Source: a virus. Taken from it: a stretch of DNA of 32,451 bases. Every line of letters starts with the position of its first letter. Positions within the stretch are counted from its first letter, which is position 1. A program made the position numbers and the translations under genes. The notes under the pieces are model-generated. The model did no database searches and was not told the DNA's origin. It saw only the letters and a list, made by a program, of their open reading frames with translations. The stretch spans positions 1-32,451 of IMG/VR virus record IMGVR_UViG_3300042988_000072, one strand, 5' to 3'. Positions 1 to 32,451 of this stretch are shown one piece after another.

Positions 1-550
1 CAATTACCTGAATATGTTCAGGATATTTCTTTGCAGGCATTGAAAATTCTTGAGTAAACTTATCAGATCGTAATCCTGCTACAGCATTCACAGCCTTAGA
101 ATACGTAAGATCAGTTACTATTGTGCGGTTGCCCACAGTTTCTAACAACTTTACATATTCTTGAGCAGCTTTAATAATAGCATCAATTCTGGTATCATCT
201 TTCCAGTTACCTTGGTAATTTTGATACTTTACATGCTTTAATATTATATCACGTTCATTAGTCCATAGTGACAAATCTACGCCTAGGTTGCGTATTTCTT
301 CTACGATACCGTCTACAATAGTTTTTACTGCATCGGTAACACTGATGTCTTGCTTGATAACATAAAACTTGCTATCAAATTCTTCTTTTGTCCCTGTCAA
401 CATTAAATCTACTAACGTACCAAAGATAAAGTAGTCCTCTTTAGACTCCTCATTGCGTTTTACCGCATTGAGGAAGTCTTGAGGATGGATCAATATCTTC
501 TTCAGTGAACTTTGATTTAATGCGGGAATATCTCTATAATCCACACTCAT
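1..550 (-). CDS. PD-(D/E)XK-type exonuclease, N-terminal part (runs off the window)
   Basis: The frame is open from the ATG at 548-550 to the window edge (183 codons). It begins MSVDYRDIPALNQSSLKK and continues with a segment reading YFIFGTLVDLMLTGTKEEF. That pattern (start from selected residues, then F-x-G-x-L-V-D-x-x-L) is what the N-terminal helical part of phage RecB/Cas4-like and exonuclease VIII-like (DUF3799) nucleases looks like. The catalytic D, E and K residues should lie further left and are not visible. The start codon overlaps the TGA of the upstream resolvase-like gene (ATGA), so the two are translationally coupled. Likely role: end processing for recombination or degradation of DNA, alongside the Sak4-like ATPase and RusA-like genes of the same arm. 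Confidence 0.6.
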   Translation of the reverse strand, partial: MSVDYRDIPALNQSSLKKILIHPQDFLNAVKRNEESKEDYFIFGTLVDLMLTGTKEEFDSKFYVIKQDISVTDAVKTIVDGIVEEIRNLGVDLSLWTNERDIILKHVKYQNYQGNWKDDTRIDAIIKAAQEYVKLLETVGNRTIVTDLTYSKAVNAVAGLRSDKFTQEFSMPAKKYPEHIQVI

Positions 551-1041
551 CGTTTAATTGTTTTAAGTTCGTATACTAATTTTCTGTCTTTAAAATCTCT
601 TACAGGTCTAAACTCATAACTAGTGCGTTGGATATACTCGATAGTATCATCTGGTAGTATCCCTTTCTTAATTAACACATCGTCTAATGATTTTAACCAT
701 ACTAGTGCAAGATTTCCGATATCCCAGTTAGGCTTATAGTTTGCTAAAGGTGGTTTCCATGTAATTTGTCTTTTACCTGTTTGCTTACTGAGTACCATTT
801 TTACACTGCCAAAGTTTATTGGTGCATATACAATCAATTTAGTTTCTACTGGTCCTTGGATAGTAAGATTCGGTGGAATGTGCTTCTCAATATATCCATG
901 CATGGCGGCCACTAGAGCCGCCCGCGTGGAAAAATGTGCACTTGCGTGAATCTTATTATAACCAATCTTGACCCATAGTTTCTTGTTTTGAGGGATATGC
1001 GTGATAAATTCTGGAAATTCTAATTTAATTGCGCTTACCAT
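547..1041 (-). CDS. RusA-like Holliday junction resolvase (putative)
   Basis: 164 aa. The diagnostic part is near residues 104-136: NWDIGNL, then LKSLDDVL, KKGILPDDTIEYI. This follows the RusA layout P-D-x-D-N-L...DxL...DD-x-x-V, with acidic residues that would bind the catalytic metal, although the first Asp of the family motif is replaced by Asn or Trp. RusA enzymes cut four-way junctions as dimers, which in a phage resolves recombination intermediates before packaging. It lies between a 402-aa unknown and a nuclease gene, overlapping the latter by 4 nt. The assignment rests on motif spacing alone; a degenerate member is possible. Confidence 0.55.
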   Translation of the reverse strand: MVSAIKLEFPEFITHIPQNKKLWVKIGYNKIHASAHFSTRAALVAAMHGYIEKHIPPNLTIQGPVETKLIVYAPINFGSVKMVLSKQTGKRQITWKPPLANYKPNWDIGNLALVWLKSLDDVLIKKGILPDDTIEYIQRTSYEFRPVRDFKDRKLVYELKTIKR

Positions 1042-1050
1042 ATCTATTGT

Positions 1051-2259
1051 TTAATTCCAGCTAATTGTCGCTTCTTTCGTTTCTATTAATTCTTCGGTTG
1101 ATTTATTCACTTCAGGCTCTTCTACTGTTGGTACAGGTACAAAATCTTCTTTGGCAGTCTTGACATAATTAGTATTCAAAAATGCTGCATAATCAGGATG
1201 TAGAGTAAAGGATTTAATCTGAATAACAGATCCTCCCATTGTAGAATAGTTTACTATCTCTGCTTCATATGCTGCAAAGCATTTTTCAATCATCTCAAGG
1301 GTTAACAATCCTTTTGTTTTAAGAATCTCTAACATAGTATTTACTGTGATATCCCAATTATAAGTTTGAGCACCGATTGATAAATAGCTTACTAAACTCT
1401 TAAAATTCACATGATTTCTAGATCTTTGATCAGATATTTTACGATTATAATCTTTGAACAATCTCAACAAATAAAAGATACTTTGCGAATAATTAGAGTT
1501 CGCCATAATCTCCATTGCCAATACATGATTGTCGCTATCAGAGCTTAAGAACATTTGACGTAATTGCTCAAATTCTGTTTCGCCAATTACCAGTGCATCA
1601 TCGCCATTAAGATTTTCTAATAAATCCTTCTCATCACAAAGTGTAACATTTGGATCATTGAGACATTTATCTAACATCTCGATATAATTTTCATCGATTA
1701 TATAATGCTCGTAAGAAAAGTTATTAGAGTTTAGCTTGTTGGCATCGCTGGTATATAGATTACGCAGTAAAGCTTGTTGATTACACGGAGTATTACCTAT
1801 GAATAGGTTCCTACTAGTATAATCTACTTTGATATAATCATATTCTACATTTAGCAAAGCAATCTGTAATCTATCGATAATGTGTCTGTCTGTAGTTACA
1901 GTATCTGAGTATGCATATGCTTCAACCAGTTTTTTAGAAACAGCATAACAATGTGCACCATCAGAGATTTTACTGAAAGTTTTCTTGCCAATGAAAACTT
2001 TATCGGCATCTTCAGGAGATCGAACTACTTTAATTCCTGCATCTACAGATAGATTCTGCATCTTAATTCTAGGAATTACTGTGCCAGGCATTAAGAAATA
2101 CTTCTCATATGGCGCTAGTGTATATGGAGTAGTTGTCAGATTTTTAGCGTCTTTCTCACGTACTACACCAATTGGTTCAATATCTAAAGAAATAATATCT
2201 CCCTTGTAATCTAGCTCTATATCGCTAATGCTAATAGACTTATAAAATATTTTACTCAT
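1051..2259 (-). CDS. Conserved phage protein of unknown function, 402 aa
   Basis: I do not recognise a domain. The protein is soluble, with no signal peptide or membrane segment. The middle (about residues 170-330) is rich in Asn, Asp and Leu and looks helical; the last 35 residues are an acidic, Glu/Pro-rich tail ending ATISWN. It sits 5 nt downstream of the MoxR-type ATPase gene and 9 nt upstream of the RusA-like gene, so it is cotranscribed with them. Position next to the AAA+ and VWA pair suggests it may be a substrate or adaptor of that pair, but this is inference only. Confidence 0.75.
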   Translation of the reverse strand: MSKIFYKSISISDIELDYKGDIISLDIEPIGVVREKDAKNLTTTPYTLAPYEKYFLMPGTVIPRIKMQNLSVDAGIKVVRSPEDADKVFIGKKTFSKISDGAHCYAVSKKLVEAYAYSDTVTTDRHIIDRLQIALLNVEYDYIKVDYTSRNLFIGNTPCNQQALLRNLYTSDANKLNSNNFSYEHYIIDENYIEMLDKCLNDPNVTLCDEKDLLENLNGDDALVIGETEFEQLRQMFLSSDSDNHVLAMEIMANSNYSQSIFYLLRLFKDYNRKISDQRSRNHVNFKSLVSYLSIGAQTYNWDITVNTMLEILKTKGLLTLEMIEKCFAAYEAEIVNYSTMGGSVIQIKSFTLHPDYAAFLNTNYVKTAKEDFVPVPTVEEPEVNKSTEELIETKEATISWN

Positions 2260-2264
2260 AATTC

Positions 2265-3431
2265 TTAGTTTATAGCCATTTTCATGACCTCTTGGTTCAT
2301 AATTAATTTGGTAAACTTCACTTTGTTACCGTTGATAATATCCTTAACTAAGCGATATTTTAAGTCTTCTGTAAACACATCAGCAGTACTCAATACAACT
2401 AGTCTATCTACCATATCTTGTGGGATAGAATGTTTAGTGCTAAAGTTTAAAGAGTAGTTTACTAGACGAGTTGCCAAGACACTGGCAATATCAGCACGAT
2501 AATCATCTTCTTTACCAATAACATGGGTAAGAGTGTTTAATACATACTGAGTATCTTTTTCTAAGATATCTTTAGGGCTGATAATTCTATCTAGTTTATT
2601 GTTAATAAACATAGTAAACAAACTTGCAAAGTCTGCGCCTACAGAACCCTCACCGATCATTTGGATTAGTGGTAAGCTGCTGTCGAAGTCTTCGATAGAA
2701 GTAATAGCGTTGAAGAATGTAGTCACAGAACGAGGATTGATTCTCTGTGTAATACTTTCTGGGTGCATCAACAAGAAGTTAATACAACGACCGTCAATAC
2801 CTGCAGTCTCTGCCCACTTAGCCCATACATCTACATCAAATTTAAGTTCTACAGAAATAAAACGAGTCTTTTGAGCTACGTCAAGACTAGTAACATTATA
2901 GTCACCGTTGTCAGGATTAGTAGTCAAGATAATATGCCAGTTTTTAGGAAGCTTCCAAGACACATATTCTTGGCGATCTAGCAATTCCATGGTTGCTTGA
3001 GTAAAACGTTGATCAGCACGAGTGTAGTCATCTAGAATCAAAATACCACCTTCACCTTTACCTTGAATCCATTCAGGAGCAGCATGAGACATTCTCTTGT
3101 CTACAACACGATAGCCTTTTTGGTTAGCTATTTCAATTTCTTGCTCAGTAATCCATAAAGTTTTACCTTCTGCATTCTTTACTTGATATTCTTTTACAGG
3201 AAAACCAACTAAGTCACCCAACTCTTCTAGCTGTGCCAAGTTTAGTTTCACTACTTGCATACCTAACTCTTGGCCTAACTGCATAATAGCAGAAGTCTTA
3301 CCAAGACCAGCATCACCTTCAATGTTTACTGCTACAGGTACTTTACCTTGTGCTTGTATAGTTTGATTGTTTACAATCATGTGCTTAATAAAGCTCTTTA
3401 ATTCTTCAACGTTTAGTTTTACTTGATTCAT
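2265..3431 (-). CDS. MoxR-type AAA+ ATPase
   Basis: 388 aa. The Walker A motif is GDAGLGKT at residues 39-46, Walker B is ILILDD at 130-135, and a sensor-1 stretch LTTNPDNGDY starts near 169, followed by the arginine-rich small domain (TRFISVEL, INPRSVTTF). This is the single-domain layout of MoxR-like AAA+ proteins, which form hexamers and use ATP to remodel or insert metal into partner proteins. The partner is normally a VWA-domain protein, and exactly such a gene lies directly upstream with a 10-nt gap. Cytoplasmic. The family call is firm; the target in the infected cell is unknown. Confidence 0.85.
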   Translation of the reverse strand: MNQVKLNVEELKSFIKHMIVNNQTIQAQGKVPVAVNIEGDAGLGKTSAIMQLGQELGMQVVKLNLAQLEELGDLVGFPVKEYQVKNAEGKTLWITEQEIEIANQKGYRVVDKRMSHAAPEWIQGKGEGGILILDDYTRADQRFTQATMELLDRQEYVSWKLPKNWHIILTTNPDNGDYNVTSLDVAQKTRFISVELKFDVDVWAKWAETAGIDGRCINFLLMHPESITQRINPRSVTTFFNAITSIEDFDSSLPLIQMIGEGSVGADFASLFTMFINNKLDRIISPKDILEKDTQYVLNTLTHVIGKEDDYRADIASVLATRLVNYSLNFSTKHSIPQDMVDRLVVLSTADVFTEDLKYRLVKDIINGNKVKFTKLIMNQEVMKMAIN

Positions 3432-3441
3432 GTGTTAATTT

Positions 3442-4626
3442 TTAAAGTTCTAACTTGATTACTTTTCCAGGAAGGTCTTCGTTTTTATGCGACCTTTCTG
3501 ATAACACCCATAAAATGGGTCCACGCGGTTTCATGCTTGTGTTACACTCTCCGTCGGTAAAATATACTAGACTAGTATATTGTTTAAGATTCTCATTGAA
3601 GTATTCTAATACAGGATCGAAATCTGTTCCTCCTCTTCCACCTACTTCTAAATCTAAAGTACCTTTATAAGGTTTAATACTTGTGATTTGCGTATCACAT
3701 TGTACGATAGTGACGTCTACGCCTTGCTTGTAAATATGAAATATCTCATTCATAAATTCTTTCAGCTCTGAGTCACTTACTGATCCTGATGTATCAATAG
3801 CCAACAACATGTGTTGACGCATTTTGATTTTTAATCCAGGATTATCAGAAAACCTTCTGTTCTCTTTGCGTCGTACTTTTTTTGTATAGATTTTAGTACT
3901 GTTCCCAGCAAATCTACGGACATACTCTCGCCAGTTAAACTTAGGCTTCTCTATTGTTTCTACAATGATTTTACCCTGCATCTCACCAGGTACATTTCCT
4001 TGGCGCTTTTCTGTTTGCTCTTTTACTTCATTGAGAATACGCTGTACTTGCTTCTCAATAAGTTTTCTTTCTGCTTCTGGCAAATCTTCGAATTCATCCC
4101 AAGTATCATGGTTTGCAGGATCTTCTCCTAAATCCATTTTGTCACAATCTTTGTCAAAATTGGGACAACCTGATGTACCTTTCTGTTCTTTATCTTGCTT
4201 TGCTGCAAGTAGTTTAGAATAATAATATCTACTACCCTGTTTTGGTTCCAAATTTAATTCTGGATATTTATCTAGAGTTAAACCTCCTTCTGGTAACCAG
4301 TCTGGGTGTATATATTGATTAATTTCTAAGTCAAATGCAATATTGGCTAACCTCTTATCACTAAACGGAAACGTATTAGTAAGATGGTTAAAAGCAATAT
4401 GCAAAAGCTCGTGTTTAAGTAATCCTAATTGGTGTTTGTCTCCAAGACTTTCCCAAAACTCAGGATTAATAGTAAGTTGGTAATTGATGTTGTTTTTGCT
4501 TACACATGCAGTCGGTACACGTTTAGAGTCCCATACTTTGTTTAGCATTAAAAGGAAAAAGCCGTAAAACGGCTCCTTCAACATCAATTCTTTACTAACT
4601 TTACTAAGCGATTCTGCTTTAGTCAT
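3442..4626 (-). CDS. Metallopeptidase-like VWA-domain protein (COG3864/DUF2201 type)
   Basis: 394 aa with two parts. The N-terminal part holds a zincin motif, HELLH at residues 72-76, followed by AFNH, as in predicted metal-dependent peptidases. Residues 180-210 are charged and probably coiled. The C-terminal part is a von Willebrand A domain with an intact MIDAS: DTSGS at 278-282, GGTD near 332-335, and FTDGE at 356-360. Proteins of this layout pair with MoxR AAA+ ATPases, here the next gene down. A terminator-like hairpin lies inside the first codons (4560-4574). Peptidase activity is plausible but unproven, since third zinc ligands are not identified. Confidence 0.85.
   Translation of the reverse strand: MTKAESLSKVSKELMLKEPFYGFFLLMLNKVWDSKRVPTACVSKNNINYQLTINPEFWESLGDKHQLGLLKHELLHIAFNHLTNTFPFSDKRLANIAFDLEINQYIHPDWLPEGGLTLDKYPELNLEPKQGSRYYYSKLLAAKQDKEQKGTSGCPNFDKDCDKMDLGEDPANHDTWDEFEDLPEAERKLIEKQVQRILNEVKEQTEKRQGNVPGEMQGKIIVETIEKPKFNWREYVRRFAGNSTKIYTKKVRRKENRRFSDNPGLKIKMRQHMLLAIDTSGSVSDSELKEFMNEIFHIYKQGVDVTIVQCDTQITSIKPYKGTLDLEVGGRGGTDFDPVLEYFNENLKQYTSLVYFTDGECNTSMKPRGPILWVLSERSHKNEDLPGKVIKLEL
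4560..4574 (-). terminator. Terminator-like hairpin inside the VWA gene
   Basis: Read on the minus strand, AGCCGT, loop TTT, then ACGGCT is followed at once by a run of T (TTTTTCC). This is the shape of an intrinsic terminator, with a 6-bp stem and 3-nt loop. It lies about 17-22 codons into the VWA-domain gene, not between genes. It may reduce transcription into the VWA/AAA+ pair, or may be a chance product of the codons for Lys-Glu-Pro-Phe-Tyr-Gly-Phe-Phe. Confidence 0.35.
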
Positions 4627-4628
4627 AG

Positions 4629-5627
4629 CTAAATTTTTAAGTTGTTGAAATATTCTATTGCGAAATCCTTTCCTTTGGCTTTTACTAGATCACTAAAATC
4701 CTTTACGCCGTCAATCTTTGGCATAAAATAGTGTGGTATATGATACTTTTCTGTAAAACTTTCCGATAGTTTAATACCCGCAGGGTCATTATCAAAAATA
4801 CATACTACTTTTTCAAACCTAGATTTATACTCGTCCATCACCGAGTCTTTCATTGTAACAGATTCAGATTGTAAGCCTATCGCAGATACACCTATACAAT
4901 CGTGAATACTCATTACATCTTTAAGAGACTTGGTAATAATTAATAATTTACCCTGTTTAGGCAATTGTGTGTAGCCTTGGTGCACAGAATAATCAGCATT
5001 ATTAATCCATTTCTTAATCTTTAATTCTAATGGCTGGTAAATCTTATAACTAGTCCTACCATCTTTAGTCTCTACATATGCATAAGCTAAATCACTTGAT
5101 TTAACAGCACTATCGTTGTAGAAAATATGGCTAATAGGATACACGTTAAACTTCTCAAGAGTAATTCTGTGTATCCCAAATTGGGACCAATAGTTACGAT
5201 CTTTAACCATCCAAGGTCTAGTTTTAATGCCTAGGTCTACCCTAGTTTTCTCTACTAATCTAGTAATGCCACTAAATACTTGTTTCGTAGAGTCTACATT
5301 AAAAGCACTAAGCTTCATATCAAATGCTATCTTGTGGATAGCGTCTTTATATCCTAAGCCAAACATTTTCATTACTAACACAACCACATCACCTGTGTCG
5401 TTAGTAGCAAAATCTTTAAACATTAAGATATCTCTGTTGATTTTATGAAAATACAGTGCAAAAGATGGTATATTATCCTCACGTAACGGACTATGATACA
5501 CACCTAAAGAACTAATATCCTCATTTAAATAGAAGCTATATATGCTTTCTTGCGGTACTAGACTAAACAAGTCTTCCCTAGTAATCAGATTGTTAAATGC
5601 AATAGAATTTAGATTGATCTCGCCCAT
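4629..5627 (-). CDS. DnaG-like primase with Toprim domain
   Basis: 332 aa. Residues 40-105 (HSPLREDNIPSFALYF, then DFATNDTGDVVVLVMKMFG) match the fold of the DnaG zinc-binding domain, but the zinc-ligand Cys/His pattern is gone. The Toprim core covers about 226-320: the strand LLIITKSLKDVMSI aligns with the usual E-G-x-x-D motif, then VCIFDNDPAG (278-284) gives the conserved DxD, and KIDGVKDFSDL closes the domain. The expected first Glu is Lys in KSLKD, a variant that seems common in phage Toprim primases. It would make RNA primers for the polymerase and work with the separate DnaB-type helicase. Its start codon lies right behind a terminator hairpin. Confidence 0.85.
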   Translation of the reverse strand: MGEINLNSIAFNNLITREDLFSLVPQESIYSFYLNEDISSLGVYHSPLREDNIPSFALYFHKINRDILMFKDFATNDTGDVVVLVMKMFGLGYKDAIHKIAFDMKLSAFNVDSTKQVFSGITRLVEKTRVDLGIKTRPWMVKDRNYWSQFGIHRITLEKFNVYPISHIFYNDSAVKSSDLAYAYVETKDGRTSYKIYQPLELKIKKWINNADYSVHQGYTQLPKQGKLLIITKSLKDVMSIHDCIGVSAIGLQSESVTMKDSVMDEYKSRFEKVVCIFDNDPAGIKLSESFTEKYHIPHYFMPKIDGVKDFSDLVKAKGKDFAIEYFNNLKI

Positions 5628-5630
5628 AAT

Positions 5631-5663
5631 AAATAAAAGAGCGGGCCGTTAGTGACCCGCTCT
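5631..5663 (-). terminator. Rho-independent terminator before the primase gene
   Basis: On the minus strand AGAGCGGG pairs with CCCGCTCT (plus 5638-5645 and 5656-5663), a perfect 8-bp stem with a 10-nt loop, followed by TTTATTTATT. It ends transcription from the acidic-tailed protein gene at 6274-5681. The T-rich tail runs to within a few bases of the primase start codon, so the primase is either made from read-through or has its start exposed by RNA processing. Confidence 0.8.
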
Positions 5664-5680
5664 GTAAATTTAGAGGATTT

Positions 5681-6274
5681 TTACCAATTATCGTTGTCGA
5701 TAATAGAATCCGCAGATGATGTAGAGTTAACAGTTACACTGTCACGTTCAATACGCTGCATTGCGTCGATGTTACCAGCTTTCAAACGAGTCTCAGCTGC
5801 AGGAACACTCATGTTCTCTACAAATGGAACCCAAGAACGCGGTTGGATATAGTTCTTCACAGATTGAGTAGAACCATAGTTAGCAAATACACGGAATTTA
5901 CCTGCGCTAGCAAGACCATCACGGATGATTTTCATACAGCCATCCAACATCTCTTTAGCAGAGTTGAAAGAAGGTAACTGATAAGTACCACCGTAAATAG
6001 AGTGAATAACGTGTTTCAACACGGTACCTTGTTTCTTAATTTGATCTTCTACACTAGCATATGCAGTTGCTTTCTCTACATACCAGAAAGAAGTATTACA
6101 AGCGCCACCGTTCTCGTCAGTAAACACAAGCTTGTACTCAGGAGAATTCTCCTTATCTTCTGGCTTACGTTTTACTACAGACATAGTAACATTCTCTGCT
6201 ACACCTGCGTTACCGTTGTTAAAAATTGCTGAACCTTCTCTTGCGTCAAACGACGTGTCATTTAAATTAATCAT
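5681..6274 (-). CDS. Putative ssDNA-binding protein with acidic C-tail
   Basis: 197 aa. Residues 46-66 (YKLVFTDENGGACNTSFWYV) form a beta-rich stretch such as occurs in phage OB-fold ssDNA-binding proteins. The middle is mixed helix and strand with aromatic residues, and the last 25 residues are low-complexity Ser/Asp ending DSIIDNDNW. An acidic tail that ends in an aromatic residue is a feature of phage ssDNA-binding proteins such as T7 gp2.5, where it contacts replication partners. The gene follows another acidic-tailed gene and lies just upstream of the primase; a strong terminator directly after it suggests high expression. Function is inferred from these features, not from a recognised family. 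Confidence 0.5.
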   Translation of the reverse strand: MINLNDTSFDAREGSAIFNNGNAGVAENVTMSVVKRKPEDKENSPEYKLVFTDENGGACNTSFWYVEKATAYASVEDQIKKQGTVLKHVIHSIYGGTYQLPSFNSAKEMLDGCMKIIRDGLASAGKFRVFANYGSTQSVKNYIQPRSWVPFVENMSVPAAETRLKAGNIDAMQRIERDSVTVNSTSSADSIIDNDNW

Positions 6275-6323
6275 TGTTGTTAAAAATTAAGGATAAAAAA
6301 ATTAAAAATTAGTTAGTTGTGGA

Positions 6324-6887
6324 TTACCAAACGTCTTCTTCAGTTGATACTTCAGACTCAGAAGCACGTACTTCAAACGGCTCTTCTTCTTTCTCTTCTT
6401 CTATTGCACCTGCAAGTTCAAAGCTTTCTACAGCTTCTTCTACTACTGGTTCTACGGCAGGAGCAGAGATATATTCTTCTTCTACTTCAGTAGCAACTTC
6501 AGTTGTTGGCATTGCAACACGAGTTAAAGTAAGTAGACCGTTAGATGCTACAATCTCTAAATCTGTTTCTTTAGTAATGTCAAGATCCAAGATTTTAGCG
6601 ATGAAGTCATAAGTACGTTTGTCGCTAAGAGTACAAGTTTTTGTAAGTTTCAAACCTGCATCACCTGCTGCTTTACGAATAGCAATAATTGTACGATCAG
6701 TACTGAAGCCAAAAGAAACACGGTCTTCTCCGTTGATTCCTAATACATTCTGTGCAGCTTTGTTAAAGCTAAATTTACGACCAGCACCTGGCTTATCAAT
6801 TGCTGACATAGTTACTACAGGAAAGTCATATTTCTCTGTTTTTCTTGTGCGTTGTGCGGGAACGCCGTCCCAAATTAAATTCTCCAT
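6324..6887 (-). CDS. Conserved phage protein with long acidic C-tail
   Basis: 187 aa. Residues 1-125 are an ordered domain with RKFSFNKAAQNVLGI and EDRVSFGFSTDRTIIAI, a pattern seen in small phage proteins whose fold I cannot name. Residues 128-187 are a Glu-rich tail (EVEEEY, EEEKEEEPF) ending EEDVW. The tail is about a third of the protein and, like the next gene's product, ends in Trp. Such tails often act as DNA mimics or protein-contact arms. It sits between the Acb2-like gene and the ssDNA-binding candidate. Function unknown. Confidence 0.75.
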   Translation of the reverse strand: MENLIWDGVPAQRTRKTEKYDFPVVTMSAIDKPGAGRKFSFNKAAQNVLGINGEDRVSFGFSTDRTIIAIRKAAGDAGLKLTKTCTLSDKRTYDFIAKILDLDITKETDLEIVASNGLLTLTRVAMPTTEVATEVEEEYISAPAVEPVVEEAVESFELAGAIEEEKEEEPFEVRASESEVSTEEDVW

Positions 6888-6913
6888 TTTTAGGTGTTTT
6901 GTTTTATTATTAA

Positions 6914-7222
6914 TTATTTTTTTAATCCTTTTGCAATTCCTTTAACTCCAAACATTTGAGCGGTTTCCAAACTCTCCATAGCAATTTGAAAACATCTTTC
7001 TTGTTCATATGCCTCATCGTGTTTGAGTTCAGAATCATAACCTTCTTGATTTAAAAAATCAATAGCATCTGCCATCATTCTTTTAAATTTTCCAATCTTA
7101 TCATCCGCAGATGGATTAAAGTCAATGTGACATCTTTTTTCACCAAGTGTCATCGGTCTTGTCGACATTGCATTTTCTTCAGATGTCAACTGTCTTTCTT
7201 GTTTTTGTGTCGATTGTTCCAT
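6914..7222 (-). CDS. acb2: Acb2/Tad1-like cyclic-nucleotide sponge (anti-CBASS)
   Basis: 102 aa. After a polar N-terminus, residues 24-60 contain TLGEKRCHIDFNPSADDKIGKFKRMMADAIDFL, and residues 68-100 contain EAYEQERCFQIAMESLETAQMFGVKGIAKG. The R-x3-FNPS motif, an 'A-x-x-ID' helix and a second helix ending in a 'xAxMxxVKxxx' pattern are what I know of the Acb2 (T4 Vs.4) hairpin family. Acb2 proteins bind the cyclic di- and trinucleotides made by CBASS (and some Thoeris) defence enzymes, so that effectors are not switched on. It overlaps no gene and lies 1 nt after a crAss001_48-like gene. The family match is good by eye but should be confirmed by profile search. Confidence 0.7.
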   Translation of the reverse strand: MEQSTQKQERQLTSEENAMSTRPMTLGEKRCHIDFNPSADDKIGKFKRMMADAIDFLNQEGYDSELKHDEAYEQERCFQIAMESLETAQMFGVKGIAKGLKK

Positions 7223-7223
7223 T

Positions 7224-7442
7224 TTAAAATCTGTTTATACGCTGAAATAACACATCAGCATAGTTCACCATAATTTGAGATTGCTCATTTAATAGATTTT
7301 GATCTTCTTGTTCTAAATCTTCGAATGTAGAAGTTTTAAAGAACGCGTGCAGTTTAGCTATCTTATCTAATAACTCAGCTCTTTCTTCTACTACTCTCTG
7401 TTGATGAGGCAGTAAACCAATTTTTTTTGCTTTGTTTTCCAT
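7224..7442 (-). CDS. crAss001_48-related small phage protein
   Basis: About 72 aa from the ATG at 7440-7442. A longer frame starts at 7472 but would overlap the upstream ATPase gene by 20 nt, and its extra ten residues do not look conserved. The sequence LLPHQQRVVEERAELLDKIAKLHAFF, then LLNEQSQIMVNYADVLFQRINRF, has the pattern of a small helical family widespread in phages: HQQRVxxE, a KLxxFF segment, and a Q-x-x-x-M-x-x-Y-x-x-x-L-x-x-RI end. It is predicted to be two or three helices. Function is not known; here it is the direct neighbour of the Acb2-like gene. Confidence 0.7.
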   Translation of the reverse strand: MENKAKKIGLLPHQQRVVEERAELLDKIAKLHAFFKTSTFEDLEQEDQNLLNEQSQIMVNYADVLFQRINRF

Positions 7443-7452
7443 TAATTTAATT

Positions 7453-8127
7453 TTAAATTGAATAATATTCACGAATTGTGTTGTTTACATCTACTAGATC
7501 ATTGTCGATGAGGTCTTCATCAAACATTTCTAGCGGAGTTTTACAGGTATCATTACCCGACGACACTGTGCGGAACACGTGTCGATTTGGTTGTCCAGGT
7601 GTTTTAACAATCTCTGAGTAAAGTACGATAGTACTAAATGACTCAGGAACAAAACGCTCTAACATTTTGCCTTGTACACCAATACGCTCAGAAGAGAATC
7701 CTGAATCATCATAGTGAGTTTCTGGGTGAGCGATTAGATATACAATGATATCATCTCTCATCACATCATTCACAGTGTTGATTAGATCATACTGAGCCGC
7801 AGCCATTTTCGACCATTTGTCGAAACCTTTCTCTGCACGGAAACTTTGTGACATTACTGTATCAGTCATAATTCTTGACCATGTGTCAATTACTACAGTC
7901 TTCACATTAGGTAGAGTATTTACCTTCTGTAGAGTGCTGATGACGATGTTAATGTCTGAAGTCTTGCGATAGTTTCTTTTTTCTTCGCTATACTTAGCAG
8001 AGAAGTTCTTAAACGGCAAGGCTTTTTGGTCTGTATTAATGATTACAGTCTCATCGGGATTAAGATTTCTTAGAGAAGTCGATTTCCCCATACCTGATTT
8101 TCCCACCAGGAACACTAATTGTGCCAT
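7453..8127 (-). CDS. Sak4-like RecA-fold ATPase (single-strand annealing)
   Basis: 224 aa. Walker A is GKSGMGKS at residues 9-16 and a Walker B strand TVVIDTWSRI lies near residues 77-86. The later strand DIIVYLIAHPETHYDD is followed by a segment (GVQGKMLERF) typical of AAA_24 / Sak4 proteins. These RecA-like ATPases help anneal or pair single-stranded DNA in phage recombination, together with an SSB and a nuclease. All three kinds of gene are found in this arm. The start is well placed, 50 nt after the previous stop. Confidence 0.75.
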   Translation of the reverse strand: MAQLVFLVGKSGMGKSTSLRNLNPDETVIINTDQKALPFKNFSAKYSEEKRNYRKTSDINIVISTLQKVNTLPNVKTVVIDTWSRIMTDTVMSQSFRAEKGFDKWSKMAAAQYDLINTVNDVMRDDIIVYLIAHPETHYDDSGFSSERIGVQGKMLERFVPESFSTIVLYSEIVKTPGQPNRHVFRTVSSGNDTCKTPLEMFDEDLIDNDLVDVNNTIREYYSI

Positions 8128-8177
8128 AAATAAATTATTGATTAGATTACTTAATAAAGATACGCAAAAAATCTAGA

Positions 8178-8429
8178 TTATACAAGGGCTTGAACCACTT
8201 TAATGCCCACTACATCGTGATTGTGTCTTAGCCAATTTTTAGCTTTGTTGACATCTTCATCAGTGTGTTGTGGTTCTCTAAAAAGTTCAAACCTTCCTCC
8301 TTGTGGAGTAAGCTCTTCTTGATAAAATAGTATCCTTCTTGCTTCTTCTTTTGATTTTTCAGGATCATTAGATTTAATGCTACCTGCGATTCCGTCGGGT
8401 TTACCCCAGTCTTTAAAAGTTAGTTGCAT
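8178..8429 (-). CDS. Small conserved hypothetical protein, 83 aa
   Basis: Not recognised. Short, soluble and charged, with a KSKEEARRILFYQEEL helix in the middle and a hydrophobic end (VVGIKVVQALV). The segment ELFREPQHTDEDVNKAKNWL resembles no motif I can name. It starts 1 nt after the stop of the 97-aa gene and is followed by a 50-nt gap before the Sak4-like gene, so it belongs to the helicase operon. Confidence 0.65.
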   Translation of the reverse strand: MQLTFKDWGKPDGIAGSIKSNDPEKSKEEARRILFYQEELTPQGGRFELFREPQHTDEDVNKAKNWLRHNHDVVGIKVVQALV

Positions 8430-8430
8430 A

Positions 8431-8724
8431 TTACATACTTTGGATTTCTTCTTTTACTTGTTCTTGCTTTACTTTGCGTTTGTTGTAAAGTTCTCCACGT
8501 AAATGTGGATGCTCTTCTTGTACCTTACGACTAGCACGACTCACAGAATCTAGATAAGGTATAGTTCTAGTCTCCATATCCTTTAAGAATTCTTTAGCCG
8601 TTTTAGTGTCTACATTGTATCCCATTGCTAGTAAGTATCGATAATATAATCTTTCATTACTATCTCTTAATGCAGGGAAATCTGTGAGTTGTTTCTTAAC
8701 CCACTCATATTTTTCTACTATCAT
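8431..8724 (-). CDS. Small phage protein linked to helicase (97 aa)
   Basis: 97 aa, all helical. ALRDSNERLYYRYLLAMG at residues 18-35, a middle segment KTAKEFLKDM, and the end SVSRASRKVQEEHPHLRGE form a layout seen in many phages: 'R-x-S-D-x-x-L', then 'S-I-x-R-A-R-R-K-x-Q-E'. Such genes usually sit close to replicative helicase genes. The basic C-terminal helix (NKRKVKQEQVKEE) could bind DNA. A helicase cofactor role is possible but unproven. It lies 2 nt after the DnaB-type helicase gene. Confidence 0.7.
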   Translation of the reverse strand: MIVEKYEWVKKQLTDFPALRDSNERLYYRYLLAMGYNVDTKTAKEFLKDMETRTIPYLDSVSRASRKVQEEHPHLRGELYNKRKVKQEQVKEEIQSM

Positions 8725-8726
8725 GT

Positions 8727-9800
8727 TTAGGAATTTAATGAACGATAATAATCATCGATTTTACGTAGTTCTTCAGGCTTACCCATCATATCTTCAGCTT
8801 TTGGCAGTTGATAATAACCGCCGAACTCGCCTATAAACAGGAAGCTAGCCAAGAGATTTACGTCACCGTCACGATTCTTACAGATTTTGGCAAGTCTGTA
8901 ACGGTTTTTGTACTTGGTAATGTCGTAGCCCAAACATTTATCTACGCCGTAATAAAACGGACTAGCAATGCCAATAGCAGTATTACAGTCTTCTGCTACG
9001 TTACCAGTGTTTTTGATATCACTCAACATAGGCATCCAACTGTCATTTTCTCTACGATCCATTTGCTCGGAGCTTCTGTTAATCTGAGAAATTACTACAG
9101 GGCTAAAGTTAAACATGTTTCTAAAGAACACTAGCGTTCTAGACGCTTTGTCGATAGCTTCCTTGAGGTCTTTGTAGTTGTTGTAGTTAATCAAACCAAT
9201 ATGGTCTATTACTACTAGAGTAATTAGACCAGGATTGTTAGGAATAAAGTCAACTATCAAACCTTCAGGACTCTTTACTACTTTCCCACGACTCTCCGCA
9301 TAAGTAATTAAGTCCTTGTAAAGAAAATCTGGATTCAAAGAACTTCTAAAGTGTAAATACTTATCCTGTATCTCTTGCATTTGTTCTTGATATATATCAA
9401 TTAATGCTTCGACTTCAGGACGTATTACTAAATTACCTCTAGACAGTATCTCATCTACCGATGTTAATACACCGTGGTTTCTCCATATCAAACTAGCAAT
9501 ATGCTTAGCAATTTGATGCTCAGGCGGAATCTCTAGAGAATAATAAATAATCTCAATATCGTGGATGTATCCAGGATTACTTTGTAGAAATTCTATTGCA
9601 CCGTACACATAAGTGCTGTTAACAAACGCTGTTTTACCGACGCTGGTACCTGCAAAAATTAAATCATAACGACCTTGTTGGATGTTTTTTATTTGGTTAC
9701 TTAAAGTAGTAAAGCCTTGGAAAGGTATACCAGTATTCAGACCGTGTTTACCACGTTCTATACTTTCTTTTAACCTATCCCAATATTTAATCTTAGTCAT
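8727..9800 (-). CDS. dnaB: DnaB-type replicative helicase (SF4), C-terminal domain only
   Basis: 357 aa. Walker A is AGTSVGKT at residues 50-57; Walker B is LVVIDH at 195-200; PVVISQINRSSE near 234-245 is the DnaB motif 3 Gln region. After that come DIKNTGNVAEDCNTAIGI and a KNRDGDVNLLASFLFIGEFG end, as in the DnaB family. The N-terminal collar domain of cellular DnaB is missing, which is usual for phage versions. Acts as a hexamer on the lagging strand, here with the separate Toprim primase. A large insertion (about 115-180) lies between the Walker motifs. Confidence 0.88.
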   Translation of the reverse strand: MTKIKYWDRLKESIERGKHGLNTGIPFQGFTTLSNQIKNIQQGRYDLIFAGTSVGKTAFVNSTYVYGAIEFLQSNPGYIHDIEIIYYSLEIPPEHQIAKHIASLIWRNHGVLTSVDEILSRGNLVIRPEVEALIDIYQEQMQEIQDKYLHFRSSLNPDFLYKDLITYAESRGKVVKSPEGLIVDFIPNNPGLITLVVIDHIGLINYNNYKDLKEAIDKASRTLVFFRNMFNFSPVVISQINRSSEQMDRRENDSWMPMLSDIKNTGNVAEDCNTAIGIASPFYYGVDKCLGYDITKYKNRYRLAKICKNRDGDVNLLASFLFIGEFGGYYQLPKAEDMMGKPEELRKIDDYYRSLNS

Positions 9801-9805
9801 AATGA

Positions 9806-10000
9806 TTATATAAAGTTTGTTATCATTTCGAAATAATAATCGTAGTAAGCTCTAAACTTAAACTCTATCATCTCTTTGTCGTCTGGTGCGGCATGCTTCA
9901 GTATTATTTCATAACTCCCTCCTTTCCTAAAATACTCGCTTACTATGTCAGATTCTGCTAATACAGTAGCCAACTTTTCAGCATTAATTGTTACCATCAT
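9806..10000 (-). CDS. Small hypothetical protein, 64 aa
   Basis: About 64 aa when started at the ATG pair at 9995-10000. The frame stays open to 10033 but that would overlap the previous gene. The sequence VTINAEKLATVLAESDIVSEYFRKGGSYEIIL followed by a Tyr-rich end (FRAYYDYYFEM) suggests a small alpha/beta protein. Not recognised. It sits 5 nt upstream of the DnaB-type helicase start and probably serves replication, by context only. Confidence 0.6.
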   Translation of the reverse strand: MMVTINAEKLATVLAESDIVSEYFRKGGSYEIILKHAAPDDKEMIEFKFRAYYDYYFEMITNFI

Positions 10001-10011
10001 ATTGTTTAATT

Positions 10012-10572
10012 TTAAATTACAGAAGAATTCCAATCTTGTCCTTCAGCTCCAAATGGCTGAAGAAACTCTTCCCATTGTTCCCACAATGAGTTATTCATTA
10101 CAGTCTCCATGTTAGGAAGATATTGTTGCTTACCTGTTTGTATCACTTTGGCTACGTATGCTTGAATACAAGCTATAGCATGTTCATGCTGTTCTTTTGT
10201 TTTAATACGTGCTAAGTATTTCTTTTCGTGTTTCAGGGCGACCTGTGAAGTGGGTCCCGCGCTCCTTAAAATACGGGACCCAACCTTGACAGGGTAGCAG
10301 TTATAAAACTCCCAGAAATTAACGTTGTCAACTCTTATGTGAAAGAGTTTTTCTACACTTTTATTACTAAGTGTGGTATCTCTAAATTTTCCTGATGCAT
10401 CTAATATATACCCAGAATCTTTTAGACCGTGTCTTAGTTTTAAAGCGTAGTTAGCTCCAAACAACGTTAAAATACTATCAAAATCTTTGTGATACAGCAA
10501 ATATAGTAAAACATATTCATCAGGAAGCAACGATTTTTTTGTTAGTTCTTTTACGTTTAGTACTATTTCCAT
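10012..10572 (-). CDS. Replisome organiser / helicase-loader-like protein
   Basis: 186 aa. The N-terminal part (LPDEYVLLYLLYHKDFDSIL, then LKDSGYILDASG) looks like a winged-helix domain. The end QQYLPNMETVMNNSLWEQWEEF has the shape of the C-terminal segment of DnaD-like and replisome-organiser proteins (x-x-Y-I-P-x-x-x-T-W-x-x-x-x-x-W-E). It lies just before the helicase genes, where a loader is expected. It overlaps the SF2 helicase gene by 53 nt in another frame. A perfect 9-bp inverted repeat lies inside the gene (10251-10282). The function is inferred. Confidence 0.5.
   Translation of the reverse strand: MEIVLNVKELTKKSLLPDEYVLLYLLYHKDFDSILTLFGANYALKLRHGLKDSGYILDASGKFRDTTLSNKSVEKLFHIRVDNVNFWEFYNCYPVKVGSRILRSAGPTSQVALKHEKKYLARIKTKEQHEHAIACIQAYVAKVIQTGKQQYLPNMETVMNNSLWEQWEEFLQPFGAEGQDWNSSVI
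10251..10282 (-). repeat. 9-bp perfect inverted repeat within coding sequence
   Basis: TGGGTCCCG at 10251-10259 pairs with CGGGACCCA at 10274-10282, with a 14-nt loop. It is the most stable small hairpin inside any gene of the left arm and stands out from the AT-rich surroundings. No T-run follows on the minus strand, so it is not a terminator; it might pause polymerase or mark an insertion. Confidence 0.6.
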
Positions 10573-11671
10573 CTGGTAAATCTTTTAGGTCTATATTTTT
10601 AATCTTACTAGCATCAAATCCTTGTAGTGCAGACAACATCCATACTTCATCTTGAGTGCCTTTTAAGTAAACAATATAGATAGTAGCTTTTTTACCACCT
10701 TCCATATTCATTACCCTCATAGCCTGTTGAATAGCAAGATTTTCTTCACTTTTAAGTTGATTAAATACTGCTACTTTTAAATCAGGAATAGTGACACCCA
10801 TTGACACCATAGAAACTACGCTTAGCTTACTAATTTTGCCGTCTTTAAAGCGCTCTAATGCTGTTTTATCAGCTTTACTGTGGAAAGATTCATCACCTAA
10901 TTGATCGGCTATCTCTTGGCGTCCAGAGAAAGAAATTGCTCTATCTTGTAGAGCTAGTATTCTTTTGGTTGCTTCGAGTTTAGTCTTAGAATTATAGATT
11001 ACATCCAAGCGTTTAGACATCAAGAATCTCAAAGAGCTCCATTGTTGTCTAGCTTTTGCTTTCTGGTAAGAATCATTCCAATAAGTATAAGCTGCTAGTT
11101 CTGTTTGAGTAAAAGGTTTATCTGCATTACCTGCTTGTACATAGCTCAATGTATTATCTAAATCACAGCCGACACATATAATTTCGTAATCAGCCACAAT
11201 TTGATCTTCAATAGCTTGCGATACAGTGTAAGTATATAATACCTCCTGTTTCAACATAGTTTGTAGCAAATACTCAGTATTGCCGTCTAAAGTACCTGTA
11301 ATACTTAATATTCTAGTGCCCTTAGCTTGCTCTACAGTAAGCAAGCTAAGAACATTTAAATTATAAGCATGAACTTCGTCACATATAATTAAATTATATG
11401 CAGTTTTGTTCTTCTTTAAGCTATTACTCCACAAGAAATCAACAGAAATATTTTTTCTTAAACCCCAAATCTCAAATTCTTTCTTCCAACTTTCGAATAT
11501 TTCTTTTCTTGGTGCAGTAATAAGTACTTTTAGATTAGCTTCTACTGTGTTTAGAGCATCAATTACTATCTTACTTTTACCTACACGCGGCGCTACTTCA
11601 ATGATGCCTTTAAACTTATTAGCAATGATTGACTCCGTAGCCGTAGATTGCACTAACGTTCTCTTTTGCAT
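10520..11671 (-). CDS. SF2 DNA/RNA helicase
   Basis: 383 aa. Motif I is APRVGKSK at residues 27-34 (Arg in place of the usual GxGKT Gly/Thr), motif Ia APRKEIFE at 53-60, motif II DEVH at 98-101, motif III ITGT at 124-127, and the second RecA lobe ends with QQAMRVMN at 315-322, in place of the standard QxxGRxxR. This matches compact SF2 helicases of phages, such as the UvsW-like group, which remodel forks and branched DNA. The 5' end overlaps the HTH gene by 53 nt, and the 3' end overlaps the next gene by 53 nt. Confidence 0.82.
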   Translation of the reverse strand: MQKRTLVQSTATESIIANKFKGIIEVAPRVGKSKIVIDALNTVEANLKVLITAPRKEIFESWKKEFEIWGLRKNISVDFLWSNSLKKNKTAYNLIICDEVHAYNLNVLSLLTVEQAKGTRILSITGTLDGNTEYLLQTMLKQEVLYTYTVSQAIEDQIVADYEIICVGCDLDNTLSYVQAGNADKPFTQTELAAYTYWNDSYQKAKARQQWSSLRFLMSKRLDVIYNSKTKLEATKRILALQDRAISFSGRQEIADQLGDESFHSKADKTALERFKDGKISKLSVVSMVSMGVTIPDLKVAVFNQLKSEENLAIQQAMRVMNMEGGKKATIYIVYLKGTQDEVWMLSALQGFDASKIKNIDLKDLPDGNSTKRKRTNKKIVAS

Positions 11672-12086
11672 ATTTGTTAACGGGTTTTAAAGTAAACGGC
11701 CTCATAAAAGGCGTTGTGTTTGTAGTTACAGAGTCATACACTCTACCATCATACGTTACAGGATAAACTTTATCTTTTAGCCATTTAGCATGTAGATCTT
11801 TAATAGATCTAAGCACCGCAGGGTTAGAAGGATTTAACATAGCACGTTTTGCTACATTATATGTCATTCCAAAAGTTCTACCTATTTCTGAATAAGATAA
11901 TCCTTTGTTGTACAACTTTTGCGCATAAATCCTACGTAACTCTAACATATACATGTTGTTTACATTACGTAATGGTTTAAAATAAGCTTCTAAAGTTTCT
12001 AATTCTTCGAATAATCTAATTTCTTGACGTAATTCGCGAATTCTTTCACGATAAGACATTGTGTTTAGTTTTATAGATACTGCCAT
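11619..12086 (-). CDS. Helix-turn-helix protein, 155 aa
   Basis: Residues 54-80 (YAQKLYNKGLSYSEIGRTFGMTYNVAKRAM) form a clear helix-turn-helix of the resolvase/sigma-region-4 kind: a helix, 'GLSYSEIGRTFGMT', then a recognition helix. A charged coiled segment (RERIRELRQEIRLFEELETLE) comes before it and a basic, Pro/Thr-rich end after it. It is likely a DNA-binding regulator or a replication accessory protein. It lies between the polymerase gene (12-nt gap) and the SF2 helicase gene, which it overlaps. Confidence 0.7.
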   Translation of the reverse strand: MAVSIKLNTMSYRERIRELRQEIRLFEELETLEAYFKPLRNVNNMYMLELRRIYAQKLYNKGLSYSEIGRTFGMTYNVAKRAMLNPSNPAVLRSIKDLHAKWLKDKVYPVTYDGRVYDSVTTNTTPFMRPFTLKPVNKYAKENVSAIYGYGVNHC

Positions 12087-12098
12087 AATTAGTTTAGT

Positions 12099-14108
12099 TT
12101 AGTGCTGCCAATGTGTTGTTATCATCGGATCAGCTTTTAGTTTAACAACTTTACAAAATACTTCACCTGCATCTTCCATGCATTGTTGTAGTTTGTTTTT
12201 CATTTCTTCAGCAAGTTCTTCTGGACACTCTACAATCCACTCGTCATGTACTACATTAGGCATTAAGACTTTAAATACTAAATCTTTTTCTAGTAAATAC
12301 CTAAAGAAATACACACCTGCAAGCTTAGTAATGTCAGCACTGGAGCCTTGAATAGGATAATTTAACGACATACGCTCAATATCACCTTTCTTCATAAAAT
12401 ACTCACGTACTTTAGGCTTATAGATGTTTTTAAATTCATCAGACTCTAATTGCTTATGCTGTTTATAGTCATCCCAAAAGCCTTGAGTATTATAAATATC
12501 TTCATGTAGTCTTTTATAGTCTGTCCAAAACGGTATAAAGCATTTACGACGGCTGATAGGATTAAATTCTATATAACCCAGACTTAATGCTCGTTGTTTC
12601 TCTTGCTTAAAGTAGTTTGCTAATCCAGGAAAAGCTTTGAAATATTCTTGATATACTTTCTCACCTTCTTCCATAGAGATGTTTAGGTTTTGGGATATAG
12701 TAATCCCTGTACCGCCATAGTTAATAGCAAAACCTGCACCTTTAGCAATTTGTCTTTTCTCTTTGTGATTGTTTTTAATTTCATCTAGCGACAGCCCTGA
12801 TAGCTCAGGGAAAATCTTTGATGCTACGAAACTATGCATATCACCAAGACCTTGTGAATAGAAATACAATAAGTCGGCATCCAAACTTTTGTTAGCAAGT
12901 ACAATCTGCTCCTGACCACTATAGTCACTTACTATTAGCACATTGCCAGGCTGAGATTGAAAGCAACTACGAGTTCTTGAATCGCTCGGTATGTTTTGCA
13001 TGTTAGGTGCCTGTGGTATGTTAGTTTTTTTATTAGCTTTTTGACCACTAGACAGCCTACCAGTATTCATAATCTGCGTAAAGTTGCTGTGTATTCTTTT
13101 AGTGACAGGGTTTATATAACTAAACCAGTTATCACCGTAAGTACTCACAACTTTTTGATGCTCAGTGTATTCTATATACACAGGAATGATAGGATGCTTC
13201 TTCTTTTGTGGGCCCAAAACTTTCTTATCAACAGAGTGTTTAAACAAACCAGTCTCTTTGTCTTTAGTTAATGTATCTACGCCTAAAGATTGCATAAACC
13301 CAATAACTTGTTTAGAAGATGACCAGTTAATTTTAGTAGACACACCTGCAGCAAATAGATCTAGCTGATTGTCTATATAATCAGCATATTGCTCAGGATT
13401 AGCCAGAATAAAATCATCTAGTTTCTTTTTAACAGCTTCAAGATCTTTCTTGTCTTCTTCGCATTTCTTAGCCCATGCTTGTGGATTCATATAAAAACCA
13501 CAATACTCAATGTATGCTAATACTACAACAAACTCATTGTCAAGACTAGCAGCACGTGTTAAGTTATTCTCTTGCAATGCTACTTGTTGTTTTCTCATCA
13601 CTTGATGAAGATACTTAACGTCATCAGCTGCATATTTAATAACTCTTGTAGACAAACCTTCACGATGAATATGACCACGCACAGTTTTGTCGAGTTCTAT
13701 TTTGCAATATTTATATACTACTGCATCTAGTGATCTTCTAACAGTATCTATGCCAGTAGTCAAGATTCTCTCGATAAGAAAAGTATCAAAGATTTTAGTA
13801 GGAACAATTCCATAGTGAAATAAATATCTCAAGTCAAACTTGGCATTGTGCATGATCAAAACCTTGCGTTCTAATATGTCTTTGTACAATTTAGCATCAA
13901 CAGTCGTGCAGTCTACTACATACTGTTTTTGCTCATCACCAAGCTGCATAGACAGCAAAGGTTTAGTGTAAGGGTCTAACCCCATAGTCTCGGTATCAAA
14001 TCCGATAATATCTAATGTTTCAAGGTATTTTAGTGAATCTTCGACGGTCGCCAAAGAATAACCAGCAGAGTTAAACATACTCTGCTGGTTGGTAACCAAA
14101 TAAATCAT
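12099..14108 (-). CDS. polA: Family A DNA polymerase with 3'-5' exonuclease
   Basis: 669 aa. Exonuclease motifs: DTE at residues 38-40 (Exo I), HNAKFDLRYL at 87-96 (Exo II), and YAADD at 159-163 (Exo III). Polymerase motif A is VSDYSGQE (Asp 395), motif B is KRQIAKGAGFAINYG (451-465), YPIQGSSADITK lies at 584-595, and motif C is VVHDE (619-623). All catalytic acids are intact, so it should be an active, proofreading replicase. The 5'-3' exonuclease domain of bacterial Pol I is absent. It is the main replication polymerase of the phage. A promoter candidate lies just upstream. Confidence 0.95.
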   Translation of the reverse strand: MIYLVTNQQSMFNSAGYSLATVEDSLKYLETLDIIGFDTETMGLDPYTKPLLSMQLGDEQKQYVVDCTTVDAKLYKDILERKVLIMHNAKFDLRYLFHYGIVPTKIFDTFLIERILTTGIDTVRRSLDAVVYKYCKIELDKTVRGHIHREGLSTRVIKYAADDVKYLHQVMRKQQVALQENNLTRAASLDNEFVVVLAYIEYCGFYMNPQAWAKKCEEDKKDLEAVKKKLDDFILANPEQYADYIDNQLDLFAAGVSTKINWSSSKQVIGFMQSLGVDTLTKDKETGLFKHSVDKKVLGPQKKKHPIIPVYIEYTEHQKVVSTYGDNWFSYINPVTKRIHSNFTQIMNTGRLSSGQKANKKTNIPQAPNMQNIPSDSRTRSCFQSQPGNVLIVSDYSGQEQIVLANKSLDADLLYFYSQGLGDMHSFVASKIFPELSGLSLDEIKNNHKEKRQIAKGAGFAINYGGTGITISQNLNISMEEGEKVYQEYFKAFPGLANYFKQEKQRALSLGYIEFNPISRRKCFIPFWTDYKRLHEDIYNTQGFWDDYKQHKQLESDEFKNIYKPKVREYFMKKGDIERMSLNYPIQGSSADITKLAGVYFFRYLLEKDLVFKVLMPNVVHDEWIVECPEELAEEMKNKLQQCMEDAGEVFCKVVKLKADPMITTHWQH

Positions 14109-14174
14109 AAGTAGGAACTTATTAAGTTGATAATCAGTAAATTATTGTTGTACGGGAAAACTAAAAGCTAACTG

Positions 14175-14205
14175 TAAATATAAATAATTTACAATAATTA
14201 TGCAA
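14175..14205 (-). promoter_or_regulatory. Promoter candidate for the polymerase operon
   Basis: On the minus strand a TTG (plus 14203-14205) is followed after 20 nt by TATATTTA (plus 14175-14182). This is one base from the Bacteroidetes -7 element TAnnTTTG, with a -33 TTG at the right distance. It lies in the 113-nt gap ahead of the polymerase gene. Confidence 0.4.
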
Positions 14206-14221
14206 CTGTCAAGAGGCTTGA

Positions 14222-14416
14222 CTATTTAGTTTTCTTTTTATTTTGCACTTTATTAGCCAATAAAGTGTGGTATGCTTTTGCGCCTCTGTAAGAGCTAGAA
14301 GTCCACACTATACGAGGATAGTTAGGCACTGTTACATAAGACCAAAAGAAAAATAATACACGCTTTTTAATAGCGAATACATTTTCGTCTACTTGCACTA
14401 CTTTGTACTTTGTCAT
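14222..14416 (-). CDS. Small basic hypothetical protein, 64 aa
   Basis: Not recognised. An N-terminal TKYKVVQVDENVFAIKK strand pair is followed by an aromatic hydrophobic stretch (VLFFFWSYVTV) that could touch the membrane, then a basic tail NKVQNKKKTK. It is the last gene of the small-protein cluster. A CCCCTAAA element precedes its start by 9 nt, like the others in the cluster. Confidence 0.6.
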   Translation of the reverse strand: MTKYKVVQVDENVFAIKKRVLFFFWSYVTVPNYPRIVWTSSSYRGAKAYHTLLANKVQNKKKTK

Positions 14417-14437
14417 ATTGATAAATTTAGGGGTTTA

Positions 14438-14653
14438 TTATTTGGTTTGTTTAAAGGTTTTGTTGTCAATTTTAAGCTCGTGCATAGTAGTTGTTCTGCG
14501 TATATGCTCCACAAAATAATCATCAATTGCTTTTTCTGTCTGCTCCTTCTCCATTTCTTTGGCTTTGTCAATCATCCATTCTTTGCGTTTAATATTGATA
14601 TCAGGATATTGCATATCAATTTCATCAATTAACCATTCTACTGCTGTTTTCAT
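14438..14653 (-). CDS. Small conserved phage protein, 71 aa
   Basis: It starts MKTAVEWLIDEI and continues with a helix AKEMEKEQTEKAIDDYFVEH. This opening is one I have seen in several small proteins of Bacteroidetes phages and prophages, where function is unknown. Soluble, charged, mainly helical. It follows the 23-aa membrane peptide gene; an ACCTCTAAA element precedes the start by 8 nt. Confidence 0.65.
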   Translation of the reverse strand: MKTAVEWLIDEIDMQYPDINIKRKEWMIDKAKEMEKEQTEKAIDDYFVEHIRRTTTMHELKIDNKTFKQTK

Positions 14654-14662
14654 TGTTGTTGT

Positions 14663-14734
14663 TTAGAGGTTTTTACGAATATTGTTTAGATTAAATAATA
14701 TTACAATAAGCATTAATATTATAGCTATTGTCAT
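14663..14734 (-). CDS. 23-aa single-membrane-segment peptide
   Basis: The ATG at 14732-14734 overlaps the TGA of the lipoprotein gene (ATGA), and 23 codons follow before TAA at 14663-14665. About 15 residues from position 2 are Ile, Leu, Val, Met, Ala and Phe only, then a short polar, basic end (NLNNIRKNL). This is a one-helix membrane peptide with a C-terminal positive patch. Coupling to the lipoprotein gene supports a real gene. Confidence 0.55.
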   Translation of the reverse strand: MTIAIILMLIVILFNLNNIRKNL

Positions 14735-14961
14735 TGTTCTTGTTGTTTATGAATAGGATTTTTACAATTGCCTTTGTGCGCTAAAGATGCGCCTCTATCA
14801 TATTGAAGATAAAAATATTCACACCCCTCAAATTCATACACTTGAAGTTCACGGCCATATCCTTTACCAACAATATATTTTGTAGGTTTCGGGTGTACAT
14901 TTGGCTCTTCACAAGATGCTAATACCATTAACACCATTGCACTTATTAAAATTTTTTTCAT
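14731..14961 (-). CDS. Small lipoprotein, 76 aa
   Basis: It has a typical lipoprotein signal: MKKILISAMVLMVLASC, with the lipobox L-A-S-C and acceptor Cys 17. The mature part of about 60 residues is Tyr-rich with three more Cys (GCEYFYLQYDRGASLAHKGNCKNP). The acidic start CEEPN after the lipobox is compatible with outer-membrane or surface delivery in Bacteroidetes. Phage lipoproteins of this size often block superinfection. A CCTTTAAA element lies 11 nt upstream of the start. Role inferred from position and type. Confidence 0.75.
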   Translation of the reverse strand: MKKILISAMVLMVLASCEEPNVHPKPTKYIVGKGYGRELQVYEFEGCEYFYLQYDRGASLAHKGNCKNPIHKQQEQ

Positions 14962-14972
14962 TGTTCTTGTTG

Positions 14973-14980
14973 TTTAAAGG
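14973..14980 (-). promoter_or_regulatory. CCTTTAAA start-site element (lipoprotein gene)
   Basis: CCTTTAAA on the minus strand with 11 nt to the ATG of the lipoprotein gene. Flanked by ...TTTTAAA and ...CAACAAGAACA. Same element and similar spacing as at 16658, 19010 and 20332; unlike a Shine-Dalgarno sequence. May be part of a phage promoter or a translation signal. Confidence 0.4.
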
Positions 14981-15000
14981 TTTAAAATTTATTCTATTTA

Positions 15001-15102
15001 TTATTCTAATAGAAACTTATAACATGCTATTTTCTTTAAGATGTATAGGGTAAGCATGATGATCCCTACATAAGTCAACCAAAACTTTGCTTCTTTTACC
15101 AT
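15001..15102 (-). CDS. 33-aa single-membrane-segment peptide
   Basis: ATG at 15100-15102, stop TAA at 15001-15003. The product begins MVKEAKFW, then an about 15-residue hydrophobic helix (LTYVGIIMLTLYIL), and ends basic (KKIACYKFLLE). It overlaps the last 7 bases of the 62-aa membrane protein gene, so it is likely translated by coupling. One-helix inner-membrane peptide of unknown role. Confidence 0.55.
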   Translation of the reverse strand: MVKEAKFWLTYVGIIMLTLYILKKIACYKFLLE

Positions 15103-15284
15103 TGTTTAGTTCTGATTAAATGCTCATAGTATCCTTTTTCACGAGGTGTTGCAGTCTTTTCCCAGTCTTTTACAAAGCTAATCTCATACTTTTCTACAAC
15201 AGGTTTGTATGTAGCCTGGTCAACAAAAATGCTTACTAAAACACCTAATGTGATGCCTATAAATAATAGTTTAATCTTCTTCAT
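15096..15284 (-). CDS. Small membrane-anchored protein, 62 aa
   Basis: MKKIKLLFIGITLGVLVSIFVDQ is a basic N-terminus followed by one membrane helix, with no Cys lipobox or clear signal peptidase site, so it is probably an N-terminal anchor. The 38 residues behind it are charged (EKYEISFVKDWEKTATPREKG). The start overlaps the stop of the 25-aa peptide gene (ATGA). Unknown role; may act at the cell envelope with the neighbouring small proteins. Confidence 0.65.
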   Translation of the reverse strand: MKKIKLLFIGITLGVLVSIFVDQATYKPVVEKYEISFVKDWEKTATPREKGYYEHLIRTKQW

Positions 15285-15358
15285 AATGAGTAAAATATTA
15301 AAAATCCTACACTAATACCTGCAAGAAAATACAGGACATTCTCATAAGTTTTATTCAT
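15281..15358 (-). CDS. 25-aa single-membrane-segment peptide
   Basis: ATG at 15356-15358, stop TGA at 15281-15283 overlapping the next ATG (ATGA). It begins MNKTYENV and the remaining residues up to the end (LYFLAGISVGFLIFYSL) form one hydrophobic helix with small Gly/Ala/Ser positions that favour helix packing. Fills what would otherwise be an 84-nt gap between genes. Four-base coupling to the 62-aa membrane protein makes a true gene likely. Confidence 0.55.
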   Translation of the reverse strand: MNKTYENVLYFLAGISVGFLIFYSL

Positions 15359-15368
15359 GATAAATAAT

Positions 15369-16238
15369 TTAAAAAATGTAACGAATTGTGTTCCAAGGGA
15401 TTATGCTATCGTGTAAAGTTATGAAATCTTTGATATACTTTGATTTTAAATCAAGCCTATATCGTATGTTTTCACCTCCATACTGAGAGTTTTTAGTCTC
15501 TTGGTTCTCAGGAGTCCATAGTAAATCTTCACCTAGTATATTATTTATAAGATTGTGAATGTGTTTAGATTTATTGTGAGTTAGAAAGATTACTTCAGCT
15601 TTTACTTGCTCTTTGTAATCTATATAATTCTCCAACATCTCAAACAATTCAGCATAGTCTTCTAAATAACCAGGATATACTACTACAGGACTAAAGTTAA
15701 CATGTACATCGTACCCTGCTTCTATAAATGCATCAATAGCTTTGATTCTATCGATGATTAAACTAGTGTTCGGTTCTAATATACTTGATATCTTTTGTGG
15801 CATCAGGCTAAATCTAATTCTTACTTTACGTTCAGGATTATACTCTAGAAAGTCAAGTGGAATTATTTTAGTCGCAAGTGTAGCTTTTGCAATAGGATGC
15901 GTGCGGAAGAATTCAAATATTCTCTGCCAATTGTGATACTTGGCATGGAGCGCAAAGTCCTCATTGCATGCAATATCATAGGTAATAAAATGTTCATCTG
16001 TTTGATTAGGTTTAGGAACATCAGCATAAAAGAATGCATGATTGTTAATCTCAGTTAAGATATCACCTGTGTTTTTAGCAATATCAACTCCTTTTGGTTT
16101 ATGACGCTTCATGTAGCAGTAGCCACATTCTAATAAGCAGCCAAAACCAAAAGAAGGAGATATATAATCACTTGACCTACCTGATTCTCTGATTTTAAAG
16201 GTCTTTCTTATGACCTCTTTCTTTAAAACAGGCTTCAT
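15369..16238 (-). CDS. Radical SAM enzyme, spore photoproduct lyase family
   Basis: 289 aa. The SAM/4Fe-4S motif is CX3CX2C: Cys 34, 38 and 41 in SFGFGCLLECGYCYMKRH. The barrel continues with RIRFSLMPQ, HVNFSPVVVYPGY and EVIFLTHN strands, and the end KSKYIKDFITLHDSIIPWNTIRYIF matches the spore photoproduct lyase (SplB) C-terminus. Cellular members reverse the UV-made spore photoproduct dimer; phage members may repair thymine lesions or act on another substrate. Length is a little below SplB (about 340). It follows the 49-aa lipoprotein gene by 3 nt, in an operon with thioredoxin. Confidence 0.8.
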   Translation of the reverse strand: MKPVLKKEVIRKTFKIRESGRSSDYISPSFGFGCLLECGYCYMKRHKPKGVDIAKNTGDILTEINNHAFFYADVPKPNQTDEHFITYDIACNEDFALHAKYHNWQRIFEFFRTHPIAKATLATKIIPLDFLEYNPERKVRIRFSLMPQKISSILEPNTSLIIDRIKAIDAFIEAGYDVHVNFSPVVVYPGYLEDYAELFEMLENYIDYKEQVKAEVIFLTHNKSKHIHNLINNILGEDLLWTPENQETKNSQYGGENIRYRLDLKSKYIKDFITLHDSIIPWNTIRYIF

Positions 16239-16241
16239 AGT

Positions 16242-16391
16242 TTAATTATAAGCATCACAAAGACCGTGATGTTTGTGTTTTTCTGCTTTAACTTTTGGAT
16301 AATGTGTCTTGTATGCATCACAATCCTTGTATTTTACTGTTTTACAAGATGCTAAGAGTACTAATACTCCGATAAATAATAACTTTTTCAT
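16242..16391 (-). CDS. 49-aa lipoprotein
   Basis: ATG at 16389-16391 overlaps the thioredoxin TGA (ATGA); stop TAA at 16242-16244. MKKLLFIGVLVLLASC is a lipoprotein signal with the lipobox L-A-S-C and acceptor Cys 16. The mature part (33 residues) is Lys/His/Tyr-rich with two further Cys, each in a repeated CDAY word (positions 24-27 and 45-48), and a KHKHH run that might bind metal. Two separated Cys next to a thioredoxin gene suggest a redox partner, though the thioredoxin has no export signal. Confidence 0.6.
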   Translation of the reverse strand: MKKLLFIGVLVLLASCKTVKYKDCDAYKTHYPKVKAEKHKHHGLCDAYN

Positions 16392-16648
16392 TTTAAAGAT
16401 TCAATTAGTTCAACAATTTGTAATTTGCTAGCCATGCCTACATGTCTATGTAATACTTCATCGTTTTTGATAAAGATTATTGTAGGAATGCTTCTTACTT
16501 TATATTCTACAGCAAGATCTTTGTTAGCATCAACATCTATTTTTTGAATATCTACATCAGTGTGTTCTAATGTAAGTTCATCAATAATAGGGCTTAGTTT
16601 TTTACATGGCCCACACCACTCGGCACTAAAGTCTAGTACTTTTAACAT
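16388..16648 (-). CDS. trxA: Thioredoxin
   Basis: 86 aa, shorter than the usual 105-110. It has the active site WCGPC at residues 11-15, the conserved Asp in KIDVDAN, and the cis-proline loop RSIPT near residues 52-56, then a GMASK turn. The first strand and helix of bacterial thioredoxin are missing, as in phage versions such as T4 NrdC. Cytosolic dithiol reductant: may feed a ribonucleotide reductase or keep phage proteins reduced. A CCTTTAAA element precedes the start by 9 nt and a terminator-like hairpin lies further upstream. Confidence 0.92.
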   Translation of the reverse strand: MLKVLDFSAEWCGPCKKLSPIIDELTLEHTDVDIQKIDVDANKDLAVEYKVRSIPTIIFIKNDEVLHRHVGMASKLQIVELIESLK

Positions 16649-16657
16649 AATTTCTAT

Positions 16658-16665
16658 TTTAAAGG
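16658..16665 (-). promoter_or_regulatory. CCTTTAAA start-site element (thioredoxin gene)
   Basis: CCTTTAAA with 9 nt to the thioredoxin ATG; the wider context ATTTTATTAACC is nearly the same as that before the 65-aa membrane protein gene (ATTTTATTCACC). First gene of a transcription unit. Confidence 0.4.
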
Positions 16666-16668
16666 GTT

Positions 16669-16692
16669 AATAAAATGCTCGTCTTTCCGAGC
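16669..16692 (-). terminator. Weak terminator after the tRNA-like genes
   Basis: On the minus strand GCTCG pairs with CGAGC (plus 16688-16692 and 16677-16681) around a GAAAGA loop, followed by ATTTTATT. Five G/C-rich pairs and a loose T tract. It would end the transcript of the tRNA-like genes ahead of the thioredoxin unit. Confidence 0.4.
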
Positions 16693-16741
16693 TGTCAGCG
16701 TTCTATTAGAAATAAGGAAGTTAGTGCGCCTATACCTTTTG

Positions 16742-16815
16742 TAGTGAGGGAGGACTCGAACCTTAAAGCAACCATATAGGACTCGGCAACCACGCCTCAT
16801 TACGCCACCTCACTA
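16742..16815 (-). tRNA. tRNA-like gene 1, anticodon uncertain
   Basis: 74 nt. The 5' and 3' ends pair as TAGTGAGG / CCTCACTA. TGGCG follows, then a D-arm-like GCG...CGT with a GG in the loop, and the T-arm AAGG-TTCGAGT-CCTC has the standard T-loop, though its stem has only three strong pairs plus an A-C. The anticodon arm is poor; the best fold puts CCT (Arg) in the loop with one mismatch and two G-U pairs. No CCA is encoded. Length and ends fit a tRNA, but the weak arms suggest a degenerate or unusual one. Confidence 0.5.
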
Positions 16816-16819
16816 TTTG

Positions 16820-16924
16820 TAGCCAGGAGGGAGTCGAACCCTGTAGGAAATCAAGTTAACTATAAGATATATCATCCAAAAAAGAATTCGTTAACTCAAC
16901 TGTGCACCCCGTGCCACCTGACTA
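16820..16924 (-). tRNA. tRNA-like gene 2, 105 nt, with insert
   Basis: The ends pair as TAGTCAG / CTGGCTA (one G-U), and the T-arm AGGG-TTCGACT-CCCT is intact. The first 11 bases (TAGTCAGGTGG) are nearly those of tRNA-like gene 1, so the two are related. A D-arm-like GCA...TGC has a very short loop. Between D- and T-arms there is a 10-pair helix TTGAGTTAAC / GTTAACTTGA around a 29-nt AT-rich loop. The total of 105 nt is too long for any normal tRNA; it could be a class II tRNA with a giant arm, a tRNA with a small insert, or a tRNA mimic. Confidence 0.45.
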
Positions 16925-16933
16925 TCCTACTGC

Positions 16934-17200
16934 TTATATGAATATAAAGCCGTAATTAGTAAAGTATTCTTGACGTCTAGATTCGAGTTCATAATCTTCT
17001 CGAATAATAACTTCTTCATACTTGTATGCTCTCTCGTAATTATCTACATCTTCCTCTAAACACATTACACCGAAGTGCTTTGTGACCAACTCTGCTCGCT
17101 CTTTATTTGTCCTAGGTTTATGGTCCAGCTCTATTGTATTTAAATACAGTCCAAGCTCATCCATTCGTACACGTTTAATTTTAGATTGTTTAGTCTTCAT
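16934..17200 (-). CDS. Small hypothetical protein, 88 aa
   Basis: Not recognised with certainty. It has a basic N-terminus (KTKQSKIKRVRMDELG), then KPRTNKERAELVTKHFGVMCLEEDVDNYE, which resembles a small HTH found in phage proteins (TNxERAxxVxxxFGVxxxxxDVxxY), and a charged helix ending in YGFIFI. It lies between the strong terminator at 17227-17248 and the tRNA-like genes. A DNA-binding role is a guess. Confidence 0.65.
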   Translation of the reverse strand: MKTKQSKIKRVRMDELGLYLNTIELDHKPRTNKERAELVTKHFGVMCLEEDVDNYERAYKYEEVIIREDYELESRRQEYFTNYGFIFI

Positions 17201-17220
17201 GGCGATGAGGTTTAAATAAT

Positions 17221-17248
17221 AAAAAAGGGGTATGCGTTAACATACCCC
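17221..17248 (-). terminator. Strong rho-independent terminator
   Basis: On the minus strand CATACCCC follows GGGGTATG (plus 17227-17234 and 17241-17248): an 8-bp stem, 6-nt loop, and then TTTTTT (plus 17221-17226). It ends the transcript of the 171-aa gene, 20 nt after its stop. Confidence 0.9.
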
Positions 17249-17270
17249 CTGTTTACAAACTAACTCTAGA

Positions 17271-17786
17271 TTAGTTTAATGCAGACGCGATTGCATCATT
17301 AGCTTGCGCTGTTTCTAAACGCGTAGTACCTTCAAGAATAACATGTTTTGCTTCACCTGTTACTACAAGTGTGCGTACATAAATGTACATACCATTGTGT
17401 AAGATAAAGTCGCCATCTTTGCCAGCACGCTTAGCACGTGTTTCAAAGTTAGCTACATCATATTCTGTACCTTTTGTAGTTTCTACAATCTGAATGTTCA
17501 ATGGCATATCAGGAGCACCAGCAAGACGTGGATCTTCTTGGTTGATAACAAGTTCTTCACCTTCAGCAAGATTAGTTACATCAATGCCAAACTGTGCAGT
17601 AATATCTGATTTCTCACCAGACAACCATGCAAAGCGAGGCTTAGACTGATTGAAACGATCATCAGATGCATTAAGCAATCCAAGAATGTTATTTGATGAT
17701 TTACCAGTGTTCACTACTTGTGAGAAAGTAAGTTGTACTTTGTTACCTTTTACTCCTTTTGCAGATTCTAAAACGATTTTGTTCAT
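17271..17786 (-). CDS. Conserved phage protein, 171 aa (own transcription unit)
   Basis: The frame stays open to 17888, but the upstream codons give poor protein; the ATG at 17784-17786 (MNKIVLESAKGVKGNKVQL) is the natural start. It looks beta-rich and soluble, with PRFAWLSGEKSDITAQFG in the middle and GMYIYVRTLVVTGEAKH near the end; no family is recognised. It stands alone between two terminators with a roughly 150-nt structured leader, which suggests a strongly or separately regulated product. Codon use is richer in G/C third positions than its neighbours, also fitting high expression. Confidence 0.75.
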   Translation of the reverse strand: MNKIVLESAKGVKGNKVQLTFSQVVNTGKSSNNILGLLNASDDRFNQSKPRFAWLSGEKSDITAQFGIDVTNLAEGEELVINQEDPRLAGAPDMPLNIQIVETTKGTEYDVANFETRAKRAGKDGDFILHNGMYIYVRTLVVTGEAKHVILEGTTRLETAQANDAIASALN

Positions 17787-17834
17787 GATAATTGTTTTTA
17801 ATAGATAAATAAATAATAGTTTGTGTTCTAGATC

Positions 17835-17915
17835 AGGCTTATAAAGCCTATACATCACAACCGAACATGCTGTGATGGTCCCTATCAAAGTTTTTGTGAC
17901 GATGCGCTTTGATGG
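17835..17915 (-). promoter_or_regulatory. Structured leader of the 171-aa gene
   Basis: Three hairpins lie in a row upstream of the start at 17786: AGGCTT-ATA-AAGCCT (17835-17849), CATCACA...TGTGATG (17853-17877), and CTATCAAAG...CTTTGATGG (17882-17915, with one wobble pair that pairs only in a plus-strand RNA). No long open frame. It may be an RNA leader that controls the 171-aa gene, or operator sites. Confidence 0.4.
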
Positions 17916-17950
17916 TGGGTTATTAAATAAAAGAATGATGCTTAAATTAG

Positions 17951-17979
17951 AAAACCCCCATAGTGCTATACTATGAGGG
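17951..17979 (-). terminator. Terminator of the small membrane protein operon
   Basis: On the minus strand CCCTCATAG pairs with CTATGGGGG (one G-U) around a 7-nt loop, followed by TTTTCTAATTT. Plus coordinates of the arms: 17955-17963 and 17971-17979. The G-U makes it stable only as a minus-strand RNA. Confidence 0.7.
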
Positions 17980-18003
17980 CTTTCAACCTTTAAAACTTAG
18001 TTA

Positions 18004-18029
18004 CTATGCAGTGAACCAACACTGCATAG
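18004..18029 (-). repeat. 10-bp perfect inverted repeat after the operon's last gene
   Basis: CTATGCAGTG (18004-18013) and CACTGCATAG (18020-18029) pair with a 6-nt loop AACCAA, 4 nt after the stop of the 83-aa gene. No T-run follows. With the terminator at 17951 it forms a two-hairpin 3' end, likely protecting the mRNA from 3' decay. Confidence 0.7.
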
Positions 18030-18032
18030 CTA

Positions 18033-18284
18033 TTAATTAGGATATTTATCTACATATTCATATGCTTGTAAAGCAATGCATAGTTGATCAGTATCTTTAA
18101 ATTCAGTTAAACGGGTGACTTCGTATTTAGTCGGGTCAGCCTGTTTATGAGAGAGTTTAGAATAGTAGTAGAATAAGAGCACATCTTCAGCATTCTCATT
18201 GCTATACGTTCTTACTCTGAAAGTATAAGAGTTATTAATCTTTACTTTAACAGAGTATACCACAAGTGTGTCATCAAAACTCAT
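18033..18284 (-). CDS. Small soluble hypothetical protein, 83 aa
   Basis: Started at the ATG at 18282-18284 (MSFDDTLVVYSVKVKINNSY); a longer frame to 18332 overlaps the previous gene and gives aromatic nonsense. Beta-rich first half, charged second half (HKQADPTKYEVTRLTEFKDTDQ). Not recognised. It is the only soluble product of a five-gene operon of membrane proteins, overlapping the preceding gene by 11 nt. Confidence 0.65.
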   Translation of the reverse strand: MSFDDTLVVYSVKVKINNSYTFRVRTYSNENAEDVLLFYYYSKLSHKQADPTKYEVTRLTEFKDTDQLCIALQAYEYVDKYPN

Positions 18285-18519
18285 TAGTTCTATTTCTTTT
18301 ACTATATAAAAATAGTAAAGTCTCGTATACAAAGAACAGTCCAGCCAAGATATTAAATACCAAGATCAGATAAGAACTATTGTATTCTTTTGCAGTCATG
18401 CCAAAAGACAAGAACAGTGCAAGCCATAAACTCTTGTTGAGTATAATTAAATACAGACAAGGTAATAACAAAGCAACAAGTGCTTTAGTAGGTCGGTTAA
18501 GTGTTTTAAGGTATTTCAT
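18274..18519 (-). CDS. Small membrane protein, 81 aa
   Basis: Started at the ATG at 18517-18519 (MKYLKTLNRPTKALVALLL). Two or three membrane helices: about residues 12-38 and 50-72, then a basic end KRNRTNEF. The frame is open further upstream to 18669, but that part is the shadow of the 56-aa gene in another frame. Role unknown; envelope location likely. Confidence 0.65.
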   Translation of the reverse strand: MKYLKTLNRPTKALVALLLPCLYLIILNKSLWLALFLSFGMTAKEYNSSYLILVFNILAGLFFVYETLLFLYSKRNRTNEF

Positions 18520-18549
18520 AGTGTTAAATTTAAGACAAGTTATAGCATA

Positions 18550-18579
18550 ATCAGGGTAAGTGTTACTTCTCACCCTGAT
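18550..18579 (-). repeat. 8-bp hairpin spanning the stop of the 56-aa gene
   Basis: ATCAGGGT (18550-18557) pairs with ACCCTGAT (18572-18579). The TAA of the 56-aa gene (18563-18565) lies in the loop. It would be opened by ribosomes ending the 56-aa frame, so it may couple the two genes. Confidence 0.55.
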
Positions 18580-18733
18580 ATACAACAATTCCCGATATAG
18601 TACCAAGCAAGCACAGGCCAACCAATAACCAGCCCAGATGATCGCTGAAATATTGGTTACTGAGTGCAAGGTATGTAGTTGTTAGTAAGAGTACAATCAT
18701 TACTATAACTAAAAATAAAGCTTCTTTCTTCAT
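18563..18733 (-). CDS. 56-aa two-helix membrane protein
   Basis: ATG at 18731-18733, stop TAA at 18563-18565. Basic start MKKEALF, a first helix (VIVMIVLLLTTTYLAL), a short polar turn SNQYFSDH, a second helix (GWLLVGLCLLGTISGIVV), and the end YQGEK: a clean helical hairpin of holin-like size, though without the usual charged tail. It begins 1 nt after the stop of a 21-aa peptide gene. Confidence 0.65.
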   Translation of the reverse strand: MKKEALFLVIVMIVLLLTTTYLALSNQYFSDHLGWLLVGLCLLGTISGIVVYQGEK

Positions 18734-18734
18734 G

Positions 18735-18800
18735 TTATTGAGCTATTAATAAAAAAACAAAGTATCCTAAGATTACTGCTACTATTATAATGTGTATCAT
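18735..18800 (-). CDS. 21-aa single-membrane-segment peptide
   Basis: ATG at 18798-18800, stop TAA at 18735-18737. Nearly the whole peptide is one hydrophobic helix (MIHIIIVAVILGYFVFLLIA), ending in Gln. There is 1 nt to the gene on each side, a packing too tight to be chance. One of the smallest genes in the window. Confidence 0.5.
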   Translation of the reverse strand: MIHIIIVAVILGYFVFLLIAQ

Positions 18801-18801
18801 A

Positions 18802-18999
18802 TTAATCTTCTTTGTAAGCATCATGCCATTCAGCAGCAAACCATACTGTTATACATAATACTAGTGATTGAATAATCCATGTAAATGGGTTTGTGTAAGA
18901 TGCTGTATTAAAGACATTTCCCATTGTTATTAATCCCTCAAAGAATAGAACACATAATAATGTAGTAGCTAGTCTTCCAATAAGTTTAATTGTATTCAT
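18802..18999 (-). CDS. Small membrane protein, 65 aa
   Basis: Two predicted membrane helices: residues 8-27 (RLATTLLCVLFFEGLITMG) and 42-57 (WIIQSLVLCITVWFAA), with a short acidic end WHDAYKED. First gene of the membrane-protein operon; a CCTTTAAA element lies 10 nt before the start. Not recognised. Confidence 0.65.
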   Translation of the reverse strand: MNTIKLIGRLATTLLCVLFFEGLITMGNVFNTASYTNPFTWIIQSLVLCITVWFAAEWHDAYKED

Positions 19000-19009
19000 T
19001 TTGTTTAGT

Positions 19010-19017
19010 TTTAAAGG
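19010..19017 (-). promoter_or_regulatory. CCTTTAAA start-site element (membrane protein operon)
   Basis: CCTTTAAAAC on the minus strand, 10 nt from the ATG of the 65-aa gene, preceded by ATTTTATTCA. Same as the element before thioredoxin. Marks the start of the operon. Confidence 0.4.
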
Positions 19018-19059
19018 TGAATAAAATAGTGTTGACTTTCAGATCTTCTCAGTCCCGCA

Positions 19060-19921
19060 ATATAAACGGACAATCTTTTTGTTTCCATAACAATTCGGGT
19101 AACTCACATCCCTAGGTCGGTTGGTACTAAGAGTCATAATTGTACCTGGTTAAATATGCATGCCTCTTTCATGGTCACATGCTCCCAATAATCCCTCTGC
19201 ACTCAGTTGTAATACTTCATAGCCTATAGACCACAAATAAATTGTGTACGGAATAATTCTTACATACTTCATATTACAACTGCTCACCCTTGGGAAGTGA
19301 GTTGTGGTGCATTACAAAAGACTAAAAGTTGTAGAGAGAATGTACCAATATCTCTACCTTTCCAAACTATACGATACATTTCTTCTAACAACCTCACATG
19401 TATCCCTACATGCTACAAAGAAAGCTTTTAGTCTTGGTGGATGGTTTTACGTACTCTCACAAGGTTGCAACCCTTGAATGTAATAGCCTCTACATACTAC
19501 TATACTTCGTATGTTACTATTATGGTATGATATCCACACGCTCAGCATTACTGATTGTGTTTACCTGCTTGGATGAGAGTAATAAAGAAACAGTTGTGTT
19601 TATTGCGAGAGGACTCTTGTCCTCTGTTCTTGGATAGTATTCATTACAGACCCTTTGGCCTTTAGAATACATCCTCACCCAGTTCAGGGATACCATAAAG
19701 ACAAGCATTCATCTTTAAGTACTCACAACTGTTTCTATGTGTGTAGCTCATTTGTAATGAGACCTATATCCTGTGTTAACTATGGTATATAGGATTTAAA
19801 GTAAACATAGCCCTAGTTATAGAGCTATGCTTATCACGCATGTTACTATGCGTTAGTGTTTACTACCCACTCGAGGATAGTAATAACACCGTCTACTATG
19901 ATGTATGTGTCCATAGGTAGA
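19060..19921 (+). ncRNA. Large ornate structured RNA candidate (GOLLD/ROOL-like style)
   Basis: No believable gene lies here, yet nested inverted repeats follow one another. Main helices: 19204-19214/19272-19282 (11 bp); 19318-19330/19423-19435 (13 bp with one U-G), enclosing 19331-19337/19351-19357 and 19397-19402/19407-19412; 19481-19486/19517-19522, enclosing 19492-19497/19509-19514; 19586-19598/19724-19736 (13 bp, perfect), enclosing three hairpins (19608-19614/19619-19625; 19632-19642/19665-19674 with an A bulge; 19696-19701/19712-19717); 19747-19761; 19763-19769/19787-19793; 19800-19807/19857-19864, closing a three-way junction; 19892-19900/19912-19921. Wobble pairs at several helices fit a plus-strand RNA better. 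Phages are known to carry such giant RNAs; the family here is not assigned. Confidence 0.65.
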
Positions 19922-19998
19922 AGATTAAGGGGTTAGTACTAATTAAGCGATAAACTTAACATATGAGGGTTGTATTTAGGGTATTAAGAATAACCAAT
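19922..19998. other. AT-rich spacer after the structured RNA
   Basis: Only short repeats are seen here, such as the palindrome TTAGTACTAA near 19933. No gene, and no clear plus-strand terminator for the structured RNA, whose 3' end is therefore uncertain. Confidence 0.5.
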
Positions 19999-20016
19999 AA
20001 CCCCCCGAAGGGGGTT
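19985..20016 (-). terminator. UUCG-loop terminator of the 98-aa gene
   Basis: On the minus strand AACCCCC, loop TTCG, GGGGGTT: a 7-bp stem closed by the very stable UUCG-type tetraloop (plus 19999-20005 and 20010-20016), then T-rich ATTGGTTATT. Outer CCAA/TTGG can extend it. It sits 8 nt after the stop. Confidence 0.85.
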
Positions 20017-20024
20017 GGTAGTAC

Positions 20025-20321
20025 TTAATACGCGAACAACACACGACGACCAGCATCGTAGGTAGTACCGTTGAACTCGAACTCGCGTGTTGATTCGAAT
20101 TCACCCATATTCCACTCACGGTCAGACGCAGTGGTGAAGCCGTCCTCGAGTATCTTGCTACGGATACGGACGTAGTAACCGTCGAACAGGAACGTGCTGT
20201 CGTCGATTACGGTGATTCCCTCGTCATTAGCACGGAAGGTTCCGATAACGTTGACGAGAGAGAAGAGTGGCGTACCGTATTGGGTTACGCCAGAAGAGAT
20301 GAGTGCTTGATTCAGTGCCAT
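20025..20321 (-). CDS. Isolated small protein of unknown function, 98 aa
   Basis: 98 aa, soluble, beta-rich: it starts MALNQALISSGVTQYGTPLF and carries FLFDGYYVRIRSKIL and STREFEFNGTTYDAGRRVLF, alternating strands of a small barrel or sandwich. Not recognised. The gene stands alone between the structured RNA and the control region, with its own CCTTTAAA element (10 nt before the ATG) and a very strong terminator. Codons are G/C-rich (many CG and GAC/AAC), unlike neighbours, as in highly expressed or recently acquired genes. It may be an early or abundant host-directed protein. Confidence 0.7.
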   Translation of the reverse strand: MALNQALISSGVTQYGTPLFSLVNVIGTFRANDEGITVIDDSTFLFDGYYVRIRSKILEDGFTTASDREWNMGEFESTREFEFNGTTYDAGRRVLFAY

Positions 20322-20331
20322 GGTTATAAGT

Positions 20332-20339
20332 TTTAAAGG
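20332..20339 (-). promoter_or_regulatory. CCTTTAAA start-site element (98-aa gene)
   Basis: CCTTTAAAAC with 10 nt to the ATG of the 98-aa gene. Fourth full copy of the element in the window. Confidence 0.4.
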
Positions 20340-20372
20340 CGTGAGACGAATCGACCGCAGGACTTTCCTACG

Positions 20373-20471
20373 GACAGGGGGGATAGTTTCCCCGCCCCAA
20401 ATTTAGTGGGGGTTCACGGTTTAGGTGGTAACCACTATTGTCTCTCTTTAGACTTTTCCTACAGGGGGGGT
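20373..20471. repeat. Pair of C/T- and G-run repeats in the control region
   Basis: ACTTTCCTACggACAGGGGGG near 20373 recurs as ACTTTTCCTACAGGGGGGG near 20452, about 80 bp apart. The 414-bp stretch 20322-20735 has no gene; it holds these G-runs, two pairs of 32-bp-spaced repeats, and the promoter of the first rightward gene. Confidence 0.5.
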
Positions 20472-20500
20472 CTATTTTTTAAACCACTGGTGTACTATTT

Positions 20501-20547
20501 TAAGGCCATACCCTGAAAATTTTTTTGTTATGTAAGGCTATACCCTT
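20501..20547. repeat. Direct repeat TAAGGCYATACCCT, 32 bp apart
   Basis: TAAGGCCATACCCT starts at 20501 and TAAGGCTATACCCT at 20533: 13 of 14 bases the same, offset exactly 32 bp, about three helix turns. Same offset as the palindrome pair at 20644/20676. Likely binding sites for a regulator or initiator. Confidence 0.55.
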
Positions 20548-20643
20548 AACTACTGAAAGAAGGATCCCAAATAATATCAAGCGTGAAATCACAAAAAATC
20601 TTCTATATCCCTTACTGCTTATACGCTACAGACGATTTATACG

Positions 20644-20692
20644 AGTCCCCTAAAAGGGACTTATAGGGGGTTAAAAGTCCCCTAAAAGGGAC
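20644..20692. promoter_or_regulatory. Tandem palindromic operators, 32 bp apart
   Basis: AGTCCCCTAAAAGGGACT at 20644-20661 and the same 17 bases (last T changed to A) at 20676-20692. Each is an inverted repeat GTCCC-CTAAAA-GGGAC. They lie 40-90 bp upstream of the winged-helix gene at 20736 and just upstream of its promoter, so one of the two winged-helix proteins may bind them; an origin iteron is an alternative. Confidence 0.6.
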
Positions 20693-20701
20693 AAATAGTC
20701 G

Positions 20702-20731
20702 TTGTATTATAAAAAAATTATAGTAACTTTA
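20702..20731 (+). promoter_or_regulatory. Promoter for the first rightward gene
   Basis: TTG at 20702-20704 and TAACTTTA at 20724-20731 (one base off TAnnTTTG), spacing 19. The box ends 4 nt before the ATG, so the mRNA would have little or no leader. Confidence 0.55.
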
Positions 20732-20735
20732 CCCC

Positions 20736-21254
20736 ATGGGAAACAAAATCACACAACCTAGACTAAAGAAAAATGTAGACTTTGATCTAGAAACTTATGT
20801 TAATACTGAGACAGGAGAATTACTAAGCTCTGCACTTGGCAAAGACAAACTATCTGTTAGCGTTACAGAGAAGGGTGACTACGTTGTTATGAGTTCTGAT
20901 GACTATGTAGTACTCGACAGTGAAACAGTAAGGTTCTTGTCTAATGAACTTTCTCGTTCTGAGCTTAGCAACGTACTGCTTATGGCTACTGATCTTAAAA
21001 CTCCTCTCAATCTTGTGTACAACGGACCACAGCCTCACAGTAATGAGTCACTTCAATCTTTCTTAGGTTACTCATCGAGAGATAAGTTCTTTAAGCTGCT
21101 CAAGAAACTAATGGAGCTTGGTGTGCTTTATCAGATCAAAGGTAGGATCTCAGGAGAACTACGCGTTGTATATATGTTAAATCCTTACATAGCTCGTAAA
21201 CGTAAGACGATAGACAATACTGTCTTTAATGTCTTTCAGCCTTTTATAAAATAA
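20736..21254 (+). CDS. Winged-helix protein, RepL-like
   Basis: 172 aa. Residues 75-115 (LSRSELSNVLLMATDLKTPLNLVYNG) and 103-150 (LQSFLGYSSRDKFFKLLKKLMELGVLYQIKGR) form a winged helix with recognition helix and wing. The end VVYMLNPYIARKRKTIDNTVFNVFQPF resembles the 'Y-x-x-N-P' end of RepL-type plasmid replication proteins and related phage regulators. It could be an initiator or a transcription regulator. First gene of the right arm, with possible operators (20644-20692) directly upstream, which suggests self-control. Confidence 0.65.
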   Translation: MGNKITQPRLKKNVDFDLETYVNTETGELLSSALGKDKLSVSVTEKGDYVVMSSDDYVVLDSETVRFLSNELSRSELSNVLLMATDLKTPLNLVYNGPQPHSNESLQSFLGYSSRDKFFKLLKKLMELGVLYQIKGRISGELRVVYMLNPYIARKRKTIDNTVFNVFQPFIK

Positions 21255-21277
21255 TTACAATAAATTATAGAATATCT

Positions 21278-21306
21278 TTTGTTATTCTAAATTATTTATA
21301 TATTTG
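21278..21306 (+). promoter_or_regulatory. Bacteroidetes-type promoter for the 89-aa gene
   Basis: TTTG at 21278-21281 and a perfect TATATTTG (TAnnTTTG) at 21299-21306, spacing 17. It ends 4 nt before the ATG at 21311, the same layout as the previous promoter. Confidence 0.7.
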
Positions 21307-21310
21307 TGGC

Positions 21311-21580
21311 ATGATACTGGTTTATCTTGACACAAAGGACAGCATTTTGCTTAAAGCAAATGACACCAGCTTTCATGCGTTATATCATATTATACAGCAG
21401 ACAGACTTATACTCTAATGTATGGTACGCGGATAACTTTAATAAGAACCTCATCGTTGAGGAACTGAACGTATCCTTGCCTGCTCTTGAAAAGATGATAG
21501 CGTCATTAAGAGAGCGAGGATTGTTAATTAAATTACAGAGAGGGAAGTATAAGCTTCCTGATTATTTCTTGGACTGCTGA
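21311..21580 (+). CDS. Small winged-helix DNA-binding protein, 89 aa
   Basis: Residues 20-85 (ALYHIIQQTD, YADNFNKNLIVEELNVSLPALEKMIASLRERGLLIKLQRGKYKL) are a short winged helix: helix 2 NLIVEELNVS, recognition helix LPALEKMIASLRERG, and a wing KLQRGKYKL. Likely a regulator of rightward genes. The only possible start is at 21311, so the promoter close ahead points to a leaderless mRNA. Its stop overlaps the next ATG by one base. Confidence 0.7.
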   Translation: MILVYLDTKDSILLKANDTSFHALYHIIQQTDLYSNVWYADNFNKNLIVEELNVSLPALEKMIASLRERGLLIKLQRGKYKLPDYFLDC

Positions 21581-21795
21581 TGGAGATTGGAGAATTAAAA
21601 TCTAATAGTCTAGAAGAGCTTTTTAAAAGAGAGGCTGCCCTGGTAGAGAAGTTTAATAATTACTGTAGACAGCACAGTAAGAATTTATCTACGGAGTTTA
21701 CAATCAACTCTACATCTGCTGGGGCAACTAGTTTTAGTTTAAAATTTAAAATAGAAAATACAAATGGGAACAACGGAGAAACTACAGGTGATTAA
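21580..21795 (+). CDS. Small hypothetical protein, 71 aa
   Basis: A helical first half (SLEELFKREAALVEKFNNYC) and a Ser/Thr-rich beta end (TEFTINSTSAGATSFSLKFKIEN). Not recognised. Overlaps the preceding stop by one base and the following gene by 32 nt. Confidence 0.6.
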   Translation: MEIGELKSNSLEELFKREAALVEKFNNYCRQHSKNLSTEFTINSTSAGATSFSLKFKIENTNGNNGETTGD

Positions 21796-22186
21796 AGAAG
21801 TACTGGCAAATACTTTTATGCTAGCTACTAATCGCGCACAACAATACGGCTTACAGTTTAGCTACAAATCTTATCCTCAAGATGTAGAAGCTACAGAAGA
21901 TAATGAGGCTTTTAAGGCCTGGCATGTAGATATCCTAGTTAAGGAGCCTGCTTACCCTGAAGTTATCATCCAACAATTTAGATACCCACGTCCTGCTGGC
22001 ATCGATGCTAAAAACATGGAGTACCATGTGTTAGTAGAAGTACTTGCAGCATTCACGGAGACTTCTGTGTTTACCTGGCTTCAAGTTGGAAAGATGATGA
22101 ACACGGACGAAGAATTACAAAAACAAATTATCAATGAAGCAACGCAAAGTAATTTCACTACCGACGAACCAAAACAAGATCTATAA
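21764..22186 (+). CDS. Conserved hypothetical protein, 140 aa
   Basis: Soluble alpha/beta protein: LATNRAQQYGLQFSYKSYP, then WHVDILVKEPAYPEVIIQQFRYPRP and a helical HVLVEVLAAFTETSVFTWLQ. Not recognised. Overlaps both neighbours (32 and 53 nt), as is normal for this dense operon. Confidence 0.65.
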   Translation: MGTTEKLQVIKEVLANTFMLATNRAQQYGLQFSYKSYPQDVEATEDNEAFKAWHVDILVKEPAYPEVIIQQFRYPRPAGIDAKNMEYHVLVEVLAAFTETSVFTWLQVGKMMNTDEELQKQIINEATQSNFTTDEPKQDL

Positions 22187-22733
22187 GCAGATCCTTGCGT
22201 TTATGAACTTCATGCTAAACCTTACGCCACAAGAGCGTGATGTTTTAGCTGAAATCATTAGACTAGATAACGAATACGCCGCGCTTCCAGAAGAAAAACG
22301 TGCTAAATTTATCTTGTCTACTGACATGCGTAAAGAGATGAGAGAGCTTGTTAAGATAGAAGAGAAACAGTTTAATGTTATTATCTCTAGACTTAAGAAG
22401 AAGCTCTTGTTTAACAAGCCGCTGATAGATGATAACAATCTTCTTCACCAAGAACTTAGATACAAACCTGATCAAGACGGCTTTCGCATTGAGGTAAACC
22501 TCGTAATGACAGAAACCCCTTCTATACCTACTACTGATCCTGAAAAGTCTTTCACAGAGACACTCGGAGAAGCTATGGTTGAACAGGTAGAACAAGATAC
22601 TAAAGTGCTAGAAGATATGGTGTGGGGCGGAGATCCTGCACCACCTACAGAGTATCAACACGATGCATCCAAAGCTCCTGTGATTGAGGAGGAAAAATTT
22701 GATTTTAGTATTAGTCCGCCTGATGAAGAATAG
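22134..22733 (+). CDS. Helical DNA-binding-like protein with disordered tail, 199 aa
   Basis: Residues 15-105 (KIYKQILAFMNFMLNLTPQERDVLAEIIRL, then FNVIISRLKKKLLF) suggest a winged helix with 'LTPQERDVL' as in sigma-region-4-like or replication-control folds. Residues 130-199 are acidic and Pro-rich (FDFSISPPDEE), likely disordered. A later start at 22203 is possible and would remove the 53-nt overlap, but would cut the first helix. Unknown role, maybe regulation of late genes. Confidence 0.65.
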   Translation: MKQRKVISLPTNQNKIYKQILAFMNFMLNLTPQERDVLAEIIRLDNEYAALPEEKRAKFILSTDMRKEMRELVKIEEKQFNVIISRLKKKLLFNKPLIDDNNLLHQELRYKPDQDGFRIEVNLVMTETPSIPTTDPEKSFTETLGEAMVEQVEQDTKVLEDMVWGGDPAPPTEYQHDASKAPVIEEEKFDFSISPPDEE

Positions 22734-22992
22734 TAGACAGCGAGAAATACTGGTGAAACTGGCCCATCGCCATGGCCTCACTATAGCTCAAGCAGAAGAG
22801 ATTTGGAGCTCACTTGGCTCTGCTGTAGCTGCTGCTATTAGTGATGACCACCGTGATCCAGAGACTACTAAATTTGTAGTTGAAAAGTTTCCTGTAATAC
22901 ACATAGAACATTTCGGTAAATTTATACCTAACAAAAAAAGAATCAACTATGCAAACTATTGCATAACTAAAAAGAAACAAGATGAAGCTTAA
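22723..22992 (+). CDS. IHF/HU-like DNA-bending protein, 89 aa
   Basis: Started at the ATG at 22723-22725 (MKNSRQREILVKLAHRHGLTIAQAEEIWSSL); an earlier start at 22684 lies fully within the upstream gene. The layout is that of HU/IHF-like phage proteins: two helices with 'LxxxQAEEI', a long second helix, then VIHIEHFGKFIPNKKR, matching the HU beta strand and 'GxF' turn. crAss-like phages commonly carry an IHF-like gene ahead of the head genes. May assist packaging or transcription. Its end overlaps the next gene by 11 nt. Confidence 0.7.
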   Translation: MKNSRQREILVKLAHRHGLTIAQAEEIWSSLGSAVAAAISDDHRDPETTKFVVEKFPVIHIEHFGKFIPNKKRINYANYCITKKKQDEA

Positions 22993-23251
22993 TATCACAT
23001 TACCTATAATCCCGTTTCCTAAAGAAAACGATGAGGATCTAAACCCAGAAGTGTTAATCTCTGAAGAGGTAGATCTAAACAATCCTGATCCAGAGCCTAC
23101 AACGTTTTATACTATAGATGCTATCTCTCCGTTTAGAACACCTTACGGAGATTACACTATTGTACACTCTGGCGGACAAGAGTTTTTGTGTATTAATAGC
23201 TATGAGAATCTATGGGATAAGCTTAACATTATTTATCAGGCAGGCAAATAA
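22982..23251 (+). CDS. Small conserved hypothetical protein, 89 aa
   Basis: An acidic, Pro-rich first half (KENDEDLNPEVLISEEVDLNNPDPEP) precedes a small beta domain (FRTPYGDYTIVHSGGQEFLCINSYENLWDKL). Not recognised. Overlaps both neighbours; its TAA shares an A with the next ATG. May be a virion or packaging accessory because it lies just ahead of the terminase genes. Confidence 0.65.
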   Translation: MKLNITLPIIPFPKENDEDLNPEVLISEEVDLNNPDPEPTTFYTIDAISPFRTPYGDYTIVHSGGQEFLCINSYENLWDKLNIIYQAGK

Positions 23252-23772
23252 TGAAAGCAATCCACGACTTTAGTTTTTGGGATACTCATCCTGAACTAGT
23301 AATGCTAGATAGTTTTAACGAGTTGCACTATCGTGACAACAGTAAAAACAAAATGGAGAGCTCACGTAAAATGTGGGCTATCTACTATGCATATAACCCA
23401 GAGTCTAAGTTCTTCAACATACCTAACAAACTACAGGTCTTAGCTAAAGACTTTCTTAAGGACCCAGAGTTTAACTGGGATACTTTACGCAGCCAAGTGT
23501 TTACTTACAAAGAGTTAGTACTCACGCCTGCTGAGCGTGGTCTCGTAAACTGGACAGAAATCATGAATGTTAGAGATGAGTCTTTAAAGAACATGTATAA
23601 AGATGCTATCCTAGAGAGAAATCTTAAGGAGTTAGTAGAACTAGATAAGATGTTAGCTAACACTGCTAAGCTTTTCCAAGACTACAAGAAGATTAAACAA
23701 GAATACGACGAGGATAAGGTAACACGTAAGGGCAAAGCTATTGCTTCACTAACAGATTCAGGAGAAATTTAA
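23251..23772 (+). CDS. Possible small terminase subunit, 173 aa
   Basis: 173 aa, largely helical with a C-terminal coiled segment (ELVELDKMLANTAKLFQDYKKIKQEYDEDK). It directly precedes the large terminase (1-nt gap), the standard place of the small subunit, which selects phage DNA and loads the motor. An N-terminal HTH is not clear, but the segment KMWAIYYAYNPESKFFNIPNK is typical of a conserved pre-terminase protein in crAss-like phages. Function by position. Confidence 0.5.
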   Translation: MKAIHDFSFWDTHPELVMLDSFNELHYRDNSKNKMESSRKMWAIYYAYNPESKFFNIPNKLQVLAKDFLKDPEFNWDTLRSQVFTYKELVLTPAERGLVNWTEIMNVRDESLKNMYKDAILERNLKELVELDKMLANTAKLFQDYKKIKQEYDEDKVTRKGKAIASLTDSGEI

Positions 23773-23773
23773 G

Positions 23774-25945
23774 ATGATAAACAACTCTAACTTTAGGATT
23801 AAAGAGATTCCTAACTTTCACCCAGAGTTAGAATACTATGATCGTGTAGCTTTCTGGAGAGAAGAGAAACGTAAGTGTATAGAAGGCTACTGGGTCGGCG
23901 GAAAGTGGATGCCTGGTCCCTTATACTACTACGTCAACTTCCACAACATTCAGTTTGAGGACGATACATCAGTTTCCCAGGCCTTTGGTCTACCGTTTCT
24001 GCGCGACATCGACTGGGAGTTGTTCCTGATCTACGAAGAATGCCGTGGATTTTCTGGTTTTGCTGACGACACACAGTTTACATGCGACAGAAAATACGGT
24101 CCTGAAAAAGATATGGCGATTAGACTACAGCGTATCACAGAAGCTGAAGCTAATTCTAAAACTTACATCCCTGCAAGAGAATACTTACGCAGAATACACC
24201 CAAAAAACCTAGGCAAACCGCTGTATCGTAACTCTGCACAGCATTTGATCAGTATCCAGGCTCGTGGTTCGGGTAAATCCTACTCTTCGTCAGGTATTGC
24301 TGCCCATAACTTCCTGTTTGATGGAGCAACAGACTACGATGACTACTTAGAGCGTAGAAAAATCAAGCAATATCTAGCATCCGATACAATCATTGGGGCC
24401 ATCGACACTAAGTATACCGTACCTTTGATGAAGAAGATCCAGACTGCCATGACTTTACTGCCAGGTAGCTTTGAGATGGGAGACGATAAGTACCCATCGC
24501 CACTAGCCATCACATATACAGGTTCACTGATGCCTAACCGTGAAGGTACAACCAGCACTGGTTCTGTATTACGCCACAGATCCTTCAAAGATAACCCACT
24601 TGCTGCCAACGGTACACGTCCTAACCTCTGTATTCTTGATGAGGTAGGTTTCATGTACAACCTTAAAGAATCTTGGGGTGCGATTGAAGCAACGCAAGCA
24701 TCAAAGGCTAAGAAGAGTTTAGTTATCTGGGCCTTAGGAACAGGTGGTCTCGTATCTGGTAGAGCAGCACTCTATGCGGAGTCAGTATTTCGTAATCCAC
24801 AAGATTACAACTGCTTGATCTTTGAAGATATCTTTGAGAACCGTGGCAACATCGGTTACTTTGTACCGTACAGACTTACACTCAACGAGTTTAAAAAGAC
24901 AGAGAATCTAGTTACAGATTTAGACCTGGCTAAACTTTACATAGAAGATAAACGCTCTACTGCTAAAAAATCGCCAGACCCTACTGTATATCAGACAGAA
25001 ATCATCAACGGTCCTGAAGTACCGTCCGAAGCATTCTTGGTACTAGAAGGCGCTTTCTTCCCTACACTACTGCTCAAAGAACAACTCGCAGAGGTTGAAG
25101 GAGGTAAATACAAGAAATACCAAGAAGCAAGTTTTAAGGGCCACATCAGTTTTAACGACAAGAACGAACCAGAGTTTTACACTGAGCAAGATGCTACTCC
25201 TATTAGAAAGTATCCTCTCAGCAAAAACGATGACAAACGTGGTTGTATAGAAATCTGGGTTAAACCACAAAAAAGTCCTGACGGGATTATACCGCGTGGT
25301 ACATACATAGCAGGGATTGACGTCGTCGATAAAGACAAGTCTACGACAGACTCACTTCCTTGTATATTAATCATGAATAGACTTACACGACAAATAGTAG
25401 CAGAATACACAGGCCGTACAGGTGAGGCTAAGGACTTCTACGAAACATGTCGTAAGCTATTGTTATACTACAACGCTGTGGGTATGTACGAGAAAAACCT
25501 CATTGGTCTTTATAACTACTTTGATCAGATGAAGTGTACATATCTCCTAGCAGAGACACCTTATCAGTTACGATCTACAGATACTTATAAAGCAGGTACT
25601 AACACATCTAAAGGTATTAACGCATCTGGAGCAATTAACTCAGAAGGACGTAACATGATTAAATCATGGCTACAAGAAAGAATATCTACTGTGTCAGAGA
25701 CCAGAGTTTATGAGACTATTTACTCTTCTGGTATCATTACAGAGTTAATTATGTGGAACCCTGATGGAAACTTCGATAGGGTTTCTGCGTTAATCATGTT
25801 AATGTGGTTAGATTCCACAATGTATAAAGAAGTAACTCAACGCGTAGAAGAAGTTAAAACTTTCTTAGATAACCCTTACTTCGAACAGATGGGTCTAATA
25901 AAAAAGAAAATACCTACTACATTTGATTCAAATTTTTATTCATAG
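23774..25945 (+). CDS. terL: Large terminase subunit
   Basis: 723 aa, the long crAss type. The ATPase has a Walker A variant ARGSGKS at residues 163-169 and Walker B CILDE at 286-290. The nuclease domain starts near AGIDVVDKD, with Asp 516 as the first metal ligand of the RNase H fold; ILIMNRLTRQIVAEYTGR and a late D-rich segment follow. The N-terminal 150 residues are an extension rich in Tyr and Trp. The protein drives DNA into the capsid and cuts the concatemer. Its TAG stop is part of the promoter of the portal gene. Confidence 0.93.
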   Translation: MINNSNFRIKEIPNFHPELEYYDRVAFWREEKRKCIEGYWVGGKWMPGPLYYYVNFHNIQFEDDTSVSQAFGLPFLRDIDWELFLIYEECRGFSGFADDTQFTCDRKYGPEKDMAIRLQRITEAEANSKTYIPAREYLRRIHPKNLGKPLYRNSAQHLISIQARGSGKSYSSSGIAAHNFLFDGATDYDDYLERRKIKQYLASDTIIGAIDTKYTVPLMKKIQTAMTLLPGSFEMGDDKYPSPLAITYTGSLMPNREGTTSTGSVLRHRSFKDNPLAANGTRPNLCILDEVGFMYNLKESWGAIEATQASKAKKSLVIWALGTGGLVSGRAALYAESVFRNPQDYNCLIFEDIFENRGNIGYFVPYRLTLNEFKKTENLVTDLDLAKLYIEDKRSTAKKSPDPTVYQTEIINGPEVPSEAFLVLEGAFFPTLLLKEQLAEVEGGKYKKYQEASFKGHISFNDKNEPEFYTEQDATPIRKYPLSKNDDKRGCIEIWVKPQKSPDGIIPRGTYIAGIDVVDKDKSTTDSLPCILIMNRLTRQIVAEYTGRTGEAKDFYETCRKLLLYYNAVGMYEKNLIGLYNYFDQMKCTYLLAETPYQLRSTDTYKAGTNTSKGINASGAINSEGRNMIKSWLQERISTVSETRVYETIYSSGIITELIMWNPDGNFDRVSALIMLMWLDSTMYKEVTQRVEEVKTFLDNPYFEQMGLIKKKIPTTFDSNFYS

Positions 25946-25950
25946 ATTTG
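25922..25950 (+). promoter_or_regulatory. Bacteroidetes-type promoter for the portal gene
   Basis: TTTG at 25922-25925 and a perfect TAGATTTG at 25943-25950, spacing 17. The terminase stop TAG lies inside the -7 box. It leaves a leader of about 15 nt before the portal ATG at 25972. Confidence 0.7.
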
Positions 25951-25971
25951 TATCTTAGTTAAAAAATTATT

Positions 25972-28434
25972 ATGAGCTCACCTGTTAAGATTCAAGGATA
26001 CATTAGTTTTCCCCGCCAGAAGTTGTCTGATAAAGAGAAGAATGACCACTGGTATAAAAAGAACATGGACTTTGCCGAGCACTTGCTCACGTCTGATGTT
26101 AACCTACGATCTAACTTCAAAAACAAGAAGGTAAACTATAATCTTAGAGCTAACATAATTAATAATAAAGACTTTGAAAAGTTTATCAACCCTGATAACT
26201 TAGATCTAGAATCTCTACCAGCAAGCTTTCAACATATCGGTATTGAGAATACAAAGATTAACTTACTCTTAGGTGAATACTCTCAAAGACGTAAAGAGTT
26301 TAAAGCTTATATTTCTTCTAATGATTCTGAAGCTATAGGACGAAAAGAATCTGCGCTAATGGATGAGCTCAAAAAAATCACTAGCGAGATGATCATGAGT
26401 ACTTCGCTTACTGACGAAGAAATACAAAAGAGACTTAAGCAGTTTGAACACTATCGTACTTACGAGTTCCAAGATATTGCAGAAATAGTAGCTAACAAGA
26501 TTCTTAAGAAAGAATACAAAGAAGGTGACTTTGACTTTACCTTCTTGCGTACTTTTGAAGATTTGCTTACCAGCGGTGAGGAGATTATGTATTGCGGAGT
26601 ACTTGGCGGTAATCCTGTAATGCGTAGAGTAAATCCTATGAACCTCTACACAATGGGAGGTAACTCAATGTTTATTGAGGATGCTGATATCATTGTGGAA
26701 TATGGCTACAAATCTGTAGGACAAGTAATCGATGATTACTGGGATACTCTTAAACCAGAAGACATTGACTTCCTTGAAAACGGTAAGGTAGATGCATCGC
26801 TTGGATCAGGCGGTGGTATCGGTCTAAACCGTGATATCTCTGTGTATGATTATTACGGAGATCAAGGAGCATTAAACATATTCCATCCTAACGAGATGGG
26901 TGTACGTACATTTGCAGGAGCATTTGATACGTATGGTAACGTCCGCGTACTTAAAGTATGTTGGAGATCAAGACGTAAAATTGGAGAATTAACATATTTT
27001 GATGAAGAAGGCCAAGAGCAAAAAGACTACGTTCCTGAAGACTACAAACCTAAAAAAGAATTAGGCGAGACAGTTAAGTGGATCTGGGTCAATGAGTGGA
27101 TGGAAGGTACTAAGATTGCCGATCACATCTACACATTAATGCGCCCTGTGCCTTATGCATCTAAATCTTTAGTAAACAAATCTAAAGGTACCCCTCCGTA
27201 TGTAGGGTCTGTTAACTCTACCAATGATTACAAAGTCCAATCTCTCATGGACGTGATGAAGCCTCTTGCTTATTCTTATGACATCGCATACTACAAACGC
27301 GAACTAGAGATCGCTACATACAAGGGGTCCTTTACTGCTATCAACTCGTCGCTTATTCCGTCAGGTTGGGATCCTAAAGAATGGATGCGCTACGTTACTA
27401 TTAACAAGTTCGCATGGTTGGATCCTACTAACGAGATTCTCAAAGGCCCATCACAGGGTAAATCTGCAGGTGCCTTCAATCAACTTACTGCTCAACAGAT
27501 TCAAATGGGCGACCCTAACGCTATCGGCATGTACACTAACCTACTGCTTGATATCGAGAATACACTTGGAAAATTAGCAGGTGTATCGGGCGCGCGTGAA
27601 GGACAAGTACAAGAGCGTGCAGCAGTATCTAACGTTAACCAAGAAGTTACACAGATATCACACATCACTGAAAAGTGGTTTGCTATTGATGCTAACTTCC
27701 GCAAACGCGTACTTACTAAATTCTTAGAGTGTTGTAAGTTTGCTTATAAATCAAATCCTAAGAAGGGACAATTCTTGTTAGACGATATGGGCCAAGAGTT
27801 TGTATCACGCTTTGACGAGTTTGTTTCTACAGATTACGATCTACACGTATCTAACTCTACTAACGATACAAAACTATACGAAGATCTACGTGCACTGTCA
27901 CAAGCAGCTATCCAAAATGGCCAAGCTACTATCTCAGATCTTATTGCTATTTCTCAATCTGAATCTGTACAAGATATCGCTAGACGTCTTCAAGACTCTG
28001 CTACTAAGATTCAAGAAGAGAATCGTAAGATGGAAGAAGAGAAACTTAAACAAGCACAACAAGCTGCCGAGATGGATAACCAAGCTAAGCAGGCGCTTCT
28101 TGACTTCGAACTTAAACGTCATAATGATGTGGTTAACATCGAGCGTGAGAAGATGGCAACTAACTTAGAGATTGCTAAAATCAAAGAGATGGGTGCTGAT
28201 GTTCGTGATGCTAGAGCTAACAACTTAGAACAAGATCGTGTAGATACTGATAAGAACGGCATTGACGATTACTTAGATATGCGACGCACAGATATCGACG
28301 AGAACTACAAGATTAATCAAATACGATTAAAAGAAGAAGAACTCGCAGAAAAGACTCGTGCTAATCTAGTAGCAGAAGACTTAAAGCTAAAAGAACTTAA
28401 GATTAAAAAACAAAACCCTACGTCAAGTAAATAA
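25972..28434 (+). CDS. Portal protein
   Basis: 820 aa, the size of crAss-like portals. Residues 1-640 hold the portal core (SLPASFQHIGIENTKINLLLGEYSQRRKEF, the long crown/clip region, and SGAREGQVQERAAVSNVNQEVTQIS). The last 170 residues are a charged coiled coil (KMEEEKLKQAQQAAEMDNQAKQALLDFELKRH...), with a Ca-binding-like DTDKNGIDDYLD loop near 765. It forms the dodecameric ring at one capsid corner through which the terminase packs DNA and to which the tail connects. Position after terL supports this. Confidence 0.9.
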   Translation: MSSPVKIQGYISFPRQKLSDKEKNDHWYKKNMDFAEHLLTSDVNLRSNFKNKKVNYNLRANIINNKDFEKFINPDNLDLESLPASFQHIGIENTKINLLLGEYSQRRKEFKAYISSNDSEAIGRKESALMDELKKITSEMIMSTSLTDEEIQKRLKQFEHYRTYEFQDIAEIVANKILKKEYKEGDFDFTFLRTFEDLLTSGEEIMYCGVLGGNPVMRRVNPMNLYTMGGNSMFIEDADIIVEYGYKSVGQVIDDYWDTLKPEDIDFLENGKVDASLGSGGGIGLNRDISVYDYYGDQGALNIFHPNEMGVRTFAGAFDTYGNVRVLKVCWRSRRKIGELTYFDEEGQEQKDYVPEDYKPKKELGETVKWIWVNEWMEGTKIADHIYTLMRPVPYASKSLVNKSKGTPPYVGSVNSTNDYKVQSLMDVMKPLAYSYDIAYYKRELEIATYKGSFTAINSSLIPSGWDPKEWMRYVTINKFAWLDPTNEILKGPSQGKSAGAFNQLTAQQIQMGDPNAIGMYTNLLLDIENTLGKLAGVSGAREGQVQERAAVSNVNQEVTQISHITEKWFAIDANFRKRVLTKFLECCKFAYKSNPKKGQFLLDDMGQEFVSRFDEFVSTDYDLHVSNSTNDTKLYEDLRALSQAAIQNGQATISDLIAISQSESVQDIARRLQDSATKIQEENRKMEEEKLKQAQQAAEMDNQAKQALLDFELKRHNDVVNIEREKMATNLEIAKIKEMGADVRDARANNLEQDRVDTDKNGIDDYLDMRRTDIDENYKINQIRLKEEELAEKTRANLVAEDLKLKELKIKKQNPTSSK

Positions 28435-28440
28435 AAAGCT

Positions 28441-28480
28441 ATAGGGCTATAGAACCTCAAATAAAGATTTATAGCCCTAT
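28441..28480 (+). terminator. 11-bp hairpin between portal and scaffold genes
   Basis: ATAGGGCTATA at 28441-28451 pairs perfectly with TATAGCCCTAT at 28470-28480, with an 18-nt loop, followed by TTTATAAAAATAATTTTA. The T tract is broken, so termination would be partial; an RNA processing site is as likely. Confidence 0.5.
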
Positions 28481-28524
28481 TTATAAAAATAATTTTAATA
28501 TTGTAACCAATTAACGACAGCAAA

Positions 28525-29697
28525 ATGGAGAATAACGAATTGTTTGAAGGGCTACAGATAATGTCGCCTGAAGAATTAAACAAGGCTGTAAGCCAAGAAA
28601 GCGGAGAAGAAAACATTCCTGCAGGTTCAGAAAGTACTGAAGAGCCTGCATCCTTATTCGAACCAGTAACACCAGAAACAGGAGAAGGTGCTGGAGAAAA
28701 TAAAGTAGTAGCAGAGAAAACCGAGAAGACTGAAACTACAGAACCTCTTACTAAGAACGAAGCAGTGTACAAAGCGCTGATGAAGGAATTAGTAAACTCA
28801 GGAGTTCTAACAGTAGAAGAAGTAGAACAACTCGATGAGTTACCTGGTACTTTAGATACGATCAAGGAGCTAGTATCTAAAACAGTTGAAACAGGAGTTA
28901 AACAAACTCAAGAAAACTGGAAGAAATCCCTTGATCCAACTAAAAAGCGCTTCTTGGAAATTGAAGACGCTTTTGACGCAACTGATCAAGCCATATTGAT
29001 GGCACAACGATTAGAGTTCTTTGATAGTGTTAAAGCTGAGGATGTGCAAGCAGATGTGAATCTCCAAAAACAGATTTACTTTGAATTGCTCAAGTCTAAA
29101 AACTTTTCTGATCAAGATGCTATAGAAGCTATTAATGATGCAGAGCAAATGAATAAGCTACAAGAGAAATCTTTGAAAGCTATTCCTGAACTTCGCAAAC
29201 AAGCTAATGAAGTAGTAGAAAGCGCTAGATTAGAAAAAGAGACTAAAACAAAAGCTGAGATAGAAGCACAGACAAAAATGTTTGATAGTCTAGTACAAAA
29301 CATTGAGTCTCGTGAAGCTTTTATCGATGGTTTAAACCTCAACAAAGTAGCAAAAGATAAACTGAAGGCTAATATCATGACTCCTGTTCATAAAGATCCT
29401 GAAACAGGTGTTGAGTATAACAGCTTGATGTACAAACAAAAACGTAACCCAGTAGAGTTTGAAATGTTAATCAACTACTACGACACTATCGGGTTATTCA
29501 ACTTAGATAAAGAAGGTAAGTTTAAACCTGATATCTCTAAGTTAAAGAGCGTTGCAAAGACAGCAGCAATTAACGAACTTGATAAAGTTATTGCAGCTGA
29601 AGAACAACGTGGCGTAGGACGTAATACTTCTGTAGAGACTTCTCAAAAAACAGAAGGTTTGCTTTCTATGTTAGAAAACGCACTTAGTAAAAAATAA
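28525..29697 (+). CDS. Scaffold-like protein (putative)
   Basis: 390 aa. The first 75 residues are acidic and disordered (EELNKAVSQESGEENIPAG, TEKTETTEPL), and the rest is mostly helix and coiled coil (KTKAEIEAQTKMFDSLVQNIESREAF, TAAINELDKVIAAEEQR), ending in LSMLENALSKK. Acidic, helical, and directly before the major capsid gene: the standard profile of a capsid scaffold. The assignment rests on position and composition, since scaffolds do not share sequence. Confidence 0.7.
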   Translation: MENNELFEGLQIMSPEELNKAVSQESGEENIPAGSESTEEPASLFEPVTPETGEGAGENKVVAEKTEKTETTEPLTKNEAVYKALMKELVNSGVLTVEEVEQLDELPGTLDTIKELVSKTVETGVKQTQENWKKSLDPTKKRFLEIEDAFDATDQAILMAQRLEFFDSVKAEDVQADVNLQKQIYFELLKSKNFSDQDAIEAINDAEQMNKLQEKSLKAIPELRKQANEVVESARLEKETKTKAEIEAQTKMFDSLVQNIESREAFIDGLNLNKVAKDKLKANIMTPVHKDPETGVEYNSLMYKQKRNPVEFEMLINYYDTIGLFNLDKEGKFKPDISKLKSVAKTAAINELDKVIAAEEQRGVGRNTSVETSQKTEGLLSMLENALSKK

Positions 29698-29731
29698 ATA
29701 CAATTCGTCTAATAATTAAAAACAAAAAACA

Positions 29732-31243
29732 ATGGCTCAATTACTTCCATTACAACGGTATGAGGCTAAAGATTACAACGGGTTAGTGACTGATAATCAC
29801 TTCTACTCATTGTATCAGCAAAAACCGCAGTTGATTAGTAACGTGATCAAAGAGATCTACAAAACTAATCTTCAAGGTAAATTACGTGAATTCGTTGATC
29901 GTTTCCCTGTTAAAGAGGTTGAACAAGAAAACGGATTCTACAACTGGATGTTGCAAGGTCAACACGACAAAAACTTGCCACTAGTTGACGCAGAAACTAT
30001 CTCTGGTGCTTCTATTTCTGCTGGTACTTTCCCAGCAAACGTAGGTGCTAACGGCGAGCGTTTCTACCTTATCTTTGACGAACCACTTTTCGAAGAAACT
30101 AACGTTCTTCGTGGTGAAGTAGACGATTACCACCTTTTGGTAAAACGTGCTATGGATGCTGGTTCTCGTTACAAGTTTGAAGTTGAATTAGTAACTGACA
30201 ACGCTAACAAAACTGTTCCTTCTGAGGAATTAGCAATTGGTACTCGTTGGTCTAAGTTCTACTCTCTTTCTCCTTCAACACTTTCTTACCAAGGTGCTAA
30301 GCCTTATTTCACTTCTCCTTGGAGAATGGAAAACCGCCCTTCTACACTTCGCATGGAGTATGAAGTAGCAGGTAACACAATTAACAAAGGTAAAAACGAA
30401 CCACTTGAGTTTGGTTTTAACTACAAAGGTCAACAAGAATCTATCTGGATTAACTACCAAGACTTAGTAGCTCACCACCAAGCAGAAGAAATGTTCGCAC
30501 GTATGTTGATGTACGGTAAGAAAAACTGGACTTCTGATCACAAGTACTTGAACAAAGACGATAAGACTAAATATGCTATCGAGTCTGGTGCTGGTTTCTT
30601 TGATCAAATCGCTCCTTCAAACGTACACTACTACAACACTTACGACCTTGATTGGCATTTAGAGTTGTTGTTGGATATGGGTGTTGGTAAACTTGAGCGC
30701 GGAAAACGTACAATCCACTTGTTAACAGGTGAATTCGGTGCGATCGAAATCTCTAAGCAAATCAATGCTAAATCTGGTAGCGGTAAATTTACAGTTATCT
30801 CTGACAAATTCTTGACTTCTAATACTAACCCAGGTAACCTTGGTGGCAAAAACACTAAAGGTCTCATGGAGCCACAGTGGAACGTTTATGAGTGGTACAA
30901 CGGAGTTACTATCATGGTTGAAATCGTTGACTTCTTCGATGATGACGTATACTTCCCACAACGTCACCCAGATGGAAAAGGTATTGTTGAGTCTCACCGT
31001 ATCTTAGCTCTTGACTATGGTGACAACGCTGGTATCTACCGCGTTAAACCAAAAGGAGTTCCAGATTACAACTGGGCATACATCCCTGGTATGCGTGATC
31101 CGTTCTCGCCTGCAGGTAAAGGTTCACCAAAAATGGTAGCTTCACGTGTAGATGGTTACGAAGTACACATCCAAAAATGGGGTGGTATGATGATCGAAGA
31201 TCCAACTAAAGTAGTTGACCTACGTTTGGTTGTTGAAAGATAA
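29732..31243 (+). CDS. Major capsid protein
   Basis: 503 aa, the expected size of crAss-like HK97-fold capsid proteins. G-T rich strands such as WMLQGQHDKNLPLVDAETISGASISAG, FEVELVTDNANKTVPSEELAIG and VISDKFLTSNTNPGNLGGKN, and a C-terminal RVDGYEVHIQKWGGMMIEDPT, agree with the fold. Codon use is clearly tuned for expression (preferred GGT, CGT, AAC, TTC), unlike other genes here. A strong terminator follows the stop. Confidence 0.92.
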   Translation: MAQLLPLQRYEAKDYNGLVTDNHFYSLYQQKPQLISNVIKEIYKTNLQGKLREFVDRFPVKEVEQENGFYNWMLQGQHDKNLPLVDAETISGASISAGTFPANVGANGERFYLIFDEPLFEETNVLRGEVDDYHLLVKRAMDAGSRYKFEVELVTDNANKTVPSEELAIGTRWSKFYSLSPSTLSYQGAKPYFTSPWRMENRPSTLRMEYEVAGNTINKGKNEPLEFGFNYKGQQESIWINYQDLVAHHQAEEMFARMLMYGKKNWTSDHKYLNKDDKTKYAIESGAGFFDQIAPSNVHYYNTYDLDWHLELLLDMGVGKLERGKRTIHLLTGEFGAIEISKQINAKSGSGKFTVISDKFLTSNTNPGNLGGKNTKGLMEPQWNVYEWYNGVTIMVEIVDFFDDDVYFPQRHPDGKGIVESHRILALDYGDNAGIYRVKPKGVPDYNWAYIPGMRDPFSPAGKGSPKMVASRVDGYEVHIQKWGGMMIEDPTKVVDLRLVVER

Positions 31244-31264
31244 TCACCTAAACCTATCATAGAA

Positions 31265-31312
31265 AGGGGGGCTTCCTTGAGAGTTGAAAGCCTTGAGGAC
31301 CCCCTCTTTTTT
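31265..31312 (+). terminator. Terminator after the major capsid gene
   Basis: AGGGGG (31265-31270) pairs with CCCCCT (31300-31305), closing an arm with an inner GGCTT/AAGCC, followed by CTTTTTT. It lies 22 nt after the capsid stop and 14 nt before the next gene, so it sets the high capsid level apart from the genes downstream. Confidence 0.85.
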
Positions 31313-31326
31313 AAAGAGAGAATTAA

Positions 31327-32289
31327 ATGAAAAATAAAGACAGCATAAACATGGAGACAGCAACAAAAGAAAAAATAGTATACGGCTCATTCTTACAGGA
31401 TCGCATTGTATCAATTAAGCCAGTAGAATCTTCGGGCAAATGGAGTAACCTACTAGTACAAGGACAGGAAAAGTTAAAAGACCCGTTCATGTACAACAAA
31501 ACAAAACGAAGCTACCAAGTTCCACTTAACAGTGAGACAAGAGGTGGTGGAGTTAAAGTAATTCTTGATGATATCACGCGTGTGAAGATTCAGAAATACA
31601 TGGAGACATTTCCTCACGGAATGACTCAGAAAGAGTTCTTTGAAAAAGAATTAGGTGTGGATCTTAATCCAACTCTTCCAGTAGAGAAAAACTTCTGGAG
31701 AACGGATCGTAGAGGCCGAGTTATTCTTACTAAAGAAGGAACAACATTAAATCTAAACTTACCTTTAGATATGTTGAAGTATCTTATTCTTATTTCTAAT
31801 AAGATGTTGGTATCACCTTCTTACGAGGAAAGAGTTAACAAAGCAACCTATGAGTTTATGATTGTTGATGAGAGCAAAGTTACTTCTAAGAAACTTGAAG
31901 AAGCAGATCTTAAAGCACAAGCTTATGTTAAGTATGCTGAAGTAACTAACAGTAAGGCTGCTACTATTGGCTTTATTAAATCTCTTGGACGTACAATTCC
32001 AGTTAGCGCTAACGAGACTTGGTTAAAGTCAGAAGTAGCGAAAATTGTAGAAAACGATCCAAGATATTTCTTAGAGATTGTGAACCATCCACAATATAAT
32101 GAGCGTATCTTTGTACAAGAGGCTGTTGAAGCTGGTGCAATTATCCGCAAAGGCGAAAAACGTTACACTCTTGATAACGGTGCTGAGTTAGGCGATTTAA
32201 CTGATGTAATCAATTATCTCCTTAACCCAGATAACCAAGAGGTAAAGCTTCGTATTAAAGCAAAAATTGAATTAACTAAACGTAAATAA
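31327..32289 (+). CDS. Virion structural protein after the capsid gene, 320 aa
   Basis: 320 aa. Starts at 31327 (MKNKDSINMETATKEKIVYG) or at the inner ATG at 31351 (METATKEK), which follows GACAGCATAAAC and resembles the GACAGCAAA ahead of the scaffold start; I give the longer form. Soluble, with a helical middle (KIQKYMETFPHGMTQKEFFEKELG) and LPLDMLKYLILISNKMLVSPSYEE. It fills the place in crAss-like phages of a conserved head protein between capsid and connector genes. Exact role not known; may be an auxiliary capsid or head-completion protein. Confidence 0.65.
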   Translation: MKNKDSINMETATKEKIVYGSFLQDRIVSIKPVESSGKWSNLLVQGQEKLKDPFMYNKTKRSYQVPLNSETRGGGVKVILDDITRVKIQKYMETFPHGMTQKEFFEKELGVDLNPTLPVEKNFWRTDRRGRVILTKEGTTLNLNLPLDMLKYLILISNKMLVSPSYEERVNKATYEFMIVDESKVTSKKLEEADLKAQAYVKYAEVTNSKAATIGFIKSLGRTIPVSANETWLKSEVAKIVENDPRYFLEIVNHPQYNERIFVQEAVEAGAIIRKGEKRYTLDNGAELGDLTDVINYLLNPDNQEVKLRIKAKIELTKRK

Positions 32290-32291
32290 CC

Positions 32292-32451
32292 ATGACGGCA
32301 AATGAAATGGCCAACGAATTAGAATTAAAGCTTGATCGTTCAGACAGCTTTGGTTCTCCTGGGTACGAGGATTTTGAATTATCTTCTGTGCTTTCTGAGG
32401 CTACTAATTTCTATGTCAAAAAGTTTTACGATGAAGTAAATAACCGAAAAG
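32292..32451 (+). CDS. Head-tail connector candidate, N-terminal part (runs off the window)
   Basis: The frame is open from the ATG at 32292 to the window edge (53 codons). It begins MTANEMANELELKLDRSDS and continues with GYEDFELSSVLSEATNFYVKKFYDE. The pattern 'EFxxxLxxxxDxxxSxxxPGxxxxExSxxLxxAxxxYVKxxY' is that of a conserved crAss-like gene following the capsid region, often a ring or adaptor protein at the neck. Starts 2 nt after the previous stop. Incomplete. Confidence 0.55.
   Translation, partial: MTANEMANELELKLDRSDSFGSPGYEDFELSSVLSEATNFYVKKFYDEVNNRK

Follow-up and report, generated by a model that had tools for sequence, protein, structure and literature searches.

The window analysed here, a stretch of 32,451 nucleotides, is the IMG/VR record IMGVR_UViG_3300042988_000072, a 32-kb virus record for which a reading as phage is fair. 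A DNA polymerase gene lies in the left arm, and the terminase, portal and major head protein genes lie in the right arm. The neighbouring left-arm genes, up to position 18999, are all on the minus strand. A gene for a DUF2201 putative metallopeptidase with a VWA-like domain was also seen in the left arm (3442-4626, minus strand), and a spore photoproduct lyase family protein (PF20903, E 5e-24) is encoded, in what is a crAss-like phage, at 15369-16238 on the minus strand.

The array of RNA modules described below is preceded on its upstream side by a gene for a 98-aa protein (20025-20321, minus strand), with relatives 64-66% identical in 5 loci and without a match in a PHROGs search. The gene is followed by a terminator-like hairpin (19999-20016, minus strand; AACCCCCTTCGGGGGGTT) and a T-rich tail. 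Terminator-like sites were more numerous in the region than in shuffled sequence (7 vs. 1.2), while a scan for sigma-70 promoters gave no more sites than in shuffles. Further upstream than the 98-aa gene, a block that is rich in GC and able to form hairpins (20376-20440, minus strand) is conserved in about 12 loci and may be a leader or a further RNA family. Just ahead of the right-arm genes, at 20638-20695, gtcccctaaaagggac palindromes are repeated.

A first-pass annotation had described the space between the two arms, 19060-19921, as some 860 nt free of credible genes. This has to be amended at one end. Read on the minus strand, 19800-19914 consists of a micro-ORF of 22 codons (19846-19914; MDTYIIVDGVITILEWVVNTNA) and then a terminator-like hairpin (19806-19829), an organisation that sets it apart from modules A-E. 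The peptide could be read in 26 of the 28 homologous loci and remained recognisable across loci despite divergence; the hairpin is kept in 28 loci with a varying stem sequence. These genes form a family of micro-proteins of 19-24 codons, with the pattern I/V-x-GV-x-T ... N-x-NA-stop, located between the arms. The helices that had been assigned to a structured RNA at 19800-19864 and 19892-19921 overlap the micro-ORF and its hairpin.

Strand and modular layout

The region folded better than its dinucleotide shuffles on both strands (z -7.22 on the minus and -3.60 on the plus strand, with 0 of 20 shuffles folding as well on either), in agreement with the earlier view that it is unusually structured. 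The plus strand had been proposed as the sense strand, in part from a wobble pair at 19329/19424. This pair lies in module C, where the minus reading of four homologs gave G.U at 5 pairs and A.C at none. The same asymmetry was seen in module B (47 G.U vs. 18 A.C) and module D (10 vs. 3), again reading the minus strand. Since the folding z-scores, the G.U asymmetry in relatives and the orientation of the genes all point the same way, the predicted sense strand of the RNA modules is the minus strand, contrary to the first proposal.

To define module borders, the window was compared with 198 other non-redundant loci (L numbers below). Relatives were gathered through a terminase search, which yielded 79, and a search with the 98-aa protein, which yielded 5; two pattern scans of IMG/VR gave at least about 120 stretches each. 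The region and its relatives share short, near-perfect blocks separated by variable spacers, and iterated profiles resolved these blocks into separate units, present in one to three copies per phage and in differing order. By this comparison, 19024-19738 (minus strand) is not one RNA; five modules with sharp borders, A to E, follow one another head to tail. Modules of this kind recur, singly and reordered, in at least about 200 other uncultivated phage loci, on one strand per locus.

Module A (19024-19186) is a structured element that recurs separately in other contigs: blocks 93-96% identical with the same borders were found in L166, L096 and L069, weaker ones in L139, L171 and L194, and profile matches in 14 loci. 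Module C (19314-19450) is closed by the helix 19318-19330/19423-19435, and its four homologs (L157, L037, L106 and L201) provided 2 compensatory pairs. In module E (19584-19738), the closing helix is the perfect 13-bp one at 19586-19598/19724-19736; across its homologs (L107 99-241 and L173 8406-8548) there were 3 compensatory pairs and 0 broken pairs. Both closing helices had been picked out in the first-pass annotation and are well founded.

Swaps of whole modules were seen in L157, whose flanks, module C and module D match those of the window at about 98.5% identity. This phage carries an unrelated 176-nt module in place of module E, has a different insert in module B, has gained an extra module and is missing module A. 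A single 860-nt RNA is contradicted by relatives in which the modules lie apart and in other orders, and by so close a relative in which single modules have been swapped; one conserved long RNA with a fixed order of domains is not what the comparison yielded. No Rfam family was found in the window at gathering level, nor any of the known self-cleaving ribozyme families in Rfam. The models of GOLLD, ROOL and OLE, which are RNAs that form homo-oligomers, and of HEARO, against which a giant RNA was to be checked, gave no match in 18700-20740 at E values up to 10; the matches at this threshold were at chance level, one twister-P3 among them.

Constant frames and exchangeable inner domains

In modules B and D, a frame that hardly changes encloses an inner domain that varies greatly. 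Module B (19187-19317, minus strand; model match 96.6 bits) reads, in sense order, UAAUGCACCAU, the P2 hairpin, CAGUUGUAAU, the variable domain, AUUACAACUG, A, GUGCA and GAGGGR. P1 is formed by UGCAC/GUGCA, P2 has the loop UUCCCAAGG, and P3 (CAGUUGUAAU/AUUACAACUG), which bears the variable domain, is the helix noted earlier at 19204-19214/19272-19282. Double changes were found in 19 of 20 pairs among 119 sequences, with 226 double-change cells vs. 47 in shuffles and a covariation score of 0.313 vs. 0.128 (0 of 500 shuffles as high), in an alignment that was fitted to its model; a MAFFT alignment of 32 sequences that was not model-fitted agreed with this. The P2 loop, UUCCC, and the GGGR bulge are able to base-pair (UCCC with GGGR). 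The loop UCCC and the 3′ GGG tend to go missing together (Fisher p 2e-4, an indicative value, the sequences being related), and in L081 and L089 loop and bulge are altered yet still pairable. Module B is a predicted three-way junction with a loop-bulge pseudoknot; covariation is strong in B and also in D.

Module D (19447-19587, minus strand; model match 71.7 bits) has the consensus ACUCUCA-UCCAA(UU)GCAGG, variable domain, CAAGG-RUUGCAA-CCUUG-UGAGAGU. In the window, P1 is ACUCUCA/UGAGAGU, followed by the joining strand UCCAAGCAGG, the variable domain and the P2 hairpin CAAGG-GUUGCAA-CCUUG. The set comprised 109 sequences; the 107 distinct ones showed double changes in 7 of 12 pairs and a covariation score of 0.106 vs. 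0.052 in shuffles (0 of 500 as high), and an unfitted alignment of 32 sequences gave 0.090 vs. 0.030. In rare variants, a changed hairpin loop goes with a changed 5′ joining strand (UUGCAG with UUGCAA, UUGUAG with UUACAG, AAUAGG with UUAGAA), which suggests that the two probably form a second pseudoknot. Compensatory base changes of these kinds, looked for on the advice of the first-pass annotation, lend weight to its broader view that the phage carries structured RNA of an undescribed family.

The inner arms of D (52 non-redundant) range from 4 to about 145 nt, the shortest leaving a near-empty frame in L093. They form conserved families with compensatory pairs of their own, and they are not tied to one frame: one inner domain occurs in different frames in L030 (B), L232 and L114, another in four frames (L239 (B), L095 (D), L290 and L112), and one insert is common to two B subtypes in L245 and L043.

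Bodies resembling tRNAs serve as frames too. A default ARAGORN run found no tRNA in the window; a tRNA-like body was found at 16819-16923 (minus strand) when insertions were allowed, a setting that gave 0 such matches in shuffled sequence. It has an acceptor and a T arm, but an extended stem of 12 bp takes the place of the anticodon arm, so that there is no cloverleaf with a 7-nt anticodon loop; it is probably a tRNA-framed cassette. Over 3.3 Mb, allowing insertions raised the number of tRNA-like genes reported by ARAGORN from 83 to 125, and Markov shuffles of the same sequence gave 0. The arrays include tRNA bodies whose anticodon arm carries an insert, and within array loci 37 of 37 tRNA-like bodies are on the array strand. 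A conserved element (GACACATAAACTTCAGTTCCC...GTGTGTC) was seen directly upstream of tRNA-like bodies in L111 (10230-10330) and L114 (3020-3120).

Annotated elements were on the strand of B and D in 527 of 530 cases, ORFs of at least 80 aa near the arrays were mostly co-oriented (923 vs. 273 not), D stood ahead of B in 73 of 76 loci, and scans of 38 whole records placed the B and D matches mostly in one locus per phage; it should be noted that the scanned records were picked through B, D or terminase, which biases such placement rates. In carriers about 94-136 kb in size, the frame cores are nearly identical, while the terminases mostly share 25-33% identity with that of the window. This spread of frames over distant phages is the mark of horizontal exchange, strong constraint, or both; because the frame helices vary little, part of the similarity could reflect recent spread rather than constraint. 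No match was found among cultured phages (50,697 records) or plasmids. Within GTDB genomes, the D core had 0 matches and the B core 3, of which only L305, a small MAG contig that is probably a mis-binned phage, carries a B element by the model.

Interpretation of the array

We consider it very likely that the locus is a modular array of small RNA cassettes. Sequence comparison shows the frames with their covarying pairs and the sense strand; it also shows that inner domains pass between frames, that near-identical phages exchange whole modules, and that the arrays have spread over distant lineages. The best overall explanation, which we favour with some reserve, is a minus-strand phage RNA-cassette array with exchangeable inner domains. 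Each cassette, of about 60-220 nt, consists of an exchangeable RNA domain set inside a constant frame; the clamp of the frame is a pseudoknot in B and D, a long helix in C and E, and in other cassettes a tRNA body. The cassettes would be transcribed together with small early genes and the transcript cleaved within the AU-rich spacers; the frame would fold and shield the ends, and perhaps bind a common protein, while the inner domain would carry a specific activity in trans. Arrays would change through homologous recombination at the conserved frame halves.

That the modules act in trans as processed small RNAs is a reading to which we lean slightly, because they are stacked without ORFs, use tRNA frames and are exchanged independently of the next gene. 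Their fast turnover and their setting among small accessory ORFs, the two observations from which a purpose can be drawn, tentatively suggest counter-defence or host takeover, a suggestion that may well prove wrong. The picture of an RNA display system, in which knot-clamped frames, some of them built from tRNA bodies, with slotted interchangeable effector domains would be traded across distant phages like anti-defence genes, is one for which we would claim not quite an even chance.

The alternative that survives best, though we judge it unlikely, is that the modules are cis-acting 5′-UTR riboswitches or attenuators of small minus-strand genes. The modules are co-oriented with genes and have the compact pseudoknotted folds typical of riboswitches, and an ORF starts 15-80 nt downstream in 62 of 164 B elements. 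The same is true, however, of only 16 of 111 D elements, and with these two counts a leader role would explain at most a part of the array. Furthermore, the window modules are directly stacked with no ORFs between them, gaps between elements are 60 nt or less in 79 of 314 cases, inner domains move between frames, and the arrays include tRNA-like bodies.

Somewhat less probable again is the proposal that frames B and D are putative new self-cleaving ribozyme cores with the variable part as a tolerated arm. Hatchet ribozymes (RF02678) do occur in five carrier records, on the array strand, and a core that has a pseudoknot, unpaired bases that do not vary and one arm that does is reminiscent of small ribozymes. 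There is no hatchet ribozyme in the window, and frames B and D do not fit its model. Ribozyme stems are usually free to vary, whereas the frame helices are nearly constant in sequence, and the inner arms are conserved structured families exchanged between unrelated frames. Self-cleavage by the frames would nevertheless be compatible with the cassette reading; the two are not exclusive.

The sharp borders and swapping of modules could also stem from recombination of DNA cassettes, the modules being attC-like sites that fold as single strands and do nothing as RNA. We think this very improbable: G.U pairs are tolerated in a strand-specific way, co-orientation with genes is strict, tRNA bodies serve as frames and the inner domains are structured.

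A constant scaffold with a variable part likewise recalls the guide RNA of an RNA-guided nuclease, a retron or a diversity-generating element, and there is a precedent in RAGATH-18, which proved to be a TnpB guide RNA (PMC11061315). TnpB/Cas12f (PF07282) and reverse transcriptase (PF00078) were each found in 0 of 37 carrier records, which may be fragments, and RtcB was likewise not found in the 37. The absence of TnpB and reverse transcriptase disfavours the nuclease-guide and retron readings, and the inner arms are structured and conserved rather than free guides, so that we give this family of explanations scarcely any weight. Compared with the RAGATH-18-derived guide RNA of IS607 TnpB, the cassettes share the joining of scaffold and variable part, but their variable part is internal and folded. 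ToxI-like RNAs of type III toxin-antitoxin systems are near-identical pseudoknot repeats in tandem, beside a gene for a ToxN-like endoribonuclease. In a comparison with them, the modules were not identical repeats, and Pfam gave no ToxN-like toxin among 20 window proteins.

The weakest candidate is the one first proposed, a giant plus-strand RNA of the GOLLD/ROOL kind: the window resembles these in having a long, helix-rich noncoding stretch of low folding energy in a phage with tRNA relatives nearby, yet GOLLD and ROOL are each one long RNA that assembles into nanocages (PMC12286853), while here separate, reshuffled modules of about 60-220 nt, swapped in L157, lie on the opposite strand without an Rfam match and next to a micro-protein gene within the same stretch, and we regard the proposal in its original form as refuted.

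Other known systems share single traits with the arrays. The head-to-tail order of small stable RNAs, tRNA bodies among them, recalls phage tRNA arrays; in contrast to these, most cassettes are not tRNAs, and the tRNA-like ones carry a structured insert and no ordinary anticodon arm. RAGATH motifs are structured RNAs from the vicinity of twister and hammerhead ribozymes, and the association of the present cassettes with a small self-cleaving ribozyme, hatchet, is similar. There was no match to the RAGATH motifs deposited in Rfam 15, which are those the comparison covers, and to our knowledge a design of frame plus exchangeable domain has not been described for them. More generally, with RAGATH motifs compared as far as Rfam contains them, we know of no described system that mounts interchangeable inner RNA domains in arrayed, constant pseudoknotted frames, and the open-access journal literature contained no account of such arrays.

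The array has the look of a new type of RNA toolkit, one whose exchangeable parts are shuffled among uncultivated phages. If this is right, it would be an RNA-only counterpart of a protein accessory island, with a standard frame and a fast-swapped functional insert, and would account for the gene-poor stretch between the arms of this crAss-like phage. It would also add several RNA families new to Rfam and offer a natural scaffold for the display of RNA domains, with many ready-made inner domains for testing against host factors.

Further conserved blocks

Beyond modules A-E, the arrays contain at least 8 further conserved block families, several with visibly covarying stems; as cassette families, these are defined by short conserved blocks only. 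One of them, family N, was seen in five loci (L109, L214, L216, L252 and L281), where it has a hairpin CTTAATAACTTCCCAAGTTGTTGAG, encloses a variable insert with CTTTGATA/TATCAAAG as the frame, and ends in GGTGTAAAACAC. In L265, near position 14217, the inner domain of a B element contains GUUUUAGAGCUAUGUU, which resembles the beginning of a type II-A CRISPR repeat, though this may be due to chance.
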